Positions 1 through 39,738 of a stretch of DNA of 39,738 nt are shown here, one piece after another; the first letter of the stretch is position 1, and each line of letters starts with the position of its first letter. Position numbers and translations under genes: made by a program. The notes beneath the pieces are model-generated. The model was not told the origin of the DNA, did not search any database, and saw only the letters and a program-made list of their open reading frames with translations. Where the stretch lies: IMG/VR virus record IMGVR_UViG_3300035212_000888, positions 1 through 39,738 of that record. One strand, written 5' to 3'. Origin of the DNA: a virus.

Positions 1-6
1 AATCAA

Positions 7-534
7 TTATTGAGTTACGAGTAAAGATTCTGCGACTTCATCTAGGAGGTGCCAGTTTTGGGGGTCGCGGAAGTCCATGGCAGACGAGTTGCAGGCACGG
101 CTTAATTGTTCGCGGCGCGTGTACGTTGTGCCTTTTCGCGCGCCGATCTCTACGCGCGTAAAAAAAATAAACTCGTCAGTATCCGGCAGGTGAACGGCTA
201 GCACATCAAATGCCGTCTCAGAATACCGGGAGTTGTCCGTTTTGAGAAAGCCTACCGTATATCGGAGCTTCCCACCTATCATGACAAGTTGCGCCATGCG
301 TGTCTGGACAACGACTCCGCGGGCCTGCCAACGACGCTTGATGACGTGGTCAAAATCTTCCGCGCCGGCACTGTTTGTGGCCACAGACCAACCGCGCCGC
401 AATGCGCCAACCTCAAACAGCTTTTCACTAATGTTGCCCTTGCTGTTGCTGGATACTGAAAAGTCCATTGCCGCGTCCTCCGTCACCGGAGCGATGTCGC
501 TGTCAGGCATGGCTAAGAGCAGCGGCTGGGTCAT
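7..534 (-). CDS. PD-(D/E)XK-fold-like protein, probably non-canonical nuclease
   Basis: A 175-residue protein, last gene before the left edge. After a variable N-terminus (1-30) there is a KGNISEKLFEVGALRRGW helix, a strand with an acidic cluster (AEDFDHVI) and a strand reading VVVQTR. This order resembles the helix-D-(E/Q)xK layout of small PD-(D/E)XK proteins that normally carry QVKT, but the lysine position holds arginine here, so catalysis is uncertain. A later KTDNSRY...FDVLAVHLPDTDEFIFF segment fits the end of the same fold. The start codon (532-534) overlaps the stop of the replication initiator gene by ATGA, so the two are translationally coupled. A role in phage recombination or DNA processing is inference. 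Confidence 0.5.
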   Translation of the reverse strand: MTQPLLLAMPDSDIAPVTEDAAMDFSVSSNSKGNISEKLFEVGALRRGWSVATNSAGAEDFDHVIKRRWQARGVVVQTRMAQLVMIGGKLRYTVGFLKTDNSRYSETAFDVLAVHLPDTDEFIFFTRVEIGARKGTTYTRREQLSRACNSSAMDFRDPQNWHLLDEVAESLLVTQ

Positions 535-1364
535 GCGGCTCCTTTCATGCGGTCGGCCTGCAGGGCTTCAAGGGCGAGCATCCGGCGTTCGGCCTCGGAG
601 GGCTGAACTGGTCCGGTGCGGGGGATGTGGAGGACTTTGGGGGAATCCTTGGAGGCGTCGAGGAAGACCCCCCGCCAGCCGTGCTTCACGGATTTGCGGA
701 GGGCTTCGACGGCGTTGGCTTCGTTGACGGCGGCTAGGTCTGCGACGATGCGCTGGGCGGCGGTCGGGGTAAGCGGGGCTTTGATCTCGCGTCGGTGTTG
801 AGCGAACTCAGCCCAGGCATTGGCGAGGCCGGCGCCGTGGGGTAGGGAGATGGTGGCGGGGTCGAACTTGGGAGGCTTCGGACGCGGAACTGCTACAGGG
901 GAAGAAGATGGCGGCGAAGGCTGCGAAGCGGCCGGAGCTGGCGCGTCAGCGCTCTTATTTCGTTCCTTTATGTTCTTATATGTTGGGGTGCAGGGATTGC
1001 ACCACTTAGGTGCAGCATTTGCACCACTTGGGTGCATTTCCTGCACCCATCTCTGGGGGATAGGTGCAGCATCTGCACCCATCTCGGCGACTCCCGGGAT
1101 CGTCCAAATACTGGCTTGCAGTCCGCTGCCGGCGACCTTCCGGCTGCCCTTGGTTACCAGCACCAGCTCGCCGGACTGCTGCAGGCGGCGCAGGCAGTCA
1201 GCGACCGTGCGGCGGGCCAGCCTCGTCTTCTCCTCCAGCTTGCCCCAGCTGCCAAAGCAGTTGCCGGACTCGTCGGCAAAGTCAGCTAAGGCCAACAGGA
1301 CAAGCCGGTCGGCGCCTTCGGCCGTGCTCTTTGTCCAAACGTAATTGGTGGCGGCGACACTCAT
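531..1364 (-). CDS. replication initiator (lambda O-like, winged helix)
   Basis: A 277-residue protein. Residues about 15-90 form a winged-helix DNA-binding domain; LEEKTRLARRTVADCLRRL is the recognition-helix region. Residues about 95-130 are a Pro/Ala/Cys-rich linker encoded by an iteron array. A second Pro/Ser-rich linker (140-170) leads to a C-terminal helical domain with KSVKHGWRGVF, reminiscent of helicase-loading C-termini of phage initiators. The start at 1364 overlaps the upstream stop by ATGA; an in-frame TTG further up is less likely. With a DnaB helicase gene elsewhere in the genome and no phage polymerase, this fits theta replication started by an O-type initiator. Family assignment rests on architecture, not on a search. 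Confidence 0.65.
   Translation of the reverse strand: MSVAATNYVWTKSTAEGADRLVLLALADFADESGNCFGSWGKLEEKTRLARRTVADCLRRLQQSGELVLVTKGSRKVAGSGLQASIWTIPGVAEMGADAAPIPQRWVQEMHPSGANAAPKWCNPCTPTYKNIKERNKSADAPAPAASQPSPPSSSPVAVPRPKPPKFDPATISLPHGAGLANAWAEFAQHRREIKAPLTPTAAQRIVADLAAVNEANAVEALRKSVKHGWRGVFLDASKDSPKVLHIPRTGPVQPSEAERRMLALEALQADRMKGAA
945..1080. other. probable origin of replication: iteron array plus AT-rich stretch inside the initiator gene
   Basis: Hexamers GGTGCA at 987, 1009, 1031 and 1063 alternate with TGCACC at 998, 1020, 1042 and 1074. Each pair is 11 bp apart, and successive pairs start 22, 22 and 32 bp apart, so all sites lie on about the same helix face. Each GGTGCA-N5-TGCACC unit is a palindrome of about 17 bp. 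Immediately to the left, 945-985 is AT-rich (runs such as CTTATTTCGTTCCTTTATG). This is the same arrangement as lambda ori, where iterons and an AT-rich unwinding segment lie inside gene O. Confidence 0.65.
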
Positions 1365-1771
1365 CGGGCCTGTCTCCTTAGCCGCCCGGCCTTGCACAGA
1401 TCGCTGGACTCAAACAACAGCTTACCTTCAGAGGTCGCCGTGCCACAGAAGCGCGCGTCCAGGGTGTCGAACGGAGGGTTTACCGGAAGCCATGACTGCG
1501 CGTCCTTCACATGGCAGATCACCGGCTCCTTCCAGTCCTCCACCTCGACCAGCAAGAACATCCGGCTGGGCTGGTGCCGGACGATCTTGGCGCGGATCTG
1601 CTTGTCACCGGCATTCCAGCCAGCGGCCTTGGCGGCACGCAGGGCGAGGGCGCGGGGGGATAGGTCAAGCGGCTGCGAGTCATCACCTGCGGTAACTGGC
1701 AGGGATGGCTCAGAGTTGGCTTCGGGTTGCGTTGAGGGGGTCTTGAGTTGGGCGATGAGGTGGTTTAGCAT
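1361..1771 (-). CDS. hypothetical early protein
   Basis: A 136-residue protein that I do not recognise. The N-terminal 50 residues are Pro/Ser-rich and probably disordered; the C-terminal part (SRMFLLVEVEDWKEPVICHVKDAQSW and LDARFCGT) has alternating hydrophobic residues suggesting a small beta-rich domain. Its stop overlaps the start of the replication initiator by ATGA. It follows a roughly 150-bp non-coding gap, so it may be the first gene of a replication sub-operon. Confidence 0.6.
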   Translation of the reverse strand: MLNHLIAQLKTPSTQPEANSEPSLPVTAGDDSQPLDLSPRALALRAAKAAGWNAGDKQIRAKIVRHQPSRMFLLVEVEDWKEPVICHVKDAQSWLPVNPPFDTLDARFCGTATSEGKLLFESSDLCKAGRLRRQAR

Positions 1772-1925
1772 GGGTCTTTTAGGGAAAAATTTCGGGAGAC
1801 TGAAACGGTGGGGGGTATTGGAGAAATTGCGAGCGTCCGATCCCCCCCGCCCCCCTCTGGACAGTAGAATGTGAGATTTGCTGTCGAATTATGAGCGACT
1901 TATACATGTTACACATTGTATTCAG
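1772..1925. other. non-coding gap between early genes
   Basis: No plausible gene on either strand. It has an AT-rich half at 1870-1925 and a homopolymeric C-rich run around 1840-1860. The minus strand of the AT-rich half offers TATAAG and CATAAT as possible -10 boxes for the leftward replication genes, but no good -35 partner, so a promoter is only suspected. Confidence 0.35.
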
Positions 1926-2546
1926 TTATAGTGTAAGTCCCTCATCCTCAAGGGTCCAATGTGCGGAGTCGTCAGGTTTGGGTGCCGGTGCGGGCAATTC
2001 GGCCGCCTTTTGGGGCCCAGGCGCGGCACCTGCTACCGGTTCAAACGCCACATCAATCGCCTCCGTGCCCTTCCTTAGCCCAGCCACAAAGGTCAGCCAT
2101 TCGTCAGCCGCCGGGGCCATGACGTGCTCAACCCGCTGGGTCGGTCCACCGGACAGTAGCTCCGACTTCTCCGTTGCGATTGCAGACATGACCGTGAGGG
2201 CGTGATCTTTCATATCCGGTAGTCGGTCAAAGAGTTCCGCCGTTCCAATCGCCGCCAAGGTCTTCCAGTTGTTTGCCGCAATACTCCGCGCCTTCTCGAG
2301 CAGCTCCGGTCGGTTGCGCACAAGGGCGACCACGGTGTGGTAGCTGGTGTTGAACGCCCGGCAGATCTGCGTGACTGGCACGCCGGCAACGTGGGCGGCC
2401 ATAATCTGCTGCGCCTTGGCCTCGGGAACCTCCATGCCGGTGCTGCCTTGCACCTTGACGATCTCCCTGCCGTCCTCAGCCGTGATGACCTCGACCTTGG
2501 TGTTGCCCTTCTTGCGGGGCTTAGATGTTGTCCGTGGTCTCGCCAT
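1926..2546 (-). CDS. HTH DNA-binding protein, possibly small terminase-like
   Basis: A 206-residue protein. Residues 1-15 are very basic. Residues about 40-85 (EAKAQQIMAAHVAGVPVTQI, then FNTSYHTVVALV) form a clear helix-turn-helix of the resolvase/small-terminase kind. A long helical middle (about 85-150) follows, then a Pro/Ala-rich tail with an acidic end. Small terminase subunits share this order of N-terminal HTH and helical oligomerisation region, and no other small-subunit candidate stands next to the large terminase at 32688. However, its place among the replication genes equally fits a regulator. Confidence 0.5.
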   Translation of the reverse strand: MARPRTTSKPRKKGNTKVEVITAEDGREIVKVQGSTGMEVPEAKAQQIMAAHVAGVPVTQICRAFNTSYHTVVALVRNRPELLEKARSIAANNWKTLAAIGTAELFDRLPDMKDHALTVMSAIATEKSELLSGGPTQRVEHVMAPAADEWLTFVAGLRKGTEAIDVAFEPVAGAAPGPQKAAELPAPAPKPDDSAHWTLEDEGLTL

Positions 2547-2550
2547 AAAG

Positions 2551-2811
2551 TTACCTCAAAATCCTCCCCTTGTGCCGCCTCAAGAGCGGCCTCACCGCTT
2601 CAATCCCCTGGTCCGTCTCAAAGATGTTTAGGTGCGGTCCCTTGATCGCTCGGGCGATCTTCTTCATGCCAATGTCGAGGAGCACGCCACTGAGCCACGG
2701 GTCGCGGCTCTGAACATGCCAGTAGTCGCCGACTTCCCATGCGCATAAAGTGGACGTGCCGGGATTGGAACCCGGCGCGGGCTTAGGTTTGCGCTGCTGT
2801 TTGGTAGCCAC
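2551..2811 (-). CDS. hypothetical early protein
   Basis: An 86-residue basic protein of unknown function lying 4 bp upstream of the HTH gene. It contains WEVGDYWHVQSRDPWLSG and a basic C-terminal end (LLRRHKGRILR), which could bind nucleic acid, but no domain is recognised. Confidence 0.55.
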   Translation of the reverse strand: MATKQQRKPKPAPGSNPGTSTLCAWEVGDYWHVQSRDPWLSGVLLDIGMKKIARAIKGPHLNIFETDQGIEAVRPLLRRHKGRILR

Positions 2812-2823
2812 GTCCGAATGAAG

Positions 2824-3027
2824 TCAGAGTGAATAGCAAGCGAACCGCTTGCCGTTGCGGTTCATCATCCGGCTGCGCACGCGGATGCCAGCGTCACGCA
2901 GCTCCTCGATGCGCGCGGCGAGGCGCATGCACTTGAAGCGCGTGAGGGCTGACAGCGGGGTGATGCCGCGGCCACTCTTGAGGTGCCGCAGGATGCGATT
3001 GGTCTGGTTCTTGGTATTTGTGCTCAT
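2824..3027 (-). CDS. small winged-helix/HTH DNA-binding protein
   Basis: 67 residues. The core GITPLSALTRFKCMRLAARI followed by EELRDAGIRVRSRM matches the pattern of small phage HTH proteins of the HTH_39 type, where a cysteine precedes the MRLAARI recognition helix and a basic wing follows. The start overlaps the previous stop by ATGA (3024-3027). Probably a regulator or accessory DNA-binding protein of the early operon. Confidence 0.65.
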   Translation of the reverse strand: MSTNTKNQTNRILRHLKSGRGITPLSALTRFKCMRLAARIEELRDAGIRVRSRMMNRNGKRFACYSL

Positions 3028-3179
3028 GGGTTGGTCTTGGTGAAAATGCGCTGGCAGATGGCCAGCATGGCTTCGGATGGCACCAGAGGAGCGGTGCCGT
3101 AGTTGTCCTTGATGCCGGCGCGGACGTATTGCCCAACGAGGCGCCAGAAGTTCGTGTTGTCGGTTTGTCGGAGGGTCAT
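3024..3179 (-). CDS. small hypothetical protein
   Basis: 51 residues (MTLRQTDNTNFWRLVGQYV... to ...RIFTKTNP), of unknown function. It has ATGA overlaps at both ends: its start with the methyltransferase stop and its stop with the HTH gene start. That is strong evidence it is a real translated gene. The composition suggests a short helical protein; nothing more can be said. Confidence 0.6.
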   Translation of the reverse strand: MTLRQTDNTNFWRLVGQYVRAGIKDNYGTAPLVPSEAMLAICQRIFTKTNP

Positions 3180-4831
3180 GGCTGGTGTTCCGTCAGCTCG
3201 CTAACAAGAAGTCTGAATGCTCGCTCTGCGCAGGCTGGCACAACGCCGTTCCCGAGGAGTCGCAGCTCGTCGGTGCGATTGTCACAGGTGACGTACAGCT
3301 CGGCATGGTCCAGCCAATCGGCAGGCCCATCAGCGTCTCGACCCAGCGTGGATTCAATTTCCCCGTCTGCTGTCTCTCCACCATCGGCGTCAACTCCTTG
3401 TATTCCCGCTCCTCGTTGCCTCGGCCGCTCTTGTGGTCGCGGGCTGTTGGGGTGCCCCATTGCGCCTGCTCGTTCAGATTCTTCACGCCATGTCCCTTGG
3501 CTCTCATCACCGCAATCTGCTCCGGTGTCTTCGGGCCTTGAGCATCGTGGGCTTGTGGCGTTGCCCATTGCGCCGTCACTTGGTTCCCCAAGTCCGTCTT
3601 GCTGCCATCCGCTTGACCATTCGGATGATGGTCCCTGGAGCATGGCGTTGCCCATTGCTTCGTCACTTGATGCGTCAGCCCATGATGCCGCTTGTCCACG
3701 CCCATCGGCGGGTTCTGCGCTTCGCAGGCGCGCGGCGTCATCCAATTCACTTGATTCACCAGCAAGTCCCTCTCGCCGTTCGCCGTTGGATTCGTCCCGC
3801 TGTGCTTGCTGTCCTGCACCTGCGGCGTCCACCAAGTCTCCTTCGCCTGACTGCTCAACGTCCCATGACAATGCGCTCCCCGATCCGCATTCCTCGCTGC
3901 GAAGTTCGGATCGCTGTCCGGCTCGTTGGCTCTTAGCGTCAACCACAACCCTTGGCGGCTCCCATGCGAACTGCTGCTCGCCGGGGCGGCTTGGCCATGC
4001 TTGTCCCAAAACTTGACCGCATGCGTGATTGTTGCTGGAGATTTCTGATTTGCTCCAAGCGCGCTCCCGAATTGATGAGCGTCCGGCGTTGGCCAATTCG
4101 CTGAGTCCTGCATCACCGCCATTGTTGCAAGCGGAACTGAATTGCGATCCAACTGCGATTTGCCGACCGAGTTCTTCGATTCGTTGACGCTGATCGTAGG
4201 CCAATTCTTCTGCTCCTCGTTGATCGCCGCCACATGCAGCAAGTTCGTGTGGTTGCCGCCCTTGGCTTGAAATGGCGTGATGCCACCCTGCTTGCCATCC
4301 TGGCTCGTTGCGGTGGGCCAAGATGAAGACCCGCTTCCTCTGGTGAGGCGCGCCGCACTCACTCGCGCTCGCCACGCACCACGTCGCTCGGTAACCCAGT
4401 CCGACCAAGTCTTGCAGCACGTCGGATAGCCCAAGGCTGATATGTCCCTCGACGTTCTCGGCGAAACAGACACTTGGTCGCATTTCAGCAATTCCGGCTG
4501 CAATAAATGGCCAGAGGTGTCGGGGATCTTCTGCTCCGAGTCGCTTGCCGGCGGCACTAAATGGCTGGCATGGATAACCGAAAGAGCAGATGTCCACGCG
4601 GTCACGAAAGTCTGACCATGGGAAGGTTTTAAGATCCGTCCAGATAGGTGCGCAGTCCAAGAGTCCCGCTTCCATCTTTGCGACCAAGTTCGCGCAGGCG
4701 AAGGCTTCGATCTCGCTAACAGCGATTGTGCGCAGAGTTGGGATTGCTCGTCTGAGTCCAAGATCAATGCCGCCGTATCCGGCACAAAGGGAGACGTGTG
4801 TAACTGGCGAGGGAGAATCCACATGGCTCAT
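3176..4831 (-). CDS. DNA cytosine-5 methyltransferase (Dcm type)
   Basis: A 551-residue protein that would transfer a methyl group from S-adenosylmethionine to C5 of cytosine. Motif I (CAGYGGIDLGL, about 16-26) binds the cofactor. Motif IV GYPCQPFS carries the catalytic Cys (residue 88), followed by motif VI AENVEG (124-129) and motif VIII QRKRVFILA (164-172). The end has DELRLLGNGVVP (motif X). The region between about 175 and 500 is long, low-complexity and repetitive (AMGNA and LANA-like units) where the target recognition domain should lie. The opposite reading frame over the same bases also looks coding (see findings). ATGA overlaps link both ends to neighbours. Likely roles are protection from host restriction or epigenetic control; no cognate restriction enzyme is seen. 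Confidence 0.85.
   Translation of the reverse strand: MSHVDSPSPVTHVSLCAGYGGIDLGLRRAIPTLRTIAVSEIEAFACANLVAKMEAGLLDCAPIWTDLKTFPWSDFRDRVDICSFGYPCQPFSAAGKRLGAEDPRHLWPFIAAGIAEMRPSVCFAENVEGHISLGLSDVLQDLVGLGYRATWCVASASECGAPHQRKRVFILAHRNEPGWQAGWHHAISSQGRQPHELAACGGDQRGAEELAYDQRQRIEELGRQIAVGSQFSSACNNGGDAGLSELANAGRSSIRERAWSKSEISSNNHACGQVLGQAWPSRPGEQQFAWEPPRVVVDAKSQRAGQRSELRSEECGSGSALSWDVEQSGEGDLVDAAGAGQQAQRDESNGERREGLAGESSELDDAARLRSAEPADGRGQAASWADASSDEAMGNAMLQGPSSEWSSGWQQDGLGEPSDGAMGNATSPRCSRPEDTGADCGDESQGTWREESERAGAMGHPNSPRPQERPRQRGAGIQGVDADGGETADGEIESTLGRDADGPADWLDHAELYVTCDNRTDELRLLGNGVVPACAERAFRLLVSELTEHQP
3193..4325 (-). other. alternative reading frame within the methyltransferase gene that also looks protein-coding
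   Basis: Reading one base out of phase with the methyltransferase from about 4325, the minus strand stays open to a stop at 3193. It contains repeated WPTP/WATP/WGTP-x-A-x-D units (SWPTATSQD, NWPTPDAH, WATPCSRD, WATPQAHD, WGTPTARD) and ends with LNPRWVETLMGLPIGWT. I recognise such repeats and this terminal motif from C-terminal regions of other phage Dcm-type methyltransferases. A +1 shift near 4325 would fuse methyltransferase motifs I-VIII to this alternative C-terminus. Confidence 0.5.
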
Positions 4832-4968
4832 GCGTCCTCCTCGTTGCCATCATCATAAGGATCGTAGGGCACTCCATAGGCCGCCATGCAGTCAGCCGAA
4901 TGCGCCCGGCTGATGTCAGCCTCACGCTGTTCATCGTCACACCGGTCGTCGTAGTCGGGCTCGCTCAC
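4828..4968 (-). CDS. small acidic hypothetical protein (GTG start)
   Basis: 46 residues, highly acidic (SEPDYDDRCDDEQREAD at the start, DPYDDGNEEDA at the end). The start is GTG at 4968, overlapping the upstream TGA as GTGA, and its own stop overlaps the methyltransferase start as ATGA. Acidic small phage proteins can mimic DNA or inhibit host enzymes, and its position directly before a methyltransferase would suit an anti-restriction role, but that is speculation. Confidence 0.5.
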   Translation of the reverse strand: MSEPDYDDRCDDEQREADISRAHSADCMAAYGVPYDPYDDGNEEDA

Positions 4969-5270
4969 TTGGCACCGCCCTTCCACGCAAAGACCGCCTT
5001 GTGCGCCTCGGCCAGCGCATCGTACTTGTCTTGCGATGTGTCGCCCAGGTGCGCCGTGTAAAGCAGCCGCTTGACCATCTCGCGTGCCTCGTTGCGTTCC
5101 TTGACCAATCGAAGGAGCGGCGAATCAAGGCCCGGCATCTGCTCTGCCAACTGCACGGCAATGTCTGCGGTCGCCTGCGCAAGCCAAGCGGCATCTCCAA
5201 GGCATTCCGGTTCGCCGCACTCGCACTCCTCGAGCTGCGGCTTGTTGTAATCGTAGGTCAGGTCAATCAT
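4965..5270 (-). CDS. hypothetical early protein
   Basis: 101 residues, beginning MIDLTYDYNKPQLEE. A Cys-containing acidic N-terminus (ECECGEPECLGD, residues about 14-25) could bind a metal. The remainder is helical with a probable coiled coil (LLRLVKERNEAREMVKRLL). The start at 5270 overlaps the upstream small gene by ATGA; longer in-frame starts run back over that gene and are rejected. Function unknown. Confidence 0.6.
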   Translation of the reverse strand: MIDLTYDYNKPQLEECECGEPECLGDAAWLAQATADIAVQLAEQMPGLDSPLLRLVKERNEAREMVKRLLYTAHLGDTSQDKYDALAEAHKAVFAWKGGAK

Positions 5271-5392
5271 CGCCGGCCTCCAATCTTGTTGATGGCGTTG
5301 AGCAGGATGAAGCCGACAACGAGCAGTCCGGTAAGGGACATGAAGGTCGCATCGGTGAGGTAGCTGAGGACTTCCAGTGGTGTGGGTGTCAT
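5267..5392 (-). CDS. 41-residue single-pass membrane protein
   Basis: A tiny gene reading MTPTPLEVLSYLTD... with a hydrophobic helix (SLTGLLVVGFILLNAI, residues about 19-34) and a basic C-terminus (NKIGGRR), hence predicted N-out, C-in membrane topology. ATGA overlaps with both neighbours support translation. Function unknown; small early membrane proteins of phages are often involved in exclusion or host takeover. Confidence 0.55.
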   Translation of the reverse strand: MTPTPLEVLSYLTDATFMSLTGLLVVGFILLNAINKIGGRR

Positions 5393-5625
5393 GGTTGTGG
5401 TGTGTTGGTTTGTTGTGTCTGTCCACATGTGTCCACATGCGGAGCATTAAAAGTTCGCTCAGCGATGAATGCATTGAGGGCGCGCAGGCTGATCCGGGTG
5501 CCGCGCTGCGGGCCGACATGGAATGCCGGAAGCTCGCCGCTGGCAATGAAGCCGCGGAGCGTGGTGTTGCCTACGCGGAGGGCTCGTGCGGCTTCGGTGA
5601 CGGTGAGGGCGAGGTGGGCGTGCAT
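5389..5625 (-). CDS. MerR-like HTH protein, excisionase/repressor type
   Basis: 78 residues from the ATG at 5625. LTVTEAARALRVGNTTLRGF followed by IASGELPAFHVG and an RISLRALNAFI helix is the pattern of the small excisionase-type MerR-like HTH (HTH_17). It is the first gene of the leftward early operon and lies opposite a ribbon-helix-helix gene, so it may be the Cox/Xis-like or lysis-lysogeny regulator. An alternative ATG at 5691 would add 22 residues. The last codons run through a tandem TGTCCACATG repeat (5420-5439) that resembles the putative operator. Confidence 0.65.
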   Translation of the reverse strand: MHAHLALTVTEAARALRVGNTTLRGFIASGELPAFHVGPQRGTRISLRALNAFIAERTFNAPHVDTCGQTQQTNTPQP

Positions 5626-5738
5626 CGCAAGTGGAGATTCGCAGACACTTGTGGACACCGCAAGACATTTTTTCTTGCCCCTTGGGGTCATCACCCTATT
5701 TGACAAATGTCCGCAAGCGTCCCTAAGTTGCAACCGCT
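5626..5738. promoter_or_regulatory. divergent regulatory region with operator-like repeats
   Basis: Lies between the leftward HTH gene and the rightward ribbon-helix-helix gene. An imperfect palindrome CTTGTGG-ACA-CCGCAAG is at 5648-5664, and a half-site TGTCCGCAAG at 5708-5717. TTGACA at 5700-5705, followed 17 bp later by CTAAGT (5723-5728), is a possible rightward promoter overlapping that half-site. It would give a very short or absent leader before the ATG at 5739. Binding proteins are inferred, not shown. Confidence 0.45.
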
Positions 5739-5990
5739 ATGAAAACGAACAAACGGCTGGTCGGTCCTCGCAGGAGCGTCCATGCCAATCTCACCTCGGG
5801 CAACCATGCGCGCCTGCTGCGCCACGCCGAGGCCGCCAACCTCAGTGCATCGAAGTACGCCGGTGTCGCCGTCGATTTCCTGCTCGACCTCGAGGAGGCA
5901 TTCGGAGGGCCGCTCACGGAGCAGTTCCGCCGGCTGCTGGTCAATTCGGCGAACAAAGCCCAGATTGCGCTGAAGAAGGTGCTGGCGTAA
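5739..5990 (+). CDS. ribbon-helix-helix-like regulator
   Basis: 83 residues. The stretch RRSVHANLTSGNHARLLRHA then EAANLSASKYAGVAVDFLLD fits a ribbon-helix-helix fold: a short strand, helix A (GNHARLLRHAEAAN), then helix B after LSASKY. First gene of the rightward operon, opposite the HTH gene. No Shine-Dalgarno sequence is evident before the ATG. It may be the repressor or anti-repressor of the genetic switch; the fold call is by pattern only. Confidence 0.55.
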   Translation: MKTNKRLVGPRRSVHANLTSGNHARLLRHAEAANLSASKYAGVAVDFLLDLEEAFGGPLTEQFRRLLVNSANKAQIALKKVLA

Positions 5991-6112
5991 GTCGCTGGTT
6001 TTGAGCCCTTACAAACTATCTTCATTTTGGCCGAAAATACTTGTGGACAGATTGGGACAAGGTTGATAGGGTCTGGACAGATCTGTAAGGGTCTGCAAGA
6101 ACACACCACAAT
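5991..6112. promoter_or_regulatory. intergenic region with GGACAGAT repeats
   Basis: No gene. It contains ACTTGTGGACA (6039-6049), identical to 5647-5657 in the divergent region, and GGACAGAT at 6045-6052 and 6075-6082 (30 bp apart, about three helical turns). This is probably a second operator set for the same regulator, controlling the genes starting at 6113. TTGATA at 6063-6068 might be a -35 box, but no convincing -10 box follows at the right distance. Confidence 0.4.
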
Positions 6113-6388
6113 ATGAAAAACCTAATCGTCAAACTATCGCACCGCAGCAATCCAGACATCAACGGAGGCTACTGGAACGAGCCAGAAGAAAGCGGCAAAA
6201 CGCAAAACGTGCCTGTCGGCAGCTTTGCGGAGGCGTCCAAAACTTGCAGCGCATTCATCCGCCGCAACCAACTTGGCGGTGGCAACTGGACAGGTGGCAA
6301 CATCTATGAGGGCCGCAAGAAAGTTGGCCACGTCAGCTTCAACGGTCGCGTGTGGGACAATGACGGAAACGAAATTGTCATTGAGTAA
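6113..6388 (+). CDS. hypothetical protein
   Basis: 91 residues, beginning MKNLIVKLSHRSNPDINGGYW. The pattern is beta-rich with a Gly/Trp/Asn-rich middle (LGGGNWTGGNIYEG) and a final GHVSFNGRVWD strand. No domain recognised. It follows the operator-like region and starts the four-gene tail of the rightward operon. Confidence 0.6.
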   Translation: MKNLIVKLSHRSNPDINGGYWNEPEESGKTQNVPVGSFAEASKTCSAFIRRNQLGGGNWTGGNIYEGRKKVGHVSFNGRVWDNDGNEIVIE

Positions 6389-6392
6389 CAAC

Positions 6393-6578
6393 ATGAACAC
6401 ACACGCCATCCTTCAAAGTGCCGCTGAGTTCAACTCCATGCACAACTACGATCTCGATGCCGTCCTCAAGTTCGCTGAGGTGGCCGCACGCCATGCCCAC
6501 ATCGTGCAGCTTGCCCGGAAGGAGGCCGCAGACCCGCAGCTTGTCTTGCCGCTGGGCGGCGAGGAGGTGCTGCCATGA
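6393..6578 (+). CDS. small hypothetical protein
   Basis: 61 residues (MNTHAILQSAAEFNSMHNYD...), mostly helical by composition, of unknown function. It begins 4 bp after the previous stop, and its own stop overlaps the next start as ATGA. A longer in-frame reading that extends back over the previous gene is rejected. Confidence 0.55.
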   Translation: MNTHAILQSAAEFNSMHNYDLDAVLKFAEVAARHAHIVQLARKEAADPQLVLPLGGEEVLP

Positions 6579-6793
6579 CCGCCAAAAAGCTCGCTGCGGG
6601 GCAATATCAAGTCGGTGCCTGGATTGTTACAAGGCACGAACATCCTTACTCGTCAAAACCGCGCTGGGTCGGCGAGCTGTTTGATGCGAGCGGGGCGCTG
6701 GTTGATCGACATGAAAAGCTGTCTCTAAAAGTGCTGAAACAATGCATTGAGTTGGTCAGCAAGATCAGCATCGCCAAATCATTCGCGCCATGA
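6575..6793 (+). CDS. small hypothetical protein
   Basis: 72 residues with strands (GQYQVGAWIVTRHEH, PRWVGELFD) and a C-terminal helix (KVLKQCIELVSKI). Unknown function. Coupled by ATGA overlaps on both sides to its neighbours in the rightward operon. Confidence 0.55.
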   Translation: MTAKKLAAGQYQVGAWIVTRHEHPYSSKPRWVGELFDASGALVDRHEKLSLKVLKQCIELVSKISIAKSFAP

Positions 6794-7014
6794 CCGCCCA
6801 GCGCTTCGACTACCTGTCCACCGGATGCTTCCCACCGGAGCCCTTCCGGTTCGCCGGCCGCAGCTTCACTGGCAGCGCCGTGCTCGGCCTGCGCCGAGCC
6901 TACGGCGAGCACCGTCTGCGGAATGCCTGCTTGGCCCTCGACGCCTTGCCCTATGATGACAACCTACGCGCAATCTCTGAATGGTGCCACGAAGATGACA
7001 ACGTCCCTTATTAG
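6790..7014 (+). CDS. small hypothetical protein
   Basis: 74 residues (MTAQRFDYLSTGCFPPEPF...) of unknown function; Arg- and Leu-rich, probably helical (RNACLALDALP, NLRAISEWCHEDD). Starts in an ATGA overlap and its end overlaps the start of the lipoprotein gene by 20 bp. Confidence 0.5.
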   Translation: MTAQRFDYLSTGCFPPEPFRFAGRSFTGSAVLGLRRAYGEHRLRNACLALDALPYDDNLRAISEWCHEDDNVPY

Positions 7015-7376
7015 ACTCGCCGCGGCTGTTTTGCTGGCCGGCTGCGCCACAACGCCGGAGCCCAAGCCCGAGCCGCCCACCGCACCCAAGGCCAGAGCCA
7101 TGGCCGTCCACAGCGTGCCCACTGGCATGATGGTCACGGTGAATGACGAGTGGGTCGGCATTACGCCGTGCACCATCATGCTCCCAGCGGACCAGCACCG
7201 GCGGATTCACTGGTCCGCTGCTCACCATCATCGAAGCCGTGCCAGTCACCGGCGGCCTGCAGTCCACCAAGATGTGGTGGCCGAAGCAGCGGATTCCCTC
7301 GAGGGTGGTCTTCACGCTGCCCTGGGCGCCGCAGCAGCCGCTGAAGAAGGCGGATCTGGTGGTGCCTGCGGTGTAG
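6995..7376 (+). CDS. PEGA-like lipoprotein gene interrupted by a +1 frameshift
   Basis: Starting at ATG 6995, MTTSLIRLAAAVLLAGC gives a lipoprotein signal with lipobox LAGC (Cys17). A Pro-rich spacer and VHSVPTGMMVTVNDEWVGITP follow, like a PEGA-type beta repeat. After CTIMLPADQHRR (about 7192-7213) the frame drifts into unlikely His/Arg/Ala-rich sequence. The reading frame one base ahead continues sensibly (GFTGPLLTIIEAVPV ... TKMWWPKQRIPSRVVFTLP) to a stop at 7374-7376. The joined span is 382 bases, 127 codons plus one. The cause could be programmed +1 shifting at tandem CGG codons, a mutation or an assembly error. Predicted outer-membrane lipoprotein, possibly expressed in lysogens. Confidence 0.5.
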
Positions 7377-7403
7377 GTATTGCCGGAGAATAATCCATTT
7401 TGG

Positions 7404-7447
7404 CTACAGAGAGGAATTGCGGCAGTTGCGAGGCGCCCTCTCTGTAG
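7404..7447. terminator. inverted repeat between converging operons, probable bidirectional terminator
   Basis: CTACAGAGAGG (7404-7414) and CCTCTCTGTAG (7437-7447) form a perfect 11-bp inverted repeat around a 22-base loop. It sits between the end of the rightward operon (7376) and the stop of the leftward integrase (7458), where a two-way terminator is expected. It lacks a clear U-run on either strand. Confidence 0.45.
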
Positions 7448-7457
7448 AATTGTACCG

Positions 7458-8552
7458 TTAATCCGGCAGCTCGACCCGCTGATCCATCGTAGCGTAGTGC
7501 CGCTCCGTTGTGCTGCTAGTGGTGTGCCCAAGGAACCGCGACACGGTTGAGATCCGGCCAGTGGCGTTGAGCAGGTCGCTGCCTGCCTGCTTGCGTAGGC
7601 AGTAGAGCAAGTCCTTGCGCCCTGGGAGGAATTCCCTGAGCCAGTTGTTCATGATGCGCATGCACCAGTTGTGGCGCGTGTACGTTGTCCCCCCGGGCAC
7701 CATGTAGTCATCCGCTTCCAGTAGCTCCGCAGCGACCGCATCGGGCAGCACAATCTGCCGCTGCCGCCGTGATCCGGTCTTGAGCGTAAAGCCCTCCTCT
7801 GGCCGCTGAACGAGGAGCAGTTCATGCTTGTCTCCCCGCTTCTCAATCCAACTCTTCCGGCACGCCGCGATCTCAGTCGGCGTCATGCCACACCGCCGGG
7901 CCAGCAGGAACGCCCTGCGAATCCCGCCGCCGGCCAGCCTGCTCTTGTCCTCGAGCCGCTGCAGCACGTCCGCGGCGAGCGGAACGAAGGCGTCAAGGTT
8001 CGCCCGGATGCCGGTCTTGGCGGTCGCGTCGCGGAACTCTGCGAGGTCCGGCAAGTCAAAGCCCTCCCAGTCATTCGCCCTGCAAAAAACCGCGCGGCCC
8101 ATGGCGAGGTTGGTCTTCTGCGAGGCCGGCGCGAGCTGCGTCTTGCGCAGGAAGTCTGAGACCAGCTTCCGGTTGAGTCGGGTGAGGGGAAGTGCTCGGA
8201 GCTTGCCGCGGTCGGTCACGCCCAGGCTGTCGCGCAGAACCACCAGCAGTGCGTTGACGTTGTCCTTGCGGGAATCTACTTTGCTCGTCTGCAAATAATG
8301 ATCGCACGCCGCACCAATCGATTCGGACGAAGTCTTCCGGGTGAAGTCCTTAAGGGCCGTCAGCCCCGCGGTCGCCGTCTGGTCAAGGATGGCCTTGGCC
8401 TTGGCCTTGGCGGTCGGGAGGTCGGTGGTGCCGAGGCTTATGCGCTGCCGACCCTTCGAGGAGGGGTGCCGGAAATAGAGCCGGTAGAATGGCGAGGCGC
8501 CGATCTTGTGAAGTGTTCCGGTCAGTCCGCGGTGCCTAATGGTGGTGTCCAT
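7458..8552 (-). CDS. int: tyrosine recombinase/integrase with altered catalytic positions
   Basis: 364 residues from the ATG at 8552 (an in-frame TTG lies 9 bp upstream). It has an N-terminal arm-binding type domain (1-70), a SAM-like core-binding domain (75-180) and a catalytic domain (185-355). Visible catalytic-type residues are Lys258 in LKTG, Arg320 in YCLRKQAGS, His343 in FLGH and nucleophile Tyr353 in RHYA. The usual first Arg (GxR) is Thr224 in CGMTPTEI, and the usual box II His is Tyr317. The gene reads away from attP, which starts 162 bp upstream. It would integrate the phage into tRNA-Thr. Confidence 0.85.
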   Translation of the reverse strand: MDTTIRHRGLTGTLHKIGASPFYRLYFRHPSSKGRQRISLGTTDLPTAKAKAKAILDQTATAGLTALKDFTRKTSSESIGAACDHYLQTSKVDSRKDNVNALLVVLRDSLGVTDRGKLRALPLTRLNRKLVSDFLRKTQLAPASQKTNLAMGRAVFCRANDWEGFDLPDLAEFRDATAKTGIRANLDAFVPLAADVLQRLEDKSRLAGGGIRRAFLLARRCGMTPTEIAACRKSWIEKRGDKHELLLVQRPEEGFTLKTGSRRQRQIVLPDAVAAELLEADDYMVPGGTTYTRHNWCMRIMNNWLREFLPGRKDLLYCLRKQAGSDLLNATGRISTVSRFLGHTTSSTTERHYATMDQRVELPD

Positions 8553-8594
8553 GCGCAGCAATATGCAGCCGCCTGCGGCCGCTTGTCAACCGAC

Positions 8595-8645
8595 TGTGCC
8601 AGCACTGTGCCAAAGTGTGGCAGCACTGTGGCAGGTTGTGTGGCA
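8595..8645. promoter_or_regulatory. left-arm integrase binding sites (five TGTGSCA repeats)
   Basis: TGTGCCA at 8595-8601 and 8606-8612, then TGTGGCA at 8616-8622, 8627-8633 and 8639-8645. Starts are 11, 10, 11 and 12 bp apart, i.e. one per helical turn. They lie between the integrase gene and the attachment core, as arm-type sites do in lambda-like attP regions. Confidence 0.6.
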
Positions 8646-8713
8646 GAAACCTTCGATCTTGATAGCTCTTACGATAGCTTACTGAACAGTGTTTACAGAG
8701 TAACTTTCCAGAC

Positions 8714-8752
8714 GCCGGCATAGCTCAGCTGGTAGAGCACCTGATTTGTAAT
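8714..8752 (+). other. attP: attP core: 5' half of a tRNA-Thr(UGU) gene
   Basis: 39 bases match the 5' part of a tRNA-Thr: acceptor strand GCCGGCA, TA, D-arm GCTC-AGCTGGTA-GAGC, A, anticodon stem CCTGA, anticodon loop TTTGTAA (anticodon TGT) and the first T of the 3' strand. The match then stops, with no 3' half, so this is an attachment core rather than a working tRNA gene. It is flanked by repeat arms at 8595-8645 and 8792-8810 and by the integrase. Confidence 0.75.
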
Positions 8753-8791
8753 AAGCTGCTGTAGCCAGTGTCTATGCGGGTCTTCGAGGGG

Positions 8792-8810
8792 TGTGGCTGG
8801 CGGTGTGGCA
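8792..8810. promoter_or_regulatory. right-arm integrase binding sites
   Basis: TGTGGCT at 8792-8798 and TGTGGCA at 8804-8810, 12 bp apart, repeat the arm motif found on the other side of the core. They give a 5 + 2 arm arrangement around the tRNA-derived core. Confidence 0.5.
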
Positions 8811-8820
8811 CAAATGACGA

Positions 8821-8838
8821 AGCCCGCCGTAGCGGGCT
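8821..8838 (-). terminator. terminator hairpin at the end of the late operon
   Basis: AGCCCGC-CGTA-GCGGGCT is a perfect 7-bp stem with a 4-base loop, 35 bases downstream of the last late gene. On the minus strand the hairpin is followed by TCGTCATTTGTG, a weak U-rich tract. It would stop late transcription before attP and the integrase. Confidence 0.6.
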
Positions 8839-8872
8839 CCGAGTCTCCTGCACCGCGCTTGGCGGGGGAGCG

Positions 8873-9112
8873 TTAAGCTGTCTCTGCTTCCAGCTCCCGG
8901 TCCAGCGCCGTGTCAAAGCACGCCACCTTGTCCATGAGCTTTCCCTCGCCGTTCTCAAAGTCCTCGACGATCTTGACCATCTCAGCCTCGTCCATCTTGC
9001 GTGGGTTGTAAAACACGTTGAGATCCTGCACCGGGATTTGCTCCCAGCCCTCTGGGCCAGCGTCCTGATCAGTCACCAAAACGTGGTCATATTTCGGGTT
9101 GAAATTGCTCAT
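8873..9112 (-). CDS. small acidic late protein
   Basis: 79 residues, acidic (MDEAEMVKIVEDFENGEG...). The N-terminus NPKYDHVLVTDQDAGPEGWEQ resembles a short strand-turn segment. Unknown function. Start in an ATGA overlap with the giant polyvalent gene, so translated after it as the last late gene. Confidence 0.55.
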   Translation of the reverse strand: MSNFNPKYDHVLVTDQDAGPEGWEQIPVQDLNVFYNPRKMDEAEMVKIVEDFENGEGKLMDKVACFDTALDRELEAETA

Positions 9113-12100
9113 TTGAGGATCAACGGAATTTTACTCTTTTTCATCGTTCCCGCAACAGTTTCCTTCGTCCCGCCGCGGACCTTTGGATTTGGGTGATTCT
9201 TGGCGTAATCGGGGAACAGCTTTAGTGGATCGGCTGGCGCGTTAAGGATAAAGCTGTCCGCATTCTCCGGTCCCAGCATTACCCAATCGTAGGACGGATG
9301 CGGCCGGAATGTGCCAGAGGCCAGCAACTGATCGCGCAGCAGCCGTTCGTTGGCGCTCATCTTAGATTCTTCTTTGGCGTTCTTGCCGAAGTAAACCGCA
9401 AATGCATCGGCATCCTTTGAGAGTTGCACTACGCCGACTACGTCGAGGTTCTTGCCGTTCACAAAGTCCATGGAGTCATTCAGCATCGCCTTCACGTCCG
9501 GTGCAAATGGGATGCCGGTGATGCGGTCCATTGCCGCCCCGCGCTGCTTGAAGGAAAACCTTGCCGCCTCGTCCACAAACTTGGTGTTTCGGTATTTCGA
9601 CGACATCGCGCTGTACCAGGGCTCGTTGCGATATTTTGAGACAAGCGAGCCAAACTCTCCTTGAAACTCCTTCATGCGCCCGCGCGTTGAATGGCTCTTG
9701 AGAGGACTCAGCCGCGAAAGAAATTCAGCCATTGGGCGATACTTGGCAAACGTGGCGTTGTATTGCTTTTCCGCTTCGGCTAGTTCCGAGAGTTCCGCTT
9801 CTTTTTTAAGCACTTCTTTTGATAAGCGCTCAACTCGGGAGTAAGCCTGATTGATCCTGCCCTGCGGATTAATCGCACCAAGCTCAAGGAGCACATGCAA
9901 GAAGTCAGCCTGGTCGTCCGACATGCTGGCGCGCCGCGCGTCGATCTCGGCGGTCACATCCATGACGAACTTGCGGTTACTGCGGTGCGCGTTCTCCTTC
10001 ATGATCTGGATCAGCGCATGGCCGGCCGTTGTGTTTTTGACGATGTTTTTGGCGCGCGTGACGAAGCCGCTGTTCATGTTCGCCCACACCGGCTTGTAGC
10101 CTCGACCATCGGGAAGATAGACGACCGTCTGGTTGTTTATTAGGAAAGGATGCAGCGGGCCGCCCATGTTGTCGCCGCGCGTGTTGTGCCGGTCGGCCTC
10201 AAGCATTGCCACTTGCTCGCCGCTGATGCTGTCAATGCCAGCCACGCGAGGCTGCATGGTTGTCCTTGGGTCAACGTGATATTCCAGCACGCGCCCATCA
10301 GCCGTGGGCTTGGTGCCGATTATGTAGAAGCCACGATCAGGAACCTGCGGCGGCAGCGTGTAGTTGTCATCATGAACCACATCCGGCATCGCCTGCCCGC
10401 GCGCAGGCGTCCTGATGACAACTTGGTCATCGTTGAAAAACGCGCGCAGAGTGCTTTGGGGGTCAACAGGGAAGATTGCGTCATGACCGAGCGACTTGAG
10501 CCTGCGGACATCTTCCGGGCTAGGATCAATCAGCAAGTCTTGATCGCTGGTGTAATATGGGTTGCTTGCCCTGGCAGCCACATCGTACACGCGGCCGTCA
10601 TCGCGCAGGTCCGCATAGTATTCCGCGCCGGCTTCATCCGTTGAAATGTAGATGACGCCGTCCTTGCCGTCTTTTTGACGAGACCAAGGAGATGAAGCCT
10701 TCAGCCTCTGGATGCCTTTGGGTCCGCCGTGGAAGCCTTTTATGGGGTAATCCACGTCCGGCATGAACAACGCCTGCCCAGCCTTCTGGATACCGTCGCG
10801 CATCTGCGGGGTGATGTTGACGCGCCAGATCTTAGTTTGCTCTTTGGGCGGGTTTTCCCTGACGATGTATCCTTGGCCCGCTTTTTTTGCGGCAGCTTTT
10901 GCCTTGTCCATCGTTTCAAAGGCAGTGATTGCCCTGTTGTCTGGACCGACAACGTCAAACCGAAGGTCATCAAGCGGACCCAAAACCGTGATGCCAGATT
11001 TCTCCACCTGCGCACCCCACTGCTTCACATACTTGGCGACATCTTTTAGAACAATCTGATCGTAGAACCCTTCCATGCCCTTGCCGCCGATGGTCAGCGC
11101 GCTGCCCGAGAATCGCATCTTCTCTTGCTTGCCCTCAATGGCTTTGGTTGCCATTTCTTTGCCGATTAAATCAGCCAGTTTTTCTTGACCGACAGCACCA
11201 GAGTCAATGACCCGCTTCTCGCCTTTGTATCCGAAAACGTAATAGGACTGGCCGTCCTTGTCCTTGGTCACCTCAACGGCATCTAGATTGTCGGCGATCT
11301 GCTTGTCATACCGCGCCGCCTGCGTCTCCCCAGTCGTCCACCCAATCCATTCCTTGCCGTCCGCCACGGCGTCACGCAGGGCGCGCTTGAAGAGCTGCAG
11401 CGGCCAGCTTGTGCGGAAGGGGGCGTCGGGGACGCCGCCAGCAAGGGCGTCTCGTTGTCTAAGCAGGTCGCTCAGTTCTTGCTGCTCGCTTTTCGTGATT
11501 CCCCGCGAAGATTCTTTGCGGACAAGTTCGTTCAAGCGGTTTTTATTTAAGTCCTCACGATATCCCTTCTCCCGCCCCTGCTGATGCCTATCCGACTGCA
11601 GCTCCTCAATAAAAAGCCCCTGCTTGCCCTTGGCGTCCACCCGCTCGTTTAGGCGCATGTGGGCGATGTAGTTGGGAACATCTTGAAAGTGTGACGACAT
11701 CCATTCTTTTGGTCGCATCCCCATCGCTGACTCAATGGCCGCAATCTGGCTTTCTGATGCTGCGCGCTCCGTTGGCGAATCAGACGCATTAAACTTAATT
11801 GTTGCCTCTCGAAGTGCTTGTTTGAGGGTTTCTTTTGGAGGAATCGCCAGCACCACCTCGCGGTAGTTCTCGCCGCCGTCGAGCTGCCATTGAGCGTATT
11901 GGGTCTGGTTGCCGGTATTGTTGGCATCGCTGCCTAGCTGCTGGTCTTCGTATTCCAGCACGGCGCGCTCATACGCCGAAAAGTCTCTGCTTCTCTGCGC
12001 CTCTCTCTCAAGCTGGTCAATGTCGGCTTGCGTCCACTGCTTCTTGGCACCGCCCATCGTCACCTCCTCAAGTCTCACAGCCCCATCCTCAGCCAGATAC

Positions 12101-15100
12101 CTGAGCAACGCCTCCTTCGGCACCTTGCCGTTGTTCTCCTTGGCCAACCGCTCGACCTCCTGCATCACGCCGGTCCACTTCAGCTCCTCGGCCTTGATGC
12201 CGTTTTGCGGGTTGGTGAGGATAGCTTTGATCTGGTCAACGGTCGCCGCCTTGCCCTGCACCTTGGCGTCGAGGGCTTGGGAGGACTTGAGGTAGAATGG
12301 CGGGGCTTCCGAAATGTCCGGCATCGCCTGCCCGCGGGCAGCGGCGGGCTGCGAAATCCTCGCGCCATCGTAAACCGGATGCTCCTTGCCACGAATGCTA
12401 ATACGCCCGACCTCGTTGCCAAGCGACAGCTCTCCGCGCGCGGTTGGCCGCAGTCTAGGCTCGCTCGGCCTGTCCGAGTAGCGCGCCAGATCAACGCCGC
12501 CCTCAAAGTCGGCGCGCAGTGCGTACACATGTTGCCCGCCACCCTCAACCGACACGATGGTTGATGTCGCCGGCGCGTTGTCTGATATCCACTTCCACCC
12601 AGCCTTTTGCTTGAAGAGGTTTGTGCGGTATGTACGGCCAGACTTGGCGGGTTGCGCTGCGGGATCGCCGTCAACAAACAGCCGCGGCTTTCCAGACGAC
12701 ACGTCGATAAAGCCAGCGCCGTACGAGCGCCCGGTCAAATCATCGCCGCTCTGCGCGTCAAAGAATTTGCCGCCGCGCTCGTAGGACTCGATGGGGAAGC
12801 GCGCAAAAAATGGAGGCGGCTGCGCAAAGCGCGACTGGCGATTGGGCTCCTGGCCGGTTCCAGTGAATCGCTCAGGAACGACAGCAACATCCGGCATCGC
12901 CATGCCAGTCTGCGGGAGGGCGCTGGGCATGCGGTTGTTGTTCTCCTTGTCGTAGTCGAAGAAGTATCCGGTGCGGCCGGTGGGCTTGGCATCGTTGAGC
13001 CGGTCCACGCGCCAAGTGCGAAGGCTGCCCCTAGGGTTCAGCTCTGCGTAAAGGGGATTAGCCGCACGCTGCACAGCCGTGCCAGTGCCAATAAGTCCAT
13101 TGAGAATGTCTCGTTTGGCTTGACCGATGCCAGCCTCGCCGGGGCGACCTTCGCGGTGATTGGCCAGACGAATCTTTAGATCAGTCTCAACCTGCCTCAT
13201 GTCGTTGTTGAAGATACTCAGTTCGCCGCGGTTAATCGCCTTCATGGTCGCCGCGCGGAAGGCATTTAGGTCAATGGCCACAGCCAGCAGGTGGTTGGCC
13301 TTGGTCACCTGCCAGCCGAGCGGCACGGTCTCGCGCTGGATCGCGCGCACGTTGCCCAGGTTGGTCACACGGTAGCGTCCCGAGGCTCCGGTGCCGATGG
13401 CGTTGTAGTCGATGTCCCAGCTGCCGCCCTCAGCGCGGCTTTGCTCCATGGAGCGGGCAAACTCGCGGACGTGCTTGGGGAAGTTGGTGAAGAAGTCAAA
13501 CTGCGGCGGCAGCACCGGCCCGCCGACCACCTCGCGGCCGTTGACCTTACGCTTGCCGAACTCCTGCGAGTTGACCGGGACAAACTTGCGCGCATCGTAG
13601 AGCGTCTTGATCTGTGCGCTGCGGGCGTTCTCGGTCGCCGTGATGATCTTCTGCGGCTTGAGGCTGTAGGTGCCGTCTGGCTTTTGGAACAGGAAGTCAT
13701 TCTCTAGGACGCCGCGGCCCTCATCGCGCAGCTTCACATGCGTGCTCCGGGCTAAGTCTTCCGGCTTGCTGCTGCGGGCCAGCTCCACGCCGCGCAGCTC
13801 CTTCGCTCCGGCTTCCTCGAGGCCGGCGAGGTATTGGTCGTAGCTGCGAACGTATTCACGCACCCGCTTCTGCATGATGCGGTCTTGGAAAAGCGGATTG
13901 TCGCGGAAGAGCACCGAGGGGTTGTCCATCAGCTTGCCGGTGCCCGGGTCAAGGCGTGCGCCCATGACCTCCAGCACGCGCCCGCCGGCCGACAGCATGG
14001 ACTCGGCGAGGCGAGGGAACATGGCGTCACGGCGGATGGCCCGGAAGTCGATGGCCGGAGCCTCCGAGGCAAACGTCTCGGCAACGATCTCGTCGCGCGC
14101 CCAGTCTAAGGCGTCCTCGCCCTTGTCGATGCTGCGCTGGCGGAACTCCTCGACGCGCTCGTTAATCAGCCGGTCGCGCTCGGCGGGGTCTTTGGCTCGG
14201 TCGGCCACGATGTTGTCCATCGTCTTGCCGCCGTCCATTGCCTTCATCTCGGCATCGGTCAAAACTGTCGGTGCCTCGCCGGTCACGCCTTGGCGAAGGT
14301 CGGCGTCCACCATGCGGGCGATGTACTCGCGGCCGCGCGATTCAACGCCCCCGGGGCCGTACTGCTGGTTGACTAGGTTGCGCAGGTCGTTACGCGGCTG
14401 GCCGTCCAAGATGTTGCTGGTCAGGATGGCGTGTCCGATCTCATGCGGGGCGATGGCTTCGGTCGCTGTCTTGCCGTCCAAGTTGATGAAAACGCGCGCC
14501 CGGTTGTTGGCGTCCCGGTCAAGGAACACACCGGCCGTGGCCTCGCCGCCGTTCTGCGCGATGTCCGCGTTCATCCGGTACTCGTCGCCGGTCAGCGGAA
14601 CGAAATCGACCTTGCCGGCCAGCACGCCCTGCATGGCAGACAGGCGGTCCAGCGTGGCGTGCGGCAACCGCGCGAAGGCTTCGACGTTGCCGCCGACCGC
14701 CTGGACATCGGCAAACATCCGGGCGATGTCTGCGTCCGCCGCCGTGCCTGCCCGCCGGGCCACACCGCCAGCCAAGCCGCCCACACCGCCCAGTGCCAAG
14801 ATCCCGCCCATGACCTCACCCGCGCGCTCGGCGTCGGGTTGCAATGCGGCGAAGGGCGAGCCTACAATGCCTGCCGTCACGGCGCCGCTCACTGCGTCAT
14901 CCGCGGCTCTGGCAACCTGCGTTGCACCCATCCGGTCGGCAAATCTAGCCCCACGGCGAAGTGCCTCCGGGTTGCCAGAGTCCTGCGCGACACGCTTGAG
15001 GGTGCTGTCGGTGCCGTCAACGTATCCGGTGAAAAACTTGCGGTAGCGCTCCGGCACCGCGGCGTTGCCTGCCAGGCTGCTCGCTGCCTCTGCGCGGGCC

Positions 15101-16362
15101 ACGCCCAGGCCGCCAACGCCAGCCTCGCGCACGATGGTCGCCGCGCCGCCGGCCGCAGAGCCGACCTTGCGCAGCAGCCCGCCGCCGTAGTGCAGTGCAG
15201 GCATCACGGCACCCGCCATGAGGACCGCCTTGGTGATGCCGCCGCCGCCATCGGTCGCGCTGTCCACATAGACCGCCGTCCCGGCCACGCCTGCGCCCAG
15301 TGCCGCCTGCTGCTTTTGGGTCAGCCCGGTGATGTCCTGCAGCCGCGTCGAGATGCCCAACTCAACACGCTCGGCAACATCAGCCAGACCGCTGGCCACG
15401 CGCTCGGCGCCCAGCATTGGCTTTTCGGAAAGATTGGCGATGCGGCGTAGTACCCGGGCCTTACTCAGTGCACCGGCACCCAGAGGCAGGGCGTTGAGCG
15501 GATCAACGACCATGCTGCCCAGCGTCGAGATGGTCGGCATCGGCTGCTCATCGGTGATCTGGTAAGTTCCCGCGGAGGTCGGCACCGACATCTGGCCCTC
15601 GCCGGTCTTGAACTCGGAGACGTTGGCGAAGTCGCGCTCCAGCGCCTTCTCGCGCACATACCGCTCGTAAGCCTTGCCCTTGTCTTCGCGGGCTTGGTCT
15701 AGGGTCGGCGTGTAGGCTCCGGCCTCGCGCGCTTCAGCGAGTGCCGCCTGGTAGATCTGCTCGTCCTGCTCGCGGTCTCCGGTCACCTTGCCGTCAGCAA
15801 TTAGGCGGTCCATGATCCCGGCGTTGATCGCCTCGGCGCGCTTGCTTCCAGTGGCGAGGTCATCGACCTTGCTGCCCACCCAGTCAAAGAGCTGCACCAA
15901 GTTGATGCCGCCCTTGCGGATGATCTCCGCGCCGGTCTGCACGTTGCGCTGCACTTGGTTGACCGGGTCGGTCACCATACCCACCATCGCGCCCTGCAGC
16001 TCGCGGCCGGTCTCCGGGACCATGCCGATCAGTCCCGCGGCACCTTGTCCTAGCCCCTCAAAGAAGCGGCCGACCTCGCGGTCCTCCTTGTCGCGCCGGT
16101 CCCAGTACTGGTCAAACTCCTGCGGCGTCATGACGTAGTCCATGCGCCGGTAGTTCTCCTCCTCGAGTTGGTTGAGTTGGAACTCGGACAGCGCAACAGG
16201 CTCCTCCGGCTCCGGTGCCGGGGCTGGCTGCGGATTCATCCGCTGGGCGAATGGTGTGTACGCAATGGCGCCGGCGTTCTGGCCACTGACCAGCCCGGAC
16301 TCCTGCAGCTCTAAATCTGCAAGCTGTTGGTCGGTCAGACCGTCTATCGCTTCTTGTACCAT
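9109..16362 (-). CDS. giant polyvalent/internal virion protein with metallopeptidase and ADP-ribosyltransferase-like regions
   Basis: About 2417 residues from ATG 16362, which has GGGAG 10 bases upstream; a GTG at 16386 is also possible. Glycine-rich hydrophobic stretches near 350-420 and 510-540 could interact with membranes. Residues about 640-644 read HEIGH with a downstream DEIVAETFAS, a zinc metallopeptidase signature. Around 1585 is EELQSDRHQQGR, a motif of phage polyvalent proteins. About 1710-1790 holds LTIGGKGMEGFYDQI. About 1870-1985 (KGFHGGPKGI...VIYISTDEAGAEYYAD...YDVAARASNPY) resembles ART-PolyVal ADP-ribosyltransferases. The motif MPD(V/I) recurs near 1155, 1346, 1866 and 1991 at apparent domain borders. 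It is encoded after three internal-virion-type genes, so it is probably packaged and ejected into the host. Confidence 0.75.
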   Translation of the reverse strand: MVQEAIDGLTDQQLADLELQESGLVSGQNAGAIAYTPFAQRMNPQPAPAPEPEEPVALSEFQLNQLEEENYRRMDYVMTPQEFDQYWDRRDKEDREVGRFFEGLGQGAAGLIGMVPETGRELQGAMVGMVTDPVNQVQRNVQTGAEIIRKGGINLVQLFDWVGSKVDDLATGSKRAEAINAGIMDRLIADGKVTGDREQDEQIYQAALAEAREAGAYTPTLDQAREDKGKAYERYVREKALERDFANVSEFKTGEGQMSVPTSAGTYQITDEQPMPTISTLGSMVVDPLNALPLGAGALSKARVLRRIANLSEKPMLGAERVASGLADVAERVELGISTRLQDITGLTQKQQAALGAGVAGTAVYVDSATDGGGGITKAVLMAGAVMPALHYGGGLLRKVGSAAGGAATIVREAGVGGLGVARAEAASSLAGNAAVPERYRKFFTGYVDGTDSTLKRVAQDSGNPEALRRGARFADRMGATQVARAADDAVSGAVTAGIVGSPFAALQPDAERAGEVMGGILALGGVGGLAGGVARRAGTAADADIARMFADVQAVGGNVEAFARLPHATLDRLSAMQGVLAGKVDFVPLTGDEYRMNADIAQNGGEATAGVFLDRDANNRARVFINLDGKTATEAIAPHEIGHAILTSNILDGQPRNDLRNLVNQQYGPGGVESRGREYIARMVDADLRQGVTGEAPTVLTDAEMKAMDGGKTMDNIVADRAKDPAERDRLINERVEEFRQRSIDKGEDALDWARDEIVAETFASEAPAIDFRAIRRDAMFPRLAESMLSAGGRVLEVMGARLDPGTGKLMDNPSVLFRDNPLFQDRIMQKRVREYVRSYDQYLAGLEEAGAKELRGVELARSSKPEDLARSTHVKLRDEGRGVLENDFLFQKPDGTYSLKPQKIITATENARSAQIKTLYDARKFVPVNSQEFGKRKVNGREVVGGPVLPPQFDFFTNFPKHVREFARSMEQSRAEGGSWDIDYNAIGTGASGRYRVTNLGNVRAIQRETVPLGWQVTKANHLLAVAIDLNAFRAATMKAINRGELSIFNNDMRQVETDLKIRLANHREGRPGEAGIGQAKRDILNGLIGTGTAVQRAANPLYAELNPRGSLRTWRVDRLNDAKPTGRTGYFFDYDKENNNRMPSALPQTGMAMPDVAVVPERFTGTGQEPNRQSRFAQPPPFFARFPIESYERGGKFFDAQSGDDLTGRSYGAGFIDVSSGKPRLFVDGDPAAQPAKSGRTYRTNLFKQKAGWKWISDNAPATSTIVSVEGGGQHVYALRADFEGGVDLARYSDRPSEPRLRPTARGELSLGNEVGRISIRGKEHPVYDGARISQPAAARGQAMPDISEAPPFYLKSSQALDAKVQGKAATVDQIKAILTNPQNGIKAEELKWTGVMQEVERLAKENNGKVPKEALLRYLAEDGAVRLEEVTMGGAKKQWTQADIDQLEREAQRSRDFSAYERAVLEYEDQQLGSDANNTGNQTQYAQWQLDGGENYREVVLAIPPKETLKQALREATIKFNASDSPTERAASESQIAAIESAMGMRPKEWMSSHFQDVPNYIAHMRLNERVDAKGKQGLFIEELQSDRHQQGREKGYREDLNKNRLNELVRKESSRGITKSEQQELSDLLRQRDALAGGVPDAPFRTSWPLQLFKRALRDAVADGKEWIGWTTGETQAARYDKQIADNLDAVEVTKDKDGQSYYVFGYKGEKRVIDSGAVGQEKLADLIGKEMATKAIEGKQEKMRFSGSALTIGGKGMEGFYDQIVLKDVAKYVKQWGAQVEKSGITVLGPLDDLRFDVVGPDNRAITAFETMDKAKAAAKKAGQGYIVRENPPKEQTKIWRVNITPQMRDGIQKAGQALFMPDVDYPIKGFHGGPKGIQRLKASSPWSRQKDGKDGVIYISTDEAGAEYYADLRDDGRVYDVAARASNPYYTSDQDLLIDPSPEDVRRLKSLGHDAIFPVDPQSTLRAFFNDDQVVIRTPARGQAMPDVVHDDNYTLPPQVPDRGFYIIGTKPTADGRVLEYHVDPRTTMQPRVAGIDSISGEQVAMLEADRHNTRGDNMGGPLHPFLINNQTVVYLPDGRGYKPVWANMNSGFVTRAKNIVKNTTAGHALIQIMKENAHRSNRKFVMDVTAEIDARRASMSDDQADFLHVLLELGAINPQGRINQAYSRVERLSKEVLKKEAELSELAEAEKQYNATFAKYRPMAEFLSRLSPLKSHSTRGRMKEFQGEFGSLVSKYRNEPWYSAMSSKYRNTKFVDEAARFSFKQRGAAMDRITGIPFAPDVKAMLNDSMDFVNGKNLDVVGVVQLSKDADAFAVYFGKNAKEESKMSANERLLRDQLLASGTFRPHPSYDWVMLGPENADSFILNAPADPLKLFPDYAKNHPNPKVRGGTKETVAGTMKKSKIPLILK

Positions 16363-17267
16363 TTTCCGTCGTCTCCCTTTTCCCACATGATTCCACTAAT
16401 GGTTTTGGTCGGACGCGGGGCCGCTGCTGTGGCGGCCGGCGCGGACGGTTGTTGGACAATCTCGCCGCTCGTAGCGCGCTTCTCGGCCCTGTCGAGGACG
16501 GACATAAAGTCATTCATCGACTTCTTGAAGCCCTCTTCGCTCTGCGACTGCTGCGCGCGGACGATGGCTTGCGTAGCCTTCTCGCCCTCAACCTGGGTGA
16601 TCTGACCGCCGCCCTTGAGACTTTCAAACGCCTGCAAGAACGCGCCGCCCTGCACCTGGTCGAGGAGAGCCTTAAAGTCAGCCTCCTTCGTTCCGGCAAT
16701 CGGCTCGCTTTTGAGTCCGAAGAGGTAGGCTTGGTTCTTGGCGCCGACCGAGCCGGAAAAGCCCGGGTGGGTCAGCACGTCATTGATCGTGCCGCGCATG
16801 CTGCCGATGGTGTCGAGCGTGGACTGCTGCCGCTGAACCCTTTGCGTCTTCATTGCCTCAGACTCTGTCTGAAGTCGATTCTGCTGCGCTTGGCGAACTG
16901 GGTCAGACGCCTGCACCTGCATCCTTGACTCGGCCTCCATGCGGCGGGTCATTTGCGAGGTAATAAACTGAGCGGCCGACTCCGGCGTGAACTGAACGCC
17001 GCGCTTCATTGCCTTGAGAAGCTCCTGCTGCTCCGAGGGCAACGCATCAAAGTCCTCGCGGGTCTGCACGTTGAGCGAGTTGAAGTCAAAGCCCACTCCG
17101 GTCTCCGGCAGGGGAGCCTGCGCCACGTCCTGAGCCACGGCATCGGGCACGCCGCCGTAGAGGCTGTCGGCAAAGATTGGGTCTTCGCCCGGCATCATTG
17201 GGGCGTCGAACTCGTTGAGCGGTGGGAGGTCCGGCTCGACCGGAGGTGGTAGTTGTTGCGGAGGCAT
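16344..17267 (-). CDS. putative internal virion protein
   Basis: 307 residues. Pro/Asp-rich N-terminus (1-70), then long helical, Gln-rich segments (DPVRQAQQNRLQTESEAM) and a C-terminal Ala/Pro linker ending KGDDGKWYKKR. No enzymatic motif. It overlaps the start of the giant gene by 19 bp and sits in a run of four genes shaped like podovirus ejection proteins. The role is inferred from position. Confidence 0.5.
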   Translation of the reverse strand: MPPQQLPPPVEPDLPPLNEFDAPMMPGEDPIFADSLYGGVPDAVAQDVAQAPLPETGVGFDFNSLNVQTREDFDALPSEQQELLKAMKRGVQFTPESAAQFITSQMTRRMEAESRMQVQASDPVRQAQQNRLQTESEAMKTQRVQRQQSTLDTIGSMRGTINDVLTHPGFSGSVGAKNQAYLFGLKSEPIAGTKEADFKALLDQVQGGAFLQAFESLKGGGQITQVEGEKATQAIVRAQQSQSEEGFKKSMNDFMSVLDRAEKRATSGEIVQQPSAPAATAAAPRPTKTISGIMWEKGDDGKWYKKR

Positions 17268-17269
17268 GG

Positions 17270-17740
17270 TTAAGGGATAACGTCTGGATTGATGCTCGAG
17301 GGAAGCGTGGTCATGCGACCCTGTCCTGCGGCGACTTGGGCTGCGGCGTTGATCTGCGCGCGCTGCGCTGGCATTCCTGCTTGGATCTGTTGACCCTGCT
17401 GTTGGATGCCCATGCGACCTTGAGCCATCATCATGTTGCTCATCGGGCCGACCAACGAGAAGAGCTGATCGTAGCCCATGACCTTCTTGCGTGGATCTTT
17501 CTCTTTTTGGAGATTACTAAGAGCGCCCATGGCATCGGGATTTTGATTGAACATCGCCGTGCCTAGTATCTTGCCGATGTCATCGTAGCTGCTGGCCTTG
17601 GCCTCGAGCTGCTTGTTTTCGGAGTAGGCGCCGGCGAGCTGTTGCAAGCCGCCCATGACGTTTTGCATGTTCTGTTGCTGTTGAGCCTGCTGATTCTGCT
17701 GGTTCTGCATCTCAATCTGGTAAAATTGCGCTGGTGTCAT
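17270..17740 (-). CDS. Gln-rich putative internal virion protein
   Basis: 156 residues, very rich in Gln, Asn and Met (QNQQNQQAQQQQNMQNVMGG near the N-terminus, MMMAQGRMGIQQQGQQIQAG later). Low-complexity helical proteins of this type are common among podovirus internal proteins. Starts 22 bp after the previous stop and ends 2 bp before the next start. Confidence 0.5.
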   Translation of the reverse strand: MTPAQFYQIEMQNQQNQQAQQQQNMQNVMGGLQQLAGAYSENKQLEAKASSYDDIGKILGTAMFNQNPDAMGALSNLQKEKDPRKKVMGYDQLFSLVGPMSNMMMAQGRMGIQQQGQQIQAGMPAQRAQINAAAQVAAGQGRMTTLPSSINPDVIP

Positions 17741-17762
17741 ATTTGTGTTCTTTCTGTTTTAA

Positions 17763-18605
17763 TTATCTGGACGAGCTTAGCAGCCCAGCCCCAAGGCCGA
17801 TTACCGCTCCAGCGCCCGCGCCGTAAGGGCCGGCCGCGCTTCCGGCAGCCGCGCCACTTAGCGCACCGCCAAGCCCGCCGGCCGCCATGTTCATGCCTTG
17901 GCTGCCCGAGCTAAACTGCCCACCCGAGTACATTGGGCTCAGCCCCTGGGCACCGCCCACCATGGCCATAGAGTTCTGCGTCAGGTTCGCGTACGGCGAC
18001 CCCATGCCCATTGCCATGATAGCAGGGTTGGTTCCCATGGAGAAGTTATAAGCGTCCTGCCCGAGCCCCATCCGCCGCATGCGTTCCTGCTCGGCGAGCT
18101 GGGCCGACTGCCCGAGGATGCCGAGGTCTTGCGCTCTGCGTTGCTGGACGTAGCGGTCGCGGTTGAGCAACTCGGCGCCGAGCCCGGCACTGCCGGTCGC
18201 CATGCCGCGCGCAGCCATTCCGGCGCGGGCCTGCTGTGTGGCGTCCCGGGTGTCCTGCGCCGAGAGCATACCGGCGCGCTCGCCGACTGCACCCTGAAGC
18301 TGCTCTTGGAGTCGCGTGTATTCCGGGGCTGCCGTCTGGGCGGCGTCGAGCTGGCCAAGGAGACTGGTGCGGCGGCGCATCTCGTCGGGCAATGCTGACT
18401 CGTAGCTGCTGCGGAGCCGCTGGTCGCCGAGGAGTCGGAGGCCGAAGTCGATGTTGCGGCGGCTTTCCTGCCTCGAGGCGTTGCCGGCCGCGACTGACAT
18501 GGCTGGAAGTTCCTCGCGCTGAATGGCAAGCTGCTGCCGAAGCAGAGATGCCGATTGCGTTGTGTCAAGCGTTGGTGCTGTTGGTGATGATCCGCCCATT
18601 CCCAT
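17763..18605 (-). CDS. internal virion protein (gp14-like by position and composition)
   Basis: 280 residues. Helical, Ala/Gln/Arg-rich middle (LLRQQLAIQREELP, YTRLQEQLQGAVGERAG) and a Gly/Ala/Ser-rich C-terminus with a hydrophobic Gly-Ala stretch (GAGAGAVIGLGAGLL), similar in style to T7 gp14-like internal core proteins that enter the host envelope. AGGAGG lies 8 bases before the ATG at 18605, a strong ribosome binding site. Confidence 0.55.
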   Translation of the reverse strand: MGMGGSSPTAPTLDTTQSASLLRQQLAIQREELPAMSVAAGNASRQESRRNIDFGLRLLGDQRLRSSYESALPDEMRRRTSLLGQLDAAQTAAPEYTRLQEQLQGAVGERAGMLSAQDTRDATQQARAGMAARGMATGSAGLGAELLNRDRYVQQRRAQDLGILGQSAQLAEQERMRRMGLGQDAYNFSMGTNPAIMAMGMGSPYANLTQNSMAMVGGAQGLSPMYSGGQFSSGSQGMNMAAGGLGGALSGAAAGSAAGPYGAGAGAVIGLGAGLLSSSR

Positions 18606-18606
18606 A

Positions 18607-18957
18607 TTAGTGTCCTCCTAGTTTGTTAAATCGTTTGCTCAGTTTGTCCCAGTGGTGTGCCCGCCAGCGGCCGTCGTTGTTTCGCTGCCAGACCAAATAC
18701 TTGTGGGCGTGCGGAGCAACGCGCATGCCCGCCCGGATGACATCGTGCCCGGCCGCCAGCTTGCAGACCCACGCATTGGGGTCTCCGGCCGTGATGCGTC
18801 CTTCGTCTTCATTCCAGTGCGCCTCCCAAGCCAGCAGGAACAGGTCGCTTGACGAGTAGACCAAGCCGCTCGCCACACAGTCCGAGATGGCCTCGATGAG
18901 CCGCTCGCCCGGGCAGTAGTCCTGTTGCCATTGTGCTGCTTTTTCCCATGGGGTCAT
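18607..18957 (-). CDS. hypothetical late protein
   Basis: 116 residues starting MTPWEKAAQWQQDYC. Trp- and His-rich (HKYLVWQRNNDGRWRAHHWDK) with several Cys; no recognised domain. Starts in an ATGA overlap with the fibre-like gene upstream, so co-translated with tail genes. Confidence 0.55.
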   Translation of the reverse strand: MTPWEKAAQWQQDYCPGERLIEAISDCVASGLVYSSSDLFLLAWEAHWNEDEGRITAGDPNAWVCKLAAGHDVIRAGMRVAPHAHKYLVWQRNNDGRWRAHHWDKLSKRFNKLGGH

Positions 18958-19793
18958 CGGATGAACATGGCCGTAACGAGCGGGCATGACGTGAGCTGCG
19001 ACCCGCCACCGGTAGCTGCTCTGATCACGCAAGCGTCTGCCGTCTTCACATCGGTCGATCTGGCCGTGACGATGTTGTCTTGGGCGACTGCGCTTCGGGC
19101 CGCAAGGCCGGAAAGAGCATAGTCAGCGTCTGGAAGTGCTACTGCAAAGTTGACGGCAAATTCCGCAGACGTCTCCGAGTCGTTGACCGGAGACACGCAG
19201 GCGACGTTGCCAGAGGCACGCACAGTCCTTCTGCGAAGCACCCCTTGGCCGGTTGTATCTGAGGCTTTAGGATCGCCAACGGCATTGAACCTTGTGGTTT
19301 CCGGCCCCACCGCGGTCACCGTGTAAGCCCTGTTCGTTGGGCGCTGCGCCCCGCCGTCTGAAAACTCAAGGTAGACCACATGGCCGACTCTGAGGGAGTG
19401 CGCCGTAGCTGTGGTCACAAGCACCAGCGTGCCGAGGGAATTTGTCGTGTAGTCGAAATTCAGATTGTTTGCCGATGCACCATTGATGTTCACCCACGCC
19501 CTGACCCCATAGATCGGCGCCGTGCCGGTCTGTGCACCGCTCAACTTGGCAGGAGTGACAGACGCATCGACTACGTTAGCCGTGGTCACCGTGATCGCCG
19601 CGGGCAACGCGCCGGTTGCCAGCTTGGAGAAGGCGATTGCGGCGCCGGACGAGATGTCGTCGTTGACGATACTTCCCGCGGTGAGCGCGACAACCGGGGT
19701 TTGCGCGGCGTTAAGCGTAGCAGGTGTGACGGTTTCGCCGGTGACAAATCCGGTCGGTGCGTTGTGTCCTTTTGTGACGGTAATGGTGGCCAT
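18954..19793 (-). CDS. tail fibre-like protein
   Basis: 279 residues, Thr/Ala/Val-rich and almost all beta by composition. The first 90 residues contain short repeats (VTPATLNAAQTPVVALTAG, SVTPAKLSGAQTG) like those in fibre shafts. The middle has VLVTTATAHSLRVGHVVYLE, a strand-rich knob-like segment. Follows the nozzle-like gene. Probable virion appendage; receptor-binding role is inference. Confidence 0.55.
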   Translation of the reverse strand: MATITVTKGHNAPTGFVTGETVTPATLNAAQTPVVALTAGSIVNDDISSGAAIAFSKLATGALPAAITVTTANVVDASVTPAKLSGAQTGTAPIYGVRAWVNINGASANNLNFDYTTNSLGTLVLVTTATAHSLRVGHVVYLEFSDGGAQRPTNRAYTVTAVGPETTRFNAVGDPKASDTTGQGVLRRRTVRASGNVACVSPVNDSETSAEFAVNFAVALPDADYALSGLAARSAVAQDNIVTARSTDVKTADACVIRAATGGGSQLTSCPLVTAMFIR

Positions 19794-19799
19794 AATGTT

Positions 19800-21800
19800 T
19801 TAAGCTGCGTGACGTGTTTCGGTTTGCGGGAGGCTAGGGATGGCGGCCTCAATTGAGATGTTGCGGATCTCGGGCCGGTTGGCGTTGGTTAAGATTTCCA
19901 GCTCGCAGTAATGCGCCTTGGCCCGGATGGGCAACTTGAGGCTGTAGTCGTTGCCGGAGCCGGTGGTGTTTTCCAGCCCGGGCACCAGAGGTTCGGTCTT
20001 GTCGGGGTTGCGCAGGTTGGCGGTCACGGTGATCGACCCAGTGTTGGGCAGCACGGCGTCAGCGAGTGCGCGGGTGAAGCGCTTGCTGCTCATCGTGCCC
20101 ATGCCGTAGCGGCGCGTGCGGATCTTGCCCGGTACAGGATCGGTGAAGTCAACAGATGCATCCGGCGACTCATCGCCCTCCTCAACCTCGTCTAAAAGCA
20201 TGAGCTTGCCTGCCTGACTGCTAATCATCACGCGCCGGCGGTCGTTGATGTCTGCGACCAAGAAGTCGTTGACGCCGACTCCATAGATGTCGCGGGTCTC
20301 CCACGCCTCATTGAGCTGGTTGAAAATAAAAACGCCGTTGTTGCTTCCACCGCTTGTGTCCAGCGGAACGGCCAGGAAGTAGCGGTTGTCAAAGTAAAGT
20401 GCCGTGGAGTACTCAAGCAAGTCGGCCCGCAGCCCCTGCAGCTGGTCGGCAATGGGGTCGCTCAGGGGCTTGGTCTCGCCGCGTAGCTTGAGGTCAAGCT
20501 TGGCGTCCAGCCGGTAGACGCCGGAGTCGGACAGGAAGTAGATGAACTGCCCGGCCGTGCAAATCGTCCGGCGGGCCGCGCAGCCGATCTCATCGGTCAA
20601 CAGCTCAAGGCGGGTCACGGCGGGGTCGATCGTATAAGCGCTTCCGGCCTCGTTTAGCGTCTGCGAGATGACGGCGAGCCAGATGCTCTTTCGGCAGAAG
20701 ACCAGGACGTTGTTGTCCACCCATGGGTGCACCGCCACGATCCGGTCGTTGCCGCCTACGCCAACCCGGAAGGACTGCCAGAAATTGTCAAAATTATCTG
20801 GGTCGAGCACGTCGCTTAGCATGACGTTTTGTTTGCCATCGGGGATGACAAGGCGGTTGTTGATGTAGCTGGCCCAGGGCGCTGAGCGCAGGCGCCGGAA
20901 GGTCACGCCAACGTCCGGGACGCCAGCCGTTGAGCGGACAAAGCCGGTCGCTGGGTCGCCGGCCCAGTAAAGCGGTGCCTTCACCCGGCGGACTTTGATG
21001 TTGGCCGAGGCGTCTGAAGGTGTGCCGACCGGGACGGTGATGGTGAAGCTGTCGGCTCCTAAGCTGCCAGACTCCACTTGAAATTCATGCCCATCAAAGG
21101 CCGCGCTGCTGCTGCCCTCGATGCGGACGCGGGCGCCGGCGGGGTAGTTGTGGCCGGTCACATAGACTGTGGCGACCGTGGTGGAAACCGCAACGCCGCT
21201 CGCCGCAGTGTACTTCTGCTCGTAGCCAGTCTGCGAGGTGTCGGCCTCTCGGAAGAGGTACATGCGGTCGAACGCCTGCACCATCGACACGTTGTCTGAG
21301 GGCTGGACGCTTTCACCGGAGGGGTAGGCAAGTGATGCGGGCAGCCGGGCGATGACCAGCTCTTCGCCGCTGCCAAGGTCAAGGTTGTCCGTGGCGTCGA
21401 TGGCCAAGACGCCGCTGGCCCAGGCCGCGGAGAACTGAAGACTGCCGTCCGTTAAATAAACGTAGGCGCGGTCGCTGGCCGCCAGTAATGTGACCTCCAT
21501 GCTGTTGGCCTCGTCGGGCGAGCGCATCACGGCCGCCGCAAAGATGCCGCCGTCATAGCTGTTGCGCACGATGGGGCCGGGATCGGTCAAGACGAAGGGA
21601 ACGGTCATCGGCACTTGGCCCGGGGAGATATCGTCAGCCAGCCGCTTGAGCCCACGCCGTGTCACGGCCACACCGCGGTCCAGTCGCATGTTCTCCGAGA
21701 GCTGGAGCATGCCGGCGGGCAAGGTGACAGGGTTCATGCGGCTCGAGTAGCCGATGAATCCCATGTCGCCGTCGCGTTGAACTGGACTTTCTAATGCCAT
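19800..21800 (-). CDS. tail nozzle-like / tubular protein
   Basis: 666 residues. Starts MALESPVQRDGDMGFIGYSS, then GMLQLSENMRLDRGVAVTRRGLKRL, a pattern seen in large podovirus tail tube B/nozzle proteins (names, then a transcript of beta strands). The bulk is a run of beta strands with propeller-like repeats (IVAVHPWVDNNVLVFCRKSI, FIYFLSDSGVYRLDA, ALYFDNRYFLAVPL). Size and place before internal virion genes fit T7 gp12-type nozzles. Assigned by architecture only. Confidence 0.55.
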   Translation of the reverse strand: MALESPVQRDGDMGFIGYSSRMNPVTLPAGMLQLSENMRLDRGVAVTRRGLKRLADDISPGQVPMTVPFVLTDPGPIVRNSYDGGIFAAAVMRSPDEANSMEVTLLAASDRAYVYLTDGSLQFSAAWASGVLAIDATDNLDLGSGEELVIARLPASLAYPSGESVQPSDNVSMVQAFDRMYLFREADTSQTGYEQKYTAASGVAVSTTVATVYVTGHNYPAGARVRIEGSSSAAFDGHEFQVESGSLGADSFTITVPVGTPSDASANIKVRRVKAPLYWAGDPATGFVRSTAGVPDVGVTFRRLRSAPWASYINNRLVIPDGKQNVMLSDVLDPDNFDNFWQSFRVGVGGNDRIVAVHPWVDNNVLVFCRKSIWLAVISQTLNEAGSAYTIDPAVTRLELLTDEIGCAARRTICTAGQFIYFLSDSGVYRLDAKLDLKLRGETKPLSDPIADQLQGLRADLLEYSTALYFDNRYFLAVPLDTSGGSNNGVFIFNQLNEAWETRDIYGVGVNDFLVADINDRRRVMISSQAGKLMLLDEVEEGDESPDASVDFTDPVPGKIRTRRYGMGTMSSKRFTRALADAVLPNTGSITVTANLRNPDKTEPLVPGLENTTGSGNDYSLKLPIRAKAHYCELEILTNANRPEIRNISIEAAIPSLPQTETRHAA

Positions 21801-22153
21801 TAAGTGGCGATGATTCCGAGGGTGCGCAGGCGCGCGAGCAGGTCATTCAGCCGTGCCTGCGTGCTGGCGGCGTCCGTAGCGTTGGCCACGGCAGCGGGCT
21901 GGACGACCGGTGTGGCGTTGTAGAAGCCTAGCTTTTGCGTGGTTGCCGTGCCGACCTTTGTCCCGGTTGTGGTTCCGAGTACCAAGTTGACGCCGTCGAA
22001 CACGGTCTTGTTGCCCGCGAGGTTGAGCGCGGCCGATACTAGGTTGCTGACCGAGATCTTCTTGGTCACGCCGCCCTCAGAAATGACGAGAAGGTCAGCT
22101 GCTGCTGGTGTTGCGGCGACTTCTCCGGTGATCTGTGCAATTGTTTTTGCCAT
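21800..22153 (-). CDS. small fibre/tail-associated protein
   Basis: 117 residues. An N-terminal helix-strand region (MAKTIAQITGEVAATPAAAD) precedes a central GTTTGTKVGTATTQKLGFY segment, a pattern I recognise from the C-terminal segments of many phage tail fibres. A coiled-coil like tail follows (ASTQARLNDLLARLRTLG). Its stop overlaps the nozzle start by one base. Confidence 0.55.
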   Translation of the reverse strand: MAKTIAQITGEVAATPAAADLLVISEGGVTKKISVSNLVSAALNLAGNKTVFDGVNLVLGTTTGTKVGTATTQKLGFYNATPVVQPAAVANATDAASTQARLNDLLARLRTLGIIAT

Positions 22154-22157
22154 ATAA

Positions 22158-22745
22158 TTAGTTCAGTGCTGCCTTTAGTTTGCTGCGAAATCTGTCCGCA
22201 TCTCCCGGCGAGATGTCGGTCTTGCGGGTCGGTGCGACCTGCTGGTGAGTCACAACCATGCTCATCGGGATGCCCCACTTGCGCATCCTTGGGGCCAGCC
22301 ACTCAATGGCCGAGGCCATGGCGTCGTCACCGAGCGGGTAATCGTAGGTATTACCTTCCCAGGCCAGCCCGAGGCTCCATGAGTTAAGGTCAGGGCGCCC
22401 CATCCAGTTGCTCTTGCCGGCGTGCCAGGCGCGTTCGGTATCGTTGCAGAACACGGTGCGGCGGCCGTCTCGGGCGATGAGGACGTGGTAGCTCACCTTA
22501 GAGACCGGGCTGGCGATCCACTCGCAACCGCCCCGATAACTCCCGTCCGAGTGATGTAGGACTACTGCTTCCGGCTTGATCGCTTGGTTCCCTTTGTTCG
22601 GCGTGAACACTTTCCGCTCGTCGAAGCTCGTCTTGGGCGGCTCTACGGTGAAGCTCATTGTGGCACCGGAGGGCAAATTCGGCGAGGCCGGCGCTGGGGT
22701 AACGCCGGACTTGCTGCCAAATAGCTTCTTGATCCACTGCCACAT
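22158..22745 (-). CDS. endolysin, N-acetylmuramoyl-L-alanine amidase (Amidase_2)
   Basis: 195 residues. After a basic/aromatic N-terminus (MWQWIKKLFG) and a linker, the amidase domain runs from about 58. Likely zinc ligands are His64 (VVLHHSDGS), His167 (MVVTHQQV) and Asp177 (RKTDISPG). AWHAGKSNWMG and SLGLAWEGN are typical of the T7 lysozyme/PGRP family. It would cut the amide bond between muramic acid and the stem peptide. No classical signal peptide; holin-like genes are directly upstream. Confidence 0.85.
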   Translation of the reverse strand: MWQWIKKLFGSKSGVTPAPASPNLPSGATMSFTVEPPKTSFDERKVFTPNKGNQAIKPEAVVLHHSDGSYRGGCEWIASPVSKVSYHVLIARDGRRTVFCNDTERAWHAGKSNWMGRPDLNSWSLGLAWEGNTYDYPLGDDAMASAIEWLAPRMRKWGIPMSMVVTHQQVAPTRKTDISPGDADRFRSKLKAALN

Positions 22746-22748
22746 TGC

Positions 22749-22889
22749 TTACTTTTTGTAACCTTTGTTCGGGTCAACCGTTACCGTGGCCTGCTGCTTC
22801 ACAAAGTCGTATCCGACCGTCACGCAGCCGGGGAGCAGTAGGTAGCCAGCGAAGACCAAAGCAGCGGCGATGAACTTAGCCGCGAGCAT
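22749..22889 (-). CDS. small lysis-cassette lipoprotein (o-spanin-like candidate)
   Basis: 46 residues: hydrophobic segment AAKFIAAALVFAGYLLLPGC with lipobox LPGC (Cys22), leaving a 25-residue mature peptide (C-VTVGYDFVKQQATVTVD...). Located between endolysin and a holin-like gene, where Rz1-type outer-membrane spanins occur. The Pro content typical of Rz1 is missing and no inner-membrane Rz partner is clear, so spanin is one possibility; superinfection exclusion is another. It overlaps the upstream gene by 14 bp. Confidence 0.55.
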   Translation of the reverse strand: MLAAKFIAAALVFAGYLLLPGCVTVGYDFVKQQATVTVDPNKGYKK

Positions 22890-23049
22890 TGGCATCCTTG
22901 GCCACGATCAAGCCCCAGGCGGCGGCGAGCGAAGCGGCGATCAAGCCGATGTCGGGCAAGCTGCCGGTCGAGAGAAATTCTTTGGCGCCGGTGGCAATGG
23001 CGATGAGCGCCGTGAGGACGCCGAGTGTAGTAGTTTTCCAGTTGTTCAT
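22876..23049 (-). CDS. holin-like membrane protein
   Basis: 57 residues beginning MNNWKTTTLGVLTALIAIAT. Two hydrophobic segments (TLGVLTALIAIATGA and IGLIAASLAAAWGLIVA) separated by a short turn and ending KDANARG. This is the size and layout of many small phage holins next to amidase genes. Confidence 0.6.
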   Translation of the reverse strand: MNNWKTTTLGVLTALIAIATGAKEFLSTGSLPDIGLIAASLAAAWGLIVAKDANARG

Positions 23050-23053
23050 AATG

Positions 23054-23260
23054 TTATTTGTTCTCCTTTTGTTTCCTCCGAAGGTCGTGGTAGACCGAAA
23101 GTAGCGTCACAACGCCGACCGCGAGGCCGACGCATAGACCGGCGATCCGCAGGTATAGTTCTAGGTGGCTCACCATGCTCACCGCCGCCGATCCAAGGCT
23201 GGCAAACGTGCCGAGGGCGCCGCGCTCGACTGTGCTCATGTGTGTCTGGAGTAGGTTCAT
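23054..23260 (-). CDS. small membrane protein, second holin-type candidate
   Basis: 68 residues. After an N-terminal amphipathic part (STVERGALGTFASLGS) comes one strong transmembrane helix (LRIAGLCVGLAVGVVTLLSV) and a basic tail (HDLRRKQKENK). ATGA overlap with the upstream gene supports the MNLL start, although an internal ATG at 23239 is possible. Holin, antiholin or pinholin roles cannot be told apart from sequence. Confidence 0.5.
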   Translation of the reverse strand: MNLLQTHMSTVERGALGTFASLGSAAVSMVSHLELYLRIAGLCVGLAVGVVTLLSVYHDLRRKQKENK

Positions 23261-24036
23261 GGCAGGCCGAGTCCTTGGCCGAGGGTGGATTTGTAGACGT
23301 TGTGCAGAGACAACTGTTGTGCCGTAGTAAGTCCGTCTCCTGCCACATAAGCCAAGGCAAGGGAAATTGTCCCGTTGTATGGCACCGCATTTGTCGGCGG
23401 TGTTTGAATACCAATGCTTACAGACTGTGTGCCGCTCTCGTCTGGCAGAGAAGCTATGGTTGCGTCCAAAACGCCGTTGACGGTGCCAAGCGTGTTGGCC
23501 CCCTGCGTTCCAAGTCCGATGGATGCAAAACCCGAAACGCTTCCATTGCTTCCGGGCAAATTATTTGTAGCGGCACTTGAGCGCGTCAAATACGCATACC
23601 GATTTGCGGAATGCTTTCGCACAATAGCAAACGAAGTTGCCAATGTGGTGCCCCACGCCGAAACCATCGCGCCAGTCGTAGCAGAACTTGAGCCAACGCC
23701 CCACAATGTAAATTTAGGTGTTGGCCCAATCATAAGTGGCGTTGTGATGTGCGTGTTGCTCGCCGCCACAAAGTCAATGCCATCAGCCCCGCGAGTCGGA
23801 TTGTTGACCATCGTCCCATTGAACGTGCCAAGCCCGCCCAACGAGAACATCGTGTTCCCCGTCGCAGCATTCTGACTGCTCCGAAGCGGCCAGCAGACCA
23901 TCGAGTTCCACAAACCAAGCTGGTTGACCCCTTGGGCAAAGTCGCGGATCTGCTGACGTGGGAGCGCAGCGGTGATCGCGCAGGTGTTTAGAAAACCCTG
24001 CACATCAAGCTCCCACTTGTTTTGCGAACGAAGCAT
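23257..24036 (-). CDS. putative receptor-binding/fibre protein with LamG-like beta fold
   Basis: 259 residues from ATG 24036. After an N-terminal helix comes NQLGLWNSMVCWPLRSSQNA and SLGGLGTFNGTMVN, a segment I have seen in fibre-like proteins of many environmental phages; the rest is beta-rich (FTLWGVGSSSATTGAMVSAW; ISLALAYVAGDGLT). Pattern resembles concanavalin/LamG-type carbohydrate-binding domains. Lies between fibre genes and the lysis cassette. Function inferred. Confidence 0.5.
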   Translation of the reverse strand: MLRSQNKWELDVQGFLNTCAITAALPRQQIRDFAQGVNQLGLWNSMVCWPLRSSQNAATGNTMFSLGGLGTFNGTMVNNPTRGADGIDFVAASNTHITTPLMIGPTPKFTLWGVGSSSATTGAMVSAWGTTLATSFAIVRKHSANRYAYLTRSSAATNNLPGSNGSVSGFASIGLGTQGANTLGTVNGVLDATIASLPDESGTQSVSIGIQTPPTNAVPYNGTISLALAYVAGDGLTTAQQLSLHNVYKSTLGQGLGLP

Positions 24037-24040
24037 GCGG

Positions 24041-24424
24041 CTAGATAGCTTCGATTGCTGACCATGCTGCGAGCAGCCCGTCCCGCAGTTCAGCGGGCAA
24101 AGACTCGCTGGAGAACACAACGGAGCGTGACCCCTGCGCGGCGTGCGCGGTAACGGCGGCGGATAGCTTGGCGCGACTTGAAGTCACAGATTGTGATTCG
24201 TTGCCTTCGGCGTCCACCGTTGTCTCGTATTCGCTATGCGTGCCGTCTGGCTCCAAGAACACTTGGCCGACTGTCTCGTTTTCTGAGAGTTGCGCCTGAA
24301 GCCAACCAAGCAGGGTTTGTGCCGTAGTAGCGAGTTCGCCGTCCAATGGGACGGTTGCTGTTGTTGCATATTCTCCGCTTTTAGCGAAGCGGGTTAGCTG
24401 GTTGTTGGAGAGTAGAAGTTTCAT
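24041..24424 (-). CDS. hypothetical late protein
   Basis: 127 residues (MKLLLSNNQLTRFAKSG...). Mixed strand/helix, with a Thr/Glu-rich middle (EYETTVDAEGNESQSVTSS). Unknown; sits in the fibre cluster, 4 bp from each neighbour, and may be a fibre assembly or appendage component. Confidence 0.5.
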   Translation of the reverse strand: MKLLLSNNQLTRFAKSGEYATTATVPLDGELATTAQTLLGWLQAQLSENETVGQVFLEPDGTHSEYETTVDAEGNESQSVTSSRAKLSAAVTAHAAQGSRSVVFSSESLPAELRDGLLAAWSAIEAI

Positions 24425-24427
24425 AAG

Positions 24428-25942
24428 TTAGTTCAGCGGTGGTATTTCGGCGTCGATGGAGAAATAACGGATGCCTGCGGCATCGGTGCCCACCCCGGCA
24501 TTTGTGCTGTCCCATCGACTCCAGTACTGCGGGGAAACAATGCTGGTATTTGTTGACAAATTTAACGCGACCTCTGCACCTTGTCCCGTTCCGTCTGCCA
24601 CGCTTCCGTACACTGTATAGGGTGCTGCTGTTGTGTTGGTGCCGTAGCGCAGCGTAAGTAAAACTTCGTGACCGCTGCCGCCAGAAGTCCGCGCCCAGTT
24701 GGTTTTTCCGGTATTAGTCATCACAACCTGACTTGCGTTGGTGTGGCCAATCGCCAGCACCCAGTTGTTGCTGGTGTGAGGTCCGAGGTTGCGGAAAACT
24801 GCCGTGCCGTTGGTCACTACAGAGCCAATCAAATCGGTCCACGTTGGAGCATTGGTGTCCGTGGTCCCCGCCGTTGAAACAACCCAGACCACGTTGCTGA
24901 CCGCAATGCGATTATGCAAAGTAAACGCTGTTGATGCGGCCCATGAATTAGTCGGTTGTTGCACCCAGAATAGGCCAAAGGAATCTGGTGCTGCCCAGAA
25001 GTTGGTGTTAACTGCACCGGCAAAAGAAAAACCAAATGCTAGGTTTGCGCCACCCGTTACGCTATAATAGTTGACTACATGACTCCTTGCCGTAAATGCA
25101 CCACCGTCGATTGGTCTCCATGCGGCCTGCCCCGTTATATTGCCAGCACCAAGCCGCAAGCCAAAACCTGCGGCGGTAACCGCGCTGCGGTTGTTGGTCG
25201 TGTTGCCATACACCGCCAAAGACCCGCCCCAGCGGGGGCCGCGATTGCCCACTACGCTGGCGTTGACACCGTTGACTGCCTGCCACAAACCAACTCCCTC
25301 CAACCCAAACCAATAAGTGGTCTGCATCTTGTTGCGCGGATCGGCAAACTCTTGGCCGACGAGATCCCGCGTCATCAAGCTGGATGCACTGCTCGCCGTC
25401 TGCGAGGGCGCGGTGTTCGCTGTCCCGCCCAAGGCCACATCAGTCAGATCCCCGCGTTCTGCAACCGAGGCATTGGTCGCGCCTGTGGCGACGAGGGTGG
25501 CGGCTTGGTTTGCGCCGAGGGTAAGCGATGCGCTGCCGCCTTGGATCGTGATGCCGTTCCCCGAGTTGATCACCAGAGCATTCGTGGTTGCGTTGATTAA
25601 ATAATAGAACGCTCCGAGTCGGCCATTGCCGATCCGGTTAATCGGCGTGCTGCTCGTAATGCGGATCACGTTGGCGTTGTCGGGCAGCGTGAGGCGAAAT
25701 TCGGAGAACCCACCGGACGCAACATCGGCGCTGTCGAGCGCCCAAGTGGCGGGCGTGGCGGTGTTCAAGCTGCCAACTGAAAGCGTGCCTGCGACTGAGA
25801 CGTTGGTGGCGAAGGTTGCGGTTCCAGTGACCGTGACGTTGGTGCTGAAGGTTGCCGGAAGCGGGAACGTTGTCGGCGGGTTGTCGATCTGACCGTAGGC
25901 GGTGCAAGCGGCCAGCAGCAGGATGGTGAGCAGGCGGTTCAT
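24428..25942 (-). CDS. fibre-like protein with N-terminal signal peptide
   Basis: 504 residues. MNRLLTILLLAAC (lipobox LAAC, Cys13) TAYGQ is a secretory or lipoprotein signal. It is followed by FSTNVTVTGTATFATNVSVAGTLSVG, a repeat typical of fibre shafts, and then Asn/Thr/Gly-rich beta sequence with Trp-rich motifs (TWAL, AAPDSFGLFWVQQ, YWSRWD). Virion proteins normally lack signal peptides, so the product may be exported, or the hydrophobic N-terminus may anchor the fibre. The fibre assignment rests on repeats and neighbours. Confidence 0.55.
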   Translation of the reverse strand: MNRLLTILLLAACTAYGQIDNPPTTFPLPATFSTNVTVTGTATFATNVSVAGTLSVGSLNTATPATWALDSADVASGGFSEFRLTLPDNANVIRITSSTPINRIGNGRLGAFYYLINATTNALVINSGNGITIQGGSASLTLGANQAATLVATGATNASVAERGDLTDVALGGTANTAPSQTASSASSLMTRDLVGQEFADPRNKMQTTYWFGLEGVGLWQAVNGVNASVVGNRGPRWGGSLAVYGNTTNNRSAVTAAGFGLRLGAGNITGQAAWRPIDGGAFTARSHVVNYYSVTGGANLAFGFSFAGAVNTNFWAAPDSFGLFWVQQPTNSWAASTAFTLHNRIAVSNVVWVVSTAGTTDTNAPTWTDLIGSVVTNGTAVFRNLGPHTSNNWVLAIGHTNASQVVMTNTGKTNWARTSGGSGHEVLLTLRYGTNTTAAPYTVYGSVADGTGQGAEVALNLSTNTSIVSPQYWSRWDSTNAGVGTDAAGIRYFSIDAEIPPLN

Positions 25943-26257
25943 TTAGATTCCTTGCTTGGCAACGTAAGACTTGCCGGAACTGCTGCACCGAACGCGGACT
26001 TCCTGCGATGGCACCCAGGCTGAATTGAATGTCACACTGCCGCCGGGCTGCACGACAATGCCGTCTGCGGCCCCTGCGTTAGCGCCGAAGTTAATGCTCA
26101 TCACGGTGTCACTGATGTTTTGAAAGACGAAGTAGGTGCGCGACTCGTTGGCGACCATGACGATGTGGGAGCCCGCTGCTGCGGCGCCGGAGGTTGTCGA
26201 GCTGTGGTCAAGCACATTGCCGGTGGATGGTTTGGTTTTTACGTTAGGGAATCCCAT
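25943..26257 (-). CDS. small beta-rich virion protein, possible head decoration/fibre
   Basis: 104 residues. SHIVMVANESRTYFVFQNIS then DTVMSINFGANAGAADGIVVQP and GSVTFNSAWVPSQEVRVRC show regular strands, like small phage proteins with a beta-sandwich head-fibre or base domain. The start at 26257 is the first ATG after the preceding stop. Stops one base before the next gene. Confidence 0.5.
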   Translation of the reverse strand: MGFPNVKTKPSTGNVLDHSSTTSGAAAAGSHIVMVANESRTYFVFQNISDTVMSINFGANAGAADGIVVQPGGSVTFNSAWVPSQEVRVRCSSSGKSYVAKQGI

Positions 26258-26273
26258 AGGTTTTAGTAGTTGG

Positions 26274-26894
26274 TTAGTATTGCGAAACCTGCGCGGTCCA
26301 CCTGCGGACCTGCTTTTGCTGGTAAGTAAATTTCTCGGTCTCCTTGACGAGCGACAGTTCGGCCCGGCCATACATGACCTGCGCTTTGTCGAGTTGGCCG
26401 TCTTCGGTCAAGAGGTCGCCGGTGAGGCTGAACTTGAGGTAGTCGGCTAGGATCTGCGGGACGGTCTGGGCAAGCGCCGTAGCGAGGACGGTGGAAAGCT
26501 CCGTGGCGGGCAGCCGGAAGCGGACATAGATGGTGTCAGGGCAATCGCTGGGCAGGCGGATCTTGTCGAGGTCAAGACTGAATGCGATTTCTCTCGGTGC
26601 GGCGTGTGTGCGGGTATCGTCTTGATAGACGGCAAATACGTCCCCGATCTCGGTCTCGCCGGCTTGCGCAAGGTCCAGGTAGATGTCCTCGTCCACTCCG
26701 GTCTGCGTGGTCCGCTCTTCGGTGCGGCACAAATCGGGCCAATCATAAAACTCCCAAGCGTCCCGAAGGTGGCTGGCGAGGTTATCCACCATGATCGTCT
26801 TGGTGGTCGTGGGCAGGTTGTCGATGCTGCTGCCATCCAACCCGGCGCGGCTGGCGGCGTTGGTGATGATACTGGAGACGGTCACGGTTTTCAT
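26274..26894 (-). CDS. head-tail adaptor-like protein (tail tube A type by position)
   Basis: 206 residues, helical with MKTVTVSSIITNAASRAGL at the start and FYDWPDLCRTEERTTQTGVDED, PREIAFSLDLDKI, then VRFRLPATELSTVLATALA. The long helices and final region (KVQVMYGRAEL type) resemble podovirus gp11/adaptor proteins placed between portal and nozzle. ATGA overlap with the upstream gene. Family not proved. Confidence 0.45.
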   Translation of the reverse strand: MKTVTVSSIITNAASRAGLDGSSIDNLPTTTKTIMVDNLASHLRDAWEFYDWPDLCRTEERTTQTGVDEDIYLDLAQAGETEIGDVFAVYQDDTRTHAAPREIAFSLDLDKIRLPSDCPDTIYVRFRLPATELSTVLATALAQTVPQILADYLKFSLTGDLLTEDGQLDKAQVMYGRAELSLVKETEKFTYQQKQVRRWTAQVSQY

Positions 26895-27169
26895 GCTGCC
26901 TCCTTGATCAAGACGATCTGCGCGGCCTTGCCGGCGAAGGTGTAGTCGCTGTCGCGGTTGACGTTGCCAGCGGAGGAGCGGACATAGACTCCTGCGGCGT
27001 GACGGCTGTAGAGCGGGATGCCGGAACCGGCCAAGACACGCCAAGCCGATCCGACCGGCGCCGAGGCGTCGAGCGGGAGGTCAGCGTAGGTGCCCACCTC
27101 GCGGGCCAGCGGCGCGGCGGCCGATGGGGCGCTGGGAGCAAATCCTCCGGTTAAAGCGTTGTAAGTCAT
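26891..27169 (-). CDS. small virion-associated protein
   Basis: 92 residues (MTYNALTGGFAPSAPSAAAP...). A Pro/Ala N-terminus, then a strand region with VGSAWRVLAGSGIPLYSRHA, AGVYVRSS and DSDYTFAGKAAQIVLI. Such small repeat-like domains occur in phage fibre or head accessory proteins. Coupled by ATGA to the adaptor-like gene downstream and by a TAATG overlap to the gene upstream. Confidence 0.5.
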   Translation of the reverse strand: MTYNALTGGFAPSAPSAAAPLAREVGTYADLPLDASAPVGSAWRVLAGSGIPLYSRHAAGVYVRSSAGNVNRDSDYTFAGKAAQIVLIKEAA

Positions 27170-27387
27170 TAGCTGCGAGTCACGGTTGCCAGCGGCGTGT
27201 TATCCACGGTTGGGGGCTGCGTCCGGTAGGTGAAGTTGACGGTTGCGACTACAGTGCCCGAGGCGCCGCCTTCGCGGTAGGTCACGGTCTGCGCGTTGTT
27301 GGTCGAGCCGTAGTAAGCGAACGAAATGTAGTCATGCTGCGGGATGTTGAGCCCGGCGACATTGCGGACGGAAATGTTTGGGTGCAT
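27169..27387 (-). CDS. small hypothetical virion protein
   Basis: 72 residues, strand-rich (NISVRNVAGLNIPQHDYISF, TVTYREGGASGTVVATVNFT), of a size and style common just after phage portals. Begins 4 bp after the portal stop. Function unknown. Confidence 0.5.
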   Translation of the reverse strand: MHPNISVRNVAGLNIPQHDYISFAYYGSTNNAQTVTYREGGASGTVVATVNFTYRTQPPTVDNTPLATVTRS

Positions 27388-27391
27388 GGCG

Positions 27392-29485
27392 TTAGGCGGC
27401 GGGCTGTCCGCCCATTTGCTGCTGTTGACTTATTTGTTTCAGCGCAGGCTGGGCGCCAACGCGGCCGATGACGGCGTTTTGCTGCTGCTGCAACTGGAAT
27501 TGGAACGCCTGGGCGCGGGCGTCGATCATCTTTCTGAATATCTCGTCCTGTTGATAACGCTGCTGGACGGCTGGGTTGCTTTGGACAATGCCCTGCAGGG
27601 TTTGCAGACGCACCTGTGCGTTTTGTCCGCCTTCCTTGAGCGGGGGTTCGGTGCCAGCGGCGATTTTGGCAAATGCGCCTTGCTCGTCTTCCTGCTCGGC
27701 TGCGGTCGCGGCGCCGATGTCTTGGACCAGCATGCTCGCCATGTTGGGGTCCACCGCTTGGAACATGTATTTGATGAGCCCAACGCGGTCGATGACACCG
27801 AAGCTGTCCATTGGGACGAGGATCTTGGCGAGGTAGTCGAGCTTCGCGCCCAAGGCTTCGGCATCAAGCATGCGAGCATCGAATTCTGCCGTGATATCAA
27901 ACCTGCCGCGAATGTCCTGCGGACTGGCGTTGAAGGGAAGCTGGTTGCCGGTCACCCGGGCGACTTCCTCGGGTGTCATGTACTGCTGCGCGAGGGCCAT
28001 CGTTTGGACAACGCAGAGCTTCATGTCGAGGAGCCAGCCGTCGATCAGCTCTTGGGTGTGCAACATGGAGAGCTGCGGGGCAACGCCCTCGGCCATGCGG
28101 CCGAAGTAGGTGTTTACGTCAAGGCGGGTCGCCTGTTCGATTTCGATGCTGCCCTGCGAGAGGCGCGGACCCTCCATCCATGAGATCTCGCCCTGCCTGC
28201 GCTCAGGGATCTGGACCCCGGGCCCCATGACCAAGTCAAACTTGCCGCGGTTCGCCGGCACGCGAAGTGGAGGAAGCGTCTGGAGACTTGTGGAATCAAC
28301 CCGGGCGTCCCTCTGCACCTTGATCTCTTCCTGCGCGGTCTGCACCAGCTCGGGGATGCCGCGGGACTCGAGGATAGGGCGCGTGGTGCGCTCGCGGCAA
28401 AGCTCAACGAAGGGATAGTTGCCGTGCGCATAGGGCAGGATGTCATGCAGGGCGACCTTGTCGGTCACGTTGAAGGACATGATGGTGCGCGTGACACGGA
28501 CGGCGCCGGTCTTCTCGTCGATCTCTTTTCTGAAGACGTGCCAGATCTCAACCATGTCCCGGAGCTGCTCAGGGAAGAGACGGTCGGTGCGGCTGATCGT
28601 CATGTTGACGCGCCGGAGCTGGCCCTTGTATTTGCTGGCGCGCTCTACCCAGTCTTCGTCCCAGCCTTCAATGTTGCCGCGCTCGCGCAGCTCAACCTCG
28701 GAGAGCAGCTCACGGCGGGCCACAAAGGGTGCGCGCTGGATGCTCCAGGTATTGCTAGGAAAGATGATGTCCTCCCAGGGCTCCAAGGCCGTCCACATCG
28801 GCTTAGACTCAAAAATGTACGGCGACTCCCATTCGACCGCTCCCTTCTCGCGGAATTGGCGGACCTTGGTGACGCTGCCAAGCTCAGGGATAACTTCGCC
28901 CATGAGCTGCGCGGCCAGCTCTTCCTGCAGGGGATCAAGGACAACCTCAAGGAGGGCCTGCAGGTTGGGGTCTTGGGACTCCTGCAGCATCATCATGGCG
29001 TCTTCCATGCTGAAGCTCTTGATCTCGGTGCGTGTGGTCTTGACCCAGTCGATGGCCATGACGGCGAGGCCGTAGGTCTCTCTAAACTCAGCGGCGAGGC
29101 GGACTTCCCGGCGAAGGTCATCAAGACAGTGCTGGAAGAGGAGCCACTTGAGGACGGCCTCGGCGGCGCTGCGCTTGTCGATGTCCATGGACTCAACCGG
29201 CTGGACTTGCACGCGCGCTTTGAAGAACGAATTGACCAGCATCGTGACACGCTCGGAGATGATCTGGTCAGCGAGCCGGATGCGGACATCGCTGGAGCCG
29301 TCGAATGGAAACGGCTGCTTGCCGAGGGCGCCTTTATGTTTGCGGCCGTCTTCGCTCTGCCCGGACCAAATGCAATAGCGGGTGTTCCAGTTCCTTAACT
29401 TTTTGTGGACATAGGTGCTGCCGTCAACATCTGCCTGGTCGATCTCGTAGAGGATCTTGGAAATGTCTTCGCGGTCGAGCTTCAT
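27392..29485 (-). CDS. portal protein
   Basis: 697 residues from ATG 29485. Starts MKLDREDISKILYEIDQADV; YHEL-like helices with SSDVRIRLADQIISERVTML, long helical stem parts, and a Gln-rich C-terminus (QFQLQQQQNAV ... ISQQQQMGGQPAA) like the coiled tail of large podovirus portals. Gene order (terminase, scaffold, capsid, portal) supports it. Start in an ATGA overlap with the preceding 112-residue gene. The family could be P22-type or a related long-portal lineage. Confidence 0.75.
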   Translation of the reverse strand: MKLDREDISKILYEIDQADVDGSTYVHKKLRNWNTRYCIWSGQSEDGRKHKGALGKQPFPFDGSSDVRIRLADQIISERVTMLVNSFFKARVQVQPVESMDIDKRSAAEAVLKWLLFQHCLDDLRREVRLAAEFRETYGLAVMAIDWVKTTRTEIKSFSMEDAMMMLQESQDPNLQALLEVVLDPLQEELAAQLMGEVIPELGSVTKVRQFREKGAVEWESPYIFESKPMWTALEPWEDIIFPSNTWSIQRAPFVARRELLSEVELRERGNIEGWDEDWVERASKYKGQLRRVNMTISRTDRLFPEQLRDMVEIWHVFRKEIDEKTGAVRVTRTIMSFNVTDKVALHDILPYAHGNYPFVELCRERTTRPILESRGIPELVQTAQEEIKVQRDARVDSTSLQTLPPLRVPANRGKFDLVMGPGVQIPERRQGEISWMEGPRLSQGSIEIEQATRLDVNTYFGRMAEGVAPQLSMLHTQELIDGWLLDMKLCVVQTMALAQQYMTPEEVARVTGNQLPFNASPQDIRGRFDITAEFDARMLDAEALGAKLDYLAKILVPMDSFGVIDRVGLIKYMFQAVDPNMASMLVQDIGAATAAEQEDEQGAFAKIAAGTEPPLKEGGQNAQVRLQTLQGIVQSNPAVQQRYQQDEIFRKMIDARAQAFQFQLQQQQNAVIGRVGAQPALKQISQQQQMGGQPAA

Positions 29486-29820
29486 GGAACAATAATGGTG
29501 GTGTTGCGCGAGGTGTAGGCGACGGCGGTCTCGGGGTTTTGTTTTTTGAACCAACGGCGGAAGCCTTTGTCCTTCCAGCAGTCATCCCCAAGGTGTTTCT
29601 TCCAGGCGAAGTAAGCGTCCGCCGGGATGTCCATGACGTGCTGCCCCAAGCCTTCGACCGTGCAGTGTTCGATCTGGTTGTTGACTTGGGCGACCTTGGC
29701 GACCTCCACGGCGGCGAGGGCCTTTTGTGCCTGCCAGCCGCGCTGAAGTTCCTCGGCAACGAGGAACGACATTTCTTCGCCGAGATCAGCGACTAGGTCG
29801 CTGTAGATTTCCTCTGCCAT
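29482..29820 (-). CDS. hypothetical protein between capsid and portal genes
   Basis: 112 residues (MAEEIYSDLVADLGEEMSFL...). Mostly helical, with GWQAQKALAAVEVAKVAQ and a Trp-rich C-terminal half (FAWKKHLGDDCWKDKGFRRW). Unknown; position suggests a head-assembly or connector factor. Confidence 0.5.
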   Translation of the reverse strand: MAEEIYSDLVADLGEEMSFLVAEELQRGWQAQKALAAVEVAKVAQVNNQIEHCTVEGLGQHVMDIPADAYFAWKKHLGDDCWKDKGFRRWFKKQNPETAVAYTSRNTTIIVP

Positions 29821-29827
29821 CTAACTG

Positions 29828-29883
29828 CTGCGCCGGCAGGGGTTACCTGACGGCGCAGTGTGTTAGAACGCTGAGGGAGCGTT
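29828..29883 (-). terminator. two hairpins after the capsid gene
   Basis: AACGCT-GAGGG-AGCGTT (29867-29883) and CTGCGCCG (29828-29835) paired with CGGCGCAG (29851-29858) lie just downstream of the capsid stop. No U-run follows, so they may be attenuators or RNA-stability hairpins that raise capsid mRNA over portal mRNA. Confidence 0.4.
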
Positions 29884-29893
29884 CAGTCGGTGA

Positions 29894-30907
29894 CTAGGAA
29901 GTCGCCGAGAATTTGCCCATCGCCTTCGGGGTCATGACCGCGAGGGAGACGATGGCATCGACCAAGCCGCGAGGACCGCCGCCCATGTCGGGAAGCTCGT
30001 CGAAGCGGGGCTTGCGTCCGTACCGGATCATCAGATGGTCCGCGTTCACAACGTAACCGCGAGCGAACTTCTCAGCGTCGGTCGCAGCGGCGGCCGCGAG
30101 CAGAAGGCTCGGGACGATTTCCACGGTGGAGAAGTCGCCTTCGTACAGGCTCACGTTGGCCGTGAGCTTGTTGCTCTCGGCGCTCTGCGCGGTCTGACGG
30201 AGGTTGAACACGTTGGCCGTGGCGTTCACGGTGAAGCGGGTGAAGTTGGTGATCGCGCGCTTCAGCGTCGGTCCGCAGACCAAGACGAGACGATCGGTCG
30301 TGCCGGTCTGCTCGTAGATGGACTGGAGGACAGCCTGGAGGTTGCTCTCGGTGAGAGAGGCCGTGGCGGTCGTGTTGACGCTGGCGGTCGGAGTGCGTTG
30401 CGATGAAGCAACAGCGAGGTCCGTTTGCGCGCCGTTTTGAATCCACTTGCCGAGGCCCCGGGTTTTATACGGAGTCGAGGCACCGGATTGCTCCTGTGAC
30501 TCGGAATCGGACGAGATGATCGCCTCAATGTCACGCTTGAGTTCAGTCAAGGCAACGGCCGTGGCGCGTGCAAATTCGCGCTTCTTACCAATCGCGGCGA
30601 CATCGGCCACGTTGGCTTGGAAGTCATCGGTCTGGAACGCGCGGCGAACTTTCTGGGCGCGGGCCGAGAGAAGCACACGGTTGGAGGCTTCGTCGCTGTA
30701 GGTGCTGACATCGGCCGAGGACATGACGCCGTCGAGAACCGGGGCGCTGTAAGCATCGGCGAGGTAGCTGTAGATACCAGGATTAGTGATATCGGGGCCG
30801 ACCTTCGCAATGCTGGAAGAGATCGGGGTATTTTTTGCATCGACAACGCTGATGACATCCATGAGGTCTTCGCGCGTTCCGACTGCGGGGAACAAGGTTG
30901 CTGCCAT
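29894..30907 (-). CDS. major capsid protein (SU10/DUF5309-like)
   Basis: 337 residues. Start MAATLFPAVGTREDLMDVIS then KNTPISSSIAKVG, YSYLADAYSAPVLDG and SNRVLLSARAQKVRRAFQTD. This order, with a SDSESQEQSGASTPYKTRGL loop before LGKWIQ, matches HK97-fold capsid proteins of the SU10 type that I recognise from many podophages. It follows the scaffold gene and precedes portal genes. Two hairpins follow the stop. Confidence 0.8.
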   Translation of the reverse strand: MAATLFPAVGTREDLMDVISVVDAKNTPISSSIAKVGPDITNPGIYSYLADAYSAPVLDGVMSSADVSTYSDEASNRVLLSARAQKVRRAFQTDDFQANVADVAAIGKKREFARATAVALTELKRDIEAIISSDSESQEQSGASTPYKTRGLGKWIQNGAQTDLAVASSQRTPTASVNTTATASLTESNLQAVLQSIYEQTGTTDRLVLVCGPTLKRAITNFTRFTVNATANVFNLRQTAQSAESNKLTANVSLYEGDFSTVEIVPSLLLAAAAATDAEKFARGYVVNADHLMIRYGRKPRFDELPDMGGGPRGLVDAIVSLAVMTPKAMGKFSATS

Positions 30908-30941
30908 AATTTTAGGTCTTTCTTGGTTTTAAGGTTTTTCT

Positions 30942-31961
30942 CTAGCTGAAGAGCTTGTCTGACATGAATGCTTCCAGGTCATCGAGACCGGCGCTGCCTG
31001 ACATAACTCTGTCTCGCACGTCCCTGCGGACTGTGCCTTTGGTGGAAGACTTTGCGGAGCTGACCGGGTTTGCGGGAGTAGGGGTCTTGGGATCTGACTT
31101 CGCTGACGAAACTTTCTTTGCTGCGGTGGCCTTGGCGGCCTGCGCTTTCTGGTTGGCCATGAGCTGCTGCTCGCCGTAGAGGGCCAAACCGACCCAGTAC
31201 TCATGCTGCGGGAGCTTCAAAAGCTCCGGTGCCTGCTTGACCGTCGCCATGTAGGCGGTGTGCATGTCGGTGCCCTTTTTGAAGATGTCCGGGAACACGT
31301 CCTTTGCGGCCGCGATGGCCGGCTGACGCTGCGAGAGCCATTGCTGGCGCTGCGGGGCGTGAATGGTCAGAACGTCATCGGCCTTGATCAGGTAGTCCTT
31401 CACTTGGTCGGAATCTAGGTAGACTTCCGAGCCGTCCGGTCTTTTGACCGTGGCGCCGTCCGTATTCTTCAAAGCCCACCGGCGGACTTCCTGGGCAGAC
31501 TTGATTTTTGCATCAAGGGCTTCCGTAGTGTCCACATCGGCGAGGGGATTTTCGGCTGTGGGCGAGAGGACCGGCCTTGCGGACTCGTTGAGCTGGGCTT
31601 CCAACTCGGCGAGGCGCGTCTTGGCCTGCGTGGCTTCCGACTCCAAGGACTGCGCTTTTTCAAGTGCCTCCTTTTTCTGGGCCGTTAGCTTGTCGATGCG
31701 GCGCTGGATTTTGTCCGGTGCGGCCGCCTCGGGCTCCTCGTCCTCGGACTCGTCGTCCTTGGCTTCCTCTGCGACATCTTCGGAGGAGGCTTCGGCTTGC
31801 GCCTCGGGCTCCTCAGTTTCGTCAGAACTGTCAATGATCTCCTCAGAACTGGGCGTTTCTTGCGGCTCAGGGACGAACGGTTTTCCGCCGACTTCCTCGA
31901 GCAACATGCTCATTAGTTCCGATCCTTCTCCTGCAGCCGGGGCTGCTGTTTCTTCCGCCAT
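30942..31961 (-). CDS. scaffold protein
   Basis: 339 residues with an acidic N-terminal half (SSDETEEPEAQAEASSED, then DDESEDEEPEAAAP), a coiled-coil region (QRRIDKLTAQKKEALEKAQS) and a basic C-terminal part (KATAAKKVSSAKSDPK; RRDVRDRVMSG). Acidic, coiled, directly before the capsid gene: the standard scaffold profile. GGAGGG lies 8 bases before the ATG at 31961, a strong ribosome binding site suited to high expression. Confidence 0.75.
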   Translation of the reverse strand: MAEETAAPAAGEGSELMSMLLEEVGGKPFVPEPQETPSSEEIIDSSDETEEPEAQAEASSEDVAEEAKDDESEDEEPEAAAPDKIQRRIDKLTAQKKEALEKAQSLESEATQAKTRLAELEAQLNESARPVLSPTAENPLADVDTTEALDAKIKSAQEVRRWALKNTDGATVKRPDGSEVYLDSDQVKDYLIKADDVLTIHAPQRQQWLSQRQPAIAAAKDVFPDIFKKGTDMHTAYMATVKQAPELLKLPQHEYWVGLALYGEQQLMANQKAQAAKATAAKKVSSAKSDPKTPTPANPVSSAKSSTKGTVRRDVRDRVMSGSAGLDDLEAFMSDKLFS

Positions 31962-32029
31962 GGGTTTAACCCTCCAAGTAGGTACCAGGGTGAAGCGTCA
32001 CCAAGACCGACCGAATAAAACAAACCACA

Positions 32030-32042
32030 GCCCCATCGGGGC
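32030..32042 (-). terminator. leftward terminator hairpin before the scaffold gene
   Basis: On the minus strand GCCCC-GAT-GGGGC forms a 5-bp stem with a 3-base loop, followed by TGTGGTTTGTTTTATT, a U-rich tract. It would end transcripts of the packaging genes 70 bp before the scaffold start, or be read through under antitermination. Confidence 0.5.
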
Positions 32043-32104
32043 ACTCCGTATTCGATGGCAGAGAGTATGGCAGACAGCTGTTCTTTTGTCCAGCACTTAT
32101 TCTG

Positions 32105-32137
32105 ATTGCGGCAATTCTCCCGGACATTTGCCGCAAT
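32105..32137. promoter_or_regulatory. 10-bp inverted repeat in the packaging/capsid gap
   Basis: ATTGCGGCAA (32105-32114) and TTGCCGCAAT (32128-32137) are a perfect inverted repeat with a 13-bp spacer (total 33 bp, about three turns). Spacing and position suit a dimeric or tetrameric operator, or an RNA hairpin. Confidence 0.4.
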
Positions 32138-32181
32138 GGCGTAATTTTTATGCTGATGGCGTCACAAAAAGTGGTGAGTTT

Positions 32182-32475
32182 TTAGAGCTTCGCCGCCTCA
32201 GCTCTGCGCTGCTCAAGGTCATCCCACAATTCCTGCAAGGCGTTGAGCTGGCCGGCAGCGTGGGCGAGCAGTCCCGGGTCTTTTGCTGTGGCCATGTTTG
32301 AGACCAGCAGAGAGGCATCGGCGATGCGGTCCTGCAGCGCGAGCATGACGGCCAGCCACGCGGCCGGCGCCTGCTCCCGCGGGAATGCGAGCGCGGCGGA
32401 CGTGTCGAAATCTTCGGGGTTTTTGTACATGTCGCTTAGGACATGTACACGGCGTGTACTAATGGTTAGGTGCAT
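32182..32475 (-). CDS. hypothetical helical protein after the terminase
   Basis: 97 residues from ATG 32475, or 82 from the ATG at 32430 (MYKNPEDFDTSAALAF). Helical, Ala/Leu-rich (LLAHAAGQLNALQELWDDLEQRRAEAA), probable coiled coil. No recognised family. The possible starts lie in or near a set of GTAC palindromes, and no Shine-Dalgarno is obvious for either. Confidence 0.5.
   Translation of the reverse strand: MHLTISTRRVHVLSDMYKNPEDFDTSAALAFPREQAPAAWLAVMLALQDRIADASLLVSNMATAKDPGLLAHAAGQLNALQELWDDLEQRRAEAAKL
32425..32459. repeat. overlapping GTAC palindromes around a gene start
   Basis: GTACATGTC (32425-32433) and GACATGTAC (32440-32448) form a 9-bp inverted repeat with a 6-base spacer; GTACAC (32445-32450) and GTGTAC (32454-32459) form a second that shares the GTAC at 32445. 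The second candidate start codon of the 32182 gene lies inside the first repeat. Confidence 0.5.
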
Positions 32476-32484
32476 AGTTTTTGG

Positions 32485-32688
32485 TTATCGTGTGATTCGT
32501 ATGCCGCGCAGGAGCTTGTCGGCGCTGACCACAAATGGTGCGCAGTCAATGCAGCACGGCCCGAGTTGCGGGTCGCGGAGCCACTTCGGCGTCAGGGGCT
32601 TTTCACAGACCTGGCACAGCGGGTGGCCGCCTGGGGCACACTTCCAGTCGTCTGGCGGTGGAACTTGGCCCCGGAAGAGTGTAGTCAT
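32485..32688 (-). CDS. small zinc-ribbon-like protein
   Basis: 67 residues with Cys17, Cys25, Cys28, Cys45, Cys46 and Cys49 (CQVCEKPL and GPCCIDC), a likely zinc-binding fold. Starts in a TAATG overlap with the terminase stop. Could be a packaging or DNA-processing cofactor such as a terminase or HNH-like accessory; not certain. Confidence 0.55.
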   Translation of the reverse strand: MTTLFRGQVPPPDDWKCAPGGHPLCQVCEKPLTPKWLRDPQLGPCCIDCAPFVVSADKLLRGIRITR

Positions 32689-34316
32689 TAGTAGCTGCCA
32701 CCTCCGCGGGACTTCATGGAACCTCCGTCGATGAACATGGCGTCGGAGAGGCAAATATACCGGAGCACGTCGATTGGATCTTTGGTCGGCGCCTTCTTGC
32801 CGTCAGCTCCGGTATAGGTCTGCAGCGCATAGATCGTGTTCTTGCAGTTTTCGCTAATGTAGAGCCGTGGCTGGTTGCGGGCGTCCACCGGCTGCTCGGG
32901 GTTGTATGACAGGGCATCGTTGATCATACCAACGCCCTCATCGATGCTGTCGCCCGGCGTGGCGGTGAAGAACATGTCGAGGGACGCCATTTCGTCGATG
33001 AGTGTGGTCGGTGCTTCCTTGCCAAGCGTCTTGGAATGGCCATAGCGGCTGTCCATCCACCGCTCAAAGATGGGCTCGCCGTCTTCAACGCGCAGGATCT
33101 CGTCCTTGTAGCGCTCCAAGCCAAAGCCGAAGTCCTGCATGGCGGGACCGGGGCGGCCGTCCATACGCTTGCCGTCTGGCAGAGCCCACTCACCGGCGTA
33201 GCCGACGCCTTCGATGTATTCGGTCTGACTTGGCCATTCGCGGTAGACGATGGTGCGGCCCGCGGCGTCAAAGACGGTCCAAAGCATGAACCAATTCTTG
33301 CCGGACGCCGGATCGACCCAGTGGTAGCGGGTGCCAGCCGGGACATCAGCGTACCGAATGACGTGCACCTTGGGATTAAACAGCGGGAAGCGGCCGGCGA
33401 TGGCTTTGGTTGGCACACCGTACGCGCGCGTGAGGATTTTCTCCCGGGTCTCGCTCTGAAGCTCGCGCTTCATGCGGGACCATCCGGCCCAGGGATTTGA
33501 CTGCGTGTGAAAGTAGAGGACCGGGCGACCCTTGGGGTTGATCTGCTCAATGGGCACTTGCTCATGACCGATGACCTTGCCGTCTGCGTCTTTTCGCGGG
33601 AGAAGCTCGGCGTCGATCTCTTGGACGTTCTTGGAGCCGTTCAAGTAGTCGGCGACCGTGGGCGACCAGCCCTGCACCGGCGTAAAGGTCACGGCGAGCT
33701 TGCCGTTGCGGTCAACGAGGCGGAACCGGAGGGTTTCCAAGACATCAAGCGGCACCAACTCATCGCACCAGCACGCATCGATCTCGCCGCCCTCAATCGT
33801 GGACGGATCTTGGGCGTAATTGCGGAAGATGCAGACCGCTTGGTTGGGCGCAACGAACTTGGCCTCGGTGAAGCCGCCCTTGACGCTGTAGGTGATGTTG
33901 GTGACCTGTCCCTTGCGGGCGTTACGCCACTCCGGCGGCATGTACTTCCAGATTCTGGGCTGCTGCAACTCAATAGAGTTGGGCGCGGTGGTCTGAAAGC
34001 ACCAGACGACGGCTCCGGGCTTGGAATACATGGTCTTAATGACCTCCTTCGCGGCCCATTCGGTCTTGCCCGACCTGTTTCCGCCCATGACAAGCAACTC
34101 GCGGTGTTTTTCCAGCAATTCGGACGCGCGGCGCCACACCGGGGGGATGAAACCGTGGCGGAAGGGATCATTGGCCTCGCGTGCGATCAATTCCTCGCGC
34201 TTTTTGAGGTATGCCCAGCCCTCCTCGGCCCCTAATGAAGCGAGATAGTCATAATCAACCTGCATCACCGGATGCGGGGTCGGCTGAAAGCGCGACTGAT
34301 GTGCGTTTTGTTCCAT
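32688..34316 (-). CDS. terL: terminase large subunit
   Basis: 542 residues. The motor domain has a Walker A variant GGNRSGKTE (78-86) and an acidic Walker B region (DACWCDELVPLDVL) followed by LAVTFTPVQGW. The C-terminal part has a nuclease-like strand (YHWVDPASGKNW) with an Asp expected for RNase H-like terminase nucleases, and FERWMDSRYG later. It cuts and pumps DNA into the prohead. Start ATG 34316 is preceded by AGAGGA and a small hairpin; an in-frame TTG at 34337 lies within that hairpin. No adjacent small subunit is recognised. Confidence 0.85.
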   Translation of the reverse strand: MEQNAHQSRFQPTPHPVMQVDYDYLASLGAEEGWAYLKKREELIAREANDPFRHGFIPPVWRRASELLEKHRELLVMGGNRSGKTEWAAKEVIKTMYSKPGAVVWCFQTTAPNSIELQQPRIWKYMPPEWRNARKGQVTNITYSVKGGFTEAKFVAPNQAVCIFRNYAQDPSTIEGGEIDACWCDELVPLDVLETLRFRLVDRNGKLAVTFTPVQGWSPTVADYLNGSKNVQEIDAELLPRKDADGKVIGHEQVPIEQINPKGRPVLYFHTQSNPWAGWSRMKRELQSETREKILTRAYGVPTKAIAGRFPLFNPKVHVIRYADVPAGTRYHWVDPASGKNWFMLWTVFDAAGRTIVYREWPSQTEYIEGVGYAGEWALPDGKRMDGRPGPAMQDFGFGLERYKDEILRVEDGEPIFERWMDSRYGHSKTLGKEAPTTLIDEMASLDMFFTATPGDSIDEGVGMINDALSYNPEQPVDARNQPRLYISENCKNTIYALQTYTGADGKKAPTKDPIDVLRYICLSDAMFIDGGSMKSRGGGSY

Positions 34317-34322
34317 TCCTCT

Positions 34323-34340
34323 GCGTTGTCTCCGCAACGC
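34323..34340 (-). promoter_or_regulatory. hairpin in the terminase ribosome-binding region
   Basis: GCGTTG-TCTCCG-CAACGC (plus strand) folds on the message as a 6-bp stem with loop CGGAGA. It separates AAAGGAG upstream from AGAGGA just before ATG 34316. Folding would move the upstream purine stretch nearer the start, or expose GGAG in the loop. Confidence 0.35.
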
Positions 34341-34360
34341 TCCTTTCCCCTGAGCTAATA

Positions 34361-34433
34361 TTAGGACGCCGAGCCGGTGCCCTGCGCCGGGCCAGCTCCC
34401 CCGAGCTGTTGTTTAGCCGTCTCGGCGTCCTAA
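34361..34433. repeat. long structured inverted repeat upstream of terminase
   Basis: TTAGGACGCCGAG (34361-34373) pairs perfectly with CTCGGCGTCCTAA (34421-34433). Inside are CAGCTC-GGGG-GAGCTG (minus-strand sense) and GCCC-GGCGCA-GGGC, so a three-way-junction RNA or cruciform is possible. The stop codon of the preceding gene lies in one arm. Confidence 0.6.
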
Positions 34434-34633
34434 ATCTGCCTCCCAACGATGTCCATCGTCGGGTTTTCTAAAACTGTCACTTGATCCGACCGGAAGTGCC
34501 GGATCTTGCCGCCGTCCTCGAGGACAACGGCGAAAATGTCGTTCGACAGCGGCCCGCCGGACTCAACGTAGAGCAGGCTGCCGTAGCCGACCGGCGTCTC
34601 CACCGGGACGATGCGCTGAAATTCATGGATCAT
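34430..34633 (-). CDS. small conserved phage protein
   Basis: 67 residues (MIHEFQRIVPVETPVGYGSLLYVESG ... begins this way). The pattern LLYVESGGPLSNDIFAVVLEDG then KIRHFRSDQVTV is a short beta barrel-like module I recall from other podophages, function unknown. ATGA overlap with the preceding gene; it ends within the structured repeat. Confidence 0.6.
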   Translation of the reverse strand: MIHEFQRIVPVETPVGYGSLLYVESGGPLSNDIFAVVLEDGGKIRHFRSDQVTVLENPTMDIVGRQI

Positions 34634-34755
34634 CTAAAGCATGACGGCGCGGAGGTTGGCTGCAGGCCCCTCCGCTCGCTCACACCACTTGCTCTCGGCC
34701 GCCACACCACATAACAGGCCGCTGCAGAGCGTTTGATGCCGTCAGATAAAGTCAT
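34630..34755 (-). CDS. 41-residue hypothetical protein
   Basis: Reads MTLSDGIKRSAAACYVVWRP... and has ATGA overlaps at both ends, the main evidence that it is translated. Basic and Ser/Arg-rich; function unknown. Confidence 0.45.
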   Translation of the reverse strand: MTLSDGIKRSAAACYVVWRPRASGVSERRGLQPTSAPSCFR

Positions 34756-34907
34756 CGGCGCGCCTTCTTCGCTGCCATCTCAGCACACAGAGCGTCGGCC
34801 TTTTTCTTCGCCGACTTGGCGACCATCGTCGCGCGCAGACCCTTGAGACGCATGATCTCGTTGTCGATTGCCTCAATCTCGGGCGTCATAGTTTTATATT
34901 TTTCCAT
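34752..34907 (-). CDS. 51-residue helical protein
   Basis: MEKYKTMTPEIEAIDNEIMR ... ending AKKARR. Almost wholly helical, probably coiled coil, strongly basic at the C-terminus, so nucleic acid binding is possible. ATGA overlap with the next gene. Confidence 0.5.
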   Translation of the reverse strand: MEKYKTMTPEIEAIDNEIMRLKGLRATMVAKSAKKKADALCAEMAAKKARR

Positions 34908-34911
34908 AAAG

Positions 34912-35067
34912 TCAGGGTTGAACGGTCACATGCCACAAGCCGATTTGGGCTAGGGCATAGCCGAGCCAGATAAGGCCGTTCCATGCGTTGTGCTGGATGA
35001 GGGCTTGGTCTACGGCGACGGCGAAATACATGAGGCCAACGAGGGCGATGAGGACGGCGCTGGTCAT
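34912..35067 (-). CDS. 51-residue membrane protein
   Basis: MTSAVLIALVGLMYFAVAVD then GLIWLGYALAQIGLW: two predicted transmembrane helices and a short loop. ATGA overlap with the upstream gene. One of several tiny early membrane proteins here; function unknown. Confidence 0.5.
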   Translation of the reverse strand: MTSAVLIALVGLMYFAVAVDQALIQHNAWNGLIWLGYALAQIGLWHVTVQP

Positions 35068-35324
35068 TTGTCCCATCCTTCCCGCAGGTGCCCAAAGTCC
35101 CGGCATTCGGTAACCTCGATGCCCCCAGTGCCGCACACGCCGCACCGTCCGATGTGGTAGGTCGCCGCGGCGTTGCCCTCGGGGCGCTTGCCGTGCAAAC
35201 GGCCGCACTGGTTGCATATCCATTCGGGATACTGTTTAGGTTTAGTCATAAAAATTCCGTCCCAGTTGCGGCGAAAGAGCGTCCCATTTACCGCGCGCGG
35301 GGTGTCGCCCTTGCCGGCGCTCAT
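35064..35324 (-). CDS. zinc-ribbon early protein with SAGKGDTPR motif
   Basis: 86 residues. MSAGKGDTPRAVNGTLFRRN then WDGIF is a conserved phage motif of unknown function; CNQC (37-40) and CGVC (61-64) form a zinc ribbon. Starts in an ATGA overlap. Confidence 0.65.
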   Translation of the reverse strand: MSAGKGDTPRAVNGTLFRRNWDGIFMTKPKQYPEWICNQCGRLHGKRPEGNAAATYHIGRCGVCGTGGIEVTECRDFGHLREGWDK

Positions 35325-35443
35325 TGCTCTTCGTCCTCCTTGCCGCACTTAATGGCCCATACGAACATGAATCCGTAGGCGGCTAGGGCACCGATGAGCA
35401 TGCCGGCGGCGAGGCCGATGAGGATGAAGCCGGCGGCGGTCAT
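35321..35443 (-). CDS. 40-residue membrane protein
   Basis: MTAAGFILIGLAAGMLIGAL... one long hydrophobic helix then an acidic tail (KCGKEDEEQ). ATGA overlaps on both sides. Function unknown. Confidence 0.5.
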   Translation of the reverse strand: MTAAGFILIGLAAGMLIGALAAYGFMFVWAIKCGKEDEEQ

Positions 35444-35688
35444 TCGTGGACGCGCCTCCATTTATCTTTCCACATCGACCTCGCCATCGTGGCGGACTTC
35501 TCGGCGACTGCTTCTTCGCTCATGTCCGGGCAGACATGGTGCATCAGCTCATGCAGAACCGTGTCCAACTCGTCCGCGCCGGATTGGCGGGGATCGATGT
35601 AGACCTTGCCGTCGCCCATGGTCATCCCGTCCGCTTTTTCACGGCCGAGCTTCTTGCGGACGATGGATATGGTTCTGCGTGGGGGCAT
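35440..35688 (-). CDS. small HExxH metallopeptidase-like protein
   Basis: 82 residues. DELDTVLHELMHHVCPDMSE holds HELMH (His46, Glu47, His50), a zinc metallopeptidase active-site motif of the SprT/gluzincin type; Glu in DMSEEAVAEKS could be the third ligand. The rest is too short for a full peptidase, so it may be a minimal enzyme or a zinc-binding structural module. TAATG overlap with the nuclease gene. Confidence 0.6.
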   Translation of the reverse strand: MPPRRTISIVRKKLGREKADGMTMGDGKVYIDPRQSGADELDTVLHELMHHVCPDMSEEAVAEKSATMARSMWKDKWRRVHE

Positions 35689-36446
35689 TAGGCAGCTTTC
35701 TTGAGTCGAAGATTTGCGTAGTGCAGGAACAGGCGCGCCTTGAACACTTCCCAGTACGGCTCGGCGCTGAACATCCAGGCGACCTCGAAGTCATCTGGGC
35801 TCTCCTTGCCGATGCGCACGATGCCGCGGCGTTGGATCTTCATGTCCGGCCGGTTCTCGTTCCACAGCTGCTCGTAGCCGGCGAGCTGCACCTTGTGGGC
35901 GCCCACGATGGCTTTTGATGTCTTCCAGTCAAGGAGGACGATCTTGCCGTTGCGGTCGCGGCTCGGGGCATCGATGGTGCCGCCGAAGAGGTAATCCTCG
36001 GAGACCAGCTGGACCTCGGGCTCAATGACCGTGAAGCCCTCTTCGTCCCACCAGCGGCGGAAGTTGTTGTAGGCGATGGTCGCCTTCTCAATGTCCGCGG
36101 AGGAGAACTCGGCGAGGTCGGGCTCATGATTGTGCAAAAAGCATTCGATCATGAAGTGGGCAACCGTCCCGATGTCGGCCGCTTTGTCGCGGACCTTCCG
36201 GTAGTCAAGACCCTCCATGCCGAGCTTCCATGCCCAGTGAATCAAGCCACTGGTGTCCTCGCCGATCTTGGCGATGGTTGAGGCGCCGGGAACGTCAGTG
36301 CCGTCCTTGAGCGGATACTTCTGGTGTGCCCGGGTCTTTTCGAGGCGGACGATTTTTTGCCCGGCTGCATTGAAGCGGTCGGGCTCGGCGGGTTTGACCG
36401 CCCGAGCCTTGCGCGTGGTTGCCCTGCGTGGTGCTTTGGCAGGCAT
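35688..36446 (-). CDS. PD-(D/E)XK nuclease (RecB/Cas4-like)
   Basis: 252 residues from ATG 36446. After a basic, disordered N-terminus (PAKAPRRATTRKARAVKP), the nuclease fold shows FGGTIDAPS (catalytic Asp), VLLDWKTSK (Asp-x-Lys) and a following QLAGYEQLW, the classic RecB-family exonuclease pattern. Next to an SSB gene and a second nuclease, it fits a recombination/replication module (exonuclease plus SSB). Longer reading frames back over the SSB gene are rejected. Confidence 0.75.
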   Translation of the reverse strand: MPAKAPRRATTRKARAVKPAEPDRFNAAGQKIVRLEKTRAHQKYPLKDGTDVPGASTIAKIGEDTSGLIHWAWKLGMEGLDYRKVRDKAADIGTVAHFMIECFLHNHEPDLAEFSSADIEKATIAYNNFRRWWDEEGFTVIEPEVQLVSEDYLFGGTIDAPSRDRNGKIVLLDWKTSKAIVGAHKVQLAGYEQLWNENRPDMKIQRRGIVRIGKESPDDFEVAWMFSAEPYWEVFKARLFLHYANLRLKKAA

Positions 36447-36451
36447 GCCGG

Positions 36452-37036
36452 TTACCAGCTGATCTCTTGGTCGTCGGTGCCGGTCTTGGCTGCGGGGGCT
36501 TTGGCCTCGCTCACGTCGAAGCCGTAGGCCGAGGCGCTGCCGCCGTCGCCCCAAGTGACGAGGTCGAGTACTTGGATGGCTTTGGGTTGGAGCGTAATGC
36601 CGGCGCCCAGGGTCGCGCTGTACCAGAAGTATGGCACCACAGCGACCTTGAGCTTACTGCCGCCGCCGACATTGGCCTCAATGGGCTGGCCGTCCGCCCC
36701 AAAGAGTTTCGGTTGGCGGCTGTATTCTTCGCCGGCCTTGCTTTTGCCCATGGCTTTGACCTTGAGCTTGAATTGCGTCATGCCGTCGTTTTCCTCCCAC
36801 GGAAAATCGTACATTTTCAATTTGTCCTTCTTCAACTCGCGCTTCTTTTCTTCAAGGAACTCACTGAACATGCCTTCGATGGCGGCGATGAACTTGGCAG
36901 CGTCGTCGTTGGACATCTCCAAGTTGACTTTGTACACGCCGTGCGGAGCCTCCGTTGTGGCGTATTTGCGGTCAGGGGCGTTGAGGTGGGGATAGCGAGC
37001 GATGCCCGCGGGTGTCGTGATGGTTTTGTTTGCCAT
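36452..37036 (-). CDS. single-stranded DNA-binding protein (T7 gp2.5-like)
   Basis: 194 residues. The order APHGVYKVNLEMSNDDAAKF, MTQFKLKVKAMG, then GGGSKLKVAVVPYF and GAGITLQPKAIQVLDL is the beta-barrel pattern of T7 gp2.5-type SSBs, with an acidic C-terminal region. It would coat ssDNA in replication and recombination, and recruit the neighbouring nuclease. Confidence 0.7.
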   Translation of the reverse strand: MANKTITTPAGIARYPHLNAPDRKYATTEAPHGVYKVNLEMSNDDAAKFIAAIEGMFSEFLEEKKRELKKDKLKMYDFPWEENDGMTQFKLKVKAMGKSKAGEEYSRQPKLFGADGQPIEANVGGGSKLKVAVVPYFWYSATLGAGITLQPKAIQVLDLVTWGDGGSASAYGFDVSEAKAPAAKTGTDDQEISW

Positions 37037-37037
37037 G

Positions 37038-37400
37038 TTAGTTTGTGGTTGGGTTTTGGTTTTGTGTTGGTACTAGAAAATCGGAGCGGCGAAGGATCGT
37101 GAGGAAGTCGGCCGCGCGGAGGGTGATCAGCCAGTCTTCTCCGGTGCGTTTGTGGGCGACGACCGGGAACAACTTGTCCTTGGCATCGCGGATTGCCTGG
37201 GCGATCCAGTCTTTGACCTTGGTGACTTGGCAGAATTTGACCTCCCAATGCACGTCAGGGAGACAGGGGCAGACGACATCGGGGGAGTCGCCGAGGCCGC
37301 TGAACTGCTGGCCGCGCCGGATACCGGAGTCACCGAATGCTTCGCGCAGTTGGTCGCGCCACATGCGTTCGCCGCGGGCGCCTTTGGCTCGGGAGTTCAT
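37038..37400 (-). CDS. PD-(D/E)XK Holliday-junction resolvase-like nuclease
   Basis: 120 residues. MNSRAKGARGERMW gives a conserved Glu11; SPDVV gives Asp41; WEVKF gives Glu53 and Lys55, together the E-D-(E)xK signature of phage PDDEXK resolvase-type nucleases. ATGA overlap with dnaB. Probably processes recombination or replication intermediates. Confidence 0.7.
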   Translation of the reverse strand: MNSRAKGARGERMWRDQLREAFGDSGIRRGQQFSGLGDSPDVVCPCLPDVHWEVKFCQVTKVKDWIAQAIRDAKDKLFPVVAHKRTGEDWLITLRAADFLTILRRSDFLVPTQNQNPTTN

Positions 37401-38785
37401 TTGTAGAAGGCCTCCTGCACTTGCCGGGATGGTGCGTAGACGGTGTCGCCGCCGTCCGCGGTGCGGCCCCCGAGGGCGGCGTCTTGAAAGCGGGTGAGGC
37501 GCGGGCGCCAGATGAGGTTGACCTTGCCGGTGGCGCCAGCGCGGTGCTTTGCGATGTGCAGCTCGGCGTCTTGGGGATCGGGCTCGGTTTCTTGATCCGC
37601 TGCGTAGTATGCGGGGCGGTGCAACAAAAGCACTAGGTCGGCGTCCTGCTCAATGCTACCGCTCTCGCGGAGGTCGGACATCTTGGGCCGGTTGTCGCTT
37701 CGGTCTTCGCTCTTGCGGTTGACTTGGGCAGCGGCGATGACCGGAACGCCGAGTTCCATGCTCATGGCTTTGAGTCCGCGGGAGACAAATCCGACTTCGT
37801 TTTCGCGGGACTGGGCTCCGACATGCGAGACGAGCTGCAGGTAGTCAACGAAGATGGCTTTGACGCCCCAGCGGCGGACGGCCAAGCGGGCGCGGCCACG
37901 GATGTCGAGCATGGTTAAGCCTCCGCGGTCATCCACATATAAGGGCTCACTAGCGAACTGGTCGGCGGCCTCGGTGATGCGCAACTTGCTGGCGTGGTCG
38001 AGGAAGCCGTTTCGGATGACTTCGATGTTGGTCTCCGCGCGCCCGAGGACAACGCGGCAGCCCAACTCGTTAGCGGGCATTTCGAGGCTGAAGTAGAGAG
38101 CAGGGACGCCGCGGCGCACCATGTTCTCGCACATGTTCAGCATGAAGGCGGATTTGCCCATCGCGGGACGGCCAGCGATGATGGTGAGCTGCCCTGGGCG
38201 CAGGCCGCCGGTCATGTAGTCAAAGGCTTTGAAGCCGGTCTCAACGCCGAGTTTTTGCCCCGGGGTCATAAGTTTTTCCAACTCGTCGAGCAAACCGGGC
38301 ACAATGGCAGACGCAGGACGCATGCTGTCGGTGCTCTGGCCAAGGCTAAGGGACAAGACTGACTCTCCGGCGTCTTGGAGCACGTTGTCGGCGGGTTGCG
38401 AGAGGTCGCTGGCGGCGGACTGCAGACGCCCGGCCGCGTTGAGGATTGCGCGGCGTGCGTGGAGGTCGCGCAATGTTTGCACATGGTACTCCACTGCGGC
38501 GGGACCACCGGCGGTGTGCGAGACCATGTCAGTGACCGCTCCGGCGCCGCCGACAAACTCAAGGCGGTCGTGGCTGGCGAGGACTTGGGTGACGGCCACA
38601 ATGTTCGGCACGCCGCCGGCCGCGCGAATGTCGCGGATGACACTGAAGACCTGCGCGTTGGCGGGCGTGAAGAAAAGGTCAGCGTTCAGACCGGCGATCT
38701 CGTCGATCATGTTTGGCTCTGACATGAGGGCTCCGAGCACTGCGGCTTCGACCTCGGGGGAGTTTGGCGTGACTTGCTTTTTCAT
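37397..38785 (-). CDS. dnaB: replicative DNA helicase, DnaB-type
   Basis: 462 residues. An N-terminal helical domain (VTPNSPEVEAAVLGALMSEP) is followed by the RecA-like motor: Walker A GRPAMGKSAFM (about 205-215), Walker B IFVDYLQLV (about 320), and a SGSIEQDADLVLLLHRP motif 4 region. It unwinds DNA at the phage origin, probably loaded by the initiator at 531-1364. No primase domain is fused, so host primase is expected. Confidence 0.85.
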   Translation of the reverse strand: MKKQVTPNSPEVEAAVLGALMSEPNMIDEIAGLNADLFFTPANAQVFSVIRDIRAAGGVPNIVAVTQVLASHDRLEFVGGAGAVTDMVSHTAGGPAAVEYHVQTLRDLHARRAILNAAGRLQSAASDLSQPADNVLQDAGESVLSLSLGQSTDSMRPASAIVPGLLDELEKLMTPGQKLGVETGFKAFDYMTGGLRPGQLTIIAGRPAMGKSAFMLNMCENMVRRGVPALYFSLEMPANELGCRVVLGRAETNIEVIRNGFLDHASKLRITEAADQFASEPLYVDDRGGLTMLDIRGRARLAVRRWGVKAIFVDYLQLVSHVGAQSRENEVGFVSRGLKAMSMELGVPVIAAAQVNRKSEDRSDNRPKMSDLRESGSIEQDADLVLLLHRPAYYAADQETEPDPQDAELHIAKHRAGATGKVNLIWRPRLTRFQDAALGGRTADGGDTVYAPSRQVQEAFYK

Positions 38786-38877
38786 TAGGCGGCGCCTCCG
38801 TCGTTATTCTCCAAGATAACTATGACAATCATTGCCAGCACAATCAGCAGCAGGTAGGTGATGAGCAGTGCGTTCAC
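38785..38877 (-). CDS. 30-residue single-pass membrane protein (GTG start, nested overlap)
   Basis: VNALLITYLLLIVLAMIVIV then ILENNDGGAA. The GTG at 38877 has GGAGG 7 bases upstream, a strong ribosome binding site. The frame overlaps the previous gene by 74 bp in another phase and ends in a TAATG overlap with dnaB. Small hydrophobic protein, possible membrane anchor or toxin-like effector. Confidence 0.55.
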   Translation of the reverse strand: MNALLITYLLLIVLAMIVIVILENNDGGAA

Positions 38878-39124
38878 TTGCGCGCCTCCGTAGTTCTGCG
38901 CGCTGCTCGAGCCAGCGGGTGCACGCAGCGTCCACCATGAGAAAACTTTCGTAGGCGTAGGGGGAAATCCATAGGTCGGGGGTGATGGCGGCAAGTGCGG
39001 CGCGGTTACGGGCTCGGTGGGTGGCGGTGATTTTTGCGGGGTTGCCGTCAAGGGTTTCCATGGCACTTAGTAAGACTGGGTGGTGTGCCGTGGCGTCTGT
39101 CCATGACTGTCCCAGAGTGTCCAC
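38804..39124 (-). CDS. hypothetical early protein
   Basis: About 106 residues from the GTG at 39124 (alternatively ATG 39061, METLDGNPAKI...). Contains ARNRAALAAITPDLWISPYA and YESFLMVDAACTRWLEQRAE, probably helical. Unknown. The 3' end overlaps the nested 30-residue membrane gene in a different frame. Confidence 0.5.
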   Translation of the reverse strand: MDTLGQSWTDATAHHPVLLSAMETLDGNPAKITATHRARNRAALAAITPDLWISPYAYESFLMVDAACTRWLEQRAELRRRASERTAHHLPAADCAGNDCHSYLGE

Positions 39125-39125
39125 G

Positions 39126-39359
39126 TCATGGCAAGAGTTTTTCTATGGGCAGATCAAGATTTTCGGGGTCGGTCATGAGAAGGGCTTCGTGCTTCTCCTG
39201 GGCGGCCGCGGGGGTCAGCGCGGCGCAGCCTTGGAGGGCTTGCCGGAGCAGTCGGCGCTGGCCCATGAGGTCGGCGATCTTGGACTCAAGGTCGCGGATC
39301 TTGATGGACTGAATGCTGGATTCTGCCCGGGCGGGGCCGAAGTTGATTTGGCCGAGCAT
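39126..39359 (-). CDS. hypothetical coiled-coil early protein
   Basis: 77 residues from ATG 39359 (an in-frame GTG lies at 39362). RDLESKIADLMGQRRLLRQA suggests a coiled coil; an acidic C-terminal end follows. The start overlaps the preceding stop. Unknown function. Confidence 0.5.
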   Translation of the reverse strand: MLGQINFGPARAESSIQSIKIRDLESKIADLMGQRRLLRQALQGCAALTPAAAQEKHEALLMTDPENLDLPIEKLLP

Positions 39360-39547
39360 CACGCTGCCCTCCTGCGCTTGGCGTCGTAGCCGTACAGCCA
39401 GGCGGACTTGCGGAAGGTTGGTTCGGTGATGATGCCGCGGGAGGCGAGGAAGCGGTCGCAGGCGGCGTGCACCTCGAGGTGCCGGATGTACGGGCAGCCG
39501 GGGGTGCCTTCTTCGATGACTTCCGTCTTGCCGTTTTTCGTCATCAT
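39359..39547 (-). CDS. small hypothetical early protein
   Basis: 62 residues (MMTKNGKTEVIEEGTPGCPY...). IRHLEVHAACDRFLASRGI and a KRRRAA basic end; no domain recognised. ATGA overlap with the preceding gene. Confidence 0.5.
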   Translation of the reverse strand: MMTKNGKTEVIEEGTPGCPYIRHLEVHAACDRFLASRGIITEPTFRKSAWLYGYDAKRRRAA

Positions 39548-39714
39548 TTCAGTTCCTCCTTTAGACTGATCTTTTGCCAGACATCCTGGAGGGCCATGAG
39601 GTTGGCGATGGTTTGCTCAAACAGCTCATCGACGGCCTCGGCGTTGATGGTTGGGCGGCCATTCTCGCGGGTGACTGCGGGGGGCTTTTTCTTGGTGGGT
39701 GTTTTGGTTTTCAT
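39544..39714 (-). CDS. small basic early protein at the right edge
   Basis: 56 residues. A Lys/Pro-rich N-terminus (MKTKTPTKKKPPAVTRENGR) then a helix (NAEAVDELFEQTIANLMALQ). Unknown. Its start is 24 bp from the right edge; if the molecule is circular, the gene at 7-534 is immediately upstream (30 bp from stop to this start), so it continues the same operon. Confidence 0.5.
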   Translation of the reverse strand: MKTKTPTKKKPPAVTRENGRPTINAEAVDELFEQTIANLMALQDVWQKISLKEELK

Positions 39715-39738
39715 TTAGGTGGTCAAATGTACAGGCGG

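Follow-up and report, generated by a model that had tools for sequence, protein, structure and literature searches.

The gene at 531-1397 on the minus strand of the window, which is the whole analysed stretch of 39,738 nt and comprises an entire virus record, most probably encodes a phage replication initiator that binds dyads located within its own gene, with opening of the adjacent DNA, loading of a DnaB-like helicase and an organisation as an exchangeable cassette, a reading to which we assign a probability of about 0.86. The initiator very probably binds the array as a row of sites in its own gene, and from the sequences we infer binding, dimerisation, melting, helicase loading and origin use as follows. 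The winged helix would bind four 17-bp dyads in the linker-coding part of the gene, probably with one dimer per dyad, upon which the AT-rich DNA adjoining the array would melt, and the C-terminal domain of the initiator would help to load the DnaB-like helicase encoded by the phage itself. A lambda-like layout, with the sites inside the initiator gene, had been put forward in the original prediction and is now strongly supported by the conserved geometry of the array, the synteny of O and DnaB and the concerted switching of dyads and winged helix.

The longest open reading frame of the initiator gene begins with the GTG at 1397, and the likely start codon is the ATG at 1364 (MSVAATNY...), from which residues are counted. 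Pfam and PHROG classify the gene as HTH_36/O-like, with a match to HTH_36 of 27.8 bits against the curated cut-off of 25 (E 2.2e-6) and to PHROG 678 'replication initiation O-like' with E 1.2e-22, and both hallmarks of HTH_36-type phage replication initiators (PHROG 678 / 1032 O-like), an N-terminal winged helix and a helicase neighbour, are present. Residues 1-88 (1101-1364, minus strand) constitute the N-terminal winged-helix DNA-binding domain according to Pfam HTH_36 and AlphaFold2, the model being confident across residues 1-70 (pLDDT ~90-96), and the linker encoded by the array, residues 100-128, is predicted to be disordered (AlphaFold2, pLDDT < 50). In gene order, the winged helix is followed by the dyads, the AT-rich stretch and the conserved C-terminal domain, an in-gene iteron layout in which the repeats lie between the parts coding for the DNA-binding and the C-terminal domain with AT-rich DNA adjoining. 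The placement of the repeats within a winged-helix gene, and in the part of it that codes for a flexible linker, was thereby borne out.

The eight GGTGCA/TGCACC hexamers that the original prediction had listed are all found, at 987, 998, 1009, 1020, 1031, 1042, 1063 and 1074. The single hexamer as the iteron, and with it an array of eight direct repeats, had to be rejected since the half-sites alternate strictly in orientation, such that the repeat unit is a perfect 17-bp dyad, GGTGCA-N5-TGCACC, present four times. In gene order, these dyads are located at 1063-1079 (coded peptide GADAAP, frame 0), 1031-1047 (WVQEMHP, frame 2), 1009-1025 (GANAAP, frame 0) and 987-1003 (WCNPCT, frame 1), and together they form the array at 987-1079, the putative initiator-binding sites and origin, which lies ~290 bp inside the initiator gene. 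The start-to-start spacings are 22, 22 and 32 bp, and the 39.7-kb window holds no GGTGCA-N5-TGCACC dyad besides these four. Helical phasing of the spacings favours 10.5-11.5 bp, a preference that is only mild given the excess of spacings divisible by three. Directly past the array in gene order, the stretch at 953-986 is 71% AT compared with 40% for the window, with only 0.3% of all 35-mers as AT-rich, and is a putative unwinding element; AT-rich DNA beside the repeats had likewise been noted. An Rfam search gave no match.

Downstream, the initiator gene is adjoined by a PD-(D/E)XK endonuclease-like gene (7-534, minus strand; weak Pfam match, below cut-off), as in nearly all relatives. The DnaB-like replicative helicase is encoded at 37397-38785 (minus strand), and O and DnaB occur together in 60 of 61 relatives, with the DnaB-like helicase within 1.3-2.4 kb of the initiator. 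As the gap between initiator and DnaB amounts to 1483 nt when the contig ends are joined, and to 1428-1484 in near relatives, the record most likely represents a nearly complete genome in circularly permuted form. In otherwise unrelated relatives, DnaC-like loaders, DnaB or primase-helicases are encoded downstream of the initiator, and in the Pseudomonas phages D14E and phi2 a 'Replication P' gene is found there. After detrending, the cumulative GC skew peaks at 1833, close to the initiator gene, and reaches its minimum at 19547, just under half a genome (17.7 kb) away. The skew does not corroborate an origin, its sign being opposite to the usual and the major genes running one way. Elsewhere on the genome, two open reading frames of 551 and 543 amino acids (3176-4831 and 3193-4824, both minus strand) overlap almost fully in different frames, and given their matches to PHROGs 363 and 1008, both of phage DNA methyltransferases, the two may each be a real gene. 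The element's largest gene, 9109-16386 (minus strand, 2425 amino acids), is without any PHROG match.

An array bound by the initiator can also be mainly regulatory, in autoregulation, as a copy-number brake or as an operator, with the true origin elsewhere. Such dyads are indeed typical of operators and phage repressor operators look alike, but this reading is rendered unlikely by a site ~290 bp inside the gene with an AT-rich element adjoining, by the invariable location of the array immediately past the DNA-binding domain, in most cases ahead of a helicase or loader gene, and by known systems with a like layout, lambda O and RepA_N of pSK41, which are origins.

That the dyads belong to the initiator as its origin sites is further suggested by the relatives. 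Those whose protein is 56-77% identical frequently lack GGTGCA altogether. Close relatives without it carry an array at the same place and with the same geometry, with another sequence in every copy, such as GGTCTC-N5-GAGACC, GGTCTA-N5-TAGACC, GGTGACGCAGCGTCACC and others, and the change of the array sequence is accompanied by a changed winged helix. A loss of the array in these close relatives was rejected on the grounds of the equivalent, switched arrays in their sequences. Relatives that keep the protein and lose the repeats, named beforehand as the finding that would speak against an origin, thus exist in the literal sense for GGTGCA, but not for the array, of which an equivalent is present; the proposed comparison of the spacing among relatives revealed that the array geometry is conserved.

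With the C-terminal half of the initiator as query, this half was found joined to at least seven types of winged helix, almost every one of which has an array of its own in that location. The relative L163 illustrates such a swap, as its C-terminus and DnaB are 97% and 97.6% identical to those of the window at the amino acid level, whereas winged helix and array are unrelated. At the DNA level, identity is ~30-60% over winged helix and array and ~80-100% from just past the array; the block common to both, which holds the C-terminal domain, extends over 525-990 (minus strand; query 4011-4475, 89.3% DNA identity), and homology restarts inside the last dyad in gene order. DNA-binding domain and array can be regarded as one exchangeable specificity cassette, where recombination just past the array would bring in a new DNA-binding domain together with its matching sites and leave C-terminus and DnaB unchanged.

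The switched arrays permit a comparison of protein residues with the bases of the half-sites. Helix 3 (residues 51-64, 1173-1214, minus strand) is the putative recognition helix as judged from the model and the top covarying columns, and positions are counted in an aligned 15-residue stretch of this helix, in which R52 (codon 1209-1211, minus strand) is position 6 and D56 (codon 1197-1199, minus strand) position 10. In the AlphaFold2 model a single helical turn separates the two residues near the beginning of helix 3, and such positions are the usual base-reading positions of helices of this kind. The prediction for position 6 was written down before the scans for other motifs, and the rule for position 10 was derived from the pattern-scan sets before its test with the genome sets, of which the first had already been inspected by eye. 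With GGTGCA arrays, R is found at position 6 in 61 of 62 distinct helices and never at position 10; with GGTGAC arrays, R occupies both positions (19/19 each); GGTCTC arrays combine A or S at position 6 with R at position 10 (6/6), and the single usable helix with GGTCTA arrays has A6 and N10.

Among HTH_36 genes collected blind to the motif, R6 is associated with G at base 4 (contingency table [[17,1],[4,13]], P = 2e-5) and R10 with C at base 6 ([[14,2],[1,18]], P = 7e-7), and a fresh sample gave [[10,0],[3,17]] (P = 9.5e-6) and [[9,1],[0,20]] (P = 7e-7), respectively. A scan of 68 alignment columns ranked position 6 first for base 4, with a z of 13.4 against 5.5 for the runner-up, and position 10 first for base 6, with 11.9 against 6.8; N6 goes with A4 in 5/5 and K10 with A6 in 19/19. 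Since related genes share both residue and base, significance drops upon stricter thinning for kinship, with P values for R6 with G4 and R10 with C6 of 4.5e-5 and 2e-6 for 34 representatives, 1e-4 and 3.5e-4 for 22, and 0.002 and 0.005 for 17. The code suggested by these data would read, for position 6 and base 4, R/K to G, N to A, D to T/C and A/S to C/T, and, for position 10 and base 6, R to C and K/N to A; among the several exceptions are type B GGTGAC arrays with D at position 10 and the loci L418, L457 and L396. Through the covariation of bases with the residues at positions 6 and 10, the array is linked to the protein of the gene in which it lies.

Each dyad can also fold into a 6-bp stem with a 5-nt loop, and the dyads can then be RNA or single-strand DNA hairpins, acting in mRNA control or as a nick or primer site, instead of protein-binding sites. 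Such hairpins do not predict that base identity tracks the helix residues 6 and 10, and many copies in relatives retain the half-sites without full complementarity, for example GGTCCAAGATTTAGACC, which makes this explanation very improbable.

If the dyads are bound by the initiator, their DNA and not the encoded peptide is expected to be under selection, as had been claimed, and this claim is strongly supported by the coding of the array in three frames, the joint change of winged helix and dyads, all of them at once, and the residue-base covariation. A single gene reads its four dyads in three different frames, and at most two of the four survived in any of 20,000 synonymous recodings that encode this peptide; the probability of all hexamer bases given the protein and the codon usage is 10^-7.6. 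Across 14 distinct genes of the clade, the hexamer bases are invariant except for one gene without the first dyad, and 9/9 four-fold sites within the hexamers are invariant (mean conservation 1.0 versus 0.78-0.81 elsewhere in the gene). Non-redundant GGTGCA arrays have all dyads in a single frame, mostly as GAxxAP, in 54/88 cases, to which in-frame duplication thus contributes, and use two or more frames in 34/88. That the array arose as a side effect of protein-level selection for a repetitive linker peptide, with which the single-frame majority would agree, can practically be dismissed given that one DNA unit encodes three unrelated peptides in the window, that at least two frames are used in the 34 arrays and that synonymous sites within the hexamers are fixed.

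In-gene phage origins are textbook knowledge for lambda, and lambdoid phages possess palindromic iterons and type-specific O-ori pairs. In lambda, the iterons are located in the middle of the initiator gene beside an AT tract, with O followed by P (PMC7466680, PMC6022878). Like in lambda O, the sites of the window lie mid-gene with AT-rich DNA adjoining; unlike in lambda O, the N-terminus is of the HTH_36 type, the site sequence differs, a DnaB-like helicase is found in place of P, and a residue-base rule is readable across the relatives. In the Pfam search of the initiator only HTH_36 was above cut-off, and Phage_rep_O, the family of the lambda O N-terminus, was not matched.

The RepA_N initiator of plasmid pSK41 binds Rep boxes central in rep with its winged-helix N-terminal domain, and its central, origin-coding part is a dispensable linker followed by a conserved C-terminal domain (PMC5703833). 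The initiator of the window has weak fold matches to 4pql and 4pt7 in common with RepA_N, its Pfam search gave no match to the RepA_N domain, and, unlike in the window, the C-terminal domain of pSK41 binds DnaG primase. In PLE satellites, N-terminal domain and origin covary and swap with the C-terminal domain kept, and the specificity of origin and initiator has been tested (PMC8263062); unlike in the window, the PLE origin is intergenic. The Rep of pPR9 combines an HTH_36-like N-terminal domain with the pSK41 C-terminal domain in a natural swap of N-terminal domain and origin, and a pPR9 mini-replicon replicates and is compatible with pSK41 (PMC5703833). The recognition rule is not applicable to pPR9, whose weak match to HTH_36 (16.7 bits) falls below cut-off and whose in-gene repeats are 15-bp direct repeats. 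In-gene origins (lambda O, RepA_N) and the exchange of N-terminal domain and origin (pPR9, PLE) are thus already known. For HTH_36 initiators, neither in-gene arrays nor a recognition code were found described in the open-access papers searched, and the family-wide in-gene dyad array, the crossover at the array end and the two-position code appear to be new compared with these papers.

When viral contigs were scanned for pairs of adjacent GGTGCA dyads, at least 120 loci were obtained, and among the viral matches listed the paired dyad lies inside an HTH_36-type winged-helix open reading frame in 112/120; in the remaining ones, the frame is mostly truncated at the contig end or the array is located just past it. 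The control scan with a scrambled hexamer of the same composition gave 7 loci, none of them within winged-helix frames. These control loci resemble repressor operators: L593, L594, L596 and L598 carry GTAGCG-N5-CGCTAC dyad pairs with a further copy ~710 bp off, which probably flank a phage repressor gene as operators. In cellular genomes, the paired GGTGCA dyad is in winged-helix genes in 17/119 loci and mostly elsewhere, a scan not counted as evidence as it is dominated by dispersed repeats of Thiobacillus and Gallionella. In these genera (e.g. L185, L190, L199, L206 and L210), many paired GGTGCA-N5-TGCACC dyads occur outside HTH_36 genes, with a start spacing of mostly 31 or 26 bp.

When HTH_36 genes of at least 180 amino acids were drawn from prokaryote genomes regardless of motif, as top-scoring matches and not as a population sample, 37/66 of the first and 32/39 of the fresh set had an array (69/105 in total); arrays were called against 20 shuffles each, a number low enough that a few may be chance. 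It is likely that HTH_36 initiators family-wide write their own sites in-gene, with a short code predicting origin specificity for phages as well as prophages from several bacterial phyla. If such a code holds, each HTH_36 initiator gene represents a matched pair of protein and site, and one protein family offers many initiators with target sites readable from the same gene, by which winged-helix specificity, the co-evolution of initiator and origin, the compatibility of co-resident phages and the mechanism of cassette exchange become directly testable in small laboratory replicons. Reading the array can also serve as a quick locator of origins in uncharacterised phages. The arrays of the Pseudomonas phages D14E, Riah and phi2 are degenerate, and the automatic call was not above shuffles for them. 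The HTH_36 gene of Vibrio phage H20 (L587, 1201-2169) has linker repeats ENGTLNRP, seemingly a direct-repeat array of another kind.

Follow-up and report, generated by a model that had tools for sequence, protein, structure and literature searches.

The window, that is, the whole stretch of DNA analysed here, is the entire virus record IMGVR_UViG_3300035212_000888 with a length of 39,738 bases. Genes for an integrase, a DnaB-like helicase, a replication initiation protein, an exonuclease, a terminase, a major head protein and an amidase/endolysin were recognised in it, and, because of this set of integration, replication, packaging, head and lysis genes, the virus is regarded as a tailed and probably temperate phage. 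One ORF of 2425 aa on the minus strand (9109–16386) probably encodes a large virion-associated protein, and 22-bp short tandem repeats (GGTGCAGCAATTGCACCACTTA) are found at 987–1047 within a replication-initiation-like ORF (531–1397).

On the minus strand, positions 3176–4831 are occupied by a C5-cytosine methyltransferase ORF of 551 aa, named here frame A, or alpha (PF00145, E 5.5e-32, residues 12–184; phrog_363, E 3.4e-54). Within the PF00145 match, motifs I–VIII, including PCQ and ENV, extend over 4280–4798 (I at 4769–4792, IV at 4541–4579, VI at 4445–4459 and VIII at 4319–4342), and motif X of the GNxVVP type, DNRTDELRLLGNGVVPACAERAF, was found by alignment at 3215–3283 (residues 517–539). 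The variable segment between motifs VIII and IX and motif IX itself do not belong to this chain, both being located in the +1 frame (frame B, or beta). The PF00145 match of A extends no further than position 169 in a profile of 324, M.HhaI and M.HaeIII, retrieved in a search of solved-structure sequences, align within motifs I–VIII only, and no motif IX was seen on inspection of A between VIII and X. Frame A is a Dcm-like C5 METHYLTRANSFERASE without the specificity part. Its long, hydrophilic stretch from VIII to X contains LANA/MGNA-type units, which are most readily explained as a reflection of B, since tryptophan is encoded by TGG and TP by ACN-CCN, and W-x-TP in B forces [LMV]-x-[NDHY]-[ASTP] in A.

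Frame B is an overlapping minus-strand ORF of 543 aa with its own ATG (3193–4824), supported by a match to phrog_1008 (E 7e-21) and by the tests of stop avoidance and selection described below. It contains nine W-x-TP-x-A-x-D-like units at 3436–4320, whose first tryptophans begin at 4320, 4203, 4095, 3945, 3834, 3744, 3654, 3567 and 3459, followed by LNPRWVETLMGLPIGWT at 3307–3357. These units and their ending were noticed in the sequence-only reading of this DNA, as was the phase relation of the two frames, and both were found in place: HPNSPRP of A (3434–3454) and TPTARDH of B (3433–3453) are one base apart. Opposite motifs VI–VIII of A, B has a conserved helix-like stretch, TWSDWVTERRGAWRARVSAARLT (4342–4410), with W140, V144 and R154 invariant in the alignment; it is one of two stretches with pLDDT of about 84 in an AlphaFold2 model of B alone. 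AlphaFold2 was run on an A-to-B fusion (L210) and on B by itself (L016), and in both models confidence in the B part was low. The protein also matches phrog_26627, and phrog_1008 is labelled 'DNA methyltransferase', in agreement with the earlier statement that motifs of this kind occur in annotated phage methyltransferases. A Pfam search with B alone and a PDB search with a B profile gave no match. Searches by tblastn located B within methyltransferase genes of C75C1, C72C1 and Paenibacillus larvae and Synechococcus phages, in an unchanged phase relative to A, and a short B query matched 191 phage records.

The relatives indicate what frame B is. L278, a virus contig of actinobacterial type as judged by its relatives, has motifs I–VIII, four TP units, VSPAFVEWLMGLPSGRVTD and LGNGVVPQQA in one frame, and this chain matches both phrog_363 (2.2e-60) and phrog_1008 (2.7e-45). 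Its TP segment shows 82% identity over 45 aa with the +1 frame of L271, and frame 0 of L278 matches the +1 frame of L285 (7e-30). The +1 frame of L278 itself contains 8 stops. Window B is linked to L278-type chains via L184, Jacopo and C72C1 (E 8e-18 to 2e-13) and by phrog_1008. In L173 (Candidatus Megaera), L190 (Nocardiopsis), L142 (virus contig) and L184 (Alicyclobacillus), motif X is immediately preceded, within a single frame, by the sequence LNPxWVExLMGxPxGW or a close variant, which was assigned to motif IX because this position matches that of IX in C5 methyltransferases; in L190 and L173, the PF00145 profile is aligned from end to end. Since the parts of B are homologous to single-chain relatives at these very positions, B is, by homology, the carrier of the VIII–IX segment and of motif IX, both missing from A. 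The target-recognition domain of C5 enzymes lies within the VIII–IX segment (PMC3404938), and the position and homology of the tandem W-x-TP units suggest a role in recognition.

Across the relatives, the same parts are distributed between the frames in at least four layouts. All parts are in one frame in L278; A has I–VIII, and B the segment with IX and X, in L285, L299, L315 and L184, a layout similar to that of L142, where A is longer and ends before X; A has I–VIII, IX and X, and B the segment only, in L271, L272, L355, L190 and L173; finally, A has I–VIII and X, and B the segment with IX, in the window and most other loci. In a set of 97 loci picked by similarity to B, with A and IX both located and a few plasmid loci included, IX was found in +1 inside A in 92, and X in A in 87 of these 92. 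In L039, L089 and L091, B units run past the stop of A. Downstream of 3814 in L039, past this stop, the B frame has another motif IX together with a pair of nearly identical MWKTP units, so the array of units can grow where A is non-coding. In the actinobacterial-type virus contigs L284–L311, A stops at varying places after VIII, and B, open for at least about 300 nt before the stop of A, continues with IX and often X, which by sequence is an AquI-like division of the enzyme. In L022 (2499–4382), the B frame runs without a stop into about 280 more residues, which resemble a distinct protein joined to beta. Overlapping pairs have been annotated in the Paenibacillus phages Diva and Jacopo and the Escherichia phages K1G and fTaEco01. 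In L005 (Synechococcus phage Ssp-JY39, 2008–3123) and L358 (Pseudomonas phage PMG1, 1276–2037), it is the beta frame that bears the gene annotation, and the overlapping catalytic frame is unannotated there.

The same DNA is coding in both frames, and B is a real gene. The proposal that 3193–4325 codes twice was borne out by tests of stops, substitutions and starts; the span free of stops, put at over 1.1 kb, is indeed open, and its extent was underestimated, since B, with its own ATG, also lies opposite the whole catalytic part and the overlap reaches 1.63 kb. In all 166 loci carrying A (GC 39–64%; some repeat one contig, and the later tests used distinct sequences), the +1 open run was longer than the +2 one, with medians of 370 vs 63 codons. 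Shuffling of synonymous codons of A was applied to 51 landmarked loci, picked for motif IX in +1, the first A profile having been seeded from genes found via B. In this set, the +1 frame had 12 stops in the catalytic part vs 132 predicted and none in the VIII–IX part vs 126 predicted, i.e., 12 vs about 258 in both parts together. Past the end of B, 89 stops were observed vs 73 in shuffles, that is, without stop avoidance, and no avoidance in +2 was detected anywhere along the gene in these loci. Loci fetched by other routes gave the same picture. For the window gene alone, +1 stops were as few in 3 of 200 shuffles.

Selection was studied in 15 disjoint pairs, in which isolated substitutions were classed by their effect on A and B. 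The ratio of A-silent/B-changing to A-changing/B-silent substitutions in the VIII–IX part was 0.48 (0.24–0.83) with an A-guided and 0.26 (0.15–0.41) with a B-guided alignment. The corresponding values were 6.6 for the catalytic part, 5.0 for the tail and 7.8 for neighbouring genes (eight gene pairs). Outside the VIII–IX part, A-silent/B-changing substitutions were 5 to 8 times commoner per site, as in an ordinary gene read in A. Because the ratio inverts between VIII and IX, B is the dominant frame there, under purifying selection stronger than that on A. Substitutions changing both proteins are rarest in this part (about 0.01 per site), and A is also constrained in it, since the ratio of A-changing to A-silent substitutions is 0.24–0.40. 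In the catalytic part, the 15 pairs show no constraint on B beyond openness. The ratio of B-changing to B-silent substitutions takes similar values in the tail beyond B and was therefore discarded in favour of the comparison above. Both frames are under selection, and coding in the two frames has been retained in many phages whose hosts are very different bacteria. Homologues conserving one frame only, which would have spoken against two coding frames, are not the rule: most relatives keep both, and in the loci with one frame closed (L184, L285, L299 and L315), the closed frame is A, which ends after motif VIII, and B persists.

The two starts lie side by side. In the window, the start region ATG-AGCC-ATG-TGG (4820–4831, minus strand) contains the ATG of A (4831–4829), that of B (4824–4822) and an in-frame GTG of A (4822–4820), and a Shine–Dalgarno-like GAGGAGG (4836–4842) stands 4 nt before the ATG of A and 11 nt before that of B. 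Among 116 distinct upstream regions, 92 have a B start codon that is immediately followed by W-[IV]-[LIV]-P or a similar sequence, exactly ATGTGG in 82; the GTG inside the B start is in frame A in 89, being the sole A start codon within 40 nt in 46, and an upstream A ATG, as in the window (GAGGAGG-ACGC-ATG-AGCC-ATG-TGG), is found in 27. The remaining 24 regions include several with ATGACATGG (the ATG of B, then that of A 5 nt on) and relatives having a short B with an internal start. A Shine–Dalgarno-like match of at least 4 nt was found 4–12 nt ahead of the B start in 65 of the 92 relatives. The N-terminus of B is conserved in 33 distinct sequences of equal length (M 33, W 33, I 31, L 30 and P 33), A being variable there, and in this region B-silent substitutions amount to 0.174 and A-silent ones to 0.077 per site. 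Conservation of the B start and N-terminus argues for initiation of B independently of A.

This bears on the mode of expression, for which the sequence-only reading had offered frameshifting or internal initiation: B has its own conserved start, and the former mode finds no support. A programmed +1 ribosomal frameshift near VIII would fuse motifs I–VIII of A to the segment and IX of B, beside an unshifted A product. Joining the frames at VIII would indeed restore the canonical order of motifs, and L285, L299 and L315 have an A that ends shortly past VIII and a B that goes on with IX and X. However, a product shifted at VIII has no need of the conserved ATGTGG start and B N-terminus, nor of an open 5′ half of B with its strong deficit of stops opposite the catalytic part; none of eight candidate slippery motifs around VIII is common to most of 126 distinct sequences; L271-type genes, with the segment in +1 and IX and X in frame 0, would take two shifts; and the shifted product of the window would be without motif X. 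Frameshifting is thus considered unlikely.

It is even less probable that B is a separate overprinted protein of unrelated function, e.g., anti-defence, merely sharing the gene. Its own start, long N-terminal part and lack of a Pfam match would fit such a protein, but the parts of B are built into one chain with I–VIII and X in L278, a chain matched by phrog_1008 itself, and motif IX is just what A does not have. The idea that B is open as a side effect of the amino-acid and codon composition of A, and that B proteins in databases are wrong-frame gene calls, can hardly be credited, because, although shuffles of A do give fewer +1 than +2 stops (6.8 vs 18.4 per gene), it is rejected by the shuffle, substitution and start tests, and B stays conserved in loci with a closed A (L184, L285) and has units beyond the stop of A in L039, L089 and L091.

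We therefore return to A and B as two parts of one enzyme, which they look like because B supplies the VIII–IX segment and motif IX missing in A. For the same reason, the earlier suggestion that two alternative C-termini give one phage two specificities is not supported. With good confidence, the locus can be read as one C5-cytosine methyltransferase made as alpha and beta from overlapping genes by dual initiation, the two polypeptides being expected to assemble into an active enzyme. Alpha would comprise catalytic motifs I–VIII, a read-through spacer and motif X, and beta an N-terminal stretch opposite the catalytic domain, the tandem W-x-TP-x-A-x-D units and motif IX. Adjacent start codons behind a single ribosome-binding site would yield both subunits, in many relatives through ATGTGG, where beta begins at the ATG and alpha at the GTG, and in the window through ATG-AGCC-ATG-TGG. 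After assembly, beta would give target recognition and motif IX, and the alpha spacer and the beta N-terminal part would be side effects of the overlap that are obliged to remain open. The purpose would probably be to shield the DNA of the phage from restriction by the host. The part of the window genes that was scanned included no recognisable restriction enzyme, and, because the scan covered this part, the methyltransferase is only likely to be an orphan, protective one.

Some known systems resemble this arrangement. M.AquI is a two-polypeptide C5 methyltransferase (CYCGRG) split after the catalytic motifs; L184, L285, L299 and L315 are like it in that one chain carries I–VIII and the other carries IX and X, whereas the window has X on alpha, IX on beta and an overlap of 1.6 kb. 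M.EcoHK31I and M.EaeI are also two-polypeptide C5 methyltransferases (YGGCCR), and the small polypeptide of M.EcoHK31I is encoded in an alternative frame inside the gene of the large subunit; the window polypeptides likewise come from overlapping frames of one DNA. Two-polypeptide C5 methyltransferases are established in the literature, and in M.EcoHK31I, motifs I–VIII and X are on the large subunit, IX is on the small polypeptide and the predicted target-recognition domain was placed on the large subunit (PMC3404938). By motif layout, the window is similar, one polypeptide carrying I–VIII and X and the other carrying IX. Unlike in M.EcoHK31I, the VIII–IX segment of the window, homologous to that of single-chain relatives, is in beta. 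A further difference is that beta here extends over almost all of the alpha gene, has its start region in common with alpha and contains up to nine repeated units. The single chains of the L278 type from actinobacterial viruses have the same order of parts (I–VIII, TP units, IX, X), but all in a single frame. The families phrog_363 and phrog_1008 and the pairs in Diva ('g49 internal gene') and K1G (gp34/gp35) correspond to alpha and beta of the same arrangement; these annotations leave the one-enzyme relation unstated, and the betas are shorter, with an internal start. In the literature covered, which was a part of the whole, no description of this overlap was found.

A more general idea, for which the balance of probability falls somewhat short of even, is that these genes form a class of phage methyltransferases with the specificity subunit overprinted on the catalytic one. 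The ATGTG start overlap may set the subunit ratio, the W-x-TP units may be serial recognition modules varying in number and kind between phages, and alpha may only need to stay open.

In our opinion, the proposed two-polypeptide C5 methyltransferase encoded by overlapping frames, apparently widespread in phages, explains why two kinds of C-terminus occur among phage Dcm-like genes and why two database families of 'DNA methyltransferases', phrog_363 and phrog_1008, exist for the same DNA. Alpha cloned alone, as the annotation would suggest, would probably give an inactive enzyme. These loci also constitute a large natural set of near-full-gene overlaps for studies on the evolution of two interdependent proteins in one DNA and on the way in which one ribosome-binding site serves two frames. 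M.EcoHK31I would thereby cease to be a rare curiosity and would exemplify a design common among phages whose hosts belong to several bacterial phyla.

Follow-up and report, generated by a model that had tools for sequence, protein, structure and literature searches.

How can a phage integrate into a tRNA gene when its attachment core carries the 5' half of that gene, the promoter-side half? The window, meaning the whole 39,738-base stretch of DNA that we analyzed, is a contig of a freshwater bacterial virus encoding an SU10-like capsid protein, a terminase, a DnaB helicase, and an amidase, together with a weak match to an SU10-like portal protein. It also holds an open reading frame of 2,425 amino acids (9109-16386, minus strand) with no Pfam match at an E value of 0.001. 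At 8714-8752 the window reads GCCGGCATAGCTCAGCTGGTAGAGCACCTGATTTGTAAT, an exact match to nt 1-39 of tRNA-Thr(UGU), which bears out the claim of the earlier note that the core is a 5' half running from the first base of the acceptor stem to the anticodon loop. These 39 bases span the 5' strand of the acceptor stem, the D arm, the 5' strand of the anticodon stem, the full loop, and one base of the 3' anticodon stem, and an exact match of this length far exceeds chance. The core and its parts are the following:

8714-8752, plus strand: putative attP core, nt 1-39 of tRNA-Thr(UGU), assigned from the sequence, the relatives, and the host genes
8745-8751, plus strand: anticodon loop TTTGTAA, where the 7-bp overlap (crossover) likely lies, from the sequence and from the end of host identity at nt 39
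8740-8744 (CCTGA) and 8752-8756 (TAAGC): would-be core-type arms, from the layout

Judged by the standard layout of tyrosine integrase sites, the loop is likely the crossover region and these flanking pentamers its core-type arms. Similarity to the tRNA stops past 8752, no tRNA was called by ARAGORN anywhere in the window, and the Rfam score at the core was that of a sub-threshold tRNA (18.3 bits, with a cut-off of 29). The segment after the core (8753-8782) ends in TGCGGGT, which could pair with six of the seven acceptor bases and is conserved among relatives. This segment and the degenerate Rfam tRNA could represent a decayed 3' half or a chance resemblance.

The surroundings of the core are those of an integration module, with the following features:

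7458-8561, minus strand: tyrosine integrase gene (int), divergent from the tRNA half, with an ATG at 8552 and an upstream TTG at 8561
8560-8589, minus strand: int promoter candidate, the consensus-like TTGACA-18-CATATT, directly before the ATG at 8552
8595-8649, no strand assigned: array of TGTGSCA repeats on the left side, candidate arm sites for Int, from a repeat search
8792-8814, no strand assigned: right arm, resembling 8627-8649 at 83%, likewise with candidate arm sites for Int
5389-5733, minus strand: excisionase-like open reading frame (PHROG 66, E value of 1.6e-6)

The int gene lies upstream of the core and reads away from it, with 152 to 161 bp between its start and the core. Its identification as a tyrosine recombinase near the site comes from a PHROG integrase match (E value of 7.5e-21) and a Pfam Phage_integrase match that falls under the Pfam cut-off (E value of 1.5e-4); the integrase had no match in the phage collection. 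Since the promoter candidate ends 8 bases before the ATG at 8552, the int message may be leaderless. Repeats on both sides of the core are the layout expected of Int arm sites. Being a 5' half that adjoins int and stands between arm-type repeats, 8714-8752 is very probably the attP core. Because phage genes flank it on both sides, the site would be an attP as carried by a free or excised genome, as opposed to an integrated copy.

The same site was found beside the integrase region in eight other viral contigs by integrase-based and core-based scans, and their 39-mers were identical to that of the window or had one base changed. Two of these contigs (L007 and L008) are identical across their shared 3,863 bases. 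The sole variable base of the core is C6, changed to T in L004 and in L007/L008; the change keeps a G-U pair, and T6 is also found in host genes. Among the relatives, the left repeats and the first ~70 residues of Int diverge, and the core and the right side are retained. It is very improbable that the 39 bases have no part in integration, being host DNA picked up by the phage or the product of an assembly join, with the true attP elsewhere. Such an origin would agree with the absence of any lysogen junction of the window phage from GTDB 220, but the relatives share the place of the core beside int, arm-type repeats flank it, and a distant integrase homologue has the same layout. The layout shared by the relatives also led us to reject a mis-binned fragment or an assembly chimera.

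Two pairs of relatives show changes of their own. In L007/L008 the integrase is broken: it has lost, or has other sequence in place of, residues 1-114 and the greater part of 162-314. The left arm repeats are absent as well, yet the 39-nt core (T6) is intact; this relative has probably lost integration. In L005/L006 the left repeats have changed from TGTGSCA to AGTCTGNCC-type units along with the N-terminal part of Int, and the right arm is still TGTGGCA. Arm sites and arm-binding domain are possibly co-evolving in this pair.

Where would such a core recombine? The 39-mer, with C or T at nt 6, occurs at 56 places in GTDB 220, nearly all of them intact tRNA-Thr(UGU) genes, in Chthoniobacterales/Spartobacteria MAGs and several alphaproteobacteria. 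When the phage was compared with four host genes, identity started 0 to 4 nt from nt 1 of the tRNA and ended at nt 39, so that the 5' end is carried and the break, at nt 40, falls inside the gene. Joining the phage 5' side to the host 3' half in silico (attR) gave a tRNA-Thr(UGU) in 15/15 combinations; the terminal fragment in attP is thus able to rebuild the gene. The in silico attL gave a tRNA in none of the combinations tested. The 39-nt 5' half recurs in an alphaproteobacterial MAG (L030, NVTJ01000009.1), in an attP-like site that is accompanied by an integrase of its own and is akin to the Robiginitomaculum element described below. The tRNA flanks of L023 (Acidobacteria) and of L031 and L068 (Sulfopaludibacter) are Hyphomonadaceae-like, and the titles of these records look wrong.

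The host order is likely the Chthoniobacterales (Verrucomicrobiota), in freshwater, as suggested by homologues of the phage proteins; the order was named after the titles of its members' records. Capsid homologues (35 to 51% identity) were found in 5/210 Chthoniobacterales genomes, versus 0/210 and 0/209 in two alphaproteobacterial orders, and integrase homologues in 8/213 Chthoniobacterales genomes, versus 0/249. Tetranucleotides agreed weakly with the Chthoniobacterales and are not decisive for host assignment. One record (L058/G017) also has a title that looks wrong, being labelled Proteobacteria when its genome falls in the order Chthoniobacterales.

Taken together, we think it highly probable that the virus is a temperate tailed phage whose core at 8714-8752 recombines at a host tRNA-Thr(UGU) gene, with phage sequence driving the rebuilt tRNA. 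The integrase would recombine attP with the anticodon loop of the host gene. At attL, the host promoter and the host 5' half would be stranded, facing phage DNA (8753 onward), in the order Chthoniobacterales flank, core, and AAGCTGCTGT. At attR, phage DNA (to 8713) and the phage 5' half would be joined to the host 3' half, by which a complete tRNA-Thr would be rebuilt. Transcription of this gene would begin in the phage sequence that precedes 8714 and would diverge from that of int.

The earlier note had proposed looking for both junctions in prophages integrated at tRNA-Thr(UGU). GTDB 220 contained neither an integrated copy of the window phage or a close relative nor the attP/attL junction. 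Both junctions and the promoter swap were seen in independent elements. Caenispirillum bisanense has two copies of the 5' half 23.8 kb apart; one runs into element DNA, and the other is followed by the host 3' half and preceded by a TTGACA and a divergent P4-like integrase gene. A Robiginitomaculum MAG has two copies ~10 kb apart, with int adjoining the rebuilt gene. Within the Chthoniobacterales, four genomes (G148, G162, G196, and G143) have an intact tRNA on the same contig as a bare 5' half, the repeat covering nt 1-39/40. Three further pairs are less clean: the two copies differ at nt 16 in G160, the outer copy in G165 comes with its own 3' half, and both upstream flanks are alike in G201. 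An integrase-like open reading frame with the RHxxR...Y motif lies directly upstream of, and divergent from, the rebuilt tRNAs of G162, G165, G160, and G142, and the same arrangement, as in the window, was seen at the inner tandem site of G143. BLAST showed no close similarity between these integrases and that of the window, so at least two int lineages share the design. By analogy with these elements, the window phage would do likewise in a freshwater Chthoniobacterales host.

Distant homologues of the window integrase were also found next to tRNA genes. One (L086) adjoins a bare 5' half of tRNA-Thr(CGU), the intact host copy being on another contig, and another (L092) adjoins tRNA-Lys(CUU), with another 5' half plus an int start at a distance of 45 kb. 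A tRNA-Thr 3' fragment lies ~3 kb from int in L087. Rfam found no tRNA fragment at four other homologues (L088, L090, L093, and L094), a weak negative, since it also missed the known 5' half of L086. Three 5'-type elements (L168, L172, and L177) have a 3' half of their own after the core, and their attL copy looks like a near-complete tRNA-Thr.

If the promoter-side half of the gene is replaced, as the earlier note reasoned, the element has to supply both the 5' half and the transcription start. The flank swap seen in other elements supports this interpretation. The intact tRNA of G145 has a native flank, TTGTCG-17-TACACT, which also precedes the stranded 5' halves of G143, G148, and G142 (z of 11 to 15) and is absent before the rebuilt tRNAs (z of 0.3 to 2.1), whose flanks resemble one another. 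In these Chthoniobacterales elements the host promoter flank remains with the stranded half at attL, and an element-borne flank comes to precede the rebuilt tRNA. For the window, the region concerned is the following:

8670-8713, plus strand: region where the promoter of the rebuilt tRNA would have to lie, with no convincing hexamers in the window

The TTGATA pointed out earlier is present at 8659-8664, and, in line with the lack of a good -10 noted with it, no sigma-70-like pair stood clearly above shuffles. The best promoter score before the core was matched by 17% of shuffles, a consensus scoring without power here, as host tRNA-Thr flanks of the same order score equally badly. In L004-L006 a TAGAAT ends 9 nt before nt 1 of the tRNA, and the window has AGTAAC at the aligned place; a TTCACT is found at the same distance (9 nt) in the host L047. 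We give little credence to the reading that 8714-8752 is an attP core but the rebuilt gene yields no functional tRNA, other tRNA-Thr genes covering the codons. This would suit the want of a convincing promoter before 8714 and the presence of more than one full tRNA-Thr(UGU) copy in some Chthoniobacterales genomes. Against it, all 39 bases are conserved, acceptor stem included, far beyond what a crossover in the anticodon loop needs, and the single core change retains a G-U pair.

Phages can also guard their host against the loss of a tRNA gene in another way. In the tRNA-dependent lysogeny of mycobacteriophages, the gene is destroyed by integration and complemented by a complete tRNA gene of the phage, with a core of ~10 bp (PMC10865867). 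That the window phage compensates in this manner is extremely improbable, known as the strategy is, since the window has no tRNA gene and its shared core of 39 bp rebuilds the gene by rejoining a half. Archaeal pTN3-like integrases resemble the window in that their attB is a tRNA 5' half and integration places a new promoter upstream of the rebuilt tRNA, but their attP lies inside int, which is split on integration (PMC8371274), whereas the core of the window lies outside int, at least 152 bp away. The Caenispirillum bisanense, Robiginitomaculum, and Chthoniobacterales elements share with the window the same tRNA, a core of about nt 1-39, and an int that is upstream and mostly divergent; their integrases, the distant homologues L086 and L092 aside, have no close similarity to the window integrase.

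Recombination with the 5' part of tRNA genes has been described as considerably rarer (PMC6563490) and, for bacteria, as seldom met (PMC8371274). The Islander collection holds 159 islands with a 5' tDNA fragment and 3,760 with a 3' fragment, of 3,919 (PMC4383910), in agreement with the earlier remark that most tRNA-integrating elements carry the 3' part. As far as these sources describe them, the Islander 5' islands and the reversed element of Zhao and Williams (2002; via PMC6563490) resemble the window in that the 5' end is displaced and the element gives a new 5' part and flank; they differ from it in that the window is a free virus genome, not a mapped island, and its likely host belongs to an uncultured freshwater lineage. 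Since the 5'-fragment configuration has already been described, the phage is a newly found example of a rare, known type.

What may be novel is the frequency of the 5' type at tRNA-Thr(UGU) in Chthoniobacterales. Among 213 genomes of the order, we verified 10 bare tRNA-Thr(UGU) fragments of the 5' type and 17 of the 3' type (10/27), far above 4% (Fisher test against Islander, P = 7e-8, with kinship uncorrected). This count covers one tRNA in draft genomes under filters other than those of Islander and takes no account of kinship, so the 5' frequency is a lead and not a result. We tentatively suggest, with less than even confidence, that in this order promoter-side replacement may be common, not a 4% oddity, and shared by several integrase lineages, with phages of the kind seen here driving a host tRNA from a promoter of their own.

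The phage family described here enlarges the small group of elements that replace the promoter-side part of a tRNA gene with their own. The unoccupied site of G145 and the occupied ones of G143 and G148 are natural sites at which the promoter swap can be read directly. The counts suggest that the rarity of 5'-type elements varies among host groups. If promoter-side replacement is indeed common in the Chthoniobacterales, expression of a host tRNA from a phage promoter could make host fitness depend on prophage retention.
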